From: Spirochaetota bacterium | Lineage (GTDB): Bacteria > Spirochaetota > UBA4802 > UBA5550 | Direction of reading: 5' to 3' | DNA length: 64,000 nt | Assembly: GCA_003246895.1 (NCBI GenBank) | Contig: QKCL01000009.1 | Location: 1 to 64,000 of the forward strand | Part shown: in pieces, positions 1 to 64,000 of the stretch | How the letters are laid out: every line of letters starts with the position of its first letter | Numbering within the stretch: position 1 is the stretch's first letter | Notes under the pieces: generated by a model | The model's input: only the letters and a program-made list of their open reading frames with translations | Database searches by the model: none | Told to the model about the DNA's origin: nothing | Translations under genes and position numbers: made by a program

Positions 1-213
1 CATTTCAGCATATGGAGGTACCTGATAATGCAGGCCTCTGACAGAACCTTTTTTTCTGGTATATGAATGATTTACCTGGACAATCTTTTTATCTAAACCA
101 AAACGTTTTAAGTGATCATCGCAAAATAATCTTTCAAAATAACCCCGATTATCTGAATATCTATTGATATCAACAACATATAATCCATTGATCTCAACTT
201 TAGAAATAACCAT
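1..213 (-). CDS. rfbC: dTDP-4-dehydrorhamnose 3,5-epimerase, N-terminal part (runs off window)
   Basis: The first 71 codons are visible; the rest lies beyond the left edge. The translation begins MVISKVEINGLYVVDINRY and continues with DNRGYFERLF, VQVNHSYTRKKGSVRGLHYQ and PP, the hallmark N-terminal blocks of RmlC/RfbC cupin epimerases (Arg and His of RGLHYQ belong to the active-site region). The enzyme epimerises dTDP-4-keto-6-deoxyglucose during dTDP-L-rhamnose synthesis, or acts in a related deoxysugar pathway. Its ATG overlaps the TAA stop of the upstream Wzt gene by one base, so the two are translationally coupled. This suggests it serves the same exported glycan. Family assignment is secure; the exact sugar product is inferred. 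Confidence 0.85.
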   Translation of the reverse strand, partial: MVISKVEINGLYVVDINRYSDNRGYFERLFCDDHLKRFGLDKKIVQVNHSYTRKKGSVRGLHYQVPPYAEM

Positions 214-1505
214 TATTCATTTACCTTTACTATTTCCCAATCAAGTATCGGTCTCACAACTCCAGGTATTGGGCCGGTATATCCATATCGTGCAGATCTA
301 AAATCCATCGGATCTTTAACATTAAAAGATAGAGCATTCAATTCAAAAAAATTAACTTTACATCCTGTCGGCATATATGAAGTCATTGCAAGACCGACAA
401 AATAAGTCCCCTCATTCATTAAGTTATCTGGAATATGACAAATCGCTTCATAAATCCCTGTAGTCATTTGCTTTACATCTCTTGCACCGCTTACAAATAC
501 GCAAATTCCTCCTTCATTATAAAAATGAAAATTTGGCACAATTAATTGATTTGCTTCAAGAAGAATTTGATACTTCATTTTTATACAAAATGCGTCATGT
601 ATTTCTATTTCAGAAGTTTTTTCTCCATTTAATTTCTCAATAGAACCTTCAAGTAATATAACAACATCATCTCCAATTTTTTTTGGAAAATCCTTATAAT
701 TCATATGATATGGCGTATTTAACAAATTTGAAGAATAATATTTCAGAATAGCATCCGATGGGGTACTATCAGCGCATACTTTCCCTTCTGAAAGATAGAT
801 GCATCGATTACACAATGAGGTAATTGAAGCCATGCTATGACTCACAAAAAGTAATGTTCTGCCTTCACTTTTACTCACATCCTCCATCTTTCCCAGACAC
901 TTCTTTTGAAAATCTGCATCACCAACAGCAAGCACCTCGTCAACCACAAGTATCTCCGGCTCCAGGTGAGCTGCCACAGAAAAGGCAAGCCTTACATACA
1001 TACCACTGGAATACCTTTTAACTGGTGTATCAAGAAACTTCTCAACACCGGAAAAATCAACAATCTCATCAAATTTTCTTTTTATCTCTGACTTTCCCAT
1101 GCCGAGAATTGCACCATTGAGATAGATATTTTCCCGGCCTGTTAGTTCGGGATGAAATCCGGTTCCCACCTCCAGAAGACTGGCCACTCTCCCATTAAGA
1201 CTTATTCTGCCAGATGAGGGTTCAGTTATCCTGCTTAACAGCTTGAGAAGCGTCGACTTCCCGGCCCCGTTCCTTCCGATAATTCCGATCCTGTCCCCCT
1301 GTTTTACATCAAAAGAAACACCTTTTAAAGCCCAGAATTCCTCCTTTGCAGAGAGTTTAGTGTTTCTCCCAATTGCAGCTTTACCGGTTTTCTTAAAAAA
1401 ATTGACGATCTCTTCACTGAAGCGTTTATATCCGCCGGCTCCGGTTTCGTGGTTTATTATATATTTTTTACCGAGATTTTCTACTTTGATTACAGTATCG
1501 CTCAT
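213..1505 (-). CDS. wzt: Polysaccharide/O-antigen ABC exporter ATPase, Wzt type
   Basis: ATP-binding subunit of an ABC-2 exporter that moves lipid-linked polysaccharide across the inner membrane. Walker A GRNGAGKS lies at about residues 77-84, the signature YSSGM at 165-169 and Walker B ILVVDE at 185-190. The nucleotide-binding domain ends near residue 260. A further 165-residue beta-rich C-terminal region follows; this is the usual place for the Wzt carbohydrate-binding domain, which in characterised systems reads the terminal modification of the finished chain. At 430 aa it has the length of a two-domain Wzt rather than a one-domain TagH/KpsT. The permease gene is 42 bases upstream, and rfbC overlaps its stop. 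Glycan specificity cannot be told from sequence. Confidence 0.9.
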   Translation of the reverse strand: MSDTVIKVENLGKKYIINHETGAGGYKRFSEEIVNFFKKTGKAAIGRNTKLSAKEEFWALKGVSFDVKQGDRIGIIGRNGAGKSTLLKLLSRITEPSSGRISLNGRVASLLEVGTGFHPELTGRENIYLNGAILGMGKSEIKRKFDEIVDFSGVEKFLDTPVKRYSSGMYVRLAFSVAAHLEPEILVVDEVLAVGDADFQKKCLGKMEDVSKSEGRTLLFVSHSMASITSLCNRCIYLSEGKVCADSTPSDAILKYYSSNLLNTPYHMNYKDFPKKIGDDVVILLEGSIEKLNGEKTSEIEIHDAFCIKMKYQILLEANQLIVPNFHFYNEGGICVFVSGARDVKQMTTGIYEAICHIPDNLMNEGTYFVGLAMTSYMPTGCKVNFFELNALSFNVKDPMDFRSARYGYTGPIPGVVRPILDWEIVKVNE

Positions 1506-1547
1506 TCAAATTCCTATTTTTGTTTGCCAAAAATTATTTAAACTGTC

Positions 1548-2375
1548 CTATATCACATCTGCAAAAGTCTTTTCAGTCTTTCTGAAATAGATGATCCCAA
1601 TAAAAAGAATCAATAAAGAGAGTGCTATGGAAAGGATAAATCCGGGCAGATAGACAAGACCTTCTTTGCCAAGAATTGCCCACCTGAAACCGTCAATAAC
1701 ACCAACCATGGGATTAATAGAATATAGCAGTCTCCACTTTTCCGGTATGACGCTGCTGCTGAATCCCACAGGAGAAAGGTATAACCCGAACTGAACAATA
1801 AACGGAATAACATACCTGAAATCACGATATTTTACATTTAATGCTGCAATAAAATAACCGGCACCAAGAGAAGTAATCATTGCAAATATAAGGAAAAGCG
1901 GCAAAGTGAGAATTTGAATTGAAGGCATAAAACCATACCAGACCATCAAACATCCAAGGATAGAAAATGAAATAAGGAAGTCAACGAAACTTACAATAAT
2001 ACTGGTTGTGGGGATTATAAGTCTGGGAAAATAAATTTTAGAAACAAGATTGCTGTTGGCGACAAGAGAGTTGCTGGCCTCTGTAAATGAATTGGAAAAA
2101 AACTGCCATGGAAGCATGGCAGAATAAACAAGAATGGGGTATGGCACGCCCTCATCGGGCATTTTTGCCAGCCTGCCGAAGACAAAAGTAAAAACTATCA
2201 TTGTCAGCAGAGGCCTTAATACACTCCATGCGACACCGATCACAGTCTGCTTATAACGTACAAGCAGGTCTTTCCATGACAGGAAAAGGAACAATTCCCT
2301 GAAGCGCCATATATCCTTCCAGTAATGTCTTTCAGTTTTTCCTGCTTCTATTACCAATATAAATTCACTAGACAT
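1548..2375 (-). CDS. wzm: Polysaccharide ABC exporter permease, Wzm type
   Basis: Inner-membrane permease of the ABC-2 family that forms the channel for the Wzt ATPase encoded immediately downstream. The N-terminus has the typical cytoplasmic interface helix (RELFLFLSWKDLLVRYKQT), followed by GVAWSVLRPLL and about six hydrophobic segments; the protein is 275 aa, normal for the family. The C-terminus ends in a basic RKTEKTFADVI-type tail as in other Wzm proteins. The pair wzm-wzt with neighbouring nucleotide-sugar genes suggests export of O-antigen or a similar surface polymer. Upstream DNA is decayed and contains the 5' end of a second, broken permease of the same family. Confidence 0.9.
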   Translation of the reverse strand: MSSEFILVIEAGKTERHYWKDIWRFRELFLFLSWKDLLVRYKQTVIGVAWSVLRPLLTMIVFTFVFGRLAKMPDEGVPYPILVYSAMLPWQFFSNSFTEASNSLVANSNLVSKIYFPRLIIPTTSIIVSFVDFLISFSILGCLMVWYGFMPSIQILTLPLFLIFAMITSLGAGYFIAALNVKYRDFRYVIPFIVQFGLYLSPVGFSSSVIPEKWRLLYSINPMVGVIDGFRWAILGKEGLVYLPGFILSIALSLLILFIGIIYFRKTEKTFADVI

Positions 2376-2511
2376 TATTTATTGTAACCCTACTATTCTA
2401 CTATTCTACTATTATTTCAGATCATGGAATCATTCCACTTGTGATGAAAATCCTTTCGAAGTTTAAAAACTATACTTTTAACTCGCCTTACTGTCAATTT
2501 AATTCTTGATC

Positions 2512-2750
2512 TTAAATTTTTTTTTTCATTTTCTTAACAAGAGAACTTATTCCTATGTCTCCTTTAGCATAGTGAATACGCTCTGCAATCTTGAGTGTCA
2601 CTAAGGTCAGCCATTTCTTTTTCATACCAATCATGTTACATTTTTTATTCTGTGGCAAAATCTTTCAAGAAAGCTATTCAGGTTTTCAACGAGATTAGTG
2701 AAACATACTAATTTATAAAGATAAGGAGTGACTCCAGTCTTATAAATGTC
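2512..2750 (-). pseudogene. Remnant of a transposase C-terminus (mutator/IS256-like)
   Basis: Two adjoining short frames on the minus strand read together like the end of a mutator-type transposase. The first, 2750-2631, gives a stretch containing TNLVENLNSFLERFCHRIKN. The second, 2634-2512, gives KKKWLTLVTLKIAERI, then AKGDIGISSLVKKMK. The pattern TN.xEx.NS, then basic residues, then WLxxxLxxxExR, then KGxxxxxxLxxxxK is what I associate with that family. A stop and frame change separate the halves, no start is present and the N-terminal catalytic part is missing, so it is dead. It sits in the 566-base gene-free stretch 2376-2941 together with a permease fragment. The family call is from memory of the motif and is tentative. 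Confidence 0.4.
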
Positions 2751-2803
2751 AGAATTTCATCCATTCATCTGGAGCACTGCTCCCCATATCCGAATCTATA
2801 TTG

Positions 2804-2914
2804 TCAGCCAATTTTGCAAATGAATTTATCTAAGCACAGATCACTAAGATTAAGCCTGAGAAGGCTCGACTTGGGTTTTATGATTGTTGTCCATCTCGTA
2901 TTTTCTATGCTCAT
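2804..2914 (-). pseudogene. 5' fragment of a second Wzm-like permease
   Basis: A 36-codon frame begins MSIENTRWTTIIKPKSSLL and continues RLNLSDL, then stops after ten unrelated residues. The block TIIKPK, a short spacer, then xLNLxxLW is the usual start of ABC-2 polysaccharide permeases before the interface helix. The intact wzm downstream begins in the same family style but is not identical. This therefore looks like the 5' remnant of a lost exporter gene, cut at about codon 26, next to a transposase remnant. It probably records replacement of one polysaccharide exporter by another. It is too short for certainty. Confidence 0.45.
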
Positions 2915-2941
2915 CTTAATATAACGCTTTAATTAAAATTT

Positions 2942-3952
2942 CTATCTATACCCTTCCGGATTTTTACTCTGCCATTTCCATGAATCCCTGCACATATCTT
3001 CTATATTTTTTTCAGTTTTCCAATTTAAAATGAGGGAAGCCTTTGATACATCAGCATAACAGACGGCAACATCTCCGCTCCTTCTTCCAGTTATCTGATA
3101 AGGGATTTCAACAGAATTTACTTTTTCAAAAGCCTCAACAAGCTGAAGAACACTGTACCCCTGACCTGTTCCAAGATTATATGCTTCAACTCCCCGTCTA
3201 GAACAGTGTTTTTCCAGAGCCTTGACATGGCCCTTTGCAAGATCCACAACATGAATGTAATCTCTCACTCCGGTTCCGTCAACCGTATCATAGTCATCCC
3301 CGAATACACTTAATTGTTCAAGTTTACCAAAAGCAACCTGTGTGATATAGGGCATGAGATTATTTGGGATACCGTTTGGACTCTCCCCTATCCTTCCGCT
3401 TTCGTGGGCACCAATTGGATTAAAATATCGAAGCAAAGCAATGCTCCATTCATCATCAGATACATACAGATCCTGCAAGATCTGTTCAATCATCAGTTTT
3501 GTTGAACCGTATGGATTTGTTGTACTTAAAGGCAAGTCTTCAGTTAGAGGGGATTTATTGTTCAAACCATAAACAGTTGCAGAAGAGGTGAACACCAGTT
3601 TTTTGACTCCGTTGTTTCTCATTACATCATATAGAAGCAGAGTACTTGTCAGATTATTATAATAATAATCAAGAGGCTTTTCAACAGACTCTCCCACAGC
3701 CTTAAAGCCTGCGAAGTGGATTACCGCATCTATGCTGTTCTCAGCAAAAACTTTTTCCAGCTTTGCCTTGTCCATGAGATTCTGCTCATAGAACCTGAAC
3801 TCTCTTCCAGTAATTTCTTTTATTCTGTTCAGAACTTCAGGATGACTGTTGCTGAAATCATCTACAACAACAACATCAAAGTTATTTTCAAGGAGTTCAA
3901 CTACTGTATGAGAACCGATATAGCCTGCTCCGCCTGTTACAAGTATTGCCAA
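2942..3952 (-). CDS. galE: UDP-glucose 4-epimerase
   Basis: Interconverts UDP-glucose and UDP-galactose with tightly bound NAD, supplying galactose for surface glycans. The Rossmann motif VTGGAGYIGSHT is at residues 5-16. The catalytic short-chain dehydrogenase signature is visible as SSATVYG followed by NPYGSTK (Tyr and Lys). Length 336 aa is typical of GalE, and the C-terminal half carries GVRDYIHVVDLAKGHVKAL, conserved in GalE rather than in GalE-like epimerases of other specificity. The gene lies 13 bases after the cupin gene on the same strand, so it is probably the last gene of that operon. Confidence 0.95.
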   Translation of the reverse strand: MAILVTGGAGYIGSHTVVELLENNFDVVVVDDFSNSHPEVLNRIKEITGREFRFYEQNLMDKAKLEKVFAENSIDAVIHFAGFKAVGESVEKPLDYYYNNLTSTLLLYDVMRNNGVKKLVFTSSATVYGLNNKSPLTEDLPLSTTNPYGSTKLMIEQILQDLYVSDDEWSIALLRYFNPIGAHESGRIGESPNGIPNNLMPYITQVAFGKLEQLSVFGDDYDTVDGTGVRDYIHVVDLAKGHVKALEKHCSRRGVEAYNLGTGQGYSVLQLVEAFEKVNSVEIPYQITGRRSGDVAVCYADVSKASLILNWKTEKNIEDMCRDSWKWQSKNPEGYR

Positions 3953-3965
3953 ACCTTAACCTCTA

Positions 3966-4313
3966 TTAGTCTCTTCTTCCAAAATCATCATCATAACGTG
4001 TAATATCATCTTCACCAAGATAATCGCCTATCTGTGTCTCTATGAGATGCGCCTGTTCAGTTCCGTTATTTCCAAGACGGTGTTTCTGTTCCCTTTTAAT
4101 AAAAACATGTTCACCGGCATTTTTAACAAAAACCTGATCATCAATTTCGATCTGCGCTTCCCCTGCCACAACAACCCAGTGTTCATCCCTGTGCTTATGA
4201 GACTGAAGCGACAGCCTTTTTCCCGGGTTTACGGTAATAAGCTTAACCTTGAACCCATTCCCCTCTTCGAGAATCTTGAACGTGCCCCATGGCCTCTCTT
4301 CTTTATACTTCAT
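3966..4313 (-). CDS. Mannose-6-phosphate isomerase-like cupin, stand-alone type II domain
   Basis: A single cupin domain of about 115 aa corresponding to the C-terminal part of bifunctional ManC/type II phosphomannose isomerases. Visible family blocks are ERPWGTFKILEE, PGKRLSLQSHKHRDEHWVVV (metal-binding His and Glu residues) and a late basic-HRLGN segment. It would interconvert fructose-6-phosphate and mannose-6-phosphate, or act as the mannose-phosphate half of GDP-mannose synthesis. I chose the internal ATG at 4313 because GAGGGG lies just upstream and the family normally begins at this point. An upstream in-frame start at 4346 would add 11 residues. It sits between two sugar-nucleotide epimerase genes. 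Confidence 0.8.
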   Translation of the reverse strand: MKYKEERPWGTFKILEEGNGFKVKLITVNPGKRLSLQSHKHRDEHWVVVAGEAQIEIDDQVFVKNAGEHVFIKREQKHRLGNNGTEQAHLIETQIGDYLGEDDITRYDDDFGRRD

Positions 4314-4349
4314 ATGCCCCTCAACTGTTGACATCACATTATTCACTAT

Positions 4350-5369
4350 TCACAACTCACTTTTATAAAATTTCCTATACCATTCCACAAACTTCCCGAT
4401 ACCTTCATCGATATCTGTGTCAGGCCTGTAACCCACATCCCTGATAAGTGCATCAACATCAGCATATGTGGCATAGACATCCCCCGGCTGCATTGGCATA
4501 AAATTTTTAACAGCCACTTTCCCGAGATGCTTCTCGATGGTGGATATAAAATCCATCAGCTTCACAGGATTATTATTACCTATATTATAAACCTTATATG
4601 GTGCAGCATCTATCTGGGGAACCTTATCTATTATTCTGCAGACCCCTTCGACTATGTCATCTATATATGTGAAGTCTCGCATCATATCTCCGTTATTATA
4701 TACATCGATGGCCTTGCCCTCAACTATGGACTTTGTAAACTTGAAATAAGCCATATCGGGCCTGCCCCATGGGCCGTAAACAGTAAAAAATCTTAAACCT
4801 GTTGTGGGAATCTTATAAAGATGACTGTATGTATGGGCCATTAACTCATTGGCCTTCTTTGTTGCCGCGTAGAGGCTGACTGGATTATCAACGCTGTCTT
4901 CAACAGAAAATGGGATCTTTTTATTGGCGCCATATACAGATGAGCTGCTGGCATATACCAGATGCTCAACGGGATATTTACGGCAGCTTTCGAGTATATT
5001 CATGAATCCGATAATATTTGAGTCTATATAGGCATAGGGATTTTCTATGGAATAACGCACACCAGCCTGGGCTGCCAGGTGGCATACCCTGTCAAATTTA
5101 CAGTCTTTAAAAAGGGACTCCACCCCGTCCCTGTCTTCGAGATTCAGCTTAATGAATGTGTATTTATCAAATCTGGTGCTTTTAACAGGCTTATTGTATT
5201 CAGTTTTCTCTCTGTCAATGCCGGATTCGGCAAGCCTGGCATACTTGAGGTTTACATCGTAGTAGTCATTAATACTGTCAAGGCCCACAACTTCATGGCC
5301 CTCCTGAACAAGCTTTTTAACTGTATAAAAACCTACAAATCCGGCAGAACCGGTCACAAGAATCTTCAT
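4350..5369 (-). CDS. NAD-dependent epimerase, UDP-glucuronate 4-epimerase type
   Basis: Extended short-chain dehydrogenase with the dinucleotide-binding motif VTGSAGFVGFYT at the N-terminus and the block GLDSINDYYDVNLKYARL, characteristic of CapI/LspL UDP-glucuronate 4-epimerases that make UDP-galacturonate. The catalytic region reads YASSSSVYG, then LYAATKKANELMAH, then TGLRFFTVYGPWGRPDMA, all conserved in that subfamily. Length 339 aa is standard. It is the first gene of the minus-strand run epimerase-cupin-galE and starts after a 460-base repeat-rich gap. It supplies an acidic sugar for the exported polysaccharide; the exact substrate is inferred from family resemblance. Confidence 0.85.
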   Translation of the reverse strand: MKILVTGSAGFVGFYTVKKLVQEGHEVVGLDSINDYYDVNLKYARLAESGIDREKTEYNKPVKSTRFDKYTFIKLNLEDRDGVESLFKDCKFDRVCHLAAQAGVRYSIENPYAYIDSNIIGFMNILESCRKYPVEHLVYASSSSVYGANKKIPFSVEDSVDNPVSLYAATKKANELMAHTYSHLYKIPTTGLRFFTVYGPWGRPDMAYFKFTKSIVEGKAIDVYNNGDMMRDFTYIDDIVEGVCRIIDKVPQIDAAPYKVYNIGNNNPVKLMDFISTIEKHLGKVAVKNFMPMQPGDVYATYADVDALIRDVGYRPDTDIDEGIGKFVEWYRKFYKSEL

Positions 5370-5566
5370 TTTTCCGAATCCATGAATCCTATTTAGTCAT
5401 TTATTGACTATATGTAAAAATGTTACATGGTAATATAATGTCAAGAGAATTACGCTAACAATATTGTCAAAGGCCCATTTAGTTCAATTAAGGAAAAAAG
5501 ACATGTACCACGATCGTAATTATCACATAGATAACAGAAAGTATTACCACTCGCACACTGCGTTCA

Positions 5567-5724
5567 CTGGAGACACGGAGAAAAAAAGGAGAGATGGTGA
5601 ATTACTGATAAATAGGTGCAAACAAAATCATTACAAGATCAATCTTTTTATTCCAACTTTTAAAATATTATTTTTACAATCTCCTTATTTCTCCGTGCTC
5701 TCCAAATCTCCGTGGTGCATCCTT
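5567..5724. repeat. Empty repeat module A (ends in inverted repeats shared with module B)
   Basis: The left arm at 5567-5595 reads CTGGAGACACGGAG, an A-tract, then GGAGAGAT. The right arm at 5681-5724 contains CTCCTTATTTCTCCGTG followed by CTCTCC. These inner parts are imperfect inverted repeats of one another. The last 37 bases, 5688-5724, recur exactly at 6276-6312. Between the arms are about 85 AT-rich bases with no credible gene; the apparent frame through 5464-5808 is made of repeat sequence and is not called. Together with module B this fills the gene-free stretch 5370-5828. Confidence 0.7.
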
Positions 5725-5767
5725 CATACTTTCTCAAAAAAAATTCACCTCCCGCTCACTTCGATCG

Positions 5768-6312
5768 CTGGAGACACAGAAAAAAAAGGAGAGATTATTG
5801 ATTATTAAAAAAGTTACAAACCGCAATATCACAGAACCAATCTTTTTATTCCATTTTTTAAAATAGAGGTATTGAAATTTATAAGCAAGCCTACTTTTTT
5901 ACCGCTTAATTTCATATAGGTCATGAGTTGTGCTTTATGTATATTCTTGATATTCTCGACACTTTTAATTTCAATTATAACTTTGTTCTCAATAAGAAAG
6001 TCAATTCTGAAATTACAATCTATACTCATCCCCTGATAAACAACAGGTAAAAATACTTCTCTTTTAAAATTCAAACCCGCATTTTTAAATTCATATGATA
6101 AGCATTCACAGTATGCTCTTTCAAGCAATCCCGGCCCAAGCTCTTTATGCACCGAAATTGCTGTATTAATAATTTTTTCCGTTATATTTTCATAAAGCAT
6201 ATTCAGCTCCGAATTATTTCACATAAACTAACAGACGATTATTAATACGTAACCATAAACAGAAATTTAAATTTTTTTCTCCGTGCTCTCCAAATCTCCG
6301 TGGTGCATCCTT
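5768..6312. repeat. Repeat module B enclosing the GxxExxY gene
   Basis: The left arm at 5768-5795 (CTGGAGACACAGA, A-tract, GGAGAGAT) is nearly the same as the left arm of module A. The right arm at 6276-6312 is identical over 37 bases to the right arm of module A. The complete GxxExxY-type gene at 5829-6200 lies between them with little spare DNA, so the unit has the look of a loaded cassette. Sequences of the kind CTCCGTGxCTCC near such genes recur in unrelated bacteria, as I recall. Mobility is inferred only from the arrangement. Confidence 0.65.
5829..6200 (-). CDS. GxxExxY family protein (PD-(D/E)XK nuclease-like fold)
   Basis: A 123-aa protein with the name-giving motif GPGLLERAY near residue 22-30 and a downstream block RIDFLIENKVIIEIKSV, which has the D-(x)n-ExK arrangement of PD-(D/E)XK nucleases. 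The following KAQLMTYMKLSGKKVGLLINF is also conserved in this family. The family is widespread, strongly patchy in occurrence and of unknown cellular role; nuclease chemistry is suggested by the fold only. The gene is monocistronic on the minus strand and enclosed by the inverted-repeat arms of module B. This supports acquisition as a unit. Confidence 0.85.
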   Translation of the reverse strand: MLYENITEKIINTAISVHKELGPGLLERAYCECLSYEFKNAGLNFKREVFLPVVYQGMSIDCNFRIDFLIENKVIIEIKSVENIKNIHKAQLMTYMKLSGKKVGLLINFNTSILKNGIKRLVL

Positions 6313-6548
6313 ATTCTTTTTAACTTTTTAGGTCTGATTGATTTTAATTGTTCCATTATTTTAGAGCTCTTCCGGTAAGAAAATAAACACAGATATTGGT
6401 ATCAAGAAAACACATTGGAAAACTACCGACAAGGCACAATGAGCGCTGTTCTTCAGGATAAAATCAGTTGCCCTGCTGTGTCCATTCAACATGGTAAATA
6501 ATAATATTTGCCCGCCATACAGGAGACATCACTACTTTGAAAACTCTG

Positions 6549-6653
6549 TTATTCCCGAGAAAACGGGAATCCACAGCATACAGGCCGAAATTACCGGTAC
6601 ATGGATTCCCGACTTGTACTGAGTGAAACCGAAGTATCAAGTTGGGAATGACA
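6549..6653. repeat. Dispersed palindromic repeat, copy 1
   Basis: It begins TTATTCCCGAGAAAACGGGAATCC and ends GTACATGGATTCCCGACTTG, ACTGAGTGAAACCGAAG and GGGAATGACAAA. The part from GGTACATGGATTCCCG to AATGACAAA recurs at 11268-11328 with few changes, and the GTCATTCCCG-type palindrome recurs at 12831-12921. Such units can fold into hairpins and are intergenic only. The rest of the gap 6201-6690, outside this unit and the arm of module B, shows no gene or recognisable site. Confidence 0.65.
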
Positions 6654-6690
6654 AATTCATTCCAAAAGGCTAAGATCTTTCAGCCTTCAA

Positions 6691-7350
6691 CTATCCCTTA
6701 TACAGCGAATTATCCCTGCCGTTGAGAACATCTTCAACGATACGGCCGATCATTTCTTCCGTAATGGAAAATTCATTCGCATACTTTATATTGTCAAGCC
6801 ATTGAAGAGGAAACTCAAGCAGCCTGTCTGCAAAAAAAACAGTGTTAAGAGGAGACTTTTTATCTGCAATTGCACAGATGTCTTTCCAGTTGAAATTTTC
6901 ATTCACACAGACAGCGCAGAGATCAAAAACATCCTTCTCCTCATCCCTGTCCATAACGGCATTTACCTTGTTAGTGAGAATGTTAATTACATTATCCACC
7001 CTGCACTCGTTAATGACCCGGCTTTTACCCTCACGAAAAACCCTGTCATTTATAAAATCGACCTGCAGTTTATCATCAACCATAAGTCTATGAAAATCCT
7101 TTCCCTGAATACCCCTTCTGACTGAAAAGCTGCCACTCTCCAGCCTGCTTATTATCTCCCTGATGTTCTCACCGAAGAGAGGGTCATTTTCGGCAAAGAA
7201 GTCAAGATCATCCGAATATCTGAGTCCATAATAAAACCTGTGGAGAGCTGTACCGCCTGTGAGATAGAAACTGTTGCCGCAGGCAAAAACAGTACGGAGC
7301 ACAGAGTCCTGAAGGTCATATAAAATTTTATAGTCAGTTACTTTGTCCAC
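6691..7350 (-). CDS. AbiEii/AbiGii-type nucleotidyltransferase toxin
   Basis: A 219-aa protein with the nucleotidyltransferase-like core LTGGTALHRFYYGLRYSDDLDFF, which contains the Gly-Gly and the two catalytic aspartates of DLDFF as in AbiEii proteins. Further conserved elements are KVNAVMDRDEEKDVFDLCAV, matching the usual KxxAxxxRxxxKDxxDL region. AbiEii-type enzymes are toxins of type IV-like toxin-antitoxin or abortive-infection pairs and transfer nucleotides to target RNA. The gene overlaps the upstream 111-aa gene by 13 bases, as expected for a co-translated pair. It lies in repeat-rich accessory DNA. Whether it acts in phage defence is inferred. Confidence 0.8.
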   Translation of the reverse strand: MDKVTDYKILYDLQDSVLRTVFACGNSFYLTGGTALHRFYYGLRYSDDLDFFAENDPLFGENIREIISRLESGSFSVRRGIQGKDFHRLMVDDKLQVDFINDRVFREGKSRVINECRVDNVINILTNKVNAVMDRDEEKDVFDLCAVCVNENFNWKDICAIADKKSPLNTVFFADRLLEFPLQWLDNIKYANEFSITEEMIGRIVEDVLNGRDNSLYKG

Positions 7351-7673
7351 TGTAGACCTTTTACAGCATTCTTTTCATTAAAAATTATATTTCTCATGGC
7401 AAGGGTCATCATCCCGACATATTTCTCATTAAATTCAGTGCCGAAAGAATCAAAGAGTCCTTTCAGATCATTCTCGTCAAAGACCTTAAGACTCATATAC
7501 GGGTCAGTTGAATTATGCATAATTTTTGAGAAGAGTTTCTTTTTTTCACGCCATGAACCTTTTCCGGCTATGTCAATAACAGAATCAGCAGTGAAATTAT
7601 AATCCCAGTAACAGTCTTTAACTATTTTTTCAGCAATCTCATAGAGTTCTTTTTTATCATGCACGGCATTCAC
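7338..7673 (-). CDS. Partner protein of the AbiEii-like toxin (unknown family)
   Basis: A 111-aa protein immediately upstream of and overlapping the AbiEii-like gene, starting at GTG. It has no transmembrane segment. Visible blocks are WDYNFTADSVIDIA, REKKKLFSKIMHNST and a C-terminal KGLQW. It does not show the winged-helix pattern of classical AbiEi antitoxins, but small proteins ending in a KxLxW-like tail are common directly upstream of AbiEii-type nucleotidyltransferases. The overlap and shared strand support a role as the cognate antitoxin or regulator. I do not recognise a named domain. Confidence 0.65.
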   Translation of the reverse strand: MNAVHDKKELYEIAEKIVKDCYWDYNFTADSVIDIAGKGSWREKKKLFSKIMHNSTDPYMSLKVFDENDLKGLFDSFGTEFNEKYVGMMTLAMRNIIFNEKNAVKGLQWTK

Positions 7674-7738
7674 CCTGTTTCGTTGTCAGTGTCAGAAAAG
7701 ATATATCATTATTAAATGCTGTAAACAACAAAATGTCC

Positions 7739-7768
7739 CGCAGTGAACAGTCTCGACTGTTCACTGCG
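7739..7768. repeat. Perfect 14-base inverted repeat in a gene-free stretch
   Basis: CGCAGTGAACAGTC and GACTGTTCACTGCG face each other across two bases. The sequence after the right arm (GGAGATATTTCAAC, then TTCA) is also found after the 16-base hairpin at 11425-11464, so both belong to one dispersed repeat family. The remainder of the gap 7674-8006 holds a 10-base palindrome AGTGATCACT at 7940-7949 and the strong ribosome-binding site of the next gene, AGGAGG. A 95-codon frame through the gap lacks coding features and is not called. Confidence 0.65.
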
Positions 7769-8006
7769 TGGAGATATTTCAACTTTCACCTTCAGGTCCT
7801 TACCCCCTTTCTTCATTCGATGCACATTCGATACACCTTCGATAGTCATTCGATAGGGCAAAAAAAGTCAAAAAAAGCGCACTTATATAAAAAAAGACTA
7901 AATATTAGAGTATCTGATGCCGAGAAGACTTTACAAAAGAGTGATCACTTTTTAAACTACGTTTATTTTATTTTTGAAATAAACAAAAAATTACAGGAGG
8001 TCACAT

Positions 8007-8630
8007 ATGGCCAATATTAAATTAAACCCGGTATTCGAGGCATTCAGCAAAAAGGTGGGAGACCTTGTTTTCTACACAAGAAGCGGCAAAACCTTTGCCC
8101 GCAGAAAGGGCGAAAGGAAAGACCCTGCAACTTCGGAACAGCTCGAGATCCGCAGCACATTCTCGGAGCTTGCGTCTGACTGGAGCACAATAAACGGCCC
8201 CATGCACAGATGCTGGAACCAGTGGGCCCTGAAAAAGAAAAAGAGGGGCCACAACGCCTACATCGGAGAAAACTTCTCAAGACAGAGAAACGGCGAACCT
8301 GTTGAGCTTTTCAAGCCCATGGGAAACCTGTCTATTCAGAACTTCTCAGCTTCACCGGGAGCATCGGGTGAGATCACATGCTCCTTCACTCCGGGGCAGT
8401 CTGAGGGTTCTCCCCGCATCTATTTTTTCACCAAGGAAAGAATTGAAGGTATGTCAACAGGTGAAATCAGAATGCATGACGGAGGGAAAACTCCCCAGTC
8501 GCCCTTTACAATAACGGGCCTTGCGCCTGGAGCGGAATACGCTGTATATGCTGTTCTCACGGACGGAAAGTACGATGAAGCGGTACAGGTCTCGGCTTCA
8601 CTGTCCTCTGTCTGCGCATCGGGGGCATAG
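8007..8630 (+). CDS. Uncharacterised protein, basic N-terminal region plus FN3-like C-terminus
   Basis: A 207-aa soluble protein with no signal peptide. The first 95 residues are strongly basic (KKVGDLVFYTRSGKTFARRK, later KKKKRGHNAY) and resemble the opening of DUF6266-type proteins (xGxxSGKxGxxVxYxxxG, then a PxTxxQxxxRxxF block). The C-terminal half reads like a fibronectin type III fold (FTITGLAPGAEYAVYAVLTDG). A near-ideal AGGAGG lies six bases before the ATG and a terminator follows, so it is a well-expressed single-gene unit. Codon use is unlike its neighbours, with many CTC/GGC codons. Function is unknown; a structural, nucleoid or phage/gas-tail-like role are all open. Confidence 0.75.
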   Translation: MANIKLNPVFEAFSKKVGDLVFYTRSGKTFARRKGERKDPATSEQLEIRSTFSELASDWSTINGPMHRCWNQWALKKKKRGHNAYIGENFSRQRNGEPVELFKPMGNLSIQNFSASPGASGEITCSFTPGQSEGSPRIYFFTKERIEGMSTGEIRMHDGGKTPQSPFTITGLAPGAEYAVYAVLTDGKYDEAVQVSASLSSVCASGA

Positions 8631-8645
8631 ACAGGTATTGACTAT

Positions 8646-8676
8646 CCGGCACCTCAGATGGAGGTGCCGGTCTTTT
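8646..8676 (+). terminator. Rho-independent terminator after the FN3-like gene
   Basis: The stem CCGGCACCTC / GAGGTGCCGG at 8646-8670 has a short loop and is followed by TCTTTT. It lies 15 bases after the stop at 8630 and closes the single-gene unit. The remaining gap up to 8921 shows no gene. Confidence 0.85.
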
Positions 8677-8921
8677 ACGAACCCATAGACCCGTTTTCGG
8701 CTGCATAAACTTTTACTGTTACCCCTGCTGCAGAAACACGGAACTGATACGGAACAAAGATGCCTTCATATAACATATAACAATATTAAGAATATGTTAA
8801 CTTTTACAGAAACCATGCCAAACATACTGATACAGTGCAGAATGTAAAAAAATTTTTTTACAAATACACACTCAGTATTTATATTAAATTTTGTCTACAG
8901 AGACCTTTAAACGGAGGAACA

Positions 8922-10499
8922 ATGACCACAGTAAAGATCCTTCTTGTCGAAGATGAAGTTATTATTGCGACCCTTCAGAAAAAACTGCTTAAAGAATACG
9001 GATATGATGTCACACTCGTATCCTCGGGAGAAAAAGCTGTTTCAGCAGCACTCGCGGAGGACTCCCACTTTGACATCGTACTTATGGACATAAACCTCGG
9101 GAACGGCATTGACGGCACAGAGGCGGCAGAACAGATTCTCGGTCAAAAAGATCTCCCACTCGTATTTCTCTCCTCCCATACAGAAAGGGAAGTTGTTGAA
9201 AAAACAGAAAAAATCACTTCATACGGATACGTTGTGAAAAACTCAGGAATCACAGTACTTGACACTTCAATCAAGATGGCCCTGAGACTTCACAACGCCA
9301 GAATGATGGAGAGAATAAAGGACCAGGCCCTCACTGAAAGCAAGCAGAGATACAGAAGGGCCCTTGAAGGGAGCAATGACGGCCTCTGGGAGTACAGTTT
9401 TGTAAAAGGGGAATTTTACTGTTCTGACCGGTTCTGCAACATGCTGGGATACAGCAGGCAGGATTTCCCCGGAACATCTGTATTTTTAAGAAGCCTCATA
9501 CATCCGGAAGACAGAAAGTCATTTGAAGAATCCCTATCCAGTCTGCTGGCGGGAGAGACAGAACGGTACGAAGGGATCTTCAGAATGAAAACCAGAGACG
9601 GGTCATATATCCATACTCTGGGCAGAGGCAGCCTCACATGGGGAGAAGATAACACCCTTCTGCACTTCACCGGTTTCATAACAGATATTACCAAAGGAAT
9701 GGAAACAGAAAATCTACACAGGGAGAGCGAAGAACGCTATAAGACCATTTTCAACAATATTGCCGAGGGGGTTCTGGTAACCGACTCCGCAACCATGAAT
9801 ATCATCTGCGTAAACCCTGCGGCATGCACTCTTCTGGGATACTCGGAGGATGAATACAAGTCCCTTGCATTTAAGGATCTCCATCGTGAAAAGGACATGG
9901 AATTTATACTCAATGATATGATGAAACACAAAGGCGGTTTTAAAAAACGCTCTCAAGGCATCCCCTTTGTCCGCAAGGACCGGGAAGTTATATACTGTGA
10001 TATTTCATCGGGAAAAGCAACTGTTGACGGACATGACTATATTGTGGGCTTTTTGACCGATGTCACAGAGAGAAGAAACCTGCATAATCAGCTTATACTT
10101 GAACACAACCTCTTTACCCAGGGGCCGGTATCAACGATAATAGTACTTCCCCGGAACGGATGGCCGGTGAAATATGTATCAGAAAATATCATCCAGATAC
10201 TGGGATACACGAGACAGGAGGTACTTTCCGAAGACTTTCTCTATTCAGAAATTATAAATCCCGATGATTCCGTAAGACTTGAGGCCACCATAAGAGAAAA
10301 ACTGGAAGAAGGAAAAAATGAATTTGAGCAGTCATACCGTGTGAGGCACAGGGACGGCAGATATATCTGGATTTACAATTTCATTAAATTTTTCACCGAT
10401 GAACTGAGCGGACTAAAAGAGATACATGCATACATGTTTGAGCAGACAGAATTCAAAACAAATGAATTCACATGCAGGGCAGTGGAATCCGGCTTTTAA
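8922..10499 (+). CDS. Response-regulator receiver with three PAS domains, no output domain
   Basis: A 525-aa protein starting at the ATG at 8922, chosen because ACGGAGGAAC precedes it and the receiver begins MTTVKILLVEDE. An upstream in-frame start would add unrelated residues. The receiver (about residues 1-125) has the acidic pair ED and the phosphoacceptor Asp in DIVLMDINLG. Three PAS/PAC units follow (about 145-265, 275-395 and 400-515), shown by repeats of GSNDGLWEY, LGYSxxxF, FRMKTRDGSYIH and RVRHRDGRYIW. The protein ends right after the third PAC motif (EIHAYMFEQTEF) with no histidine kinase, GGDEF or DNA-binding domain. It is either a truncated hybrid kinase or a stand-alone signal-integrating partner. 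A dispersed repeat begins within 10 bases of the stop. Confidence 0.8.
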   Translation: MTTVKILLVEDEVIIATLQKKLLKEYGYDVTLVSSGEKAVSAALAEDSHFDIVLMDINLGNGIDGTEAAEQILGQKDLPLVFLSSHTEREVVEKTEKITSYGYVVKNSGITVLDTSIKMALRLHNARMMERIKDQALTESKQRYRRALEGSNDGLWEYSFVKGEFYCSDRFCNMLGYSRQDFPGTSVFLRSLIHPEDRKSFEESLSSLLAGETERYEGIFRMKTRDGSYIHTLGRGSLTWGEDNTLLHFTGFITDITKGMETENLHRESEERYKTIFNNIAEGVLVTDSATMNIICVNPAACTLLGYSEDEYKSLAFKDLHREKDMEFILNDMMKHKGGFKKRSQGIPFVRKDREVIYCDISSGKATVDGHDYIVGFLTDVTERRNLHNQLILEHNLFTQGPVSTIIVLPRNGWPVKYVSENIIQILGYTRQEVLSEDFLYSEIINPDDSVRLEATIREKLEEGKNEFEQSYRVRHRDGRYIWIYNFIKFFTDELSGLKEIHAYMFEQTEFKTNEFTCRAVESGF

Positions 10500-10634
10500 T
10501 AAACCTCGCGAAGTCCCGGATCTCCCGACAGGGAATGACAAAATATCCGGGCCGTGAATAACAATTCTCTCCACAGGATAACCGGCAATACCCTTTAAGA
10601 ATGATGAGGATACAGCAAAACATTATATCTTAAT

Positions 10635-10913
10635 TCAGGAATAATGACCCCTGCAAGACGATATATCAACTTCTTTTAATGATTCATATATTGTGTATAT
10701 CAAACGGTCTTTCTGATTAACTCTTCTTGAATAAACTTCCTTTTCAAAATATTTCAGTCTTTCTGGCTTGCCTGTTCCGGATCTTGGATTATTCATGATT
10801 TCACGCATGAAATCGAATACTTTTACATATGAATTCCTGTCATTCTTTCTCAGCCAATCAAGATCATCATCTGCATTTTCGAGAATATTAATTTTGTAAG
10901 TCACTGAAAACAT
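10635..10913 (-). CDS. yoeB: Txe/YoeB family mRNA interferase toxin
   Basis: A small RelE-fold ribosome-dependent endoribonuclease of about 92 aa. The family pattern is clear: an N-terminal amphipathic helix (ENADDDLDWLRKND), GTGKPERLKY in place of the usual GxGKPExLK, SRRVNQKDRLIYTI, and the C-terminal CRGHY whose His-Tyr pair is catalytic in YoeB. The ATG at 10913 was chosen because YoeB proteins start here; an in-frame GTG at 10922 is the alternative. The start lies inside the 3' end of the antitoxin gene, the usual coupled arrangement. Expected activity is cleavage of mRNA at the ribosomal A site, held in check by the YefM partner. Confidence 0.88.
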   Translation of the reverse strand: MFSVTYKINILENADDDLDWLRKNDRNSYVKVFDFMREIMNNPRSGTGKPERLKYFEKEVYSRRVNQKDRLIYTIYESLKEVDISSCRGHYS

Positions 10914-11160
10914 CCTCAACACTTAACGATTTAGGCCGTTTCCCCTGACTTCTGTCCTCGTGACCATCAAGCAGCGCCTTCAGAGACTTCTTATCCATCA
11001 GAAGATTCAAAGTCTCTTTCATTGATTCATAATCCTCCTGAGGAAGCAGGATCACCGATCCATTATCAGTGGCAATATTTATCTCCTCATGGCTATCAAG
11101 GGAATAATCAACCATAGATTTTAGTTCACTCATTGCTTTGCTTATAGTTACCGTTTTCAT
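10888..11160 (-). CDS. yefM: Phd/YefM family antitoxin
   Basis: DNA-binding antitoxin of the YoeB-like toxin. The protein from ATG 11160 is 90 aa and begins MKTVTISKAMSELKSMVDYS, followed by NGSVILLPQEDYESMKET. This is the classical YefM fold: N-terminal beta/alpha DNA-binding region, then the VILLPxEDYxSLxETLxLL dimer helix. The start was chosen because GGAGA lies eight bases upstream and the family begins at this Met. The C-terminal third (RSQGKRPKSLSVEDVF) would be the disordered toxin-neutralising tail. The pair normally represses its own promoter through a palindrome upstream of the gene. Confidence 0.85.
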   Translation of the reverse strand: MKTVTISKAMSELKSMVDYSLDSHEEINIATDNGSVILLPQEDYESMKETLNLLMDKKSLKALLDGHEDRSQGKRPKSLSVEDVFSDLQN

Positions 11161-11248
11161 GCTTTTTCTCCATGGAAAAACAAGTATCCTTAAAACAGTT
11201 TTTGTAAACAAAAAAAAGTTCCATAAACAAGGAGAAAATCATACCTTT

Positions 11249-11328
11249 CCCGCAACAACCTCCGTTGAGGTACATGGATTCCCGGCTTGTACTGAGTGAA
11301 ACCGAAGCATCAGATTGGAAATGACAAA
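11249..11328. repeat. Dispersed palindromic repeat, copy 2
   Basis: The segment runs CCCGCAACAACCTCCGTTGAG, GTACATGGATTCCCGGCTTG, ACTGAGTGAAACCGAAGC and ends AAATGACAAAT. The second half matches copy 1 at about 6595-6653; the first half (CCCGCAACAACxTCCGTTGAGGTACAT) matches copy 3 at 12867-12893. So the family is modular. Confidence 0.65.
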
Positions 11329-11376
11329 TAACTCACAGTGTATAATATTCAGGCCCTTACGCATTTCACCCAGAGA

Positions 11377-11464
11377 CAAACCCTTTACACAACATGTCAT
11401 CCTGAGCCCCAAGTGCGTGAGAATCTCCCGGCAGGGAACAATCGCAACTGTTCCCTGCCGGGAG
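11377..11464. repeat. Dispersed repeat with a 16-base perfect hairpin
   Basis: CAAACCCTTTACACA, ATGTCATCCTGAGCCCC and CGTGAGAATCTCCCGG open the unit. This front part recurs at 12681-12735. It continues into a perfect hairpin, CTCCCGGCAGGGAACA (11425-11440) and its complement at 11449-11464, with loop ATCGCAAC. The hairpin lies 30 bases downstream of the amrS stop, so it may also act as a 3' end structure for that gene. The gap 11161-11493 otherwise holds only copy 2. Confidence 0.7.
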
Positions 11465-11493
11465 ATATTTCAACCTTCAACTTTAAATCCTAA

Positions 11494-12495
11494 TCACATT
11501 CTGATCCCAGTATCATGGCCGCAGCCTGAACATTTCCCCTGACCGTCAAGAGCCTTGACCACTACATTATAGCCGCTCCTTGACACAAGGATGGTTCCAC
11601 AACCCGGGCAAACAGTGTCACCGCCGGGCAATGACGGTGCAATATTCCCTGTATAAACATAGTCAAGACTTTCAGACGCCGCTTCATAGACATCTATCAT
11701 GAAATCAATATCCGTAGGATCTTTATCATATTTGTATGACGGGTGATACCTTGAAATATGCCACGGAATTGACCTGTCGATTGAAGCAAGAAAATCTGAA
11801 ATATTAATCAATTCTTCGAAATTATCATTTATGCCTGTCACAACAAGTGTAGTTACCTCAACAAGTACCCCCTTGCTGTGGGCAGTGGCGATATTTCTTT
11901 TGACAGTCTCAAGGTCTCCTTTTATTATTTTACGGTAGACATCACCGTTAAATGATTTGAGGTCAATGTTCATTGCATCTATGACTCCGCACAATAGATC
12001 AAAGGGCTTCTCATTGAGTGTACCGTTTGAAACAAGGACATTTTTAAGTCCTTTACTGCATACAATTTCCGAAACGTCCATGACATACTCAAACCACACT
12101 GACGGTTCATTATATGTATAGGCTATGCCGATAGTATCATACTTCAGCGCCCGGTTCACCAGATCTTTAGGAGTATAAAAGGTTGCAGGATATTCACTGT
12201 TCTGTGAAATCTGCCAGTTCTGACAGAAGGGGCATTTCAGGTTACACCCCCTGCTCCCCACTGAAAAAATAGCAGACCCGGGATAAAAGTGATAAAGGGG
12301 CTTCTTCTCCACCGGGTCCATGGCCATTGCTGTTATCTCTCCGTAATTTGTACTGAAAAGCCTGCCCTCAATATTAACCCTGGTATTGCACACACCTCTA
12401 TTGCCCTCACCGATGACACAATTATGGGGACACAGCAGACACCTTACCCCTGCATCTGACTTCTCATAAAACATGGCCTCATTCATGGACATCAC
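11494..12495 (-). CDS. amrS: AmmeMemoRadiSam system radical SAM enzyme
   Basis: A 333-aa radical SAM enzyme of the AmrS family. The [4Fe-4S] motif is GCNLKCPFC (Cys84, Cys88, Cys91). It is preceded by an N-terminal cysteine block (CLLCPHNC, GVCNTR) and KPLYHFYPGS, diagnostic for this family. The C-terminus carries a zinc-ribbon-like pair, CPGC and CSGCG. AmrS is related to pyruvate formate-lyase activases and is usually encoded with or fused near Memo and AMMECR1 proteins; the reaction is not established. No Memo or AMMECR1 gene is present in this window, so the enzyme is an orphan here. Repeat-rich gaps flank it on both sides. Confidence 0.9.
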   Translation of the reverse strand: MMSMNEAMFYEKSDAGVRCLLCPHNCVIGEGNRGVCNTRVNIEGRLFSTNYGEITAMAMDPVEKKPLYHFYPGSAIFSVGSRGCNLKCPFCQNWQISQNSEYPATFYTPKDLVNRALKYDTIGIAYTYNEPSVWFEYVMDVSEIVCSKGLKNVLVSNGTLNEKPFDLLCGVIDAMNIDLKSFNGDVYRKIIKGDLETVKRNIATAHSKGVLVEVTTLVVTGINDNFEELINISDFLASIDRSIPWHISRYHPSYKYDKDPTDIDFMIDVYEAASESLDYVYTGNIAPSLPGGDTVCPGCGTILVSRSGYNVVVKALDGQGKCSGCGHDTGIRM

Positions 12496-12680
12496 TCACT
12501 CCCTGAACTGTTTGATTACAGAAATATTAATCATTATTCTGAAACTATTCCATAAAGATTTCGTAAAAGGGAATATTTTTGGCCCGGAAGCAGAAACATG
12601 GTCCCTCTTATTTTTATGCAGGAGATGTCCGCGGCCGCAACTTCTCCATCGGCCGATACCCTTTCCCCTTTCAACCCCTA

Positions 12681-12735
12681 ACAAACCCTTTACACAGTAT
12701 GTCATCCTGAGCCCAAATGACGTGAGGGTCTCCCT
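12681..12735. repeat. Dispersed repeat, second copy of the GTCATCCTGAGC family
   Basis: ACAAACCCTTTACACAGTAT, GTCATCCTGAGCCCAAATGA and CGTGAGGGTCTCCC match 11377-11431 almost base for base but lack the hairpin that follows the first copy. The short core GTCATCCTGAGC resembles an intergenic repeat I know from many bacterial genomes. It lies in the 523-base gene-free stretch 12496-13018, where apparent frames on both strands run through repeats and are not called. Confidence 0.65.
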
Positions 12736-12830
12736 TAAGGAAAAACGGTAATTCATTCTGCACATTTCAATCCGGGAATCGTAAAGTTCCGGTCCTCCAC
12801 GCACAAGACTCTGTCATTTGCGTAAAACGC

Positions 12831-12921
12831 TGTCATTCCCGTGAAAACGGGGATCTAATTTTTCATCCCGCAGCAACATCCGTTGAGGTACATTGATTCC
12901 CGGTCAGGCCGGGAATTACAT
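12831..12921. repeat. Dispersed palindromic repeat, copy 3
   Basis: It starts TGTCATTCCCGTGAAAACGG and GGATCTAA, then CATCCCGCAGCAACATCCG, TTGAGGTACATTGATTCCCG and ends GTCAGGCCGGGAATTACA. The outer CATTCCCG and CGGGAATtACA arms are inverted. Shared segments link it to copies 1 and 2. Confidence 0.65.
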
Positions 12922-12959
12922 ACTCCCCGCAAATCAACATTTTTAAAATTTTATTTGCA

Positions 12960-12988
12960 TTACACAAACAGTGGTATCTTATTATAAT
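12960..12988 (+). promoter_or_regulatory. Sigma-70-type promoter of the TauE-like gene
   Basis: TTACAC at 12960-12965, a 17-base spacer and a perfect TATAAT at 12983-12988 lie 30 bases upstream of the ATG at 13019, with GAAAGAGAGA as the ribosome-binding region. Confidence 0.65.
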
Positions 12989-13018
12989 ATACAGAAATTT
13001 TACGAAAGAGAGACATGC

Positions 13019-13378
13019 ATGGAACAGTATATTATACTCGCAATCGGATTATTCGGAGGAATCGCAAGCGGCCTTCTGGGCATTGGAGGGGCAGTCATCA
13101 TGATACCGGCGCTGATATTCCTTGCCGGATTCAGCCAGCATACGGCACAGGGCACAACTCTCTGCGCAATGATACCTCCAATAGGGATACTTGCGGCAAT
13201 TCAGTACTACAAGGCGGGTTTTGTCGACATAAAGAGTTCCATGTTCATTGCCGGAACTTTCTTCATTGGTGCATACCTGGGAAGTAAAGTCGCACTCAAC
13301 ATGAACCCGTTCATCTTAAAGAAAATTTTTGGAGCAGTTCTTCTTTACATTTCAGTGAGGATGATTACGGGAAAATAA
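13019..13378 (+). CDS. Half-size TauE/SafE (TSUP) family membrane transporter
   Basis: A 119-aa membrane protein with four hydrophobic segments, equal to one of the two repeats of a normal 250-aa TauE/SafE permease. The glycine-rich opening LFGGIASGLLGIGGAVIMIP, with the GxGG..xxP motif, is the family signature; GTTLCAMIPPIGILAAIQYY follows. TSUP proteins export sulfite, sulfonates or related anions. Half-size members presumably work as dimers, by analogy with other inverted-repeat transporters. The start at 13019 was chosen from the upstream purine-rich site; a longer in-frame start at 12971 would fall inside the promoter. It is a single-gene unit; substrate unknown. Confidence 0.75.
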   Translation: MEQYIILAIGLFGGIASGLLGIGGAVIMIPALIFLAGFSQHTAQGTTLCAMIPPIGILAAIQYYKAGFVDIKSSMFIAGTFFIGAYLGSKVALNMNPFILKKIFGAVLLYISVRMITGK

Positions 13379-13405
13379 AAACACCGTCCCAGGCATGGGA
13401 CGGTG
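13376..13405 (-). terminator. Terminator of the bactofilin operon
   Basis: CACCGTCCCA (13382-13391) and TGGGACGGTG (13396-13405) form a 10-base stem with loop GGCA. On the minus strand the stem is followed by GTTTTTATTTT, so it best serves the bactofilin gene; on the plus strand no T-tract follows. Confidence 0.8.
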
Positions 13406-13415
13406 AACAATAACA

Positions 13416-13835
13416 TTACGCAGACTTTTCTGTTCCTGTGGCAGGAGTATCTCCGGCAGTTTTCTCATGGGGCTTGATCATTTCACATTTCCCTTCAAAA
13501 ACAACACCGTCAGAGATCATAAGCTTTTTGGTTCTTATGTTGCCGTAGAGCTTTCCGCCTGTATGAATTTCAAGACGTGTTACCGCCTCAATGTTCCCAT
13601 GGACAACTCCCTTTATAATTACAGTATCGGCCTTGATATTTGCATTAACAACAGCCTCTTCGCCGATAACAAGATAACTTCCGGAACTAATCTCTCCGTC
13701 AAACTTTCCATTTATCTGCAGCGACTTCTTAAAGGTCAGATCCCCGGAAAATTCCGTATTTTTGTTAAATACAGTGGCAATCATACCGATATCATAGACC
13801 GGATTTTTGTTAACCTGAATTATTTTCTTAGTCAT
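13416..13835 (-). CDS. Bactofilin (polymer-forming cytoskeletal protein)
   Basis: A 139-aa protein with a central right-handed beta-helix made of repeating short strands (FNKNTEFSGDLTFKKSLQIN, GKFDGEISSG, VIGEEAVVNANIKADTVIIK, GNIEAVTRLEIHTGGKLYGN). These are the DUF583/bactofilin repeats. Bactofilins polymerise without nucleotide into filaments under the inner membrane and shape the cell or place cell-wall enzymes; in some spirochaetes and other curved cells they affect helical pitch. The C-terminal tail (about residues 118-139) is disordered. It is the last gene of a minus-strand run that starts upstream at the STAS gene or at queC. Confidence 0.9.
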   Translation of the reverse strand: MTKKIIQVNKNPVYDIGMIATVFNKNTEFSGDLTFKKSLQINGKFDGEISSGSYLVIGEEAVVNANIKADTVIIKGVVHGNIEAVTRLEIHTGGKLYGNIRTKKLMISDGVVFEGKCEMIKPHEKTAGDTPATGTEKSA

Positions 13836-13859
13836 TTTGTTTCCCTGATGTTATAATTT

Positions 13860-14093
13860 CTATTTCGTCTTCATTATAAAAACTCCGTCCCAGTCGTCGG
13901 AAGGAGGATTATCCCTATACTCCGTGGAACGTTCAAGATAGAGTTTTGAAGGGCCGTCATGGGGCCTTATTTTAAGCGCTTCCGAAAAAAAGGCCATGGC
14001 CTCATCCCACTTCCTCTGCTTGTATGCAGCGAGCCCTGAATTATACTTTTCGAGAAGTTCTTCCATTTCCCTGGATATCATATGCCCCTCCAT
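13860..14093 (-). CDS. Short TPR peptide with adenylate-cyclase-type C-terminal tail
   Basis: A 77-aa protein with one tetratricopeptide-like helical pair (NSGLAAYKQRKWDEAMAFFS, EALKIRPHDGPSKLYLER) and the ending YRDNPPSDDWDGVFIMKTK. This tail is what I know as the last 20 residues of many TPR-containing class III adenylate/guanylate cyclases, PPxxDWDGVxxMxxK. No cyclase domain is encoded here. The gene stops 3 bases after the prenyl synthase gene begins its own end and lies 24 bases from bactofilin, so it is co-transcribed. It may be a scaffold or a detached regulatory module; function unknown. Confidence 0.7.
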   Translation of the reverse strand: MEGHMISREMEELLEKYNSGLAAYKQRKWDEAMAFFSEALKIRPHDGPSKLYLERSTEYRDNPPSDDWDGVFIMKTK

Positions 14094-14096
14094 TGT

Positions 14097-15071
14097 CTAA
14101 TAATTTCTTTCAATTATAAAGTCAACAAGTTCACTGAAGGCCTTTCCGTATTTTGTGGAATCAATTTTTTCAAATGTCTTTTTTGCTTCCCCGGCGTAAA
14201 AAAGAGCCCTCTTCCGTGTATAATCAAATGCCCCGCATGATCTTACCAGATCTTTCAGAGCATGCCATTTCTCCTCTTCCGGGTCAAGCATAAGTTTTTT
14301 AATCTCATCCTTTTCCGCATCTGTTCCATTTTCAAGAATGTATATGAGGGGAAGTGTGACCTTTCCATCCATATAGTCATTTCCCACATCCTTTCCCGAA
14401 ATATCGCTGCTGTCGCAGAAGTCAAGGAGATCGTCTGTTATCTGAAATGCAAATCCCAGATTAAGACCCGCCTCATAGAGTTCGGAGGATTCATCATCGC
14501 TGCACCCGCCCCTCAATGCGCCGATCTCCACAGAAGCAGCCATTAGGCGGCCGGTTTTCCTGTCAATTATATCAAGATACTTTTTCTCTGTGATGTTTTC
14601 AATGTTTGAGTACTCAATCTGCGCCAGCTCCCCCATGACCAGCATGTTTGAAGCCTTTGTGATGGAGAGGAGAATCCTGTGATCGCCGCAGTTTGCGGCG
14701 ATGTCCATGGCGAGGGAATAGAGGAAATCTCCCGCAAGAACAGCAACCTTGTCCCCGAATTTTGCATGAACAGCCGGTACTCCCCTTCGAAGAAAGGATT
14801 TATCTATTATATCATCATGAATGAGTGATGCACCGTGAATAATTTCAACTGCAGATGCAATTTCTATCGCCCCCTCCGGGCTGTTACCCTTAAGGCCGGA
14901 AGCGAGGAGCACAAGAGCAGCCCTGACAAATTTCCCCCCACCCTGAAAGAGGTGGAGGCAGCTTTCATCAATGATGGGAACCCCTGTGACAACGAGCTCT
15001 CTTATTTTACCGTCTACTTTTTTAATGTCTCCGTGTATGGGACGGAGAATTTTCTTTAAATCTCTGGTCAT
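14097..15071 (-). CDS. Long-chain polyprenyl diphosphate synthase
   Basis: A 324-aa trans-prenyltransferase that condenses isopentenyl diphosphate onto allylic diphosphates to build the side chain of menaquinone or ubiquinone, or other C30-C45 prenyls. The two aspartate-rich motifs are present, LIHDDIIDKS (first, DDIID) and FQITDDLLDF (second, DDLLD). The substrate-binding GGGKFVRAALVLL is near residue 45. The small residues before the first motif (ASLIHDD) allow a long product. It sits in the same run as STAS upstream and the TPR peptide downstream. Chain length cannot be fixed from sequence. Confidence 0.9.
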   Translation of the reverse strand: MTRDLKKILRPIHGDIKKVDGKIRELVVTGVPIIDESCLHLFQGGGKFVRAALVLLASGLKGNSPEGAIEIASAVEIIHGASLIHDDIIDKSFLRRGVPAVHAKFGDKVAVLAGDFLYSLAMDIAANCGDHRILLSITKASNMLVMGELAQIEYSNIENITEKKYLDIIDRKTGRLMAASVEIGALRGGCSDDESSELYEAGLNLGFAFQITDDLLDFCDSSDISGKDVGNDYMDGKVTLPLIYILENGTDAEKDEIKKLMLDPEEEKWHALKDLVRSCGAFDYTRKRALFYAGEAKKTFEKIDSTKYGKAFSELVDFIIERNY

Positions 15072-15079
15072 AACAGGAA

Positions 15080-15409
15080 TCAGTTAAATGTGGACACACA
15101 CTCTCTTCTGGATTCGAATATTTCAAAGACCTTGTCAAGCATGGTTGTTTCAAATAATTTCAGAAGATTTTCATTTGCAATGACCAGTTTGATCTCCCCA
15201 TCCTGGTCCTTGATCTTTCTTTTTATGGCAACAAGCACTCCCAGGGCGGAACTGCATATGTGTTTAACATCAATCAGATCTATACAGATATCCCTTTTCC
15301 CGTCTTCAATGCACTCATTCAGCATAGACTCAAGTTCTTCAGATTCAGTCTGATCGATTCTGCCGTCCAGCACAATTAATTCATATCCATCATATGAAGT
15401 TCTTTCCAT
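15080..15409 (-). CDS. STAS domain protein, anti-sigma factor antagonist type
   Basis: A 109-aa single STAS domain. The strand order and the phosphorylation-loop region ICSSALGVLVAIKRKI, with a Ser pair, match the SpoIIAA/RsbV family, in which phosphorylation of one Ser switches binding to an anti-sigma kinase. No partner kinase or phosphatase lies nearby, so its regulon is unknown. The upstream gap 15410-15490 is AT-rich and may hold its promoter; the prenyl synthase gene follows after 8 bases. Confidence 0.85.
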   Translation of the reverse strand: MERTSYDGYELIVLDGRIDQTESEELESMLNECIEDGKRDICIDLIDVKHICSSALGVLVAIKRKIKDQDGEIKLVIANENLLKLFETTMLDKVFEIFESRRECVSTFN

Positions 15410-15490
15410 TTAGTTTCCACCATTTCTTTTTTATTGTTAAATAAGATAAAAATTTTTAAAATCAGAACAACAAATAAACCATTAAATTCA

Positions 15491-16198
15491 TTATTTATCA
15501 AGCTTTTTTAGCCCTGCCCTGGCCACAGACAGTGAAAAAACTGATTTTGCGCCCCCCTGAAGCAGAATCCTTGCGCATTCATTCAGGGTTGACCCTGTTG
15601 TGAAGACATCATCAACGAGTAATAGTCGCAAACCCGCGACCTGAGCTCCCTTTTTAATGGAAAACCTGCCCATTGTATTGAGAAACCTTCTGTCATATGA
15701 CATATCCTTCTGCCTGCCCCCTGAAGAAGTTTCATGCAGGAGAGGCCTGACCGCCACTCCGGAACCGGCCCCAAGGGCAGATGCAATGAGATATGACTGA
15801 TTAAAGCCCCTTTCAAGATACTTTTTCCTGGAGGACGGAACAAATGAAATCATATCAACTTCATTTAAGACATCCCCCATTTTCTGACGCAGAACAGATG
15901 CAAACCGTCTGGCAACAAATGCTGTTTTATCAAACTTCAGAGCCCTCATTGACTGGCGGAGAGTTCCCTCATAAAGAAAAAAACAGAAATGCCTTTCAGG
16001 ATAAAAATGCCTCTCCCTGCAGTATGAGCACTCTCCATTCTCCTGCTCTGTGCCGCATACAGCGCATCCTGCATGGGTTTCCGGGAATGCGGAAACACAT
16101 GCATCACATATAAAATAGTCGGTATACATTACCGTTTTGCCGCAACAGCAGCAGCAGGAAGGGAAAAATACATCCCATACCAGATGGAGTATGTTCAA
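15491..16198 (-). CDS. comF: ComF family phosphoribosyltransferase-like protein
   Basis: A 235-aa ComF/GntX protein. The N-terminal third is a Cys-rich zinc finger (CCCCCGKTVMY, then CDAC, CAVCGTEQ and CSYC), and the C-terminal part has the phosphoribosyltransferase PRPP loop LLLVDDVFTTGST. In naturally competent bacteria ComF helps DNA uptake or single-strand handling; otherwise its role is uncertain. Conserved blocks RALKFDKT and ERGFNQSYLIA are family hallmarks. The start overlaps the last four bases of queC, so the two are translationally coupled. Confidence 0.9.
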   Translation of the reverse strand: MNILHLVWDVFFPSCCCCCGKTVMYTDYFICDACVSAFPETHAGCAVCGTEQENGECSYCRERHFYPERHFCFFLYEGTLRQSMRALKFDKTAFVARRFASVLRQKMGDVLNEVDMISFVPSSRKKYLERGFNQSYLIASALGAGSGVAVRPLLHETSSGGRQKDMSYDRRFLNTMGRFSIKKGAQVAGLRLLLVDDVFTTGSTLNECARILLQGGAKSVFSLSVARAGLKKLDK

Positions 16199-16881
16199 CT
16201 TTTCCTGTACCTTGTGGGGTCCGGTATCCCCGCATCAAGGAAACCCTTTCTCCGGAGAATACAGCTGTCGCATTCACCGCATGATGCTCCGTCAGGATCC
16301 GGATCATAACAGCTGTGGGTCATGAAATAATCAATACCCAGTTCTGTGCCCCGGAGTATTATCTCACTTTTGGTCATTTCAAGCAGAGGCGTGTGAATAT
16401 AAAAGGGGATCCCCTGAACACCCATTTTTGTACCCGCCTTTGCCATCTCCTCAAATTTGACAAAGAATTCGGGCCTGCAGTCAGGATATCCGCTGTAATC
16501 CACTGCATTTGCGCCTATAAAAATATCTGAAGCCCCCATGGACTCACAGTATGCCAGTGCGTATGTGAGAAAGAGAATGTTCCTTGCGGGCACATATGTG
16601 TCCGGTATTTCATCTGTGTTTATTTCACGGTTTCTTGGGACAGCACCAGGCTGCGATGAAGTGAGGGCCGACCTGAAAATTTCAGTTGGTATATCAATTA
16701 TTATATGTTTTTCTATTTTAAAATATGCGGCCAGCTCCTTCGCAGATGAAATTTCAACTTCGTGCCTCTGGCCGTACCTGAATGTCATGGCCGCAAGCTC
16801 AAACCCCTCATTCTCCGCAATGGCCGCAGCAGTAGCGGAATCGAGTCCCCCGCTGAGTAATACAAGTGCCTTTTTCTTCAT
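16195..16881 (-). CDS. queC: 7-cyano-7-deazaguanine synthase
   Basis: QueC converts 7-carboxy-7-deazaguanine to preQ0 with ATP and ammonia, on the way to queuosine in tRNA. The N-terminal ATP pyrophosphatase loop SGGLDSAT is at residues 10-17 and the C-terminal zinc site reads CYDPDPDGASCGECDSC. Length 228 aa is standard. I chose the ATG at 16881 because GGAG lies seven bases upstream and the conserved KALVLLSGG opening follows at once. Longer starts up to 17001 add a non-conserved extension. No other queuosine gene is in the window. It overlaps comF by four bases. Confidence 0.93.
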   Translation of the reverse strand: MKKKALVLLSGGLDSATAAAIAENEGFELAAMTFRYGQRHEVEISSAKELAAYFKIEKHIIIDIPTEIFRSALTSSQPGAVPRNREINTDEIPDTYVPARNILFLTYALAYCESMGASDIFIGANAVDYSGYPDCRPEFFVKFEEMAKAGTKMGVQGIPFYIHTPLLEMTKSEIILRGTELGIDYFMTHSCYDPDPDGASCGECDSCILRRKGFLDAGIPDPTRYRKS

Positions 16882-16986
16882 TTCCATGCTCCACACATAC
16901 AGTTTTACGAAACAAAAATCTCCAACAATGAAAATAATCCGCATTTCAGAGTGCAATTCAAGAATTTTTTTTATACAGTATTTTAG

Positions 16987-17016
16987 TTGACTGGAGAGCA
17001 ACTTTTTTTAGATAAT
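16987..17016 (+). promoter_or_regulatory. Promoter of the UPF0434 gene
   Basis: TTGACT at 16987-16992, an 18-base spacer and GATAAT at 17011-17016 precede the ATG at 17051; GGAG lies 8 bases before the start codon. The region is divergent to queC. Confidence 0.55.
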
Positions 17017-17050
17017 AGCCTTTAAACCAAGCTTCACCTGGAGTAAATCA

Positions 17051-17230
17051 ATGATAGATACAAAACTGCTCGATATTCTGGCCTGCCCTGCATGCAGAGG
17101 TGACGTGGAATATGACACCAAAAATGAAAAAATCAGGTGTACAGAATGTGGTCTCATATACCCTGTCATAGACGGAATCCCGGTAATGCTCATAGACGAA
17201 GCGGAGCAGCCTGAACCTAAACAGGCATGA
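17051..17230 (+). CDS. UPF0434/Trm112-like zinc-ribbon protein
   Basis: A 59-aa protein beginning MIDTKLLDILACPACRG and continuing IRCTECGLIYPVIDGIPVML. The two CxxC knuckles and the sequence YPVxDGIPxMLxDEA are diagnostic of the YcaR/UPF0434 family, relatives of Trm112. Trm112 activates several methyltransferases by binding them; bacterial members lack a proven function. It is too short for a 60-codon cut-off but has a good ribosome-binding site and a promoter. The SurA_N-type gene begins 32 bases after its stop and may share the transcript. Confidence 0.9.
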   Translation: MIDTKLLDILACPACRGDVEYDTKNEKIRCTECGLIYPVIDGIPVMLIDEAEQPEPKQA

Positions 17231-17261
17231 CTCAAGACAAATAGAATCGAGAAGGATTAAT

Positions 17262-18395
17262 ATGTTCAAATCAAAAAACTTTTTAGTTAAAGCTGTGGGA
17301 TATTTCCTTGTGGGATTTTTCCTGTTCATCATCATTCTTTCTTTCGGCATGCCCGATCTCGGCCTGAACTGCGGAGTAAGCCGTGATACTGTTGCCGTGG
17401 TAAACGGAGAGAAAATACATGCCCTTGACTTCTACAGATACAGGGACCTGAAATTCAGCAAAATCAAGGACAACAGAATGCTCCCCTATATCCTTGACAA
17501 TTACATCATGGAGGTACTTCTGAGGCAGAAAGCAGAGAAGATGGGCCTTTCAACAACTGACGAAAAGATAAAACGATATATTCAGGAAACACAATATTTC
17601 ATTAATCCGGTTACCGGCAAGTACGACCCTGAAAGGCTTAAAATGGTTCTGAGAAGCTACAGAATGAGCTTTGAGGAATTCGAAAAGATCGCGAGAAAGG
17701 ATCTGCTCATCAACGATTTCAGGTACCTCATTGCAAAGGGAGCGGCTGTTTCCTCTGATGACGCCATTGCCAAATATATGGCCGATAATTCAAAGATAAA
17801 AATCAGGTATTCATTCCTTTCAAATGCTGATATTGAGGCAAAGCATAAAAATGAAATAACCGTTTCAGACAAGGAAATCGACAAGGAAATTGCTTCCAGA
17901 AAGGATGCAGTCAAGGATCCCAAAACAGCCAGGGAAAAGATAAAAAACGAGCTTAAGTTAAAGAAAACAGCAGAACTCAGAAAAACCATAGCTCAGAAAA
18001 TAGACGCCATGGCAGCCAAAGGGGCTTCCTTCTCTTCCGCATCACAGTCTCTGGGCGGCAAAACAGGCGAATCAGAGATTTTCAAACTGGGCGGAAATGT
18101 TAAAAACGCAAAAAAAGGCGAAGCGGGCCTCTCGTCCCTTGCAGCTTCAGATATTTTCAGAAAAAACCTCATGAAACTGAAGGAGAATACATCATCTCCT
18201 GCCTTTGACAATGGAAGAGGAATCATGATCTTCACCCCTGTAATGAGGCAGATTCCGGGCAAAACCCCGGAGAAAAAGGAACTTGATAAGATAAAAGAGA
18301 CTCTGCTCTACAGCTCCATCAATTCTTCACAGAGAAATCTCTACAGGGAGCTCAACGAAGAGTCAAAAATTTTAAAAAATTTAAAAACTAATTGA
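17262..18395 (+). CDS. Membrane-anchored SurA_N domain protein (PpiD-like, no PPIase domain)
   Basis: A 377-aa envelope protein. One N-terminal transmembrane segment (residues 12-30, GYFLVGFFLFIIILSF) anchors it, with the rest in the periplasm. Residues 45-170 form a SurA_N_3-like chaperone fold: VAVVNGEKIHALDFYRY, then the long helix EVLLRQKAEKMGLSTTDEKI and FEEFEKIARKDLLI. This is the layout of PpiD and SurA, but no parvulin catalytic domain is recognisable in the lysine-rich second half (residues 180-377). It is therefore likely a foldase-like chaperone for outer-membrane or exported proteins. Confidence 0.8.
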   Translation: MFKSKNFLVKAVGYFLVGFFLFIIILSFGMPDLGLNCGVSRDTVAVVNGEKIHALDFYRYRDLKFSKIKDNRMLPYILDNYIMEVLLRQKAEKMGLSTTDEKIKRYIQETQYFINPVTGKYDPERLKMVLRSYRMSFEEFEKIARKDLLINDFRYLIAKGAAVSSDDAIAKYMADNSKIKIRYSFLSNADIEAKHKNEITVSDKEIDKEIASRKDAVKDPKTAREKIKNELKLKKTAELRKTIAQKIDAMAAKGASFSSASQSLGGKTGESEIFKLGGNVKNAKKGEAGLSSLAASDIFRKNLMKLKENTSSPAFDNGRGIMIFTPVMRQIPGKTPEKKELDKIKETLLYSSINSSQRNLYRELNEESKILKNLKTN

Positions 18396-18454
18396 TTGAA
18401 TTGATCAAATATAATAATTTATCTTAAATAACACATAAAGGAGCTCCACAAGGG

Positions 18455-18919
18455 ATGAGCATAAACGCGGAATATATTAACCCATTTCTAGAGGCATCAA
18501 GCGTTGTTTTCAAGTCAATACTGAATGTTGACCTCAGAAGGGGCAAACTGGTAATCAAGGAAACACCGATTCCGTCAATGGATGTTGCGATAATCATCGG
18601 AATTGTCGGCGGTGTTACTGGCGAAGTAGTTTACAGCATGAGTTTCCCAATGGTTCAGAAAATAGCCGAGGTTCTCGTACCGGGCATGTCTGAAGATCAG
18701 GTAAAGCATGAATACAAGGATATTGTAGGAGAGCTTGCCAACATGATTACCGGAAATGCAATGAATCTGTTCGCTTCGACAGGCAAGATAATAGACATAA
18801 CAACTCCTACTGTAATCGAAGGTAAGGATTTCAATATAACAATGATAAAACAGACCACACTGGGAATTACACTGTACAGCCCAATGGGTCAGCTTGAAAT
18901 GAATATTGCCCTGAAATAG
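18455..18919 (+). CDS. cheX: CheX-type chemotaxis phosphatase
   Basis: A 154-aa CheX that dephosphorylates CheY-P. The catalytic ExxN motif is GELANMITGNA, with Glu93 and Asn96; a second, partial helix gives FLEASSVVFKSILN. CheX is the CheY-P phosphatase of spirochaetes and several other lineages, replacing CheZ. A ribosome-binding site, AAGGAG, lies upstream of the start. No other chemotaxis gene is in the window, so it acts in trans with a distant che operon. It fits a flagellated organism, along with the fliK-flgD-flgE block. Confidence 0.85.
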   Translation: MSINAEYINPFLEASSVVFKSILNVDLRRGKLVIKETPIPSMDVAIIIGIVGGVTGEVVYSMSFPMVQKIAEVLVPGMSEDQVKHEYKDIVGELANMITGNAMNLFASTGKIIDITTPTVIEGKDFNITMIKQTTLGITLYSPMGQLEMNIALK

Positions 18920-18988
18920 GGCAATATCTTCATCCATCTGGCAGAGTCTGAGTTTTAACCTTACTGCAACCCCTTTCAGAACTTCTGC

Positions 18989-19627
18989 CTATTTAAAAGA
19001 CGATTTTGCCGTAATATTTTCCTCATCTATTTCATAGTCACCGAATACAGACGGAGCCTTCTCCTGCATTATCTTAAGCATCGAAAGACACACTTTTCGG
19101 AATTCCCACTGGGCAAATTTTTCCAGTCTCAGGTCAAATATTGACCTCAATTCCCTGAAATTTGCTGAAAATACTATCTGACTCTCAAGGGCATTGGGAA
19201 GAACGAATCTGGCGTCCTCCTTTTTTATTCCGGCCTGCCTGAGTTTCGAATAGGCCTGGCGTGACTGTTCAATGAAGTCTCTGTAGATTTCAAGTGCCCC
19301 TGGATTGCCGCTGATTTCGGGGGGGACTATAAAATTAAACTCATTCTCCTCAACATAACGCTGGGACTGCTGTGAAAAACTGGCAATCCTGTGCCTCACA
19401 AGCTGATGAGTAAATGCCCTGGAAGCTCCTGTAATACGGAATGACGCTGTAGCATGTTCAAGTATGGACTGATGCCCCCTCTTTATGGCATTTCTGATAA
19501 AGTTCTTCTCGCTCTCATCTGTAATTTTATCCAGTGAAAGATAACAGGTTCTCCCTGCCTCCTCAATCAGCTTCTCCGGTTCCGGGGTTACGGCAAGAAG
19601 TGTGACTCCGGGTTCAAATATCTCCAT
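18989..19627 (-). CDS. thyX: FAD-dependent thymidylate synthase
   Basis: ThyX makes dTMP from dUMP with methylene-tetrahydrofolate and FAD. The signature RHRx7S is complete: Arg78-His79-Arg80, then IASFSQQ, then Ser88. The rest of the fold is seen in GHQSILEHATASFRI (His-rich substrate region) and FRELRSIFDLR. Length 212 aa is normal. There is no thyA in the window. The gene is convergent with cheX, with only 69 bases between, and no clear terminator. Confidence 0.95.
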   Translation of the reverse strand: MEIFEPGVTLLAVTPEPEKLIEEAGRTCYLSLDKITDESEKNFIRNAIKRGHQSILEHATASFRITGASRAFTHQLVRHRIASFSQQSQRYVEENEFNFIVPPEISGNPGALEIYRDFIEQSRQAYSKLRQAGIKKEDARFVLPNALESQIVFSANFRELRSIFDLRLEKFAQWEFRKVCLSMLKIMQEKAPSVFGDYEIDEENITAKSSFK

Positions 19628-19755
19628 CTGATCCTCCAGTGATTTGTTCAGTTAAAATTATTGGAATGGAAAAGGTTGGCAATTAAAAAATTCGGCTTAT
19701 CTGGTTTTCCGCGCTTATTTTGTGAAATGAGGTTGTAGTCTTAGGCAGGAGATTT

Positions 19756-19787
19756 GCACTTTCCACCGCATTGACGGTGAAAAGTGC
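19756..19787 (-). terminator. Hairpin downstream of the Cys-rich protein gene
   Basis: GCACTTTCCACCGC and GACGGTGAAAAGTGC form an imperfect stem of 13-14 pairs just after the stop at 19795. It is not followed by a long T-tract, so it may be a processing or Rho-assisted end rather than a strict intrinsic terminator. Confidence 0.4.
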
Positions 19788-19794
19788 GTATAAA

Positions 19795-20076
19795 TTACAT
19801 ATCTCTTGTTGAGTAGATTTCGTCTTTGATGGGAAGTTCTTTTCTGAGATTTTTGATATATGGGAACAGTTCACCTGACTCCTCATAGTATTCACACTCA
19901 TCCATTATCCTTCTTGCAACAGTAAAGTACTTGTAGAGTTTCTCTTCACCGGATCTTTTAACCCATTTTTTCTTAAGGCATTTTACTCTAAGTACATATC
20001 TATCAGGTTCTGATTCATACTGTCTTATTACAATGCAATGCTGACAATTAGAGCAGAAAATTTTCTCTTTTGACAT
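19795..20076 (-). CDS. Small Cys-rich protein, unknown function
   Basis: A 93-aa hydrophilic protein. Cysteines at 8, 11, 14, 33 and 61 form a CxxCxxC cluster plus two more, suggesting a zinc or Fe-S site. The flanking text (QHCIVIRQYESEPDRYVLRV, KCLKKKWVKRSGEEKLYKYF, and DECEYYEES) is compact and charged. GAGGAG precedes the start at 20076. I recall similar short proteins in spirochaetes but cannot name a family. It is a single-gene unit between thyX and the flagellar block. Confidence 0.7.
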   Translation of the reverse strand: MSKEKIFCSNCQHCIVIRQYESEPDRYVLRVKCLKKKWVKRSGEEKLYKYFTVARRIMDECEYYEESGELFPYIKNLRKELPIKDEIYSTRDM

Positions 20077-20212
20077 TAAAATACTCCTCTGGGGTTCATT
20101 TTTATAGTAGATAGCGGCCTAAATAAGTTCATTAACTTAATAAATTCTCTAAATATTCATTAACAAAATATATACACAATCAGTCAAGAAAAAAAATATT
20201 TATAGACGCAGA

Positions 20213-20232
20213 AAGAGCGCCGAAGCGCTCTT
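20213..20232 (-). terminator. Terminator after flgE
   Basis: AAGAGCGC and GCGCTCTT pair around CGAA/TTCG, a very stable tetraloop hairpin, 28 bases past the flgE stop on the minus strand, followed by TTTCTGCG. It closes the fliK-flgD-flgE run. Confidence 0.7.
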
Positions 20233-20259
20233 ATGCATGATTACTTTTGTGCATTATTT

Positions 20260-21633
20260 CTATCTCTTGAGAGTCAGAAGTTCCTGCAGCATCTGGTCAG
20301 ATGTGGTTATTGTCTTCGAGTTTGCCTGAAATCCTCTCTGTGTTACAATCATATCCGTAAACTGGTCAGAAAGGTCAACATTGGACATTTCAAGGGTTCC
20401 TGCCACAATTTTTCCACGGCCTGCCTGGGATGCGGCGCCGATATTTGCAAGGCCCGAGTTGTTTGACACCTCAAAGAGGTTCTCTCCCTGAGCTGTAAGT
20501 CCCTGAGGATTTGTAAATACCGCAACGCTTAGCTGACCAACAGGCTGCTTCACGCCGTTTGAGTATACACCTGTAACAATACCGGAATTGTCTATATTAA
20601 AGGATTCCATGTATCCCATTGCATATCCATCCTGCTCAACAGCCTTGGTGGTTGATGTTGAGGAGAACTGTGTAATTCCGGAAAGTATTCCTGACTGGCC
20701 CAGATTCAGACTGATGTTTCTTATATTCGGATCACCCTGAACCCTGTATTTAGCATTTACAAGGAGATTTCCCTGATTCTGCTCATCTGGACTCGATTCA
20801 TCTGAAACCGATATGAGTTTTCCATCGGGTGAAAACCTTAGGTTAATTCTGTTTGAAGGGTTCAGCTGATTCTCCTGCCCTGTCCCGCCGGGTACATCCA
20901 GAGTAATAGGTGTGGATGTACCTGTTATTGAAGATGAAGCAGTCCATGTATTGGGGCCGGTCTTCCAGAATGTCATTGTCATTCTGTGAGTTTCACCAAG
21001 GTTATCATAAACATCAATGCTTGTTGTTATACCTGCGGAAGCCCTCATTCTTGCAGTTCCCTGAGGCGGAACAATTGGGCTTCTTGCGTCAAGGTTACAT
21101 TTATATTTTACGTTATTTGTTTCTTTTGCGTTTATTTTACTATATACAGGAATTATTATATCTTCCGGTTCACCGTTTGATCTCACTACCTTCTGGCCGT
21201 TTGCATCAGTTGTAGCCATCCACCCCTGAACCTTCAGTCCGTTCGCAGGGTTTACCAGTGTACCGTCCTTGTCTATTCCGAATGTACCGGCCCTTGTAAA
21301 GAACTTCTTGTCGCCGTCAGCCACAACGAAGAAACCGTCACCCGAGATTGCAACATCGGTCTGATTACCCGTTGTCTGCAGGGATCCCTGTGTAAAAATT
21401 CTGTCGATTGATGCAATTGTCATCCCCAGACCTACCTGTTTGGGGTTTACTCCACCACGGTTCTCCTCAGGTTTTGATGCTCCTGCAAGAGTCTGTGACA
21501 GCATGTCCTGGAATGTAACACGCTGTGTCTTGTAACCGTAGGTATTTACATTTGAGATGTTGTGTCCTATTACATCCATTCTAGTCTGGTGATTTTTCAG
21601 TCCGGAAACCCCGGAAAAAAGTGAACGCATCAT
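20260..21633 (-). CDS. flgE: Flagellar hook protein FlgE
   Basis: Subunit of the flagellar hook, 457 aa. The N-terminal rod-like domain ([28 protein letters not shown]) and the C-terminal [35 protein letters not shown] form the conserved D0 coiled coil. The protein has one cysteine, Cys179, followed by Asn180, with Lys166 thirteen residues before it. The Lys165/Cys178/Asn179 set that yields the lysinoalanine cross-link of Treponema denticola FlgE has the same spacing. So this hook is probably covalently cross-linked, a spirochaete feature. It is last in the run fliK-flgD-flgE and ends at a terminator. Confidence 0.95.
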
Positions 21634-21688
21634 AACTGGAAAACTCCTGAATTATAGTAATAATTATTTATCGTAAAAGAAACCTGAA

Positions 21689-22156
21689 TTATTTAGCCGT
21701 TTTCACAGGCTCAACAATATTTACTGAATGAACATGCTTCATGGCCACTTCATCCTTGCCCACCTTAAGCATCAGCTCATCCCCCTTGAAGAATACGGAT
21801 GATACAGTTCCAGCAATCCTCTTCTTTGACTGAGTGTCATATGATTCAATATTTTTACCAAGTACCCCGTATGCTTCTGAAGCCTTGGAACTCGTTACCA
21901 GATTCTTCAACTCCTTATTAAGATTGGTCATCTGCTCGAGTGATGAAAACTGCGCCATCTGGGCAATAAACTCCCTGTCCTCCATGGGCCTTGTTGGATC
22001 CTGATGTTTAAGTTCAGTTACCAGCAGTTTAAGAAATGTATCCTTGCCGAGTTTACCCTGCTGTTCCACGTCGGTTACACCGAGCTTTTTATTAACATTA
22101 TCAGCCTGGAGTTGAGAACTGAGCTTCTCGGCTGAATTCATCTGAAATACCTGCAT
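21689..22156 (-). CDS. flgD: Flagellar hook assembly protein FlgD
   Basis: FlgD caps the growing hook and is needed for adding FlgE subunits. The 155-aa sequence has the conserved FlgD block LGKDTFLKLLVTELKHQDPT, then PMEDREFIAQMAQFSSLEQM. The C-terminal beta part (GTVSSVFFKGDELMLKVGKD) resembles the tudor/FlgD-tail region. Length is short for FlgD but normal in spirochaetes. It lies 9 bases after fliK and 55 bases before flgE, clearly one operon. Confidence 0.92.
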   Translation of the reverse strand: MQVFQMNSAEKLSSQLQADNVNKKLGVTDVEQQGKLGKDTFLKLLVTELKHQDPTRPMEDREFIAQMAQFSSLEQMTNLNKELKNLVTSSKASEAYGVLGKNIESYDTQSKKRIAGTVSSVFFKGDELMLKVGKDEVAMKHVHSVNIVEPVKTAK

Positions 22157-22165
22157 AATTTACTC

Positions 22166-23584
22166 CTATATCACCAGATTTATTCTGCTGTCGCTGTAGA
22201 CAACAGAGTTTGATTCAAATTTATCAGCCGGGGCTTCACTCTCTTTCATGACTGAATATCCGGCTCCCTTCCCTTCCCTGTTCTCCTGGTCTGCAAGAAA
22301 CTTCTTTCTGTCCTGGTTAACACTTACAGAGAATTCACCAATATTTATTCCAGACTCTTTCATCTGTTCCTTGAAATTCTCCATGTTCTGGAGAAGCGCG
22401 TTTTTAGCCTCATCGCTTTCAACGTGAAATTTTCCATGTATCACACCATTTTCCATGGACAGCTGCACATTAAGGTTGCCAAGTTCCTTTGGATAAAGTT
22501 TAACTGAAAAATTTCCGTTTTTGCTGTCACGCACAGTTATCTTCGCACGGTTTATTATGGCTTCAAGATTCTCCCTGAAATCGGAGGGTTTCGCATTATG
22601 CATGTGCTGCACAGATGATTTAAAAACTGCGTTCTGCCTTAATGCCGCAAAATCAGATCCTCCCCTGTTGTCTCCTGAGGAATTTCCCATGTTCTCATTC
22701 TGACCGCCCGATGTATTGAGCACATTTTTTTCACCATGCACTTCTGTCTGGACCGGCTTTTCCGTCTGTACCAGAAGTCTGCTGTTCTGTTCCCCAGCCT
22801 GCTGTTTTTCATTTCTCGCTGTACCGCGTTTAGCCGCCATTGATTCAAGCTTCGAAATAATCTCGGGCATTGTAATCTTTTCACCCGGTACAGACTTTTC
22901 GGCACCTCTACGATTTACCTGTTTCTCCGACAGCTTCTGCCCGAAACCTGTCTCAATCAGTTTATCGAGAATATTTTTAAGGTTTTTCCCCTCTTCTGCT
23001 GTGAGCATAAATCTGCTTTTTTCATTTTTTGAAGGAGATTGCCACTGTTTAATGAACTCATCAATCTTTGCCTTGAGCTCTCCCTTTCCGGAATTTCCTC
23101 TGTTTTCAAGCAACCCAATGAGCTTTTCAGCACCATCTTTTCCGAATATATTCTTCAATGACTTTATAATTTTTTCATCTGATACTGTGTTGGTATCTTT
23201 TTTTGAATCTGAACTTTCTGTTTTTTTGGAGGCCGCTTCATGCCGGATTGCATGGGCATTATTTTCAGCCGCGACGATTTCATCATTGCGCATGTCTTCA
23301 TCGTTGCTATCCCTGACTTCACGGTAATCATCATCACTTCTGACTGCCGTTTCACCTGGCCTGTCGCTCAACTGGTTTTCAACCGGTTCAGTACGGGAAG
23401 CAAAATTTTCCTGGCCGTTATCGGTCTTTATTTCAGGCTGATTAGTGCTGTAAAATTCATTTTCAATGGCACTGTTTACCATTGAAAAAAAATCTGATCC
23501 CGAACTATTTCTGCTGCTGATCTTTTGAACAGGAATATTCGCAAATGAATCTCTTTTTATGCTCAAATCCATGACATCAAGCAT
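22166..23584 (-). CDS. fliK: Flagellar hook-length control protein FliK
   Basis: A 472-aa FliK that sets hook length and switches the export substrate. The first 350 residues are Ser/Asn/Glu/Lys-rich and poorly conserved, as in a molecular ruler. The C-terminal Flg_hook domain spans about residues 355-440: NFSVKLYPKELGNLNVQLSM, ENGVIHGKFHVESDEAKNAL, NMENFKEQMKESGI. Position ahead of flgD and flgE supports the call. The start is preceded by GGGGATGAG. No strong promoter was identified in the 110 bases upstream, where FliA-like elements are absent by eye. Confidence 0.88.
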   Translation of the reverse strand: MLDVMDLSIKRDSFANIPVQKISSRNSSGSDFFSMVNSAIENEFYSTNQPEIKTDNGQENFASRTEPVENQLSDRPGETAVRSDDDYREVRDSNDEDMRNDEIVAAENNAHAIRHEAASKKTESSDSKKDTNTVSDEKIIKSLKNIFGKDGAEKLIGLLENRGNSGKGELKAKIDEFIKQWQSPSKNEKSRFMLTAEEGKNLKNILDKLIETGFGQKLSEKQVNRRGAEKSVPGEKITMPEIISKLESMAAKRGTARNEKQQAGEQNSRLLVQTEKPVQTEVHGEKNVLNTSGGQNENMGNSSGDNRGGSDFAALRQNAVFKSSVQHMHNAKPSDFRENLEAIINRAKITVRDSKNGNFSVKLYPKELGNLNVQLSMENGVIHGKFHVESDEAKNALLQNMENFKEQMKESGINIGEFSVSVNQDRKKFLADQENREGKGAGYSVMKESEAPADKFESNSVVYSDSRINLVI

Positions 23585-23694
23585 TTCTCATCCCCTGAAA
23601 GTGTTATATTGTACTTTAATATTATCGTTTGAGGATGAACAAAGCTGAATCAAAAATAAATATATTATTCTAAATATTATTGTTAAGGCAGAGA

Positions 23695-23729
23695 CAAACA
23701 AACACCTGATATAATCAGGTGTTTGTTTG
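23695..23729 (-). terminator. Terminator between ppk2 and fliK
   Basis: CAAACAAACACCTGAT (23695-23710) and its perfect complement ATCAGGTGTTTGTTTG (23714-23729) flank the loop ATA. It lies 45 bases beyond the ppk2 stop on the minus strand. The perfect symmetry would let it act in both directions. Confidence 0.75.
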
Positions 23730-23774
23730 AGAAATTAAATTTATATAGAAAAAATTTAATATAAAAGTGAATTA

Positions 23775-24563
23775 TCAGTCTTTCTTATTCTTCTTTACCA
23801 TGAGCCTTTTTTCAACAGCAGCAACGATTGTTTCAAGAGCCTTGATCCTTGCAAAATACTTTGAATTGGACTCAATAACAGTCCAGGGCGCATAGGTTGT
23901 GCCGGTTCTCACAAGCATTTCATCCACAGCCGACCTGTACTGCTCCCACTTTTCCCTGTTGCGCCAGTCCTCTTCAGTAATCTTCCAGCTTTTGTTTTGA
24001 TTCTCCTCCCTTTCCCTGAAACGCCGCAGCTGCTCTTCCCTGTCTATCTCCAGCCAGAACTTGACAAGTATCACTCTGTGTGAAGTCAGATGCCTCTCCA
24101 TCTCGTTTATTTCACGGTATGCCCTCTTCCATTCACCCTCTGAGCAAAAATTCTCCACCCTTTCAACCAGAACTCTTCCATACCATGTTCTGTCAAAAAT
24201 GGTAATATGCCCGTCTTTGGGGAAACTGTTCCAGAACCTCCAGAGATAGTGATGTGACTTTTCAATATCGTTTGGAGCCGACACAGGTATCACCTCGTAT
24301 CCGCGGGGGTCAAGATTTTCCACCACTCTTCTTATATTTCCCCCCTTACCCGCGGCATCCCATCCTTCATAGGCTATTATGAGAGATATTCTTTTTTCAT
24401 ATAGTTCATGTTCCAGTAGAAAGAGTTTCTTCTGAAGTTTTTTCAGCCTGCCTGAATATTCATCTTTCTCAATACTCTTTGTCAGGTCCACTGAATCAAG
24501 CACAGAGATGAAACCCGACCCGGAGCTGTCTTCTTCAGGCAGATGAACAGATTCTCCATTCAC
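23775..24563 (-). CDS. Polyphosphate kinase 2 / polyphosphate:AMP phosphotransferase, C-terminal half (after frameshift)
   Basis: Second PPK2 domain of a tandem-domain enzyme that phosphorylates AMP (or other nucleotides) with polyphosphate. Walker A is in YEGWDAAGKGGNIRRVVENL, and SAPNDIEKSHHYLWRFWNSF plus FDRTWYGRVLVERVENF are the PPK2 blocks. The nominal start is a GTG at 24563, but the frame is open without interruption up to about 24772, where it continues the sense of the N-terminal half (GKSDWEKHRKYDRYIDEYEI). So this open frame is the second part of one 503-residue gene broken by a one-base deletion, not a separate gene. It ends before a strong terminator. Confidence 0.8.
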   Translation of the reverse strand: MNGESVHLPEEDSSGSGFISVLDSVDLTKSIEKDEYSGRLKKLQKKLFLLEHELYEKRISLIIAYEGWDAAGKGGNIRRVVENLDPRGYEVIPVSAPNDIEKSHHYLWRFWNSFPKDGHITIFDRTWYGRVLVERVENFCSEGEWKRAYREINEMERHLTSHRVILVKFWLEIDREEQLRRFREREENQNKSWKITEEDWRNREKWEQYRSAVDEMLVRTGTTYAPWTVIESNSKYFARIKALETIVAAVEKRLMVKKNKKD

Positions 24564-24754
24564 GGCATTGAGGCGTTTTATTTCTCCGGCAAGTCTCTGT
24601 ATAAAAATCTTAAAAATTTTCAGTGTCGCAAATCTCTCGTCAGTGGCTTCTACAACGGTCCATGGGGCAAACTCAGAATCTGTTCTTTCGATTGCTATTT
24701 CATATTCGTCAATGTACCTGTCATATTTCCTGTGTTTTTCCCAGTCGGATTTCC

Positions 24755-25285
24755 CTATACGCCATGCAGTGGATTTCCAGATTCAAGTTTCTTAAAGCGT
24801 TTCTTCTGTGTTTCACTGCCGATATGGAGAAAAAATTTCATCAGCACAGTGCCGTCATCGCAGAGCTGTCTCTCAAATGATTCAATCTCCTCATATGACA
24901 TGAACAGATAACTCTTATCAACCTTCTTCTTGATATAAGATTCAACAAGCCTGCTGTACCAGCTCCTGTCAAAAATAACGATACGTCCCGTAGAGGGTGT
25001 TTTTCTCCAGAATCTCCAGAGAAAGGGCCTCATCTTTTCATCTTCATTGGGTGCCTGGGTAAGCTCAACTTTTACCCCCCTTGAATCCATGGGCAGAAGC
25101 AGGTTATTAATAAGTGTTCCCTTGCCGGCCCCTTCAATTCCCTCAAAAACTACCGCAACAGGAATTTTCAGCCTTCTTGCTTCACGCTGAAGTTCTCCGA
25201 TTTCAATGACCAGTGCGTCATACTGTTTTTTAAATTCGTCCCTGGAAATTTTTTTTGTTAGATCAATTTCGCGAAGCATAGCCAC
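24755..25285 (-). CDS. Polyphosphate:AMP phosphotransferase, N-terminal half (before frameshift)
   Basis: First PPK2 domain of the tandem enzyme, 176 aa as read. Walker A FEGIEGAGKGTLINNLL starts near residue 48, followed by LTQAPNEDEKMRPFLWRFWR and FDRSWYSRLVESYIKKK. The reading frame ends KKLESGNPLHGV and stops. A shift of one base near 24770 restores TAWRIGKSDWEKH, the normal continuation of Pap-type enzymes. The two halves share family, order and strand and meet within 20 bases. This marks a recent frameshift, or a sequencing/assembly error. Upstream, 25286-25497 holds no gene and probably the promoter. Confidence 0.8.
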   Translation of the reverse strand: MAMLREIDLTKKISRDEFKKQYDALVIEIGELQREARRLKIPVAVVFEGIEGAGKGTLINNLLLPMDSRGVKVELTQAPNEDEKMRPFLWRFWRKTPSTGRIVIFDRSWYSRLVESYIKKKVDKSYLFMSYEEIESFERQLCDDGTVLMKFFLHIGSETQKKRFKKLESGNPLHGV

Positions 25286-25497
25286 CCCTTTTATTCAGCT
25301 TTTCTCCAGATGCCTGAACATAACACTGGAATTTGAATTTAAATATCTTATGGAACTGAAGAGACTAAATAGAAATTATAAATCTGCAGTTAAGTTCCAT
25401 TAATATAGTATATAACTTAATGGAACTTTCAACTTTTTGTAGTTTTTTACGGAAGGAAAACCGAAGTAAGCTGAAAGAGAATCCGATTATCTCTGAA

Positions 25498-26814
25498 TCA
25501 GTACATTGACCGGTTCATGCTGATACTGTTAAGAATTCCCATACCCATCATTGCCATAAAGAGATTTGACCCTCCATATGAAACAAAGCAGAGCGGCAGA
25601 CCTGTTACCGGCATTATCCCTATTACCATGCCTATATTGATCAGTATGTGGAAAAATACAATTGAAGTTATGCCCGTGGCAAGAAGCGCCCCGAATTTAT
25701 CCTTTGTACTAAGTGCAATCTGGAGTCCCCTGAATATAATGAAAGCCAGAAGCCCCAGAAGAATGACAGATCCGATTAGCCCGAACTCTTCAGCGACCAC
25801 GGAAAATACAAAGTCGGTTGTTTTCTCAGGGAGGAAACCGAGCTGCGACTGTGTTCCCTGGAGGAACCCCTTACCGGCTATCCCGCCGGATCCTATTGCA
25901 ACTTTTGACTGGATAATGTTATATCCTGAACCATGGGGGTCCAGATCAGGATTAAGGAACACGAGAATTCTCTTTTTCTGATAGACCTTGAAGAGTTTCT
26001 GAATTACAACAGAAAGCATGAGGCCCATGGAAAAGACGCTGGCCGGTATATAAATTCTCCTTAAAAAAGGCTTCTTGAAAAAATAATGCGCAGTAAAGGC
26101 CGCTGCTGCAATTGCCAGTATTATTCCTGATACGGTAAAAAGCACATCTTTATTAACAAAGAGATCCAGAAGAAAATTGCTTCCCGTATACCCGGCCCAC
26201 TCCCTGTAGGTAATTATCATGGGAAATATAAGGGCGATGGATGCGGCTGAAATAATGGCAACCAGGTGGGAGACATCCGCCCCTGCAACAAAGAGCATTG
26301 TAAAAAGCACCGGTATAAATATACATGCAGTACCGAAATCTGGCTGTTTGAGAATTACGAGTACAGGAATGAAGATAATCAGAAAGGGGATAAGAAGTTC
26401 CCGGAACTTGCTGATATCCCGTTCCTTTAGTTCCAGATATTTTGCAAGCAGTATAACCGATGCTAGTTTCATAAACTCCGAAGGCTGAATGGAAAAGATC
26501 CCGAAACTCAGCCATGCACTTGTCCCCCTGATTGGACGGCCGAAAAATGTAGTAACAACCAGGACAAGAAACATGGCACCGTAAATATAGAGAGCGTAAT
26601 CACCAAGCTGTTTATAATTAATTACGGAGAGGAAAAGCAGAAAGACCATACCGATTATGAACCAGAGAATCTGTTTTTTATAGAGGCCGCTGTTAATCTT
26701 GTCAATGGGGTCAAAACCCGCACTGTATATCATGAGAATACCGAATGCCACAACAACAATAACAGCCGCTATTAGTGATAAGTCCATTCTACTGATAGAA
26801 TCTCTTCCCAGCAT
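25498..26814 (-). CDS. rodA: Rod shape-determining SEDS protein RodA
   Basis: SEDS-family peptidoglycan glycosyltransferase of the elongation machinery, 438 aa with about ten membrane segments. It polymerises lipid II with its partner PBP2. Family blocks are RPIRGTSAWLSFGIFSIQPS, EFMKLASVILLAKYL, and the C-terminal GSGGIAGKGFLQGTQSQLGF, LPEKTTDFVFSVVAEEFGL. The membrane segments and loop around 120-270 are longer than in E. coli RodA (370 aa). It is the last gene of the operon mreB-mreC-mreD-mrdA-rodA, starting 3 bases after the mrdA stop. Confidence 0.93.
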   Translation of the reverse strand: MLGRDSISRMDLSLIAAVIVVVAFGILMIYSAGFDPIDKINSGLYKKQILWFIIGMVFLLFLSVINYKQLGDYALYIYGAMFLVLVVTTFFGRPIRGTSAWLSFGIFSIQPSEFMKLASVILLAKYLELKERDISKFRELLIPFLIIFIPVLVILKQPDFGTACIFIPVLFTMLFVAGADVSHLVAIISAASIALIFPMIITYREWAGYTGSNFLLDLFVNKDVLFTVSGIILAIAAAAFTAHYFFKKPFLRRIYIPASVFSMGLMLSVVIQKLFKVYQKKRILVFLNPDLDPHGSGYNIIQSKVAIGSGGIAGKGFLQGTQSQLGFLPEKTTDFVFSVVAEEFGLIGSVILLGLLAFIIFRGLQIALSTKDKFGALLATGITSIVFFHILINIGMVIGIMPVTGLPLCFVSYGGSNLFMAMMGMGILNSISMNRSMY

Positions 26815-26817
26815 AAA

Positions 26818-28653
26818 CTAGTCCTTCTTGAAATAATTCTTCTCTATGAGTTTAGCGAAAATCTTCTCCGCAACCGGTACAGCGGCAACGGCACCCCACT
26901 CTCCATACTCTATGAAGACAGCAACCACAACCGCCTGATCTGCCGATCCCTCGAATGGAGCATACCCAAGAAACCATGCGTGCTGCGATTTATTCTCCTG
27001 TCTCTTAGACCTTGTCTGGGCTGTACCCGTTTTACCGCAGATTGGAACCTTCAGATAGCTTAATCTTCCCGATGATCCCATGGTAACACTTTTACGCATA
27101 CCCTTCTTGATTGTATCAAGAGTTATCGGTGACAGAGGTATTTCCCTGAGCTTCTGCTTTTCCGGAGTATAAACAAGTTTTTTATTGTCAGGAGAATAGA
27201 CCTCCTTGAGCAGATGGGGCTTATAGACAATACCGTTATTTACAATTCCACAGAGCATGTTTGCCATACCGATGGGAGTCACAGCAAGAAATCCCTGTCC
27301 GATTGACATATTGATTGTATCACCGTCAAACCAGGGCTGACCGAAGGTCTTTAACTTCCATTTTTTGGAAGGAACAAATCCCTGTATTTCCCCGGGAATA
27401 TCCACATTTGTTTTTTCCTCGAGGCCGAGATAACTGGCGTATTTCATTATTGAAGTGGGCCCGACCTTGTAGCCTAGCTGATAAAAATATGAACTGCATG
27501 ATTTTCCGATTGCCTCATAGAGATCGAGGCTTCCATGAACCCTGAAACAGAAAAAATCATGATCCTTGAATCCCTTAAGGGTGTATTTACCTGTACATGT
27601 ATAACGCTTTGAAGGATGGGTCTTTTCAGTTTCAAGGGCCGCAATTGAAGTAACCAGTTTAAAGGTTGATGCAGGAGGATACTTGGACTGAATAGACCTG
27701 TTCAGAAAAGGTTTAAGCTTGTCATTGTAGAGCTGTTCAAGCAGTTCGTCATTATCCCTTGATATTATTAAATTAGGGTCATATGAGGGTTTACTGACCA
27801 TTGTCAGAATCTCACCGGTTGAGGGTTTTATTACAACAACAGTCCCGCGGTTGTTCCCCAGAGCATCGAATGCAGCCTTCTGCACATCAAAATCAAGTGT
27901 AAGCCTGAGATTATTTCCGGAAAGGGGATCCTTCCCAACCTCCTCACCTTCAGTCCTGTTTTTAACGTCCACTATCCTTCGGATCTGTCCGTCTTCTCCC
28001 CTGAGGAGCTTGTCATACTGTTTCTCAATCCCTGACTTTCCAAGGCTCTGATAGTATTTATAACCGCTGTCTTTTAACTTCTTGTATTCGCTTTTGTTTA
28101 TACTTCCGATATATCCGATTGCATGTGCGAAGATGTCACCGTAGTTATATACGCGCACCGGTGCATCTTCCCAGTTGATGTTGGGGAAAAGGTACCGGTG
28201 TGAGGCCACCTTTGTAACAGTTTCGAAACTGACATCATCCTTTATTATTACCCTTTCCCAGGGATTCCCCTTTTTAATCTCCGACATGACTTCTTCAATA
28301 TCGAATTTTACAAAGCCTGAGAGTTTTACAAGTACATCCCTGATTTCTTTTTTATTTTCAAATGATTCAGGAACCAGTGTTAAATTAAATGAGGGCCTGT
28401 TCGACACCAGAACCTTTCCTGAATTATCAATATTATAATAACGGTCATATATTTCACCCCTGGGGGCCGGGATGGGGATGTAGTTCTCCATGTTCATCTT
28501 TGCTTTAAAGGTATACTCTTCCCTGTGGACTACCTGAAGATTAACGAGCTGAATAAACAGAATCAAAAAGACAAGTGCAACTGATCCGCCGAAAACAAAC
28601 ATCCTCTTCCTGAAGGCTTCAAGCATCCTTGTCCTGATGGACGATTGTGACAT
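26818..28653 (-). CDS. mrdA: Penicillin-binding protein 2
   Basis: Class B transpeptidase for side-wall growth, 611 aa. The N-terminal membrane anchor is at about residues 18-38 (FGGSVALVFLILFIQLVNLQ). A dimerisation domain follows, and then the transpeptidase: active-site Ser in YPPASTFKLVTSI (SxxK), the second motif as SCSSYFYQ, and KTGTAQTRS (KTG). RodA, MreC and MreD lie beside it, the usual elongasome set. The second motif reads SCS where SxN or SxD is common, a minor oddity. The ATG overlaps the mreD stop by one base. Confidence 0.93.
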   Translation of the reverse strand: MSQSSIRTRMLEAFRKRMFVFGGSVALVFLILFIQLVNLQVVHREEYTFKAKMNMENYIPIPAPRGEIYDRYYNIDNSGKVLVSNRPSFNLTLVPESFENKKEIRDVLVKLSGFVKFDIEEVMSEIKKGNPWERVIIKDDVSFETVTKVASHRYLFPNINWEDAPVRVYNYGDIFAHAIGYIGSINKSEYKKLKDSGYKYYQSLGKSGIEKQYDKLLRGEDGQIRRIVDVKNRTEGEEVGKDPLSGNNLRLTLDFDVQKAAFDALGNNRGTVVVIKPSTGEILTMVSKPSYDPNLIISRDNDELLEQLYNDKLKPFLNRSIQSKYPPASTFKLVTSIAALETEKTHPSKRYTCTGKYTLKGFKDHDFFCFRVHGSLDLYEAIGKSCSSYFYQLGYKVGPTSIMKYASYLGLEEKTNVDIPGEIQGFVPSKKWKLKTFGQPWFDGDTINMSIGQGFLAVTPIGMANMLCGIVNNGIVYKPHLLKEVYSPDNKKLVYTPEKQKLREIPLSPITLDTIKKGMRKSVTMGSSGRLSYLKVPICGKTGTAQTRSKRQENKSQHAWFLGYAPFEGSADQAVVVAVFIEYGEWGAVAAVPVAEKIFAKLIEKNYFKKD

Positions 28654-29156
28654 TAAATATAACCTTCCTGTTCAAGATCCTTCTGGAATATCTTATCGTA
28701 GAGAAAAAACAGAAGCGGTGCAAGTATGGCGTTGTAAAATGCCTCAGGCAGAATAACAGAAGTAATAGCTGAAATCATGGCTTCATGGAAAACATAGGCC
28801 ATGAGCAGAGTTATTATCCCCTTAAGCAGTGATGCGAAAAAAATAATAAGAAATACTGTTAAAATATTGCTCTTGACCATTGAACGTCCGAAGAAACCGG
28901 CCATAAAACCTACAGCCAGTTTAGGGAAAGCAAGCAGTCCAAGAGGAGATGTTGATATTGAATCATGAAGGAGACCTCCGATAAATCCCGTAACCTCTCC
29001 GTTAAATGAACCGAAACTGTACCCCATATAAACAACTATTATAAAAACAAGATCAGGTTTAACTCCTGCAAACCTGATTGAATCAAAGGATGTATGGCCC
29101 TGTATAACCAGGGATATTATAACAATGACTGCGGTCATCACATATGAATAGATCAT
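28653..29156 (-). CDS. mreD: Rod shape-determining protein MreD
   Basis: A 167-aa integral membrane protein with about five segments, part of the MreBCD-RodA-PBP2 elongation complex. Visible MreD features are [40 protein letters not shown], then [20 protein letters not shown]. Sequence similarity is weak as usual for MreD, but the place between mreC and mrdA fixes the identity. It overlaps mreC by four bases and mrdA by one base, so translation is coupled. Confidence 0.9.
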
Positions 29157-30016
29157 TCCTTAGCCTCTGTCATTTCAAGGAAATCCTTTTCAGGCGCCTT
29201 TTTAATAATGAATATCTCTTCAAGAAGATTATAGTCTATTGCAGGCCTGATGATTGCTCTCTGGTACGGGCTGGACTGGAGAATTTCACTTCTCTCAACA
29301 GTACCTACAAGCAGGCCCGGAGGGAACACTCCTCCCTGACCTGAAGTTATAATCTCATCACCTTTCTTGACTATTGCAAGACGTGTTATATAATTTGCCA
29401 TACAGAGACTTGAACTGTATCCATAACCTGAAAGCAATCCAGGATATCTGTTGTCGCGAAATTTAATACCCACACTTATACCAGGGGAAATTATCGGCTG
29501 TACTCTTGATATGGATCCCCTTACCTCAATTACCTTCCCCACAACAGCCTTAACCTCTCCGTGATAGGCAACTACAGGCATGTTTATTCTGACTCCGTCA
29601 TCGGAACCACGGTTAACAATAATTGTTCTGAACCAGTTATCAGGGTCCTTGGAAATAACTGAGCCGGCAATTGAATCATACTTGACGCGTTCTTTCAGCC
29701 CCAGCAGTTTTCTCAGACGCTCATTCTCGCGCCTTATTTCCGTAAAATTCTCTTCAAGCGATTCATACTTCTGAAGTTTAAGCCTTGAACGGTTTAACTC
29801 CTCACGCACATCTGATAGTTCGGAAAATCCTGCCCAGAGTTTGCTTACTCCTCCCTGAACAGCATTATATCCCTTCTGAAAAGGCATCATGAAGGCACTT
29901 ACAATTCCCTCAACAGAGAAGGTAAATGTGCTGCTCTGAATGGAAAGAGAAACCAGACAGAAAAGAGTACAGAATGTGAAGGTCAGGATTGATTTATGTC
30001 TGTCAAAAAATTCCAC
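29153..30016 (-). CDS. mreC: Rod shape-determining protein MreC
   Basis: A 287-aa bitopic protein whose periplasmic part binds PBP2 and activates the RodA-PBP2 synthase. It has an N-terminal membrane segment (residues 10-28), a coiled coil at about 60-105 ([35 protein letters not shown]), and the two six-stranded barrel subdomains with [20 protein letters not shown] and [15 protein letters not shown]. Length is typical. It begins 8 bases after the mreB stop and overlaps mreD. Confidence 0.92.
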
Positions 30017-30023
30017 TTCAGTA

Positions 30024-31046
30024 CTACTTCATGTTGGATCTGTAAAGATTTTTCAGCTCCTCAAGGAACTTGCCTGCCCCCAGTACTACACATGTAAGAG
30101 GATTCTCGGCCTGAATAACCGGAACTCCTGTTTCCTTACTTATATATTTATCGAGCCCCTTGAGCAGAGACCCGCCGCCTGTCATTACTATTCCTCTTTC
30201 AACAATGTCTGCCGCAAGTTCAGGAGGAGTTTTTTCAAGTGCATGTTTAACCCCCTCAAGAATCTGTTCAACAGGCTCCTTCAGCGACTTGCGTATTTCC
30301 ACAGAATCTATCTCAAGGGTTCTTGGAAGTCCTGAAATGGCATCACGGCCTTTGAGTTCCATGGTTTCAACTTTTTTCTCCGGGAACACATTTCCAAGCC
30401 TGAACTTAACTTCCTCAGCCATCCTTTCTCCGATGACAAGGTTGTACTGGGTTTTCATGTACTTGATAATCGCATCATCAAATTCATCACCGGCGATACG
30501 AAGAGAGTCGGCTATAACCATACCACCTAGAGAAATAACAGCAATCTCTGTAGTACCTCCTCCGATGTCCACTATCATGTGGCCCGCAGGTTCATGAATA
30601 GGAATGTTGGCACCAATTGCCGCAGCCAGCGCTTCTTCAATGAGGAAAATTTCCCGTGCACCCGCCTGTTCTGCAGATTCACGGACAGCCCTTTTTTCAA
30701 CTTCAGTGATGCCTGAAGGAACCCCTATTACAATCCGCGGACGCACAAGGGTCTTGCGTTTATGTACCTTGGTAATAAAATATCTGATCATTTTTTCGGT
30801 AGTTTCAAAATCTGCAATTACACCGTCTTTCATTGGTCGGATTGCAACTATATCACCGGGAGTTCTTCCTAACATTCTCTTTGCTTCGTGACCCACGGCA
30901 AGTACCTTTCCGGTTCCGGTCTGAACAGCAACAACCGAAGGCTCACTTAAAACAATCCCCTGTCCCTTTACGTGAACAAGTGTATTGGCCGTTCCAAGGT
31001 CTATACCCATGTCATTAGAGAACATTCCATAAAACGAATTAAACAT
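30024..31046 (-). CDS. mreB: Rod shape-determining actin homologue MreB
   Basis: Bacterial actin that guides side-wall synthesis, 340 aa. The nucleotide-binding loops are [20 protein letters not shown] (phosphate 1) and [17 protein letters not shown] (phosphate 2). [20 protein letters not shown] and [18 protein letters not shown] are conserved, and the N-terminal amphipathic segment ([11 protein letters not shown]) would bind membrane. It heads the operon mreB-mreC-mreD-mrdA-rodA, with GGGAGA as ribosome-binding site and a likely sigma-70 promoter upstream. Confidence 0.96.
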
Positions 31047-31093
31047 AATAAATTGTCTCCCTGTATAAAATCTGTATAAAATATGACATAATA

Positions 31094-31122
31094 TTTATTT
31101 GAAAAGATATTTTTTTTGTCAA
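31094..31122 (-). promoter_or_regulatory. Promoter of the mreB operon
   Basis: On the minus strand TTGACA (31122-31117) is followed after 17 bases by AATAAA (31099-31094), about 48 bases before the mreB ATG. The -35 box is perfect, the -10 box weak. Confidence 0.5.
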
Positions 31123-31160
31123 GACATAAAAAGAACGAAAAAAATATCAGTCTTTACCGT

Positions 31161-32153
31161 TTACTGCCCCATTAGTTTTGCAATTTCATCATTGTCTGGA
31201 GCTATTTTATATGCTTCTGCCCAGACCTCTCCGGCCTTATCCTTGTACCCCTGTTCCTGATAGCTTTTGCCGAGAAGTATACAGATATCAACATTCTTTG
31301 GTTCAATTTCACGCACCTTTTCAAACTGTTCCGCTGCTTCCCTGAAAAGATGCTGATTCATATATATTCTTCCCAGAGTTTCAAAAACCAGAACCTTTTC
31401 ACTGTTATCAGTTACCTTTCCAAGAATTTCCCTGAGAACAACAATGGCTTCAGTATACTTTTTGGCGTCTCCAAGAGCCTTTGCATAGAAAATTTTACCT
31501 CTTGAATCCTTCTCAACATCCCCTTTTGATTTAAGAAGTTCAAGCCCCTGCTCATACTCTCCGTATGAAATAAAAACAGTGGAAATGAACCTGATGTCAT
31601 CGGCTGTGAGCAGACTGTTTTCAGTATTTATCTTCTTCAAAAGTTCATATATGTAGTCTATCCTGTCAAATGAAGTATAATAGGAACACTTCGCCAGAAT
31701 AACCCTGAAGTCATCTCCCGGGTCAGATTTTGGACTGAGAGAAATTGCTTTTTTTATATCCTTCTGTATCCTGTAAAGCAGGTCAGTGTACCTGCGAAGC
31801 GATGATGTTCCATGGAAATATACTTCTGAAAAATCCATGCCGGATCGGAGTTTAAAGAGCTCATAATTAAAAACAGAGGACATAAAAAATGCATCACTAT
31901 CAAGGGGATTGGACGCTACATAGGCCTCAACTTCCCCTTTCAGCTGAACAAAGACAGACTCCTTCACCTTGGCGTCTTTTATCTCCACAGCAGATTTTAT
32001 TGATTTGTATAATTTGTTCTGATCCATCTTCCAGAACATGAGAATATCCCGATGAGCGTAAATGGAATAGCCTATTACTACAATAATTCCTGAAATAATA
32101 AGCCTTTTTATAAGGGTGTGATCTTTTTTCCTGGGTTTGTATTTGTAGTACAT
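31161..32153 (-). CDS. TPR membrane protein of unknown function
   Basis: A 330-aa protein with one N-terminal membrane segment (residues 15-33) after a basic start (MYYKYKPRKKDHTLIKR). The remainder is all-helical with tetratricopeptide repeats at roughly 210-320, for example KILGKVTDNSEKVLVFETLG, RIYMNQHLFREAAEQFEKVR, and VDICILLGKSYQEQGYKDKA. It probably presents a protein-binding surface in the periplasm. It is separated from mreB by 114 bases with the mreB promoter in between, and starts 2 bases after the acidic bitopic protein gene, so these two form their own small operon. Confidence 0.75.
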   Translation of the reverse strand: MYYKYKPRKKDHTLIKRLIISGIIVVIGYSIYAHRDILMFWKMDQNKLYKSIKSAVEIKDAKVKESVFVQLKGEVEAYVASNPLDSDAFFMSSVFNYELFKLRSGMDFSEVYFHGTSSLRRYTDLLYRIQKDIKKAISLSPKSDPGDDFRVILAKCSYYTSFDRIDYIYELLKKINTENSLLTADDIRFISTVFISYGEYEQGLELLKSKGDVEKDSRGKIFYAKALGDAKKYTEAIVVLREILGKVTDNSEKVLVFETLGRIYMNQHLFREAAEQFEKVREIEPKNVDICILLGKSYQEQGYKDKAGEVWAEAYKIAPDNDEIAKLMGQ

Positions 32154-32155
32154 CT

Positions 32156-32977
32156 TTAGCCTTTATTAAAATCTGAAAATGAATTCTCCATGAGTTCAGG
32201 GAGATTCTGGCCGGACTTCACCAGAAAAAGTTTAACGGATTTCGAGTTCTTCATGGGCAGGGCAACAAAGTTTTTCCCGCTCCATACATCATATATACGG
32301 TGAAAATCAAACCGGTATAGTCTTCCGCCAATATCCATTGTTACGCCGTCACCGTCAACCTTAACCTTGCCGTCACCCACCCTCTTTATCCTGTTATATG
32401 CAGAAGCAGAGGAGTCTATTACAGCTTCACCGTTGTCATAATTGATAATGTTGGATGCATCATCAAAAAGAACCGCATCATACTCATCCCTTTTGAGAGG
32501 CTGAGAATAATACGCCGGCACTTCATCACCATCATCCAACCCGGGCCGGGAATAGTCAATGGATAAATTTTCTTCCGGCACAGAATCGGATACACCATTC
32601 CAGTCCTGAAGCTCATCTGTCCGATTCACTTCGTTAAAATCAGAATCATCTTCAAAACTCAAAAAGATATCCTCTTCAGAACCGGCAGCAGGCAGAGTAT
32701 CTTCGGAATCATACGCAAAAGTGCCGTAATACTGATCTGACTCGACTCTTTCACTCCCATATGAAGGGAACATTACATCATCCCCCTGAGAAGAACTATT
32801 CTCCCCATGGACAGAATTTTCGGACTGTTTATTTTCGGATTGATTGCAATAAACCGAAGAGGTTTCCTCTTCTGATTCCAGCGGGTACTGCACTGTACTC
32901 TTCTGAATGTTCGAGAATAATACGATCAGAACAATCAGAACACCAGTTAAGATTAGTAGAACAGCAAGATAAATCAT
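32156..32977 (-). CDS. Bitopic membrane protein with acidic linker, unknown function
   Basis: A 273-aa protein. Residues 1-25 are a single membrane helix (MIYLAVLLILTGVLIVLIVL). Residues 35-190 are strongly acidic, Ser/Asp/Glu/Tyr-rich and probably disordered. The last 75 residues form a compact domain (YNRIKRVGDGKVKVDGDGVT, MDIGGRLYRFDFHRIYDVWS, GKNFVALPMKNSKSVKLFLV). I recognise no family. It is paired with the TPR membrane protein downstream (2-base gap), suggesting that they form an envelope complex. Confidence 0.7.
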   Translation of the reverse strand: MIYLAVLLILTGVLIVLIVLFSNIQKSTVQYPLESEEETSSVYCNQSENKQSENSVHGENSSSQGDDVMFPSYGSERVESDQYYGTFAYDSEDTLPAAGSEEDIFLSFEDDSDFNEVNRTDELQDWNGVSDSVPEENLSIDYSRPGLDDGDEVPAYYSQPLKRDEYDAVLFDDASNIINYDNGEAVIDSSASAYNRIKRVGDGKVKVDGDGVTMDIGGRLYRFDFHRIYDVWSGKNFVALPMKNSKSVKLFLVKSGQNLPELMENSFSDFNKG

Positions 32978-33036
32978 TTTATAATCCTGTTTGAACCGTT
33001 TTATTGACCACTACCACCCCCGCACTGTCAAGTTTT

Positions 33037-34014
33037 TTACACGGCAGGGGCAGGCTTCCACAAACCTGCCTTAAGGTAATGATTATCGCTGTATTTAAAA
33101 TCGGCCGATTCAGTCCAAAACCTTATATTTTCCCACCCCGCAGGATGGGATTTCATATACTCTTCTGATGGAACAGAATATGAATTTATTGATGTCAGAA
33201 CGAAACCGTTTTCAGAAACAATTTTCCCTATTTCATTCAGCATGGCCGGAAAATCTCTCCTGACAGAGAACTTCTTCTTTCTGTTTCTTGCAAAAGTGGG
33301 AGGATCAAATATTACCAGATCAAACTTCCTGCGTTTTTTACCGAAAATTTTTACCCACTCCAATGAATCTCCGTATACAAAATCCCTTTCATCCACTTTA
33401 AGAGAATTAAGAACATAATTCTCCCTTGCCCTTTTGAGTACAGCCTTTGAAAGATCAACATTTATGGCATTTTCAGCACCATTCAAAAGAGCATGGACTG
33501 AGAAAAGAGCTGTGTAGGAGAAGAGATTCAGGACACTTTTTATATCGCCTGATTTATAATATGGGGCAAGGTCAGCACGGACCTGGTACATGTCCATAAA
33601 TATACCTGTACTCTGGCCGTGAATAAGATCTACGTTTGCCTTTATTCCGTTATGAAGAACAGCTATCCCCCCTTCGGGATAATCTCCTTCCACAATCCTG
33701 CTGTCCCTTAGTTCATCAAAATCCTGATTCCCCCTTACAGTCTTCCTGTTCTTCAGCAGAATACTTTTAATGGGCGCGTCAACATGAGAAGACAGGCCGC
33801 CTATTATGGCCAGGTAATCAAAAATACTGTTCTCAACCTCTCTGGTGAAGTACTGAACCAGTATGTGGCCGTCATAATAATCAACAGTAATTCCATCAAG
33901 ACCGTCCCCGGAAGCATTAAAGAGCCTGAAGCAGTTTGTATCCTTCAGTTCAAAAAAGCTCTTTCTCGACAGAACCGCACTCTTCAGCAGATCTCCGAAA
34001 CCAAATTCATTCAC
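33037..34014 (-). CDS. Class I SAM methyltransferase, RlmI/RlmK-like
   Basis: A 325-aa protein of the RlmI-like 23S rRNA m5C methyltransferase superfamily. The substrate-recognition half has FRLFNASGDGLDGITVDYYD, HGQSTGIFMDMYQVRADL. The SAM-binding half has VLNLFSYTALFSVHALLNGA (motif I), FDLVIFDPPTFARNRKKKF (DPPxF catalytic motif), and SINSYS. It lacks the N-terminal PUA domain of full-length RlmI, so the target (rRNA or other) is uncertain. It overlaps the KDPG aldolase gene upstream by 8 bases. Confidence 0.85.
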   Translation of the reverse strand: MNEFGFGDLLKSAVLSRKSFFELKDTNCFRLFNASGDGLDGITVDYYDGHILVQYFTREVENSIFDYLAIIGGLSSHVDAPIKSILLKNRKTVRGNQDFDELRDSRIVEGDYPEGGIAVLHNGIKANVDLIHGQSTGIFMDMYQVRADLAPYYKSGDIKSVLNLFSYTALFSVHALLNGAENAINVDLSKAVLKRARENYVLNSLKVDERDFVYGDSLEWVKIFGKKRRKFDLVIFDPPTFARNRKKKFSVRRDFPAMLNEIGKIVSENGFVLTSINSYSVPSEEYMKSHPAGWENIRFWTESADFKYSDNHYLKAGLWKPAPAV

Positions 34015-34660
34015 CTTTATCCAGCTCCTCCAGAATAAATCTCAATCTGTTATCTATTTCTCTGTAGTTTCCGCTCTCAACAAGTTTGCCGTCCACCGGC
34101 CATGACATGCCGCATGCCGAAACATTTTCCAGGGAGAGGTATTCCATGAAATTCTTCTCGTTCACACCGCCCGTTGGAATAATGCCGTGCCTGATCTTTT
34201 TAAAAGGAGCTGAAAGTGATTTTATGAATTTTGCCCCGCCAAGATTCTCTGCAGGGAATATCTTCACTGTATCAGTAACCTTCAGTGCCTGATAAAATTC
34301 AGACGGCGTAGCAACCCCCGGCACAAAGTCTATACCCTTCTCCCGGGAATAAAGCGCCAGATCCCTTTCGAAGCACGGGGAAACTGCATAGGAAACTCCG
34401 CAGCCGGCAATCATATCAATTTCATTTTTTTCAAGAACCGTTCCAGCACCAAGAAGGAGTTCAGGAAATTCACGAGACACTGCCTCTATACACTCCAGCG
34501 CCTCTTCCGTACGAAGGGTAATCTCAATTATTTCAAATCTGTTTTTCAGAAGGAGCTCGCACACCCTGAGAGCTGAATCCACTTTTTTAAAAACACAGAC
34601 CGGCATAACCGGAACGGAAATCTTATTTAAAATCCCAAGGCCTTTCATGACTACCTCCAT
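34007..34660 (-). CDS. eda: 2-keto-3-deoxy-6-phosphogluconate aldolase
   Basis: Class I TIM-barrel aldolase of the Entner-Doudoroff pathway (or of uronate catabolism), 217 aa. The Schiff-base lysine lies in DTVKIFPAENLGGAKFIKSL; EITLRTEEALECI carries the catalytic Glu; IPTGGVNEKNF and the N-terminal PVMPVCVFK are conserved. No edd or uronate genes are in the window. The gene overlaps the methyltransferase gene downstream, so expression is likely coupled. Substrate could also be 4-hydroxy-2-oxoglutarate. Confidence 0.87.
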   Translation of the reverse strand: MEVVMKGLGILNKISVPVMPVCVFKKVDSALRVCELLLKNRFEIIEITLRTEEALECIEAVSREFPELLLGAGTVLEKNEIDMIAGCGVSYAVSPCFERDLALYSREKGIDFVPGVATPSEFYQALKVTDTVKIFPAENLGGAKFIKSLSAPFKKIRHGIIPTGGVNEKNFMEYLSLENVSACGMSWPVDGKLVESGNYREIDNRLRFILEELDKGE

Positions 34661-34758
34661 TCATTTTTTGATTTTATCGGTCTTTCAGGAGGCTCCGGTC
34701 ACAAAAAAACCAGGACAGCTCCGCGATCCCGGTTTCCAGTTCAATATTTTGATTGAGA

Positions 34759-35130
34759 TTAACCTATTTTGGGGTAGGATAACTCGATGCTGTTCCCGTC
34801 AGGATCAGCAAAAACGACTCTCTGACCGTTCCTTATATTTTCAGGTCCGTAAAGAATCTCAAGTCCGGATTCCTCTATTTCAGAAATGGCATCATCAAAA
34901 TCCTCTTCATCAACGTAGAAGGACATCCCGTTCATGCAGTTTTCCGGACAGCTGTAGCCGTCCTCCTCAACAAGGGAGAGCATTATATCGCCCATTCTGA
35001 GGAAAGCCTGACCTGAATTGCTGATATTCTCAATAACATCAAAATCGAATAAATCCCTGTAGAACTTCACAGATCTTTCAAGATCTGAAACAGTAATGGT
35101 GATATGATTTAAACTCTCAATAACTATCAT
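34759..35130 (-). CDS. Vicinal oxygen chelate (glyoxalase-like) protein
   Basis: A 123-aa single VOC module pair with LNHITITVSDLERSVKFYRDLFDF at the start and VFADPDGNSIELSYP at the end, the His and Glu metal-ligand positions of glyoxalase I/dioxygenase relatives. The group includes lactoylglutathione lyases, fosfomycin-resistance enzymes and epimerases; this member's reaction cannot be told. It is monocistronic, in the same orientation as eda and glmS. Confidence 0.8.
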   Translation of the reverse strand: MIVIESLNHITITVSDLERSVKFYRDLFDFDVIENISNSGQAFLRMGDIMLSLVEEDGYSCPENCMNGMSFYVDEEDFDDAISEIEESGLEILYGPENIRNGQRVVFADPDGNSIELSYPKIG

Positions 35131-35221
35131 TTTACCCTCATCAGTAACCTTTATTATTATTTGAACTTATTGCAACCAGCCCCTCAAGTGTCAATAATAT
35201 AATACAGCTTAAATCAAAAAA

Positions 35222-37054
35222 CTACTCAACGGTAACACTTTTTGCCAAATTTCTCGGCTGATCCACATCACAGCCCCTTAATACGGCAATATAGTACGAC
35301 AAAAGCTGCAGCGGAACAGAAGCCAGAATCGGAACAAGTGCCCGGTGCACATCGGGGATATATATAACATGATCCGCATACTTAACAATATCCCTGTCCC
35401 CTTCAGTTGCAACGGCAATTATCCTGCCCCGCCTTGCCCGGACCTCTTCCATGTTGCTGACTACCTTGCTGTATATTTCATCCCTTGTGGCAATAAAAAC
35501 CACTGGCATCTCTTCATCAATCAGTGCGATGGGGCCGTGTTTCATCTCCGCTGCGGGATACCCCTCTGCATGAATATATGATATTTCTTTTAACTTCAGT
35601 GCACCCTCAAGTGCAACAGGGTAATTTATACCTCTTCCCAGGTAAAGGAAATTATGCTTGGAGCAGTAGACTTCAGCTATGGCCTTTACCTTTTCACACT
35701 CACTGAGCACTGTTTTGACCGCATCGGGAAGAGCCAGAAGCCCCTTCAGGATTGCGTTTGCTTCAGGAAAAGACATTGACCGTTTTCTTGCAAACATCAT
35801 TGATATGAGAAGGGCCACCGTAATCTGTGAAGTAAATGCCTTTGTGGAGGCAACTCCTATTTCCGGACCGGCATGAATATAGACTCCGCCGTCAGATTCC
35901 CTGGCGATTGTGCTGCCCACAACATTTGTTATTCCCATGACCCGGACACCCTTTGCCCGTGCTTCCCTCAGCGCCGCCAGAGTATCTGCTGTCTCTCCCG
36001 ACTGGCTTATGGTAAATACAAGATCCGTCTTTTTCAGTACAGGTTTTCTGTACCGGAACTCACTTGCGTACTCCACCTCAACGGGAATACCGGCATACTC
36101 TTCAATGAGATACTCCGCCACAAGGCCTGCGTGCCATGAAGTTCCGCATGCCACAAAAATTATGCGTTCAATTTTTTCCATATCCTCATCGGTAAATCCG
36201 AGTCCGTCGAGCCTCACATTCCCGTCATCTGGAAGAATCCTGCCCCTGAAGGCGTTTGCTATTGTTTCAGGCTGTTCAAATATCTCCTTCAGCATAAAAT
36301 GGTCATAACCGTGTCTGCCGATTGATTCAATATCCCAGTTTATGGACTCAACATTCTTCTGGATCCCGTTTTTATTCAGATCATATATTCTGTATTTGTC
36401 AGCCTTTACATCGACAATTTCTCCATCTTCAAGATAAACAACATCCCTGGTGTGCTCAACTATAGCGCTGGCATCTGATGCAACAATCATCTCATCAGTA
36501 CCCACACCAAGGACAAGGGGGCTCCCCTTTCTCGCGGCAATTATCCGGTCAGGCTCTTTTTTGGAAAGCACCACAAGCCCGTAGGTACCCTCAATCCGGT
36601 TCAGGGCCTTTACCACAGCATCAATTAGATCAAGATCCCTGTGATAATGTTCAATAAGATGAACGACAGATTCTGTATCAGTATCACTTATGAATTTATG
36701 GCCCTTTTCAAGGAGAACCTTCCTGAGGTCACCGTAATTTTCAATTATTCCGTTATGGATTACAACCAGATCACCGGTACAGTCAGTATGGGGATGGGCA
36801 TTAACATCGGTTGGTTCGCCATGGGTGGCCCATCTTGTATGTCCTATTCCTGTTCCGGCACTTTCAAGACTGTCAATATCCATTGCTGATTCAAGTACTG
36901 AAATCTTTCCGGCTTTTTTGCTGGTGACAATACTTCCGTCAAGGATCACGGAAATCCCGGCAGAATCATACCCCCTGTACTCAAGCCTCTTAAGGGCATT
37001 GAGAACCACAAGAGCTGCATTTTTTCTGCCAACATAACCTACAATACCGCACAT
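35222..37054 (-). CDS. glmS: Glutamine-fructose-6-phosphate aminotransferase
   Basis: Makes glucosamine-6-phosphate from fructose-6-phosphate and glutamine, the entry step to UDP-GlcNAc. Cys2 after the initiator Met (MCGIVGYVGRK) is the glutaminase nucleophile, and GHTRWATHGEPTDVNAHPHT follows. Two SIS isomerase domains carry VACGTSWHAGLVAEYLIEEY, SQSGETADTLAAL and the end LAKSVTVE. Length 610 aa is standard. No glmS ribozyme was recognised in the upstream 28 bases, and the upstream gene lies too close for one. Confidence 0.96.
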   Translation of the reverse strand: MCGIVGYVGRKNAALVVLNALKRLEYRGYDSAGISVILDGSIVTSKKAGKISVLESAMDIDSLESAGTGIGHTRWATHGEPTDVNAHPHTDCTGDLVVIHNGIIENYGDLRKVLLEKGHKFISDTDTESVVHLIEHYHRDLDLIDAVVKALNRIEGTYGLVVLSKKEPDRIIAARKGSPLVLGVGTDEMIVASDASAIVEHTRDVVYLEDGEIVDVKADKYRIYDLNKNGIQKNVESINWDIESIGRHGYDHFMLKEIFEQPETIANAFRGRILPDDGNVRLDGLGFTDEDMEKIERIIFVACGTSWHAGLVAEYLIEEYAGIPVEVEYASEFRYRKPVLKKTDLVFTISQSGETADTLAALREARAKGVRVMGITNVVGSTIARESDGGVYIHAGPEIGVASTKAFTSQITVALLISMMFARKRSMSFPEANAILKGLLALPDAVKTVLSECEKVKAIAEVYCSKHNFLYLGRGINYPVALEGALKLKEISYIHAEGYPAAEMKHGPIALIDEEMPVVFIATRDEIYSKVVSNMEEVRARRGRIIAVATEGDRDIVKYADHVIYIPDVHRALVPILASVPLQLLSYYIAVLRGCDVDQPRNLAKSVTVE

Positions 37055-37082
37055 ATATATTCTCCGCCAATACTATTCAAAA

Positions 37083-37583
37083 TTATTTCTTCAAAGACTC
37101 TATTTCAAGATCATCCAGATAGAGATGTATCCTCCTTTTTCCGGAAAGCTCTGTCAATCTGAATTTTCTTATGGTTCCGGAAACAGAATAGAGATATTTC
37201 ATCTTCTCTATGTTTCTCAGATATATAATGCCCTTTTTTTTCAGGGCTTCAAGGCTTTTTCTCCCGGGAGTACCGTGTATGACGAGCCATTTACCGAAGA
37301 CAAACTCAGAATACATTTCCCTTCTAATAAGAGTTCCGGGCATATCCGGAACAAAGTCGAATCCGGTTTCAATCCGTTTCCCGGTTTTTTGATTGAGATA
37401 CACTACAAGGCGGCCCTTGTAATATTTCCTGCTGCCGAAGAGTCCGTCATCCCATTTGCCGTAGGCAGTCCGCATGTCAAGATAGACCTTCACTGCTTCC
37501 TTGCCATCTGAACTGAAGGCAGCACAGGGACTCAATATCAGAAAACAGAGTACAATTACAGGAATAATTCCGGATACCTTCAC
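37083..37583 (-). CDS. Exported protein of unknown function
   Basis: A 166-aa protein from a GTG at 37583, with a signal peptide MKVSGIIPVIVLCFLILSPC followed by an Ala-rich cleavage region. I rejected a longer TTG start at 37631 because that region is the terminator stem of cspA. The mature part (SEFVFGKWLVIHGTPGRKSL, IIYLRNIEKMKYLYSVSGTI, RRIHLYLDDLEIESLKK) is beta-rich with a late hairpin and no recognised family. It precedes glmS on the same strand with 28 bases between, so it may be in the same transcript. GGGGGG before the GTG serves as the ribosome-binding site. Confidence 0.65.
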   Translation of the reverse strand: MKVSGIIPVIVLCFLILSPCAAFSSDGKEAVKVYLDMRTAYGKWDDGLFGSRKYYKGRLVVYLNQKTGKRIETGFDFVPDMPGTLIRREMYSEFVFGKWLVIHGTPGRKSLEALKKKGIIYLRNIEKMKYLYSVSGTIRKFRLTELSGKRRIHLYLDDLEIESLKK

Positions 37584-37610
37584 AATCCCCCCGTTTGCAG
37601 CAAATCCAAA

Positions 37611-37641
37611 AAACAAAAAACCCGGCTTCAAAACCGGGTTT
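37611..37641 (-). terminator. Terminator of cspA
   Basis: AAACCCGG (37618-37625) and CCGGGTTT (37634-37641) pair around CTTCAAAA; on the minus strand the stem runs straight into TTTTTTGTTTTTT. It lies 25 bases after the cspA stop. Confidence 0.88.
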
Positions 37642-37665
37642 GAAAAAAACTGTGTTGCTGATAAT

Positions 37666-37866
37666 CTATATTACAGAAACCTGAACCGCTCTTGGTCCCC
37701 TTTCTCCGTCTTCAACCTCAAACTGAACAGATTCTCCCTCTTTAAGGGTTTTGAATCCATCCATTAAAATGCTGGTGTGATGAACAAAATAATCGTTACC
37801 GTCCTGTGATGTAATGAAACCGAAACCTTTCTGGTCATTAAACCATTTTACTGTACCCTGTGACAT
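37666..37866 (-). CDS. cspA: Cold-shock-domain protein
   Basis: A 66-aa OB-fold RNA/DNA chaperone. RNP1 (KGFGFITSQ) and RNP2 (VHHTSI, from DYFVHHTSI) are present; opening [14 protein letters not shown] and ending GPRAVQVSV are family-standard. A promoter lies about 160 bases upstream, leaving an untranslated leader near 130 nt, the usual length for csp mRNAs whose leader folding is temperature-sensitive. The gene stands alone and is closed by a strong terminator. Confidence 0.93.
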
Positions 37867-38002
37867 AAATGACTCCTAGAATATTATAGGGTTTCCCCTT
37901 TTTGTTTTTACGATAAGTTTATAAACTACATACTGAGCAAACCTGAGGTTAAAACCGAAGGAATTTTACTGCAGATATAAAACTTTATCCTTTTCAGAGG
38001 AA

Positions 38003-38029
38003 AATATAATACCTTAACGAAAATGTCAA
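38003..38029 (-). promoter_or_regulatory. Promoter of cspA with a long untranslated leader
   Basis: TTGACA (38029-38024), a 15-base spacer and TATATT (38008-38003) on the minus strand; overlapping alternatives for the -10 box (TATTATATTTT) exist. The predicted start near 37996 leaves about 130 untranslated bases before the ATG at 37866. Confidence 0.55.
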
Positions 38030-38163
38030 TAAATTAACGCATTACCACTCCCTGTGGACAGCCAAAACCCCCTTAAAAATCAAATTTATTAAAAAAAAAA
38101 TTGAAAATAATGCCGTAACTAATTGAATGTCTGAAACAATAATATATGAAAAAACAGCTAAAC

Positions 38164-38172
38164 TGTTATAAT
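38164..38172 (+). promoter_or_regulatory. Extended -10 promoter of pdxS
   Basis: TGTTATAAT, a perfect -10 box with the extended TGn element, lies about 34 bases before the pdxS ATG at 38206. No good -35 box is visible at the normal distance. The gap 37867-38205 otherwise holds the cspA promoter and leader and an A/T-rich run. Confidence 0.45.
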
Positions 38173-38205
38173 ATTATGAAAATGAGAATTCCTGGAGAGG
38201 TATCT

Positions 38206-39111
38206 ATGAGTGATAAATTATGGTCTGAAAGACTCGAATCAACCTGGAAAACCAAAATCGGCCTTGCGGAAATGCTTAAGGGCGGAGTAATAATGGACGT
38301 TGTGACTCCGGAACATGCGAAAATAGCAGAAGACTCAGGCGCAGCAGCGGTAATGGCCCTGGAACGGGTTCCTGCCGACATACGTCTTGACGGCGGAGTT
38401 GCAAGAATGTCTGCACCGGAAATGATAGCCGGCATCCAGGAGGCTGTAAGCATCCCGGTAATGGCAAAATGCCGTATCGGACACTTTGTTGAGGCACAGA
38501 TTCTTGAAGCCCTGGGAGTGGACTTTGTAGATGAAAGCGAAGTTCTCACACCTGCTGATGACAGATTCCACGTTGACAAAAGCATATTCAAGGTTCCTTT
38601 CGTATGCGGCTGCCGCAATTTAGGAGAGGCACTGAGAAGAATCGGCGAAGGCGCTGCAATGATCAGAACAAAGGGTGAAGCCGGAACAGGAGATATAATC
38701 GAGGCTGTACGCCACATGAGAACCCTTCAGGATGACATAAGAAGAATACAGGGACTTCCCAAAGAGGAACTCATGTCTGTGGCAAGAGATCTTGGAGCTC
38801 CTTACGAACTCGTTGTTGAAGTGGCAGAAAAGGGAAAACTTCCTGTTCCGAATTTCTCTGCTGGAGGAGTCGCAACACCTGCGGATGCTGCCCTCATGAT
38901 GCAGCTTGGAGCTGAAGCTGTTTTTGTTGGTTCAGGTATATTTAAATCGGGAGATCCGGTAAAGAGGGCAAATGCAATTGTTCAGGCCGTAACCCACTAC
39001 AATGACCCGGGAAAACTGGCTGAACTCTCGAAAAACCTGGGCGCTGCAATGACAGGCATCGGATGTGATGAACTTACAGACAAGGATAAACTTGCAGGAA
39101 GGGGCTGGTAA
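38206..39111 (+). CDS. pdxS: Pyridoxal 5'-phosphate synthase subunit PdxS
   Basis: TIM-barrel synthase that makes PLP from ribose-5-phosphate, glyceraldehyde-3-phosphate and ammonia supplied by PdxT. Blocks seen are [59 protein letters not shown] (catalytic Lys), and VNKGELYE-equivalent [20 protein letters not shown]. Start at 38206 was chosen for GGAGAGG six bases upstream and the usual MSDKLW opening; 301 aa is typical. PdxT follows after 5 bases. Confidence 0.96.
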
Positions 39112-39116
39112 CAGAA

Positions 39117-39698
39117 ATGCCATCCTCTGTCAAAATCGGGCTTCTTGCCATGCAGGGAGCCTTTAAAAAACACGGTGAGATAATCAACTCACTGGGTCAT
39201 GAAACACTTGAAGTGAGGAACCCCTCAGACCTTGACAGCATACATGGTCTCGTGATTCCCGGAGGAGAGAGTACAACCATCTACAAACTCCTCCAGAAAT
39301 CGGGACTCTTTGATTCAGTTAAGGAAAAAATCCAGAAGGGCATGCCTGTTTTCGGAACATGTGCCGGAATAATTCTCCTTGCAAAAACAATAAAAGACAT
39401 GGACCAGCCGCGCCTGGGAGTACTTGACGTAACAGTTGAAAGAAATGCCTACGGAAGGCAGGTGGAAAGTTTCGAAGCCCCCCTTCATGTAAAGGGATTT
39501 ACAGATCCCATGCCAGGCATTTTCATAAGGGCTCCGAAAATTATTGAAACAGGAACGGACGTCGAAGTTCTGGCGGAATTTGAGAATGTTCCGGTACTTG
39601 TAAGACAGAACAGAATACTGGCAGCAACATTTCATCCGGAACTTACCTGCGACACAAGAATTCATGAACTTTTTATAAACAGCCTCTCACAGGCTTGA
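39117..39698 (+). CDS. pdxT: Pyridoxal 5'-phosphate synthase glutaminase subunit PdxT
   Basis: Glutamine amidotransferase that feeds ammonia to PdxS. The nucleophile Cys82 is in VFGTCAGIILLAK, with IPGGESTTIYKLL before it and the catalytic His-Glu in ATFHPELT near the C-terminus. Length 193 aa is normal. It directly follows pdxS, and the YibE/F-type gene starts 27 bases after its stop, so the membrane and enzyme genes that follow are probably co-transcribed. Confidence 0.95.
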   Translation: MPSSVKIGLLAMQGAFKKHGEIINSLGHETLEVRNPSDLDSIHGLVIPGGESTTIYKLLQKSGLFDSVKEKIQKGMPVFGTCAGIILLAKTIKDMDQPRLGVLDVTVERNAYGRQVESFEAPLHVKGFTDPMPGIFIRAPKIIETGTDVEVLAEFENVPVLVRQNRILAATFHPELTCDTRIHELFINSLSQA

Positions 39699-39724
39699 CC
39701 TCTTCCATAAACCGGAGAAACAGA

Positions 39725-40852
39725 ATGAAAAAAATACTCCTCATAATCGCATTTCTCTTTGCAGGAATATGTTCATATTCCGCTGATGAGAATTCATTCC
39801 AGGACTACCGCATATATGCAAAGGCTGAAATTACAGATATAACACTGAATCAGATAAAAAACGACCAGGGCATAACTCTCACAGAAACATGGGTCTATCT
39901 TAAGATTCTTGAAGGAGAATTCTCCGGACAGATAAAAAAAGCTGTTTTCGGAGGAGAGAGTGACCTTCCCGAAGAGATGCAGTACAAAAAGGGAGACAGG
40001 GTATACATAGGGATATCGCAGAGTCTCGGCGAGGACTCAACAGGTTATATATCAATATATGATGTAGATAACTCAACCGGAATAATAATGCTTGCAGTAC
40101 TAATGGTTGCGTCAATTCTCATAGTGGGCCGCCTCAAGGGATTTGCTTCACTAATAGCACTAATAGTTACAATACTGCTGCTCTTTCTGATTCTCATCCC
40201 GGCAACGATGAAAGGTTACCCTCCGCTGCCCATCACTATAATAATTTCGATATTTTCAATTGTTATTACACTGCCGATCATAGCAGGGTTCAGACTGAAA
40301 ACTCTTGCCGCAATACTGGGTGGAGCTGGAGGAATACTTTTTTCAGCGTTCCTTGCGCTTGTCTTCGGCGCATTCATGCACCTTTCAGGAATAATAACGA
40401 ATGAAATGCTCACCGTTTTCTATGCATCCTCTGTGAAGATTGACATAAAGGGACTTGTACTGTCGGGAATGATAATTGCCGCGCTCGGAGCTGTAATGGA
40501 TATCTGCATATCAATAGCCTCCTCCACTACAGAGATATACAATGCCAACCCTGACATTGATGAAAAACAGGCCTTCAAATCCGTGCTGAATATAGGAACG
40601 GACATACTCGGTTCCATGGTAAACACACTGATTCTGGCATATGTGGGAAGTTCCCTCTCCCTCATACTTTTTATCTCCATGAGGATACAGCCGGGCATGA
40701 GTTTCTGGATGGTACTTAACTACAATCCTGTACTGAGCGAAATAGTAAAATCCGTAATAGGAAGTATCGGGCTTTTTGTATCCATTCCCCTTACGGCTTT
40801 TATATCCATAAAAATACATAAAAGATTTTACAGAAAAAAGATTATGGTATAA
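39725..40852 (+). CDS. YibE/F-like membrane protein
   Basis: A 375-aa membrane protein of the YibE/F family (PF07907-like). A signal/anchor (MKKILLIIAFLFAGICSYSA) and an extracytoplasmic beta-rich segment of about 110 residues come first. At least seven membrane segments follow, including the conserved GRLKGFASLIALIVTILLLF, FRLKTLAAILGGAGGILFSA, and the long helix IKGLVLSGMIIAALGAVMDI. Glu/Asp-rich loops such as NPDIDEKQAFKSVLNIGTDI are conserved. The family's transport role is unproved. I start at 39725 because GGAGAAA lies upstream and a signal peptide follows; the longer frame begins at 39695. It lies in the pdxST operon. Confidence 0.8.
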   Translation: MKKILLIIAFLFAGICSYSADENSFQDYRIYAKAEITDITLNQIKNDQGITLTETWVYLKILEGEFSGQIKKAVFGGESDLPEEMQYKKGDRVYIGISQSLGEDSTGYISIYDVDNSTGIIMLAVLMVASILIVGRLKGFASLIALIVTILLLFLILIPATMKGYPPLPITIIISIFSIVITLPIIAGFRLKTLAAILGGAGGILFSAFLALVFGAFMHLSGIITNEMLTVFYASSVKIDIKGLVLSGMIIAALGAVMDICISIASSTTEIYNANPDIDEKQAFKSVLNIGTDILGSMVNTLILAYVGSSLSLILFISMRIQPGMSFWMVLNYNPVLSEIVKSVIGSIGLFVSIPLTAFISIKIHKRFYRKKIMV

Positions 40853-40889
40853 CCTCTCCTGCATAACAAGTTACACGGGAAGGTTTACC

Positions 40890-42788
40890 ATGACTTTAAC
40901 GGAACAGTTCAGGAATCTGCTCACAGATTCCCGGTACCTGGCGCAGGCCGGCACAGCAAATCACAGAAGAGAAAGAGCGAAAGAAGAAGCTCGACACTTA
41001 AGTGATACGGAAATCGCACAGCTCTCTGCCCGGAACAATATCTGCAGGGACTGGAACAGAATAACTGTCCACAGGGAGTTCAGCACGGAAAATATCACAG
41101 GCAATTATTTTTCCGGAGACTGTTACCTGGGCCTTTTCAATGAAAGTGACAGCATGGAAACAAGTATTTTTCATGAAGGCATATACAGCAGTCACATCCA
41201 TGACTCTATCATAGAGAGCCGATCATCCATACATAACTGCTCCTGTATTTCAAAGTGCCATATTTCATCTGGAAGCGAAATAGTAAATTCATTCATAAAA
41301 AATGATTCTCCTACAGATACTATTATCAATATATCTATTGGACCGGAAACAGGAGAGAGATCCATAATGTGTTTTCCGGACATGAACATGGCTATCATTG
41401 AATCAATCATCAGCAGCCGTGAATTTCAGGAAAGCTGCCTCTCCTTCATAAAGAGCTACAGGGAGAGCGCAATTAACGGAAACTGCATTTCACCCTTCAT
41501 CGGAAGAAACTGCAGAATCCGCAACAGCATTATTGAGAACTGTCAGATATTTGATTTCACGGAGATTGAGGACGCGGGCAAAATAAAAAACTCCATTCTC
41601 ATGAGTACTGAGGATGAACCATGTCACGCCGGCACAGCTGTGCAGATATATAGTTCAGTTCTTCAGGAGGGTGCTGCCGCCGAATCAGGGGCAATTATCG
41701 AATCTTCACTGGTAATGGAACACTCGCATCTTGAACGTCACTGTAAAATAAAATCAAGCATAATAGGGCCCAATTCTTCAATAGGCGAAGGAGAAGTCAC
41801 ATCAACTCTGGCCGGACCCTTCACAGCGGCACACCATCAGTCAATGTTGATTGCAGCAATATGGCCGGGCGGACGGGGAAATGTTGGCTACGGCGCCAAT
41901 GTAGGCTCAAACCACACTTCAAGACTCCCCGACCAGGAGCTTCTTGCAGGAGAGGGCATGTTCTGGGGACTGGGCTGCAGCATAAAGTTTCCGGCGAATT
42001 ATATGAATTCACCATATTCAATTGTGAGTACAGGTGTCACAACTCTCCCCCAGAAAGTGGACTTTCCATTTTCCCTGATTAATGAATGTGACGGCACCGC
42101 CGGAATGTCCCCGGCCATTAATGAACTTGTTCCGGCATGGGTACTGTCGGAAAACACCTACTCAATTTTCCGGAACGAGAACAAGTACAGAAAAAGAAAC
42201 ATGGCCAGAAGAGACCATTTTGACTTCAGTATCATAAGAGAAGAAACCGTCCATATGATGATTTCAGCCAGAGAAAAGCTTAAAAACATAGAGACAGCAA
42301 AGGACTTCTATACAGACAAAGACATTGATGGAATCGGAAAAAACTACCTAACCGAGAAGAACAGGAAAAAAGGCCTTGAAACATATTCCTTTTTTATAAA
42401 ATTCTTCTGCCTTCGGGGGATCTGCCACAGACTGGGCAACCTCCTGCCTGAAGGCACTGACAATATCAACGAAAGGCTGTTCTCAGCAACACACTCTGAC
42501 ACGGATCAGACAACTGAAACCATACTTTCCATATATGAATCTGAAAAGTTAAATGAAAAACCGCTCATGGAAAACCTGAAAGAGTACATTGCCATTCTGG
42601 ACCGAATATATGAACTGTCCCTGAATTCAAAAATGAAAGATTTCAGGCGCGGAACTGAAATCATAGATAATTATGCTCTTTATCACTCCCCTCCGGAATC
42701 TGATATTTTTCTGAAGGAACTGAAAGAGGAGTTCACAATAACAGGTAAAAGAGTGGCGCAGTTTATAGAAATTCTGTGTAATGGCTAA
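40890..42788 (+). CDS. DUF4954 family protein with left-handed beta-helix
   Basis: A 632-aa cytoplasmic protein. Residues about 75-330 form hexapeptide-repeat coils typical of LbH acyl/nucleotidyl-transferase folds (GNYFSGDCYLGLFNESDSME, SHIHDSIIESRSSIHNCSCI, SKCHISSGSEIVNSFI, HSHLERHCKIKSSIIGPNSS). It continues with WPGGRGNVGYGANVGSNHTS and a helical C-terminal part. This layout matches DUF4954, known mainly from spirochaetes and Bacteroidota, with no assigned function. The LbH fold hints at binding or transfer involving nucleotide sugars or acyl groups. It overlaps the next gene by eight bases. Confidence 0.8.
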   Translation: MTLTEQFRNLLTDSRYLAQAGTANHRRERAKEEARHLSDTEIAQLSARNNICRDWNRITVHREFSTENITGNYFSGDCYLGLFNESDSMETSIFHEGIYSSHIHDSIIESRSSIHNCSCISKCHISSGSEIVNSFIKNDSPTDTIINISIGPETGERSIMCFPDMNMAIIESIISSREFQESCLSFIKSYRESAINGNCISPFIGRNCRIRNSIIENCQIFDFTEIEDAGKIKNSILMSTEDEPCHAGTAVQIYSSVLQEGAAAESGAIIESSLVMEHSHLERHCKIKSSIIGPNSSIGEGEVTSTLAGPFTAAHHQSMLIAAIWPGGRGNVGYGANVGSNHTSRLPDQELLAGEGMFWGLGCSIKFPANYMNSPYSIVSTGVTTLPQKVDFPFSLINECDGTAGMSPAINELVPAWVLSENTYSIFRNENKYRKRNMARRDHFDFSIIREETVHMMISAREKLKNIETAKDFYTDKDIDGIGKNYLTEKNRKKGLETYSFFIKFFCLRGICHRLGNLLPEGTDNINERLFSATHSDTDQTTETILSIYESEKLNEKPLMENLKEYIAILDRIYELSLNSKMKDFRRGTEIIDNYALYHSPPESDIFLKELKEEFTITGKRVAQFIEILCNG

Positions 42789-42810
42789 AAATTTCAAAGA
42801 GGTCAAGAGG

Positions 42811-43440
42811 ATGAAGTTTCACACTACCCTTCTCATGGTACTATGCCTGACTGTCAGTGTCATGGCAAATCCGGTAAACAGTTTTGACAGGTTCAGGCTG
42901 GGGATGGAAACCGCGGAGATAAAAAAAACAGTCGAAAGTCTCGGAAATAGATTCAGTGTCTCCACACAAAAAATTCAGCCCCTCAGGTCTGTGAAAACGG
43001 TACTGGAACTCAAAAAATACAGCAAAGGGGTTTACAGATACGTTCTCTATACCAACAGTGAAAACAGGCTCTACAGAATAGAGGTGCACATGAACAGCAC
43101 TTCTGGCGCAATAAACAGGCTTCAGAACGACATCATGGAACATCTGAAAAATATTGACAAAGAACAGATAGATACCAGACTCCAGGTCATAGATAATTCA
43201 GGCAGTTGTACTGATATAAACTCTCGAAAAGGAACTCTCCCACTTGAATGCTCTTATGACAGTAACGGCATCCAGAAGTGCAGTGCAATAAAAGGTACAT
43301 GCAGCAGAATTATAATAAACGGCAGAGACTCTGTATTCATGAAGAAATACACAGGGGCCATGGTATTTCTTGAACTCACCGATCTGAAAATAAAACCGGA
43401 CGTAAAAGAGATAAACATAAACTTCAGACAATTTGACTAG
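42811..43440 (+). CDS. Exported protein of unknown function
   Basis: A 209-aa protein beginning MKFHTTLLMVLCLTVSVMAN, a clear signal peptide ending at an Ala-Asn site. The mature part has three Cys residues in CTDINSRKGTLPLECS and CSAIKGTCSR, suggesting disulfide bonds in the periplasm. No family is recognised. I chose the ATG at 42811 because AGAGG lies eight bases upstream and a signal peptide follows at once; the longer frame at 42781 starts inside the DUF4954 gene end. It is encoded between DUF4954 and a patatin-like gene. Confidence 0.65.
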   Translation: MKFHTTLLMVLCLTVSVMANPVNSFDRFRLGMETAEIKKTVESLGNRFSVSTQKIQPLRSVKTVLELKKYSKGVYRYVLYTNSENRLYRIEVHMNSTSGAINRLQNDIMEHLKNIDKEQIDTRLQVIDNSGSCTDINSRKGTLPLECSYDSNGIQKCSAIKGTCSRIIINGRDSVFMKKYTGAMVFLELTDLKIKPDVKEININFRQFD

Positions 43441-43454
43441 ACCGGAGGCATTGA

Positions 43455-44534
43455 GTGTTTGATAATATTGAGGTATATGCAGGAGAGAATGCCAGAAAAC
43501 ACATACTTGACAGCGGCCTGAAAAGCCGAGATGTAAAGGTCTTTGCCGGTGCCGCAGGCGGGCCGAAATTTCTGGTTCTGTCCGGGATCGACAGGTTTCT
43601 ATTCGGTGATTTTTTCAGGGGGAGGAAGGAACCTCTCCACTTCATCGGGTCATCCATCGGTTCATTCAGGGCAGCCGCCCTTGGGCAGCAAGACCCCATC
43701 AGGGGCCTTGAGAAATTCACAAACACCTATTATCTGGAACAGAAATACAGCAGCAAGCCTGACATGCGCGAGGTATCCAGAGAAGCATGGAGAATAACCG
43801 ACCACTTTCTGTCAGATGAAGACATTGACTATCTCATAAACGATTCATTCCTGAGGCTGAATTTCTTTTCCACACGCTTCACTGGCATGGGTGCCTCGGA
43901 CAACAGATTCCTTCTGGGAACGTCACTTCTTTTTGCAATACTGGCAAACCGCCTGAGCAGATCCCTCCTTTATAAAATTTATGACAGGGTGCTCTTCAGT
44001 GTGCCCGGAGAAAGAGCCCCTTTTCATAAAAAACTGGCTCAGGATCCGGCTTTCAGATATGAACTCACAGCGGAAAATTTCAAGGAGGCCCTGAATTCTT
44101 CCGGCGCAATCCCATACGCCATGGAGGGGGTCCGTGACATCTCGGGAACAAAAAAAGGAACCTACAGGGATGGAGGAGTCTGCGAATACCACCTGGACAT
44201 AGATTTTGGTGTAAAGGAAGGTATCGTTCTGTTCCCCCATTTCTTCAGCAGTGTTGTCCCTGGGTGGCTTGACAAGAACATAAAATCAAGAAAGCCAAAC
44301 CCGAATCATTTTTCGAACACAATAATGATCTGCCCATCTAAAAAATTTATAGACTCCCTGCCGGACAGGCAGATATCAGACAGGAAAGATTTCATCACCT
44401 ACGCAGGAAAAGATTCTGAAAGAATAAAAAACTGGGAAACTATCATAAAAAGAAGCAGTATTCTCGGAGATGAATTCGGCGAGGCTGTCTACTCCGGAAA
44501 GCTCAACCGCATCCTGCAGGATTTCAAGTTTTGA
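43455..44534 (+). CDS. Patatin-like phospholipase
   Basis: A 359-aa alpha/beta lipase of the patatin family. The oxyanion-hole Gly-rich stretch is GAAGGPKFLVLSG, the nucleophile elbow GSSIGSFRA (GxSxG, Ser), and the catalytic Asp is in TYRDGGVCEY. Ser-Asp dyads of this type hydrolyse phospholipid acyl chains. A short GTG start at 43455 follows GGAGGC. No signal peptide was seen, so it is cytoplasmic or exported by other routes. It is the last gene of the pdxST operon and is followed by a strong terminator. Confidence 0.83.
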   Translation: MFDNIEVYAGENARKHILDSGLKSRDVKVFAGAAGGPKFLVLSGIDRFLFGDFFRGRKEPLHFIGSSIGSFRAAALGQQDPIRGLEKFTNTYYLEQKYSSKPDMREVSREAWRITDHFLSDEDIDYLINDSFLRLNFFSTRFTGMGASDNRFLLGTSLLFAILANRLSRSLLYKIYDRVLFSVPGERAPFHKKLAQDPAFRYELTAENFKEALNSSGAIPYAMEGVRDISGTKKGTYRDGGVCEYHLDIDFGVKEGIVLFPHFFSSVVPGWLDKNIKSRKPNPNHFSNTIMICPSKKFIDSLPDRQISDRKDFITYAGKDSERIKNWETIIKRSSILGDEFGEAVYSGKLNRILQDFKF

Positions 44535-44541
44535 CAATGCA

Positions 44542-44596
44542 CTATTGTAAAACAGATATTACATTTATGTAACATCTGTTTTACAATAGATTTTTC
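44542..44596 (+). terminator. Strong terminator after the patatin-like gene
   Basis: CTATTGTAAAACAGAT (44542-44557) and its perfect complement at 44574-44589 pair around a 16-base loop, within which TTACAT and ATGTAA pair again. The stem is followed by ATTTTTCTC. It ends the pdxS-to-patatin transcript. Confidence 0.85.
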
Positions 44597-44675
44597 TCTC
44601 AATAATTTCTTGTATTTATTTATCGCTGAAACATTTATGTAATTATTAACATGAATATGATATATATACAGAAAA

Positions 44676-46475
44676 ATGAAAAAAGAAAAATACAAACTAT
44701 CAACCAAAAGACATGCCCTAATTCTTCTTCTGACCCTCTTTGTCTTTTTTGTCATATTTCTTGTAAATGACTTCAGGTCATCAATAAAAAACAGCACCGA
44801 TGAACTAAACAACTCAATGCTGTCTATAGGAAAATCCGTATCTGACCGTCTCAAGACAATTAATAGAATTTACTCTTTCCTTGAGAAAGATATGGAAAAA
44901 TCACTCAAAAAGATACTCCTAAAAGTCAGCAGACACTACAATTCAACAGGCCGCCTTCCGGCCAATCTCAAAAATTTTTACGGGGAAAATCCATACATCA
45001 ATCTCTACATCATAAACAGCAGCCTTAAAGTCATAAAGTCCACCAAACAGGAAGATATTGGGCTTGATTTCTCTTCAACAGAAAAATTTTCAAGAAGGCT
45101 CTATTCAATCATAAAATCCGGAGAGTATGTATCGGACAGAATTAACCTCAGCATTAAAGCAAGACAGCTGACGAAATATTCATACATGCCATCTCGAGAC
45201 AAAAAATTCATATTTGAAGCAAGCTACAACATGGAGAAGTTTAATCCAGATCTCGACTACGATTCAATAAGAAGCTTTACGTCGGGACTGATAAATGCAA
45301 AACTCAGTATAAAAGAAATAAACCTCTATGATACTGAGGGTAGATGTTATAATAAACCGGGTTTTGACCTGGAAAGAAACACGGCCCCGGGCAGATACCT
45401 GGCGAATAAAAGATCATTCGCCACAAAACAGGGGCAGTTTGTTCACAGCAGGGATGGTGTTAAAACTGAATCATACCTCTACTACCCCTATGTCATACAT
45501 GGAAAAATGGGGAACGATCTTGAAATCGGCATAGAAGTAAAATATGACAATGAAAGTATAATAAGAGTTCAGAAAGAGAAACTGGCATTTCAGGCATCCA
45601 TCATATTCATGGTAGTAACATTTCTGATATTTGTCTATATATACTCAGACACATATCTTTTTATTCCGCTTGGTTCAATACTTGAGGCAATTGAAAATGT
45701 GAAAAACAACAACCTTGACTTCAAGGCAAAAATAAAGGTCAAAAATGAAATGAAAGTACTGGCCGACCATTTCAACAAGATGGTCGAAAGTCTTAAAAAA
45801 AATATTTCAGAAAAAGAAGCTGCAAGAACTCTCCTTGAAAAAGCAATGAAGAAGAAGAGAAAAATTTATTTTGACACCACAATGGCTCTGGCAAACTCCA
45901 TTGAAGCCAAGGACAAATATACAGGCGGTCACTGCGAACGGGTAATGAACATGTCCCTGCTCATTGCCGATCACATCGGTTTAAATGAGCAGGAGAAAGA
46001 AGACCTCCAGTACGGGAGTCTCCTTCATGATATCGGAAAAATCGGCATACATGACGATATCCTGAACAAACCGACTCCCTTTACTGAGGAAGAGTATGAA
46101 TTAGTTAAACAGCACCCGGTTACCGGATATTCCATTGTTGCAAATATTGAATTCATGGACAAGGCCAGAGAAATTATACTGCATCATCATGAGCGTTATG
46201 ACGGCTCGGGATATCCCCATGGACTTGCCGGTGAAAATATCCCATTAATGGCACGAATCATATCCATTGCAGATTCATTCGATGCCATGACAAGCGGAAG
46301 AGTCTACAGGCCAAACAGATTCATGGTCGCCGAAGCCTTCCTTGAAATGGACAGATGTTCAGGTACACAGTTTGATCCGGAACTTCTTACTAATTTCAGG
46401 GATGCATATATTAAAAAGTTTGGCCCGGCACTGAACAGGTTCGCAGAGGATATCGAGAGGGAATCCTGCCGCTGA
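44676..46475 (+). CDS. Sensor protein with HAMP and HD-GYP c-di-GMP phosphodiesterase domains
   Basis: A 599-aa membrane receptor. TM1 is near residues 12-30 (ALILLLTLFVFFVIFLVNDF), a periplasmic sensor of about 250 residues (Cache-like) follows, then TM2 near 305-325, HAMP (IPLGSILEAIENVKNNNLDF), a short coiled coil and the HD-GYP domain from about 405. The catalytic set is complete: HCERVM, HDIGKIGIHDDILNKP, HPVTGY, HHHERYDGSGYPHGL and DSFDAMTSGRVYRP. HD-GYP enzymes degrade cyclic di-GMP to pGpG or GMP and so control motility or attachment. It stands alone between terminator and ribH. Confidence 0.9.
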   Translation: MKKEKYKLSTKRHALILLLTLFVFFVIFLVNDFRSSIKNSTDELNNSMLSIGKSVSDRLKTINRIYSFLEKDMEKSLKKILLKVSRHYNSTGRLPANLKNFYGENPYINLYIINSSLKVIKSTKQEDIGLDFSSTEKFSRRLYSIIKSGEYVSDRINLSIKARQLTKYSYMPSRDKKFIFEASYNMEKFNPDLDYDSIRSFTSGLINAKLSIKEINLYDTEGRCYNKPGFDLERNTAPGRYLANKRSFATKQGQFVHSRDGVKTESYLYYPYVIHGKMGNDLEIGIEVKYDNESIIRVQKEKLAFQASIIFMVVTFLIFVYIYSDTYLFIPLGSILEAIENVKNNNLDFKAKIKVKNEMKVLADHFNKMVESLKKNISEKEAARTLLEKAMKKKRKIYFDTTMALANSIEAKDKYTGGHCERVMNMSLLIADHIGLNEQEKEDLQYGSLLHDIGKIGIHDDILNKPTPFTEEEYELVKQHPVTGYSIVANIEFMDKAREIILHHHERYDGSGYPHGLAGENIPLMARIISIADSFDAMTSGRVYRPNRFMVAEAFLEMDRCSGTQFDPELLTNFRDAYIKKFGPALNRFAEDIERESCR

Positions 46476-46621
46476 CATGTCCGAATGTTATAAACTGCTC
46501 TGTTCTGAAAGAAAATTCAGGCGAAAATCAGAAATCACATCCCCCCAAAAAAGGCTTGACTATTGCCTGCTTCATGGGTTTCTTTTAGTAAAACTCATCT
46601 TATATTAAGGAATCTATCCAT

Positions 46622-47086
46622 ATGAAAATAATTGAAGGGAAACTTGATGCGTCCGGTCTTAAGTTCGCCATTGTAGTATCAAGGTTCAATGAATTTATCA
46701 CCGGAAAACTTCTATCCGGTGCAATTGACTGTCTGAAAAGAAACGGTGCAAACGATGATGACATTACTGTAGCATGGGTTCCAGGAGCTTTTGAGATACC
46801 TGCTGTTGCTTCAAGACTTACGGTATCTGACAAGTATGATGCAGTTATATGTCTGGGCGCAATAATAAGGGGAAGCACTCCCCATTTTGACTATGTTTCT
46901 GCAGAGGCCACAAAGGGTATCGGCCACCTCAGCATGAAAGCCGAGACTCCGGTTATATTCGGAGTGCTAACCACTGACTCCATTGAACAGGCAATAGAAA
47001 GAGCAGGCACAAAATCGGGAAACAAGGGATTCGACGCCGCATTTTCGGCCATTGAAATGGCAAATTTATACAAGCAGATAAAATAA
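46622..47086 (+). CDS. ribH: 6,7-dimethyl-8-ribityllumazine synthase
   Basis: Penultimate step of riboflavin synthesis, 154 aa, usually a 60-mer. Core blocks are [37 protein letters not shown] (catalytic region), [20 protein letters not shown], and [20 protein letters not shown]. Other rib genes are not in the window. The stop overlaps the nusB start by one base (TAATG), a known arrangement. Upstream (46476-46621) there is no riboflavin riboswitch fold that I can see. Confidence 0.95.
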
Positions 47087-47490
47087 TGGGACAAAGAAGA
47101 AAAGCCAGAGAATATGCCCTTCAGGGCATATACATGCATGAAGTAGGGAAAACATCAGCGCATGATATAATTAAATTTGAATGGGTAGACCAGGATATAT
47201 CCGGTGAAATCAGGGATTTTGCCGCAAAACTCATCAGCGGAACACTTGAGAAAATAGATCAAATAGACGATGTAATAAGAAAGCATTCAAAGAACTGGAC
47301 ACCGGAACGGCTTTCTGCAATAGACAGGTCCATACTAAGGCTTGCCATTTATGAAATGATTTACATGGATGATATTCCTGAAATTGTTACCATAAATGAA
47401 AGTATTGAACTTGGCAAGACATTTGGGGGAGAGAACTCCGGTCAATTTATAAATGGAATACTGGATGCTGTTAAAAAGACTGAATCCTGA
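47086..47490 (+). CDS. nusB: Transcription antitermination factor NusB
   Basis: A 134-aa RNA-binding helical protein of the rRNA antitermination complex (with NusE, NusA, NusG). Characteristic blocks are RRKAREYALQGIYMHEV near the N-terminus, and WTPERLSAIDRSILRLAIYE, DIPEIVTINESIELGKTFGG. Coupled to ribH by the TAATG overlap. The TPR gene begins 15 bases after its stop. Confidence 0.95.
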   Translation: MGQRRKAREYALQGIYMHEVGKTSAHDIIKFEWVDQDISGEIRDFAAKLISGTLEKIDQIDDVIRKHSKNWTPERLSAIDRSILRLAIYEMIYMDDIPEIVTINESIELGKTFGGENSGQFINGILDAVKKTES

Positions 47491-47504
47491 AAGAGGCATT
47501 AAGT

Positions 47505-49538
47505 TTGATGAGAATCCGCAGAGAAAAAATTACAGATGACTCACTGGACGAATACGTTGAAACGAACAGAATCTCCGACATTGAAATAAGCGCTGAAAAC
47601 AGGAGAGGAAGCAGCAGGAAGATGATTTACATTCTGCTGTTTTCAACCATTGCGCTGCTGACTATCCTGATAATTGTCAATCTCATCTACAAAAAACCCG
47701 GCAAGTTCATTGAAACGACGAAGTCAAAACTCATGGATGAAATACTTTCCGGTTCAGGAAGCAAAAAAACCGTTGAAATTGGAAACAACGCCATCCTGAA
47801 AAAGGCAATAGATGACTATCAGAAGGGTTACACAGCCAATGCCATCACGGGCCTCAACTCGGTTGTTGAGTCAGATGCCGGAAATGGTGACAAGGCATTG
47901 GCCCTTCTGTACCTTGGTATAATCGCCGATGAACAGAATAAGTACAATGATGCCATAGAGTTCTTCAACAGGGCACTCAAGTATGACAACTCCAACCACC
48001 TCATATACCTCAACAGGGCCAAGACATACCGGAAGATGAAAAACTATGAGATGGCCGCGGAGGATGCCGCAAAATCTGTCTCAATAAAACCCACTGCCGA
48101 TTCATCGGTCCTGCTTGGAAACATATTCTTTGAGAAAGGAAATTTCGACCAGGCTCTGAAACATTATCAGGATGCACTGAAACTCGACAGCAACAATGCG
48201 CTCGTATTATACAATACAGCCATAACCCTTTTCCGTAAGGGTGAAAGGTTCCCGGCTCTTGAATATCTGAAGAAAGCCGCGGAAAGCGATCAGATCGGAG
48301 AAATAGCCTTTAAATCCTATTCAAGACTGGGGACTGAATTTCTTCAGTCAAACATGATAGACCTGTCTGAAAAGTACCTCAAAAGCGCAATAGCACTGAA
48401 GCCCAATGACCCGGGCACAAGATATAATCTCTCCCTCCTCTATTTGAAGAAAGGCGACCAGGCACAGGCGCTGAAGGAGCTTGAAGAGGCGGAGAAGCTG
48501 GGCCAGGAAAACAGAAAACTCCTGGAAAATATCGGAGAAACATATTTTTCACTTAACGACTACGGGAAGAGCACCCGTGTTTTCGAAAAGATTCTTGAAA
48601 CAGACGCCAGGAATATCCGCATACTGTCGCGGATAGGCGAAATATATTACAAAAATGGTGAACTGGAAAAGGCCTATAACGCATTCAAAAAAATCACTCA
48701 GACAGAACCTGCAGGAGAAAATGCAAGAATGTCCTATCTCAACATGGGCAACATCCTCGATGACATGGGGAAATTTGAAGATGCAATAAAATCATATGAG
48801 TCTGCACTCGCCATAAACGGGAAAGACGACCAGACATACTACAACATGGGGCTGACATACAAGAATTCCGACCGGCCGGAACTAGCCATAAGTTCATGGA
48901 AAAAAGCCCTGTCCCTGAACCCTGACAACATTAAGGCCATGATGTCAATTGCTGACTACTATTACCAGAAGGGCCACATCGACATGGCTGAAAAAACCTA
49001 TCAGGATATTATCTACAAATGGAAGGACAATGAAGAAGCTCTTTTCAGGCTCGGTACAATTTATCATAAACAGAAAAACCATAAAGACGCAGAGGAAGCC
49101 TACAGAAAAGTAATCTCCCTCAACAGAAACAGCAGCTTCACAAGAAGTTCATACATCAACCTTGCCATGATTCTTTCCAGCCAGTCAAAAACTGATGAAG
49201 GCCTCAACACTTCAATGAGCCTTCTCAAAAAGGCGCTCCTTCTGAAACCGGGTGATCCTGACGCGCTCCTTGCCCTGGGAATTGTTTATTCCGAAAAGAA
49301 CATGCATGAGAATGCAATTGAAACATTTTATCAGGTAATCAAGTCATCAAGGGATACGGCAAAGATAGGTGAATCCTACAACAACATAGGCAAAAGTTAT
49401 TACAAGACAGGGAAATATCAGAAGGCCATCGAAGCCTTTACCCGCGGAATTGAAAACTCCCCGGAAAACGAGGAACTCAGGATAAACAGAAAGACGGCAG
49501 TTCAGGCCTATGAAAAAGAGCTGTCAAAGGTGAGATAA
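47505..49538 (+). CDS. Large TPR membrane protein of unknown partner
   Basis: A 677-aa protein with a cytoplasmic 40-residue N-terminus, a single membrane segment at about 42-62 (IYILLFSTIALLTILIIVNL), and at least twelve tetratricopeptide repeats from residue 105 to the end, such as ALALLYLGIIADEQNKYNDA, EFFNRALKYDNSNHLIYLNR, and KIGESYNNIGKSYYKTGKYQ. It exposes a long superhelix on one face of the membrane and probably assembles envelope or secretion partners. The first codon is TTG at 47505, with an ATG at 47508 as an equal alternative. It precedes dgt by two bases. Confidence 0.78.
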   Translation: MMRIRREKITDDSLDEYVETNRISDIEISAENRRGSSRKMIYILLFSTIALLTILIIVNLIYKKPGKFIETTKSKLMDEILSGSGSKKTVEIGNNAILKKAIDDYQKGYTANAITGLNSVVESDAGNGDKALALLYLGIIADEQNKYNDAIEFFNRALKYDNSNHLIYLNRAKTYRKMKNYEMAAEDAAKSVSIKPTADSSVLLGNIFFEKGNFDQALKHYQDALKLDSNNALVLYNTAITLFRKGERFPALEYLKKAAESDQIGEIAFKSYSRLGTEFLQSNMIDLSEKYLKSAIALKPNDPGTRYNLSLLYLKKGDQAQALKELEEAEKLGQENRKLLENIGETYFSLNDYGKSTRVFEKILETDARNIRILSRIGEIYYKNGELEKAYNAFKKITQTEPAGENARMSYLNMGNILDDMGKFEDAIKSYESALAINGKDDQTYYNMGLTYKNSDRPELAISSWKKALSLNPDNIKAMMSIADYYYQKGHIDMAEKTYQDIIYKWKDNEEALFRLGTIYHKQKNHKDAEEAYRKVISLNRNSSFTRSSYINLAMILSSQSKTDEGLNTSMSLLKKALLLKPGDPDALLALGIVYSEKNMHENAIETFYQVIKSSRDTAKIGESYNNIGKSYYKTGKYQKAIEAFTRGIENSPENEELRINRKTAVQAYEKELSKVR

Positions 49539-49540
49539 CA

Positions 49541-50686
49541 ATGAGTTTTACAGCGGATCTTCAGTATTTTGAAAATCATCTTGCCCCCTATGCGGCAAAG
49601 TCCGGAAATTCAAGGGGCAGAGCATATAAAGAAGATTCCCACGGATATAGAAGCGAATTTCAGCGCGACCGTGAAAGAATAATCCACAGCAGGGCATTCA
49701 GGCGGCTAGAATACAAGACCCAGGTTTTTATTAATCATGAAGGAGATCATTACAGAACCCGCCTGACCCACACAATGGAGGTGGCCCAGATCGCCAGAGC
49801 AATTGCACGTGCTCTCCGCCTTAACGAAGACCTTGCGGAATCCATAGCACTGGCCCATGACCTTGGACATACGCCATTCGGCCATGTGGGAGAGCGTGAA
49901 CTCAACTCCCTCCTCAAGGACAGAGGGGGGTTTGAACACAACAGGCAGAGTCTCCGGGTTGTTGAGGTCCTTGAACACAGATACAGCGCATTCATGGGAT
50001 TAAACCTCACCTGGGAAACAAGGGAGGGACTGATAAAGCATTCAGGAACATATGACCGCCCGGGAATGTCAGACTTCTTTCCCGAGGAGCAGCCTTCACT
50101 TGAAGCGCAGATTATTGATTACTCAGATGAAATAGCCTACAACAACCATGACCTTGACGACGGCCTGGCCTCGGGCCTTCTGAACTTCGACGAAGTAAGG
50201 GAACTTTCGATCTGGTCAATGGCCGAAAAAGAATACGGAGGCAGACTGCCTTCAGACCAGAAAATGCACATCAGGGAGATAATCCGAAAAATAATCAATC
50301 TTCTTGTGACAGATATCATTGAAAACACACAGCGGCTCATAAAAGAAAGCGGTGTAAGTGTCTATGGTGATGTAAAATCTCATACATCAAAACTCACAGG
50401 TTTTACAGACACTATAAACCAGGCAAACGATGAACTGAAGTCATTTTTAAGAAATAAACTTTACAGACATTACAAGGTAACAAGAATGTCTCTGAAATCA
50501 AAAAACGTGATCAATGAGCTCTTCAGGGTTTATACAGAATACCCTGACACTCTGCCTGACCGGTATCAGGAAAAAATAAATGCCGAAGGGCTGCATACTA
50601 CTGTAACCGACTTCATTGCCGGAATGACAGACAGATATGCAATTGAAGAGCACAGAAAGCTTACTGATCCATTTATCAGGGTTTAG
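49541..50686 (+). CDS. dgt: dNTP triphosphohydrolase (dGTPase-like)
   Basis: An HD-domain dNTP triphosphohydrolase, 381 aa, that cuts dNTPs to nucleoside and triphosphate. The metal-binding His and Asp lie in RTRLTHTMEVAQIARAIARA and LAESIALAHDLGHTPFGHVG; RVIHSRAFRRLEYKTQVF-like IIHSRAFRRLEYKTQVFINH is conserved. It is the shorter type found in many bacteria rather than the E. coli 505-aa Dgt. It may balance dNTP pools or limit phage growth. It ends 9 bases before the next gene. Confidence 0.9.
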   Translation: MSFTADLQYFENHLAPYAAKSGNSRGRAYKEDSHGYRSEFQRDRERIIHSRAFRRLEYKTQVFINHEGDHYRTRLTHTMEVAQIARAIARALRLNEDLAESIALAHDLGHTPFGHVGERELNSLLKDRGGFEHNRQSLRVVEVLEHRYSAFMGLNLTWETREGLIKHSGTYDRPGMSDFFPEEQPSLEAQIIDYSDEIAYNNHDLDDGLASGLLNFDEVRELSIWSMAEKEYGGRLPSDQKMHIREIIRKIINLLVTDIIENTQRLIKESGVSVYGDVKSHTSKLTGFTDTINQANDELKSFLRNKLYRHYKVTRMSLKSKNVINELFRVYTEYPDTLPDRYQEKINAEGLHTTVTDFIAGMTDRYAIEEHRKLTDPFIRV

Positions 50687-50695
50687 GGAAATAAC

Positions 50696-51187
50696 ATGTA
50701 CCACGGTTTTAATGAAACAATTGAAGATTTTATAATAAACAAGTGCAGCAGCAGTCTCGAAATACTTGAAAACGGCAAATGGATATTTCAGGAAGGAGAA
50801 ATCTCCGACATTAATATCACCGGCTATATAAAAGATCATTTGAGCCACTCTGAGAACAACGTAATTGTAAAGCTCAGGGACAGATCCGTTCCGGTAAAAG
50901 TCCCGGCAGAGAAAAAACTTGTCATAGATGTTTCCATTTCCGGCGCGGGAGACTTTGAAAAAGTCGAAATCATAACCACCGGAGGCAGAGAACTGCTGGA
51001 TGTTCACACCCTCCACATGAACAGGGAGGACAGGTCACTATACTGTACAGGCTCCAATGAATCTGAAAAAATTAAATTCCTAAAAGGCCCTATGATTAAG
51101 ATACTTGACAGGCTCATGGAAGGGAATAATGGTAGATTTTATCTTAAACTATGCGGACAGATTATTCCAATAGAGGGATTGAATTGA
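50696..51187 (+). CDS. Hypothetical protein
   Basis: A 163-aa soluble protein, no membrane segment or signal. Predicted secondary structure by eye is alpha at the start (FNETIEDFIINKCSSSLEIL), then mixed beta. I recognise no family. Motif-poor, with acidic and hydrophobic alternation. It lies between dgt and the VKOR/DsbA-type gene, overlapping the latter's start; its conserved position may mean a partner of either. Treat as real, since spacing and ribosome-binding site (AGGGAAA) are good. Confidence 0.6.
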   Translation: MYHGFNETIEDFIINKCSSSLEILENGKWIFQEGEISDINITGYIKDHLSHSENNVIVKLRDRSVPVKVPAEKKLVIDVSISGAGDFEKVEIITTGGRELLDVHTLHMNREDRSLYCTGSNESEKIKFLKGPMIKILDRLMEGNNGRFYLKLCGQIIPIEGLN

Positions 51188-52383
51188 AAAAATATTTTTT
51201 TGTTCTAACTGCCTTATCATTTCTTGGAGCCGTCCTTTCCGGTATACTTTTATTCAAGCACTACTTTCCTCAATCCGGCAGCAGTTTTTTTTCCTGCGGG
51301 TCCGGAATTATTGACACATGTGTGGCCGTTTCACAGTCAGATGCGGGAACATTCTTCTCCATTCCCCTTGCCGCCTTCGGACTTCTTTTCTACATTTTTA
51401 TGATAATGAATATTCTGATAGTTCAATTCTCTGAGGAGCTTGAAAAACCGGTTATTTCAGTTCTGTTTTCTTTTTTAACTGTTTCTCTGCTCATTGATGC
51501 GGTACTCGGATCAATTCTTGTAAAACAAAAATCTGTATGCTCCCTTTGTGTTGCCACATATTGTGTAAACGCAGCCATGCTGTTTATTCTGTTTTTTTAC
51601 ATCAGGAAGCACCACGGATTAAAGGCAAGTTTTCTTGCACTTTCAGAGGTGCTTTTTTCCGTAGAAAAAAAAGATATGACAATAAAATACCTCTACGCCA
51701 CTGCCACAATATTTATCTGCTCTTCAGTTATTTTTTTCACAAACAATCTTTCTCTTGTGAACAGGATAAAAAATCATCCAGACAGCAAACTGACAGAACA
51801 GCTCAATGATTTTTACAATGAAAAAAAATTAACTCTCAAATTTCCAGAAACAGACCTGAAACTCGGCAGTGACAGCGCACCTGTAAAAATTCGTGTTTAC
51901 ATAGACTTTCTCTGTTCGGCATGCCATAGCTTCTTCACTCAGGAAAAATATTTTCTTTCAAAATATAACGGCAAAATTCAGATCCTGTACTACCACTATC
52001 CTCTTGACTCGGCATGCAATAAATACATGAATGAATCAGTGTATAAAAATTCATGCATCGCATCACGTTACATGGAATATTCTTCAAAAAATGGATTTTT
52101 CTCCAGATACATATATGAGCATTTCAGAAATTACGATGAAATTGCACACTCCTACACAGAAAAGAAAGCTTCTGAGATCTTAAGAGCAACTGGAATATCA
52201 GACATAAAATACAATGAAGAAGAAATAAAAAAGAAGATAACTGAACATATAGAATTTGCAGAAAAAATTAAAATAGAAGCAACACCTACCGTTATCATAA
52301 ATGGAAGAAAAATTGTTGGAGTTCCGCCTGTGCCTTTTCTTGAAGCAGTCATAAACAGGGAACTAAAGTCCAAAAATAACTAG
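51184..52383 (+). CDS. VKOR-DsbA-type thiol oxidoreductase fusion
   Basis: A 399-aa membrane protein joining a vitamin K epoxide reductase domain and a thioredoxin-like DsbA domain. The VKOR half has Cys38/Cys46 (FSCGSGIIDTC) and the CxxC redox pair Cys119-Ser-Leu-Cys122 (SVCSLCVATYC). The periplasmic thioredoxin half has CSAC at 244-247 (IDFLCSACHSFF) and the cis-Pro loop ATPTVIINGRKIVGVPP. It would make disulfides in exported proteins with quinone as acceptor. TTG at 51184 was chosen as start because GAGGG is six bases upstream and MKKYFFV follows; an ATG at 51151 is the alternative. Its stop overlaps the priA stop. Confidence 0.83.
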   Translation: MKKYFFVLTALSFLGAVLSGILLFKHYFPQSGSSFFSCGSGIIDTCVAVSQSDAGTFFSIPLAAFGLLFYIFMIMNILIVQFSEELEKPVISVLFSFLTVSLLIDAVLGSILVKQKSVCSLCVATYCVNAAMLFILFFYIRKHHGLKASFLALSEVLFSVEKKDMTIKYLYATATIFICSSVIFFTNNLSLVNRIKNHPDSKLTEQLNDFYNEKKLTLKFPETDLKLGSDSAPVKIRVYIDFLCSACHSFFTQEKYFLSKYNGKIQILYYHYPLDSACNKYMNESVYKNSCIASRYMEYSSKNGFFSRYIYEHFRNYDEIAHSYTEKKASEILRATGISDIKYNEEEIKKKITEHIEFAEKIKIEATPTVIINGRKIVGVPPVPFLEAVINRELKSKNN

Positions 52384-54341
52384 ATCATATCAACCGGATC
52401 AACGTCAACTTCCACATATACGTTTTTCTTTTCCGCTTTCTGCAGCACGTGACGAAGCAGTCCTGAGATATTTACCTGAGTTCCGCACTTCAGTATTATG
52501 TGATACCTGTAGTTGTTTCCAACCTTTGACAGTGGTGCCGGAGAAGGCCCGAGGACATCAACCAATACTCCTGCCTGTTTAACTGCCTTTGCAATATTTT
52601 CCGAAAGTTTATCTGCGGCATTTTCAACCGCCTGTTCATCCCTTCCACGGACAACAAGCCTTACAAGTCTTGCAAATGGAGGATAACAAAGAGCCCTCCT
52701 CATCTCGAGCTCATTCTTGTAGAATGCCAGGTAGTCCTGGGATACTACATACCTGTAAATCCCATGGTCTGGATTCAGCGTCTGAATTATGACCCGACCC
52801 TTTTCTCCCCCCCTGCCTGAACGGCCGGCTAGCTGCACAAGCAGAGAAAAAATCTTTTCAGATGACCTGAAATCCGGCAGGTTGAGACCTATATCCGCCA
52901 TGAGAACACCGGCTATCTCCACATTTGGGAAATCAAAGCCCTTTGATATCATCTGCGTTCCAAGTAATATGTCAATCTCTCCCGCTTCCATTCTCTTAAC
53001 AAGATCTGAAGCAGAATTTTTTCTTTTTGCATTATCCTGATCCATTCTAAAAATCCGGAAAGAGGGGAATTCCCCTGACACAATTTCTTCAATCTTTTGA
53101 GTACCTGCCCCGATAAATTCAATACTTTCAGATCCGCAATGCCCGCAGACCTTTGGAACCGGAGCCGTATGACCGCAGTAATGGCAGAGCAGCCCCCTGT
53201 TTTTATGATAGTTCATCCCTATATTGCAGTTTGGACAAGATACAACCTCCTTGCATTCAGAACACAGAACCACAGGAGAGAACCCCCTTCTGTTTAACAA
53301 AAAGACAGCCTGTTTGCCGCTGCTGACAGCCCTGTTGGTAAACAGCTTAAGCCTCGATGACACTTCATCATTTTTACCGGATATCTGGACAATTTCAATT
53401 TCCGGCAGAACACTGCTCCCGTACCTTTTGGTGATACTGTGAAGTCTGATCGTTTTCTTTTCGGCAGCATAATAAGATTCCACAGAAGGTGTGGCAGACC
53501 CAAGAATCAGTTTTGCCCCCTCCCCTCGGGCCCTGAAATATGCCAGACGTTTTGCACTGTACCTCGGTGTACTCTGCTCCTTGTATGACCCGTCCTGCTC
53601 CTCATCAATTATGATCAATCCAAGGGACGGGCACTGCATGAATACCGCAGACCTGGTTCCGATGACAATCCTTGCATCCCCCCTGTAAAACCTCACCCAG
53701 CTTTCATATCTCTCATTTACATTTAAGAGGCTGTGGTAAATAATCAGGTTATCTTCGAAAACATTTCTCAGCCTGGCATATATCTGTGACGATAATCCGA
53801 TTTCAGGGACCATGAAAATCACTGATTTTCCAGCCGAAATAACATCAATGGCAAGTTTAATATAAACTTCCGTCTTACCGCTCCCTGTTATTCCATGGAT
53901 GAGATGTACGGATTCACATGATTTTTTTATATCTTCATAAATGCCATTCTGTTCATCTGACAGCGAATGATTGAAGTTATGTGTAAAACTTTTTCTCAAA
54001 AAAGGAACATCACGTGTCTTTTTGGCAGATGGGAGAGCCTTGGCCAGAGATTCCCCCCTTGAAGCAACATAACAGAATGACACATAATGAATCAGCTCTA
54101 CCAGCCTGTTGTCAAAAATCGGTTCACTGTCAATGACAGAGATAATATCCTTAACTTCAAAATCACCGGTTTTGTTCCCGTGCACAGCAGTGACATACCC
54201 CACTGTAATTCTTCCCGCAAAATTAACATTTACTCTCTGTCCGGGCTCAACCTTCAGATCAGAGGGAATCCTGTAAAGAAAAGATTTATCAACAGGGGTA
54301 TTTACATATACGTCGGCATATAGAGTTGAAGGCATGTTCAA
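52380..54341 (-). CDS. priA: Primosomal protein N' (replication restart helicase)
   Basis: A 653-aa superfamily-2 helicase that reloads the replisome at stalled forks. Walker A GITGSGKTEVYIKLA is near residue 150, the DEEQ box LIIIDEEQDGSYK follows, with the zinc-binding Cys set of VVLCSECKEVVSCPNCNIGM, CHYCGHT and CGHCGS inside the helicase domain. QLAGRSGRGGEKGRVIIQT is motif VI. The start overlaps the UDG-like gene by four bases, making it the last gene of the rpoN operon. Its stop shares CTAG with the VKOR/DsbA stop on the other strand. Confidence 0.95.
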   Translation of the reverse strand: MNMPSTLYADVYVNTPVDKSFLYRIPSDLKVEPGQRVNVNFAGRITVGYVTAVHGNKTGDFEVKDIISVIDSEPIFDNRLVELIHYVSFCYVASRGESLAKALPSAKKTRDVPFLRKSFTHNFNHSLSDEQNGIYEDIKKSCESVHLIHGITGSGKTEVYIKLAIDVISAGKSVIFMVPEIGLSSQIYARLRNVFEDNLIIYHSLLNVNERYESWVRFYRGDARIVIGTRSAVFMQCPSLGLIIIDEEQDGSYKEQSTPRYSAKRLAYFRARGEGAKLILGSATPSVESYYAAEKKTIRLHSITKRYGSSVLPEIEIVQISGKNDEVSSRLKLFTNRAVSSGKQAVFLLNRRGFSPVVLCSECKEVVSCPNCNIGMNYHKNRGLLCHYCGHTAPVPKVCGHCGSESIEFIGAGTQKIEEIVSGEFPSFRIFRMDQDNAKRKNSASDLVKRMEAGEIDILLGTQMISKGFDFPNVEIAGVLMADIGLNLPDFRSSEKIFSLLVQLAGRSGRGGEKGRVIIQTLNPDHGIYRYVVSQDYLAFYKNELEMRRALCYPPFARLVRLVVRGRDEQAVENAADKLSENIAKAVKQAGVLVDVLGPSPAPLSKVGNNYRYHIILKCGTQVNISGLLRHVLQKAEKKNVYVEVDVDPVDMI

Positions 54342-54979
54342 ATATCTGCTTCCTGGAGTTTCTGTTTCAGTATCTTAAGAGTCTCCCAGGCGTTTTTTTT
54401 CAAACCTGGATTTTTTATAAGAGATATAGTATGATCAGTATTGAACCATGAAATACCGCTGCTTTTATGGATCAAATCCTGTAATGGAAGAATCTCCCCC
54501 ATGACCAGAATGGCTCTGGGAATTTTTTTTTCTATCTCTGCGGATAACACATCCATACAGTTATTCACCATCTCACTGGGTTTAAGCATAATATCAGAGG
54601 TTTCGCATTTAACAAGATTGGTAATGTAACAATCTTCAATATCAAGACCTATTGCATTTATCATCTTCTTCAGAAGAACCGACGATTCAGACTTGTGAAT
54701 AGAAATTTCTATTCGGTTTAACATCTTGGGAGAATTAAGAATAATCATCAGTCCATTCTTCCCGGATCCGTAGGCCTTTTTCCGTGAAATAACACTGCCG
54801 CATTTGCTACAGGAATCGATGACTAAATCAATATCTTTCTCAACTGAAACTGCCGTGGCTGTATGTGACTCTTGTTTCAACCACTCATTCAGAAAAAGAA
54901 GTTCATCCTCATTTTTAAACAGAATCAGGTTTCTACCGGATTTTTCATTCAGATATCTGCACAGCGTTTCTGTAATCAT
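54338..54979 (-). CDS. Degenerate uracil-DNA-glycosylase-superfamily protein
   Basis: A 213-aa protein. The text LLKKMINAIGLDIEDCYITN, LVKCE and the C-terminal NTDHTISLIKNPGLKKNAWE, TLK align by eye with family 4 UDG blocks LLDKMLAAIGLxREDVYITN VVKC and the THHPAxLLRNPxLK xxAW ending. In true family 4 enzymes an upstream GEAPG (active-site) segment and four Cys of an Fe-S cluster are needed. Here the corresponding part reads KNGLMIILNSPKMLNR and only CSKC remains of a cluster. So the fold may be kept but activity lost or changed. It overlaps ntrX and priA by four bases each, so it is tightly fixed in the operon. Confidence 0.55.
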   Translation of the reverse strand: MITETLCRYLNEKSGRNLILFKNEDELLFLNEWLKQESHTATAVSVEKDIDLVIDSCSKCGSVISRKKAYGSGKNGLMIILNSPKMLNRIEISIHKSESSVLLKKMINAIGLDIEDCYITNLVKCETSDIMLKPSEMVNNCMDVLSAEIEKKIPRAILVMGEILPLQDLIHKSSGISWFNTDHTISLIKNPGLKKNAWETLKILKQKLQEADI

Positions 54980-56334
54980 AATTCATCCACATTGATTACA
55001 TACTGTTTAATCTTTCTATGAAGATTTGTTCTCTCTATCTCAAGGCTTCTTGCAGTAATTGATATATTTCTGTTATGACTCTTCAAGGCAGCAATAATAT
55101 ATTCCCTTTCAAAATTTTCTCTGGCCGCTTTCAGACTGGAACTGCTGTATTTCTCGGAGATGTCATAGCTCTCTGAAAAATCAAAATTATCCTTGATATC
55201 TTCGATATCAATCTCCTCTCCCTGGACCATTATTACAACACGTTCAATAATATTTTTCAGTTCCCTGACATTTCCAGGCCAGGAATAATTTTTAATAAAT
55301 TCAAGAGCACCGTCAGTTATTTTTTTCATTCCGGTACCATGCTCCTGCGAGAACTTGTTTATAAAGAATTCAACCAGTAATGAAATATCCTCTTTTCTGT
55401 CAGAAAGTTTAGGAACCAGGATTGGGATAACATTAAGCCTGTAATAGAGATCTTCACGGAACTTGCCCTCTGAAATTGCTTTTTTCACATCAACATTTGT
55501 CGCGGCAAGGACACGGACGTCAACATTAATGGTTGAATTGCCCCCTACTCTTTCGAGCTGCTGTTCCTGAAGCACTCTCAACACCTTTGCCTGAGCAGAA
55601 AGGCTCATGTCGCAGATTTCATCAAGGAAAAGAGTGCCGTGGTCTGCAAGTTCAAACTTTCCTATTCGTCTTCCCACTGCTCCGGTAAATGCACCTTTCT
55701 CATGGCCGAAGAGTTCACTTTCTATAAGCTCATCAGGAATTGCGGCACAGTTCACCTTTATAAAGGGTTTATCAGACCTGTTTGACAGCTGATAAATCGC
55801 CCTTGCAACAAGTTCCTTGCCTGTACCGCTATCTCCTGTAATAAAAACCCTTGCGTTTGTCTTTGCGGCCTTTTTAATAGTCCCTCTTATATTGTTTATT
55901 GCAGCGGAAGCACCGATCATATCATCATCAATGAATGATTTCTGCTTCAGCTTTTTATTTTCTCTCACGAGCCTTACATTTTCCAGAGCGTTATTTACAG
56001 AGGTAATAAGACGATCCAGCGAAGGAGGTTTTTCGATGAAATCGAACGCACCAAGCCGTGTGGATTGAACAGCTATATCGATGGAGCCGTGTCCGCTTAT
56101 CATTATTATTCCTATATCACTGTAAATTGATTTTATCTTTTCCAGCAGTTCAAGCCCGTCAAAATCCGGGAGCCAGACATCAAGTATGACAAGATCCATA
56201 TTGTTATTTTTAAGGAACTCAAGTGCAGCGGTACCTGCGGCCGCAGTAAACACAGTATGGTTCTCATCCTGCAATATTGATGATATTGTACTTAGTATAT
56301 TGCTTTCATCATCAACTATTAATATTTTTGCCAT
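54976..56334 (-). CDS. ntrX: Sigma-54-dependent response regulator NtrX
   Basis: A 452-aa NtrC-type activator. The receiver (1-120) has phosphoacceptor Asp52 ([15 protein letters not shown]). The AAA+ domain has Walker A GDSGTGKE at 167-174 and the sigma-54 contact loop GAFTGA at 214-219, and ends with [18 protein letters not shown]. The Fis-type helix-turn-helix is at the C-terminus ([20 protein letters not shown]). It activates RpoN-dependent promoters on phosphorylation by the NtrY kinase coded next door; its genes may govern nitrogen or redox response. It overlaps ntrY by 23 bases. Confidence 0.9.
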
Positions 56335-58075
56335 TTTCGTTCTCCGGATCTATTGGTAATTGTATTATAAATTCAGCGCCCTCACCTTTTATGCTTTTGC
56401 ATTTTATCTTTCCAAAATGTTCAAGTACTATCTTTCGCACTATGGCAAGGCCTATTCCAGAACCGTCCTTTTTCAGGGTAAACCCCGGCTCAAAAATTTT
56501 ATCAAGATCATCCTCTCCAATACCTGGACCGTCATCCCGTATTGAAATCTGTACCACACCCTCCTGACACTGTTCAGCCCTGATCTCAATACTCCCCATT
56601 CCATCCATTGCCTGTACAGCATTATATATTATATTATTTAAAGCCTGTTTAATAAGAACCCTGTCAAACATGAGGAATTTTTCATCACTGTCAGTATATA
56701 CGTCAATTTTCAGGTTATCATATGCCGCGAAAAGGGAAGCAGTATCTTTTACAAGTTTGTAGAGATCATGATTTTCTTCATGCTTTTCCGGCAGCCTCGC
56801 AAAGTCATTAAACTCACCGACCAGTTTTAAAAGTGAGTCAGCCTCACTCATAATAGTTTCTGCACCGTCTATTATGGATTTTTCCATGTTCTCGCTTTTA
56901 TTAATGGCAAGCCTGCGCATCCTTTCTGCTGAAAGTCTTATTGGAGTAAGCGGATTTTTTATTTCGTGAACCAGTTTTTTGGCCATATCGTTCCATGCTT
57001 CAAGCTTCTGTTTCTGATACATAATATTTCTGTTCTGCTTCAGCTCCCTGGACATCCTGTTAAATGATTCAACAAGCTGCCCTATCTCATCCCTGGTCCT
57101 GCGCCTGACTTCTGCCCCGTAGTTACCCTTTGAAATTTCCTCTGAGGCAACGGAAAGTTCAACAAGGGGTCTGGTTATTGATTTTGATAGATACAGGCTT
57201 ATCAGATATGCTATGCATACAATTGATATGGACAATATCATCAAAAAAGCGCCGGAGCCATTGACAAAATAATCCCTTAATCTGACAACTTCCCTGTATT
57301 CATCACTTGCTCGATAAAACAGATCCTCCCTTGATATGAGCTGCAATGGTATTTCTCTTGTCAGCGCGAATACCGTATCTTTTACCCTTGCAGCACCGCA
57401 GATAATATTTGTACCCTTTATGACGATACGGTCAGTTGAAATACCGTCTTCCTCAAGTTGTTCATAAAAACGGCATATATCCTGGGCATTATTACTTCCA
57501 GGCAATGTATGCTTGAAAAAAACATCTTTCGAACCGGCTTTAAAAACATAAAGATTAAAGCCCTTCTTCCCTATTGTATTGGCAACTTCATCGTGCGATA
57601 AATGCATATTGAACCTTCTGAACTTTCCAACATAATATTTTATGGATTCAAGTTCATTGCCAAGCTCTCCAATAAATTCACCATAAAGCTCATCTGTAAG
57701 TTTAATGGCCTCCCTTATTGAAACTTCGGTACTCCCCTTAAACATCATCGCAATATTTTGATTAAAATATGTGCTTGAAACTATTACAATAGGCATGGTT
57801 GATAAAACTGCAATAAAAAGGAATGAAATAGTCAGCTTCTTGCTCAGGCTTTCTCTTATATCTGGACTCTTTATATCCAGCCTTCTTCTAAATGAGGTAA
57901 TTATAAAATATATTGCAGATATAACAGGAACTGTCATAACAGTAGTAATAAAAAAATTCTCATCCACAAGACCAGCATCAAATCTTCCCGGAAATAAACC
58001 AATAATCAGAATTGATGATAGTATAATTATACCTGAAAGAACAAAGAAATCCTGAAACAGATTGGGTTTCATCAT
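56312..58075 (-). CDS. ntrY: Sensor histidine kinase NtrY
   Basis: A 587-aa membrane kinase. Two N-terminal membrane segments (about 10-55), a third at 85-110 and one at about 270-300 flank an extracytoplasmic sensor. HAMP (SLYLSKSITRPLVELSVASE) is followed by HisKA with phosphoacceptor His in KLVHEIKNPLTPIRLSAERM, and HATPase with IEIRAEQCQEGVVQISIRDD, GPGIGEDDLDKIFEPGFTLK, GSGIGLAIVRKIV. It phosphorylates NtrX. The canonical PAS between HAMP and HisKA is short or missing. It sits 38 bases after ptsH. Confidence 0.88.
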   Translation of the reverse strand: MMKPNLFQDFFVLSGIIILSSILIIGLFPGRFDAGLVDENFFITTVMTVPVISAIYFIITSFRRRLDIKSPDIRESLSKKLTISFLFIAVLSTMPIVIVSSTYFNQNIAMMFKGSTEVSIREAIKLTDELYGEFIGELGNELESIKYYVGKFRRFNMHLSHDEVANTIGKKGFNLYVFKAGSKDVFFKHTLPGSNNAQDICRFYEQLEEDGISTDRIVIKGTNIICGAARVKDTVFALTREIPLQLISREDLFYRASDEYREVVRLRDYFVNGSGAFLMILSISIVCIAYLISLYLSKSITRPLVELSVASEEISKGNYGAEVRRRTRDEIGQLVESFNRMSRELKQNRNIMYQKQKLEAWNDMAKKLVHEIKNPLTPIRLSAERMRRLAINKSENMEKSIIDGAETIMSEADSLLKLVGEFNDFARLPEKHEENHDLYKLVKDTASLFAAYDNLKIDVYTDSDEKFLMFDRVLIKQALNNIIYNAVQAMDGMGSIEIRAEQCQEGVVQISIRDDGPGIGEDDLDKIFEPGFTLKKDGSGIGLAIVRKIVLEHFGKIKCKSIKGEGAEFIIQLPIDPENENGKNINS

Positions 58076-58113
58076 ATTAAAAATCCCGACTCATAAAACA
58101 GGCCTGAACTATT

Positions 58114-58374
58114 CTATTTAAAATCACTCTCAATAAGCCTTATAATAAAATCAATAACCTCTGACTCCCCATCACCTTCTGCCCTGATCTTCAGTTTTGT
58201 TCCTGACAGTATTGCAAGTCCAAGGACAGACATTATTGACTTCCCATCTGCTTCAACTTCATCTTTTATAAGTGTCACCTTGCAGGGATATCTCATAGCT
58301 TCACGGACAATCATCATCGCCGGCCTTGCATGAACACCCGCATCGCTGGTAACTGTTACTTCTTTTTCCACCAT
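58114..58374 (-). CDS. ptsH: HPr phosphocarrier protein
   Basis: An 86-aa HPr. The phosphorylatable His15 is in DAGVHARPAMMIVREA, and the HPr-kinase target Ser46 in ADGKSIMSVLGLAILSGTK. Both sites are intact, so it can receive phosphate from enzyme I on His15 and be regulated on Ser46 by the adjacent HPr kinase. No PTS sugar permease genes are in the window, which favours a regulatory PTS, as in organisms with HPr/HprK but few transporters. Spacing to hprK is 3 bases. Confidence 0.93.
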   Translation of the reverse strand: MVEKEVTVTSDAGVHARPAMMIVREAMRYPCKVTLIKDEVEADGKSIMSVLGLAILSGTKLKIRAEGDGESEVIDFIIRLIESDFK

Positions 58375-58377
58375 ATA

Positions 58378-59316
58378 TTATTCACCTTTGCTAATCCATT
58401 TTTTTATCTTTTCATCCAGTTCCCTGGCCGAATATATTCCTGATTTTTTAAGGCTCTGGTTGAATGCAGCCGTTTCGATTATGACAGGAATATTTCTTCC
58501 GGGACCGACAGGTATTTTCACCATTGGAATATTCAACCCAAGAATTTCATAGAATTCTTCATCAAGACCAAGTCTTTCATATTCCTCAGCCGGATTCCAT
58601 TCTTCAAGTTTAACAATAAGGTCCAGTCTTTTTTTCCGTCTGACAGATCTGATTCCAAAAATCTCTTTAATATTGATTATGCCTATACCCCTTATCTCCA
58701 TATGGTGTTTAAGCATCTCTGACCCCTTTCCCATTAGAAGTGAGCTATCTGTCTTTACAATAGTCACCATGTCATCCGCAACCAGTCTGTGCCCCCTTTC
58801 AACCAGTTCCAGGGCAGTTTCGCTTTTCCCGACGCCGCTGCTCCCAAGAAGCAGAACTCCTATACCGGAAACATCAACCAGGGTTCCATGAAGGGTTACC
58901 TTTTCGGCAAATATTTCATCAAATATATGAACAAGCATAGTCACCAGACGCGTACTGCCGATTAATGAGACATAAACCGGGACATTTGAAGAGTCTGCGT
59001 ATTTAAGAAAACTGTCATCGGGAACTGCACCGTGTGAAAAGATGCAGCATGGAATTTGGTAGGAGAAAAACTGCTTATATATGTTTTCCTTGCTTTCATC
59101 CGATATGCTGGAGAGATAGGCCGATTCTCCCAGCCCGAATATCTGGATTCGGTCGCTGGCAAAAAAGTCGAAGAAGCCGGATAATGTCAGTCCGGGCCTG
59201 TTCAGGTCACCAAACTTTACTACATTTTCGGTACCGTTTTGACCTGCCATGAGTTTTATCTGCAGATCCTGGCTTCTCTTCTCATTAAAGACGTCGTTGA
59301 TTTTTATACTTTTCAT
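58378..59316 (-). CDS. hprK: HPr kinase/phosphorylase
   Basis: A 312-aa enzyme that phosphorylates or dephosphorylates HPr at Ser46. The catalytic core has Walker A GSSGVGKS at 158-165, the preceding conserved His143 (LHGTLVDVSG), the HPrK signature MEIRGIGIINIKEIFG, and the closing VPVGPGRNIPVIIETAAFNQ-like KIPVGPGRNIPVII. Start at ATG 59316 matches family length; a GTG at 59352 would add 12 residues. It is encoded between hpf and ptsH. Confidence 0.93.
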   Translation of the reverse strand: MKSIKINDVFNEKRSQDLQIKLMAGQNGTENVVKFGDLNRPGLTLSGFFDFFASDRIQIFGLGESAYLSSISDESKENIYKQFFSYQIPCCIFSHGAVPDDSFLKYADSSNVPVYVSLIGSTRLVTMLVHIFDEIFAEKVTLHGTLVDVSGIGVLLLGSSGVGKSETALELVERGHRLVADDMVTIVKTDSSLLMGKGSEMLKHHMEIRGIGIINIKEIFGIRSVRRKKRLDLIVKLEEWNPAEEYERLGLDEEFYEILGLNIPMVKIPVGPGRNIPVIIETAAFNQSLKKSGIYSARELDEKIKKWISKGE

Positions 59317-59388
59317 ATATTGGATTATGCAGTAATACCTTAAAGTTTCCACAAAAAAATAAAAATGAAGGATAAAAAATGAAGATCA

Positions 59389-59415
59389 TGCATACCCCGA
59401 ATAACGGGGCATGCA
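59389..59415 (-). terminator. Hairpin between hpf and hprK
   Basis: TGCATACCCCG and CGGGGCATGCA pair around AATAA with one mismatch. It sits 12 bases beyond the hpf stop and 73 bases before hprK, and is followed on the minus strand, after about ten bases, by TTTTTT. It may attenuate transcription within the operon. Confidence 0.45.
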
Positions 59416-59426
59416 GATAAAAATCA

Positions 59427-60224
59427 CTAGAACGCAGGAACTACAACTTCATAATTCTCACCTTTTTTTGTAATTACATTGAAATAACCTGTCTCAACAT
59501 TGTAAAAAGGCAAAAATGAAGAATCAGACAGATCAATTGATTCAATTGCTTCATCCAGAGTAATACTTTTAACAGTGGAACCATCCTGCCTGTCAAAATT
59601 TATCTTTGGGCTGCTCAAAGATTCATCAACAACATTGAGTTCATACTCATGAAAGTCTACAGCAGCATATTCCTGACTCTTCTCAAATGGCACCTCATAG
59701 AGTTTTATCTTTTCATCCGACTTAAAAAGAACGGCATAATTTTTATTCAGATAATCAATATCGCTTTCTACTTCACTTACACCCTTTTTGAAAAGGATAA
59801 AATCCTGCCCATTTACCTTCATTTGCAGATATGCCTCTACATTATCTATGGGCTTATTACTCACCTGACTCATCTGCGCTTCTTTCCCTTTTCCGATTGT
59901 TATATCAAAAGGGATCGCCATTTCTGCTACAGTTCCTTTTCTGGACTGAATTTTGTCCTTGTATCTTGCCACCTGACTTTCCAGCTTATCCACCAGTAAA
60001 TCGATTGCAGAATAAAAATCTGTAGATTTTTCTTTTGCATGGAACTGTACGGCGTCACCGTTCATTATTACTTCAGCCACATGATCAAGTTTTTCTGTGT
60101 AAAGAATCAGATGTGTATCAATGAGCTGCTGAAAATATTTTTCAATTTTTGAAATTTTCTTTTCGGCATGGTCCTTAAGATTGTCTGATACATTGACGTG
60201 TCTGCCAGTAATTTTAATTTTCAT
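59427..60224 (-). CDS. hpf: Ribosome hibernation promoting factor with an extended C-terminus
   Basis: A 265-aa HPF/RaiA protein. The N-terminal S30AE domain (about 1-100) starts MKIKITGRHVNVSDNLKDHA and KKISKIEKYFQQLIDTHLIL. The C-terminal S30AE_C domain is recognisable at 210-265 (SITLDEAIESIDLSDSSFLP, FYNVETGYFNVITKKGENYE), equal to the SVDEAIxQMxLLGHxFxxFxNxETG motif. Between them residues 125-185 carry a second, weaker copy (NVEAYLQMKVNGQDFILFKK). Long HPFs dimerise 70S ribosomes into inactive 100S particles. Here it follows rpoN directly, as in many bacteria. Confidence 0.88.
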   Translation of the reverse strand: MKIKITGRHVNVSDNLKDHAEKKISKIEKYFQQLIDTHLILYTEKLDHVAEVIMNGDAVQFHAKEKSTDFYSAIDLLVDKLESQVARYKDKIQSRKGTVAEMAIPFDITIGKGKEAQMSQVSNKPIDNVEAYLQMKVNGQDFILFKKGVSEVESDIDYLNKNYAVLFKSDEKIKLYEVPFEKSQEYAAVDFHEYELNVVDESLSSPKINFDRQDGSTVKSITLDEAIESIDLSDSSFLPFYNVETGYFNVITKKGENYEVVVPAF

Positions 60225-60232
60225 AAGCGCTC

Positions 60233-61663
60233 CTACGATTTAATCTTATTTAATCTTTTACGTTTATTTGAAGAAGGGATATTTAATACTCCCCTGTACT
60301 TCGCAACAGTTCTTCTGGCAACAGTAAAACCGGATTCCTTGAGAATCACTACAATCGCCTCATCAGAATAGGGATCATCTGAATTTTCATCATTAATTAT
60401 CTGTGAAATTTTGTTCTTAACAACATCAGAAGAATGATCATCTTCCTCTTCACCGGTTTTACTCTTGATTCTCGAAACAAAGAAATACTTTATTGCAAAT
60501 GTCCCCCAGCTTGTCTGGACAAACTTACTGTTGGCAACCCTGCTCACAGTTGATTCATGAACACCTACTTCCTCTGCAACATCATGATGTGTGAGATATG
60601 TAAGATGTCCAGGCCCATTTTCAAGAAAGCCTCTCTGTTTTTCCATAATACTGGTCACAACAGATTTTATTGTATCACGTCTGTGTGAAATGTTTTTTAT
60701 TAAGGCTTTGGCGGACTGGAGCTTTTCATTCAGATACTCCTTCTGTTCATTATTTACTTTTTTTTCTTTCAGAAGCCTTGCATAATAGGAACTGAGTTTT
60801 ATACTCGGAATCCAGTCATCATTTATGGTTACTATAATATCCTCATCCAGAAGCCTGACGTCCACATCAGGCACAATATACTTGACCTCAATTGACGAAA
60901 AGAGCCTTCCCGCTAATGGATTCAGGTTATGGAGGAGTTTGCTCTTTTCCACAATGACATCCATTGGCAATGACATTTTCCTGGATATTGATTCATAATC
61001 CAGCTTTATGATGTCATCATAGTATTTTTCTATCATTTCGAGTATAACAGGATCATCTGCAAAAAAAATCTTTGACTGAACAGTTAAGCTCTCACTGACA
61101 CCGGAAGTACCGCATCCATTCGGATCAAAAGACTGAACATTTTTCTTAATTCCGACAACTGTGTCTTTGCCGTATTTATGAATTAATTCCTCAAAAACAT
61201 CATTTTCATAGAATCCATCTTCATTTAAGGATGTAATGAATTCCTCATAAATCTGATAGAGATGTTCACTTTCAGCCGACATTCTTGCCTGCCAGAGCAG
61301 ATGCTCAATGAGCCCCTCCTTGCTCGAAACAGCGTTTTCTATAAACGACCTGTTCTTATCCTCATCAGCACCTGTTTTTATAAAACCGGTGTCACTTGAA
61401 TCGGCAAAAATATCATTCTCATCACTCTTCCTGACTTCATGATTTTCATCTCCGCTGAGATTACGATTAATTGCAGCCTCTACCGGATTCTCAACCTGTT
61501 GAAAATTCAGTTCTTCCAGAAAAGGATTCTCAAGAAATTCCTGTGATATCTTCTCTGATAACTCTATGGTGGACATTTGAAGGATTTCAATAGACTGGCG
61601 TAATGACTGTGTCATTACTAATCTTTGAGTCTGTTTGAGCCCTATGTTAAGTGAAGTTTTCAT
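60233..61663 (-). CDS. rpoN: RNA polymerase sigma-54 factor
   Basis: A 476-aa RpoN. The N-terminal activator-interacting region is Gln/Leu-rich (LGLKQTQRLVMTQSLRQSIE, ILQMSTIELSEKISQEFLEN). The core-binding part, the helix-turn-helix (HHDVAEEVGVHESTVSRVAN), and the RpoN box ARRTVAKYRG near residue 455 are all present. It transcribes genes at -24/-12 promoters with help of NtrX. It heads a 9.3-kb operon down to priA. Confidence 0.95.
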   Translation of the reverse strand: MKTSLNIGLKQTQRLVMTQSLRQSIEILQMSTIELSEKISQEFLENPFLEELNFQQVENPVEAAINRNLSGDENHEVRKSDENDIFADSSDTGFIKTGADEDKNRSFIENAVSSKEGLIEHLLWQARMSAESEHLYQIYEEFITSLNEDGFYENDVFEELIHKYGKDTVVGIKKNVQSFDPNGCGTSGVSESLTVQSKIFFADDPVILEMIEKYYDDIIKLDYESISRKMSLPMDVIVEKSKLLHNLNPLAGRLFSSIEVKYIVPDVDVRLLDEDIIVTINDDWIPSIKLSSYYARLLKEKKVNNEQKEYLNEKLQSAKALIKNISHRRDTIKSVVTSIMEKQRGFLENGPGHLTYLTHHDVAEEVGVHESTVSRVANSKFVQTSWGTFAIKYFFVSRIKSKTGEEEDDHSSDVVKNKISQIINDENSDDPYSDEAIVVILKESGFTVARRTVAKYRGVLNIPSSNKRKRLNKIKS

Positions 61664-61696
61664 TATACCAATCTATCTATAAACTACTATATTAAT

Positions 61697-61725
61697 AAAA
61701 TAACCTTTATTTGTTAATTTGTCAA
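61697..61725 (-). promoter_or_regulatory. Sigma-70-type promoter of the rpoN operon
   Basis: TTGACA (61725-61720), a 17-base spacer and TATTTT (61702-61697) lie about 34 bases upstream of the rpoN start codon on the minus strand. Confidence 0.6.
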
Positions 61726-61742
61726 TTTCAAGAGACAGAAAA

Positions 61743-61766
61743 GCTCAGACTGAGATCAGCCTGAGC
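61743..61766 (-). terminator. Terminator of the outer-membrane protein gene
   Basis: GCTCAGACTGA and TCAGCCTGAGC pair into a stem of ten matches with one mismatch around a tiny loop; on the minus strand TTTTCTGTCTC follows. It lies 26 bases past the stop at 61793. Confidence 0.65.
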
Positions 61767-61792
61767 CTGAAGGGGGCATATAAAATTCTTTT

Positions 61793-62365
61793 TCAATACC
61801 TGTCTGAGTAACTTTTGTTTCCGGTAAAATAGAATCTTATTCCGATTTCAGCCTGGAACCCCTGAATGGAAAGATCTTTCAGGTCCTTGCGGTACATTGA
61901 ATAGTGATAACCAATATTTATAAAAGGGGCAAGTGTCTGTGTAGCATCAAATTTGATACCGGTAAGAATAGCAAATGCCGGCCCCATTTCACTGGATGAA
62001 TCCCCTGTTGAACTGTCATCGATTTCTGTCTGAGATATTCCGAAGAGCGCCATGGATTTCCATGACAGCCTGTATCTCTCAAGCACAGGGATATATGGTG
62101 TATATTCAAATCCAAAAAGATTGGTGAAATGAGTGTACTTAACTTCATCGGGATCGCCTTGATTTTCAGTTACGGTTGAGTATGTGGATTTTGCAATAAA
62201 ACTTGCATCCTTGTGTATTGAAAAACCGAGAGTTCCTGTCGCACCATACTGGTTTTTGGCATCACCAGCCATGACATAGGATCCGCCTAAATCCATGAAA
62301 ACTGAGGCGTATGAAACGGATGAGAATATGAATAACAAAAAAACAGCTGCTAATATCTTTTTCAA
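61793..62365 (-). CDS. Outer-membrane beta-barrel protein
   Basis: A 190-aa exported protein from a TTG at 62365. The signal peptide is MKKILAAVFLLFIFSSVSYA. The mature part has eight to ten amphipathic beta strands (SVFMDLGGSYVMAGD, TGTLGFSIHKDASFIAKSTY, LFGFEYTPYIPVLERY, FINIGYHYSMYR) and ends in an aromatic strand followed by a polar tail, as OmpA/OmpW-size barrels do. The TTG was chosen because AAGGAG is six bases upstream and a signal sequence begins there; longer frames have no such sites. Exact role is unknown. Confidence 0.72.
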   Translation of the reverse strand: MKKILAAVFLLFIFSSVSYASVFMDLGGSYVMAGDAKNQYGATGTLGFSIHKDASFIAKSTYSTVTENQGDPDEVKYTHFTNLFGFEYTPYIPVLERYRLSWKSMALFGISQTEIDDSSTGDSSSEMGPAFAILTGIKFDATQTLAPFINIGYHYSMYRKDLKDLSIQGFQAEIGIRFYFTGNKSYSDRY

Positions 62366-62657
62366 TGGAGTCTCCTTAATCGAGTACTGGGCAAAAAATA
62401 ATATCCAATATATATATAAAAAGGAATTATAGTCAAGAAAAGAATTGTGATTCAACACTGTAAAAAACAGATATTAATTAACCGGCAGGAAGTTTTGTTT
62501 ATATTCACCTCCTGCATTGCTAAACCGGCAATTTAAGTTAAAATGTAACAAATACAATGGCTGTTTAAACATAATAAATGTTCAATTTAAGAATTTATAC
62601 TTTACAGAAAAACAGAATTCCGTAAAAACATAAAAAATTCCGGAGTATACTATAAAA

Positions 62658-63152
62658 ATGAAAAAGATTCTGCTACTTTTATCCTTTACTTTACTGTCCA
62701 CAATGCTTGCCTCCTGTAGCGGGAGTTCTTCCAGCAGCAGTGATGACTATACTGATCCGGGATTTGGCGAGGTTGCCGATACAGTCAGCACAAAGGCATT
62801 CAATGTTGCCGGAGAATCATGTACCGGGCAACAGTGTAATGCCGTAATTTTCCAGGAGAAGATTGATGGTACAAATTATGTTGCGATCGGTGTTAATGAC
62901 AAACATTCTGCAAGTCCAGATTTCAAACTGAAAATATACTGGCAGGGTTCATCAATCCCCAGCACGGTCAGCCTGTCAGAATCAAACTACTCCATCAACC
63001 TGAATAACACAACGTCAAAAAGTGGGGCTCTAAACATGAATATAACTGCAAATGGAGATGGAACATACTCAATTGCATTTTCAACAAATAACATCACGGT
63101 TGGTACATATACAATTAACAGCACAGACACAATAAGAGCACAAGGGTATTAA
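62658..63152 (+). CDS. Lipoprotein of unknown function
   Basis: A 164-aa lipoprotein. The signal peptide MKKILLLLSFTLLSTMLASC ends in the lipobox LASC with lipidated Cys20, followed by a Ser-rich tether SGSSSSSSDD. The mature domain (about 40-164) is all beta, with a Cys pair ESCTGQQC. No family is recognised. CGGAG lies before the start. The upstream gap, 62459-62657, is AT-rich, contains no gene and likely holds its promoter. The stop overlaps that of the TolC-like gene (shared TTAA). Confidence 0.75.
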   Translation: MKKILLLLSFTLLSTMLASCSGSSSSSSDDYTDPGFGEVADTVSTKAFNVAGESCTGQQCNAVIFQEKIDGTNYVAIGVNDKHSASPDFKLKIYWQGSSIPSTVSLSESNYSINLNNTTSKSGALNMNITANGDGTYSIAFSTNNITVGTYTINSTDTIRAQGY

Positions 63153-64000
63153 TTTTCAACCTGTTTCAGGACAGAATCAATATCTATACTGTAATTTTCA
63201 AATATAACATTTCTTGAAAGGTCCCTTTTCAGAATGGAAATATTGTAATCAACAAGGCTCTTAAGTACAGCCTGCCTTGATACAATATATGCATCAAGTG
63301 CCATCTTCAGCTCAACGGCACTGTACCTTCCCCGCTTAAATTTCTGAAGTACCTGAACATAATAGCTTCGGGCAAACTCACTGGACTGTTTTGTCTGCAG
63401 GTAGACTCTGTAATCGACCTCACACTGCTTGACCCTGGACAGCACCTCATCCCTTATTTCAGACTCCATCTGCCTGATTTCAATGACACGGGTCTGCACA
63501 CCTGTCCTTGCATCCCTTATGTCTGCTTTCGAGGCACGGCCGTTTATGGGGTAGTTGAATTCAAATCCGATTGAATATTCAGGATTGTACTGAGAAATAG
63601 TTCCGGGCAGATTATCGCTGTCGTATGTATTATTACCGTAGGAAGCCTTTATCTTAAGAACAGGGAGCCCGTTATTCATTGCAATTTTCAGGTCAAGTCC
63701 GGCATTCTGAAGGTCCACCATTTTATTTTTCAGGTCACTTCTTTTCAAAAAGGCATCCTTCAGGGCCTGCTCAAAGGTTATGCCTGGCTCGTCACTTCTG
63801 AATGTCTTTCCAAGGAGGAGCTTAACATCGGAATCAAGATTCAGAACCCTTTTCATACCCAGCCTGGCATCAAACAGTGACTTCTCGGCAACATCTCTCC
63901 GGCTCATTTCATCAAGTGCTTTACCGCTCCAGTCTGAGACATCCTCCTTTTCAGAAAGCCCCAGAGATATTTTCCTGAGAACAAGTTTTTTTATATCGAG
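63149..64000 (-). CDS. TolC-family outer-membrane efflux protein, C-terminal part
   Basis: 284 residues are visible; the frame is open from the right edge (LDIKKLVLRKISLGLSEKED) and the N-terminus lies outside. The text shows two TolC repeats: LFDARLGMKRVLNLDSDVKL, then ALKDAFLKRSDLKNKMVDLQ, NAGLDLKIAMNNGLPVLKIK, ASYGN, and the long helices SEIRDEVLSRVKQCEVDYRV, YLQTKQSSEFARSYYVQVLQ, KFKRGRYSAVELKMALDAYI. This matches outer-membrane efflux proteins, which make trans-envelope channels for drug export or type I secretion. Neighbouring pump genes would lie beyond the edge. Confidence 0.85.
   Translation of the reverse strand, partial: LDIKKLVLRKISLGLSEKEDVSDWSGKALDEMSRRDVAEKSLFDARLGMKRVLNLDSDVKLLLGKTFRSDEPGITFEQALKDAFLKRSDLKNKMVDLQNAGLDLKIAMNNGLPVLKIKASYGNNTYDSDNLPGTISQYNPEYSIGFEFNYPINGRASKADIRDARTGVQTRVIEIRQMESEIRDEVLSRVKQCEVDYRVYLQTKQSSEFARSYYVQVLQKFKRGRYSAVELKMALDAYIVSRQAVLKSLVDYNISILKRDLSRNVIFENYSIDIDSVLKQVEN

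Follow-up and report, generated by a model that had tools for sequence, protein, structure and literature searches.

Among described systems, those closest to the locus analyzed here are the RAYTs, for which 4 properties have been reported: the gene lies between inverted repeats, the repeats form composite arrays, gene and repeats co-evolve, and the gene correlates with repeat abundance (PMC2817692). A literature search on GxxExxY/PDDEXK_3 proteins and on the repeat sequences treated below retrieved no description of a function or of a flanking repeat. Here, we analyzed 2 adjacent modules, A and B, located in a stretch of 64,000 nucleotides from a Spirochaetota bacterium (contig QKCL01000009.1; hereafter, the window), together with GxxExxY loci from other genomes. 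The results point to GxxExxY modules being a little-noticed family of miniature mobile elements, that is, a mobile pair of repeat and enzyme.

The left arms of modules A and B match at 78–80% (repeat families D3 and D4), and their right arms include a segment of 37 identical bases within a direct repeat of 40 nt and 98% identity (5685–5724 and 6273–6312; Table 1). In each module the arms are inverted relative to one another (inverted repeats I1 and I3), in agreement with an earlier note on this DNA. The left ends given there need correction: an outer ACC(AC), common to 2 more solo copies in the same genome (L006 and L007), places the real ends approximately 20 bases further left, the outer end of module B reading ACCTCC rather than ACCAC. 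Across the window, the end pattern was detected at 2 places, in modules A and B, versus 0.00 expected from shuffling, and the hairpin fold of module A has a z score of −4.7, with none of 200 shuffled sequences folding as stably. The earlier note took the interior of module A for about 85 AT-rich bases, which is incomplete, and the 2 modules for a gene with its empty-site counterpart, a reading that has to be abandoned. Positions 5546–5667 of module A align with 5747–5865 of module B, reaching into the 3′ coding end of the nuclease gene; the remnant of this end (Table 1), which in module B reads SILKNGIKRLVL-stop, retains 76% DNA identity over 58 nt (repeat family D1). Module A therefore derives from a loaded module by internal deletion and is no empty site, as its spacer still holds the nuclease 3′ coding end.

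Table 1. Anatomy of modules A and B, with positions counted from the first base of the window.
Feature	Position	Strand	Remarks
Module A	5546–5716		Solo module, internal-deletion derivative of a loaded module
Module A left arm	5546–5593	+	ACCACTCGC...CTGGAGACACGGAGAAAAAAAGGAGAG; outer ACCAC(C/T)CGC shared with L006 and L007 (solo copies)
GxxExxY 3′ coding-end remnant in module A	5631–5669	−	NILKVGIKRLIL-stop (ILKVGIKRLIL-stop)
Module A right arm	5680–5716	+	5688–5724, 37-base segment identical to module B
Module B	5747–6304		Loaded module, ~0.56 kb
Module B left arm	5747–5793	+	Repeat families D3 and D4
GxxExxY/PDDEXK_3 nuclease gene in module B	5829–6200	−	123 aa, profile matches
Module B right arm	6272–6304	+	6276–6312, 37-base segment identical to module A

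Judged by eye, 2 further gene pairs of the window deserve mention: one adjoining the modules (6691–7673, minus strand) resembles an AbiEii-type nucleotidyltransferase with its partner, and one at 10635–11211 (minus strand) resembles a YoeB/YefM-type toxin–antitoxin pair.

Profile searches confirmed that module B encloses a full GxxExxY gene, its product being a member of both TIGR04256 (E = 4e-44; 149.8 bits versus a curated cut-off of 35) and PF13366 (E = 3e-43; 147.2 versus 22 bits). The protein carries the GxxExxY motif as well as the PD-(D/E)XK catalytic residues, and the 10 residues that are invariant across 36 relatives include G24, E27, Y30, D67, E77, K79, Q91, and Y95. Comparison of its predicted structure (pLDDT 94.9) with solved folds yielded a single match below E = 0.001; the nearest folds were Cas4 SSO0001 (4ic1; E = 7e-4) and lambda exonuclease (E = 3e-3), and the model also resembles recombination exonucleases and, at E = 0.1, the homing nuclease I-Bth0305I. 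A sequence search of solved structures produced no convincing match to the nuclease, only a weak one at E = 0.09. Given the invariant catalytic residues and the predicted fold, the protein is very likely an active nuclease of the Cas4/lambda-exonuclease type. Conserved cysteines, the criterion for the Cas4 iron–sulfur site, are absent from the invariant columns of the 36 proteins, and no CRISPR genes were seen near the nuclease gene.

The cassette proposed in the earlier note found support beyond the window: arms of the same kind flank GxxExxY genes in many genomes, and solo modules are present elsewhere in the same genome. Most loci were collected by genome searches, since a search with the single protein yielded 3 loci; they were sampled best score first, largely from draft metagenome assemblies, with arm boundaries set by eye in places. 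Within 200 bp of 109 genes, paired CACRGA units occur at 87 per 41 kb, versus 9 per 211 kb at distances of 700–2500 bp, and a reversed-motif control near the same genes gave 4. The units are oriented convergently toward the gene (F30/R5 on the left and R34/F18 on the right). A test independent of any motif returned an inverted-repeat score of at least 12 for 44 of 87 true flank pairs, 20 of 522 mismatched pairs, and 2 of 78 distant flanks, so that about half of the loci have no arm pair passing it. Periodicity of 7–11 bp was detected in 39 of 174 near flanks versus 3 of 156 far flanks, with 9, 10, and 8 bp being the commonest periods.

In many loci devoid of CACRGA, the arms consist of different phased units (CGCAGAG, CGAAGG, CACAAAG, CAGGATT, or CGCAGAT, for example). 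The host genome itself contains 2 further GxxExxY loci, both within arrays of the same style composed of different letters (CACAGATA and CACGGATT). The statistics stem mainly from one phylum, identified as Spirochaetota by inference from a G202 protein identical to one of Treponema saccharophilum, and cases from other phyla were judged by eye: Bacteroides finegoldii has CACCACAGAGGACGCAGAGGACACGGAGG and its inverse directly after radA, and Bernardetia, Gemmatirosa, Flavobacterium, Sphingomonas, Persicobacter, and Fodinibius each have their own arm versions. The same anatomy is present in the complete records of B. finegoldii and Bernardetia. In a plasmid record of Sphingomonas parapaucimobilis (L269), a conserved fatty-acid synthesis operon contains a GxxExxY gene, together with a CGCGAAGG arm, between fabD and fabG and 2 bp ahead of the latter. 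An array of CACGGAT-type modules in genome G000 (C86:53682–57540) stops at a contig break within a third GxxExxY gene, and assembly breaks at GxxExxY genes were also encountered in G003 and G017.

The letters of the arms follow the phylogeny of the nuclease. The protein tree divides the 27 loci first labeled by their CACRGA arms, without exception, into the 18 of G type and the 9 of T or A type. Blind automatic labeling of 100 proteins, in which GAT was distinguished from GAG/AAG within the phased units, gave 37 G to 1 T in clade I and 4 G to 19 T in clade II, the split between the 2 clades being moderately supported (68–87). Arm letters changed 4 times on the protein tree, versus a mean of 17 and a minimum of 12 after shuffling, and a single genome can house both arm types (L001 and L002 in G000). 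Arms and gene travel together, and this linked inheritance contributes to the co-variation, which by itself is therefore no proof of binding. At such protein distances, unconstrained noncoding DNA should lose all similarity, and we infer from the sequences that some function maintains the arms, the simplest candidate being their recognition by the adjoining nuclease.

Gene-less modules and the nuclease gene are also linked at the level of whole genomes. Of 296 genomes of one phylum, 43 contain a strict three-unit pattern and 63 encode the nuclease; pattern and gene are both present in 28 genomes, the repeat only in 15, the gene only in 35, and neither in 218 (p = 9e-12, odds ratio 11.6, uncorrected for phylogeny). 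Most genomes have no modules, and backward-pattern controls were near zero. Genomes with any match have between 1 and 63, and 14 of the 15 genomes with at least 5 encode the gene. The association is pronounced in genomes of at least 3 Mb (odds ratio 21) and absent in those below 3 Mb, where just 1 of 12 genomes with repeats has the gene. Among the sampled loci, convergent modules with spacers of 300–1200 bp all contain GxxExxY and no other gene, a count biased by the retrieval of long modules via the gene; the remaining convergent modules have spacers mainly shorter than 200 bp. Module copies in G003 share the arms and approximately 10 bp beyond them and differ in their spacers.

A RAYT was considered as the partner of the repeats and rejected: in module-rich genomes, phased units were found within 1.5 kb of 0 of 20 Y1_Tnp loci, Y1_Tnp is weakly associated with the repeats when GxxExxY is taken into account, and the effect of GxxExxY on repeat presence persists in both Y1 classes. 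Some CACGGAG modules (L175, L201, and L203 in G003; L226 in G132) reside within units with IS-like ends (GGGACTGTCTAAAAAG... or GGGGTTGTGTCAAA...), as if picked up by, or nested in, MITEs.

Modules are gained and lost between sister species, and sites with and without them were both found among relatives, in a comparison of the kind suggested in the earlier note. We compared 8 module sites of genome G270 with 2 congeners (G102 and G296; 92–97% identity). Some modules are common to the congeners, 2 sites are devoid of a module in G102, and at 2 sites the G102 module is built of other units (CGCCGAG). At one of the latter 2 sites, the G296 module is chimeric: its left arm is CGCCGAG and its right arm CACGGAG, where G270 has CACGGAG throughout and G102 has CGCCGAG throughout. 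G270 encodes a nuclease with CACGGAG arms and has 63 pattern matches, and G102 has 3 matches and a different nuclease. Similarly, a Leptospira-like site is loaded in G132 and empty on one contig of G221 (C502); on another (C249), the same site holds arms, a truncated GxxExxY gene, and a 5-kb insert. This insert (L327, 181–5840), apparently cargo inserted in the module, follows the truncated gene start between the arms and, by appearance, encodes an SNF2-type helicase and an AAA ATPase.

One subfamily, in genome G028, transposes with target duplication. It comprises at least 5 copies of a unit of about 500 bp, which are 91–97% identical and have sharp ends, CTGACTTCTACCCACA and TGTGGGTAGATGTCAG, forming 16-bp terminal repeats. 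Flanking 9-mers agree at 9/9, 8/9, 8/9 (shifted by one base), and 7/9 positions for 4 copies, whereas copy L037 has none; a 260-bp internal-deletion derivative of the element (L275, C15:75666–75925) is flanked by 9-mers agreeing at 8/9. These duplications are the only direct evidence of movement and look like transposition. At 40 solo CACGGAG/CACGGAT modules, target duplications of consistent length or position were not found.

Taken as a whole, the account that we favor has about an even chance of being correct. Module B would be an autonomous-type unit of approximately 0.56 kb, consisting of one Cas4/RecB-type PD-(D/E)XK nuclease gene and 2 inverted arms, each made of short units repeating every 8–10 bases, and module A its gene-less derivative after internal deletion. 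The nuclease would recognize its own arms, reading their phased units as inverted sites that form a pair, and cut the DNA at the arms or in a hairpin formed by them. Cutting would then cause loaded and gene-less modules to spread in intergenic DNA, to be deleted, or to be replaced in place, an overall action like that of a REP/RAYT pair but performed by an unrelated enzyme. Two steps of this account are presumptive: first, that the arms are bound and cut by the nuclease between them, and second, that this enzyme, and not a transposase acting in trans, moves the modules.

The second step is challenged by the G028 copies, whose 16-bp CTGACTTCTACCCACA ends and 9-bp duplications resemble those of IS50/Tn5 (end CTGACTCTTATACACA). 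This resemblance makes a transposase in trans a real possibility and suggests one of the IS4 type. The nuclease would then be a passenger, serving repair or defense, for example, on MITE-like or transporter-IS modules moved by an ordinary DDE transposase, and the IS-like-ended units around some G003 and G132 modules fit the same picture. However, a scan of G028 for the 16-bp ends returned GxxExxY copies, one derivative, and unpaired matches, with GxxExxY as the sole gene between such ends and none of the 7 DDE_Tnp_1 matches located there; moreover, ends vary among subfamilies while phased arms are general, and the tracking of the nuclease tree by arm letters across phyla would be hard to explain for a passenger. 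We consider the passenger role rather unlikely. Less probable still is a homing-like process, in which gene-less modules are cut by the nuclease and then receive a copy of the gene, or of the arms, by recombination between arms, so that the gene spreads from module to module and the arm letters become homogenized. The identical arms of loaded and gene-less modules, the chimeric G296 module, and the fold resemblance to I-Bth0305I and recombination exonucleases are all compatible with it, but module A is a deletion product instead of an uninvaded site, gene-less modules far outnumber genes, and discrete insertions with target duplication exist.

The position of G270 modules a few bases past stop codons and the strong fold of module A would also suit host elements, such as bidirectional terminators or 3′ hairpins after stop codons, where the nuclease gene landed or which it uses for regulation. 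A terminator, however, needs no phased direct repeats, arms lie on both sides of the nuclease gene itself and vary with its clade, and most genomes have no modules, while sister species differ in those that they carry, which renders this explanation improbable. Finally, the prevalence of draft metagenome assemblies might raise the suspicion of chance similarity or assembly artifact; with 0.00 matches expected by shuffling, near-zero backward-pattern controls in the 296 genomes, and the same anatomy in the complete B. finegoldii and Bernardetia records, this can be given hardly any credence.

Under the account in which the nuclease acts on its own arms, a widespread family of proteins of no known function would gain a concrete and testable target, and the common CACGGAG- and CACGGAT-type intergenic repeats, which are gene-associated in the surveyed spirochaete genomes, would be explained. 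If the nuclease moves the modules, these would represent a new class and a second answer to the REP/RAYT problem, unrelated to the first, and the nuclease would be a very small natural DNA-targeting enzyme with a specificity readable from its flanking repeats. A bolder generalization, which we put forward tentatively and regard as doubtful, is that GxxExxY nucleases themselves mobilize a widespread class of DNA elements, which with a gene of ~120 codons plus arms would be the smallest known to be autonomous; phased repeats would be recognized by a stand-alone nuclease of the Cas4/lambda-exonuclease type, which would create and homogenize dispersed gene-less modules.

Several known systems share part of this anatomy. 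With the Cas4/lambda-exonuclease/RecB superfamily, the protein shares the predicted fold, the D..ExK..QxxxY residues, and weak Cas4 profile matches, but it is half the size and stands alone, the window containing neither a CRISPR nor a recombinase partner. Homing endonuclease cassettes, too, are short units that exist with and without a nuclease gene inside, whereas GxxExxY modules are not in an intron or intein, their gene-less copies occur as dispersed repeats, and module A arose by deletion. Like insertion sequences and MITEs, one subfamily (G028) has a unit of about 500 bp, terminal inverted repeats, target duplications, and internal-deletion derivatives, and module A and the 260-bp G028 derivative, both gene-less and with the ends of a gene-bearing relative, are MITE-like; unlike insertion sequences, the window module and the G028 copies have no DDE, HUH, or recombinase gene, their sole gene being the nuclease. 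The closest parallel is with REP/REPIN sequences and their RAYT (TnpA-REP) (PMC2817692, PMC3116915, PMC8266576): in both, a single gene lies between inverted repeats, tandem and solo gene-less copies occur in intergenic DNA, gene and repeats co-vary, and gene presence correlates with repeat abundance. The differences are that GxxExxY is a PD-(D/E)XK nuclease and RAYT an HUH Y1 enzyme, that the arms consist of phased 8–10-bp units and REPs are compact GTAG-tagged palindromes, and that GxxExxY modules are present in fewer copies (1–63 strict pattern matches per positive genome). Since all 4 statements made of RAYTs hold for an unrelated enzyme, the GxxExxY module works like a REPtron without being one.
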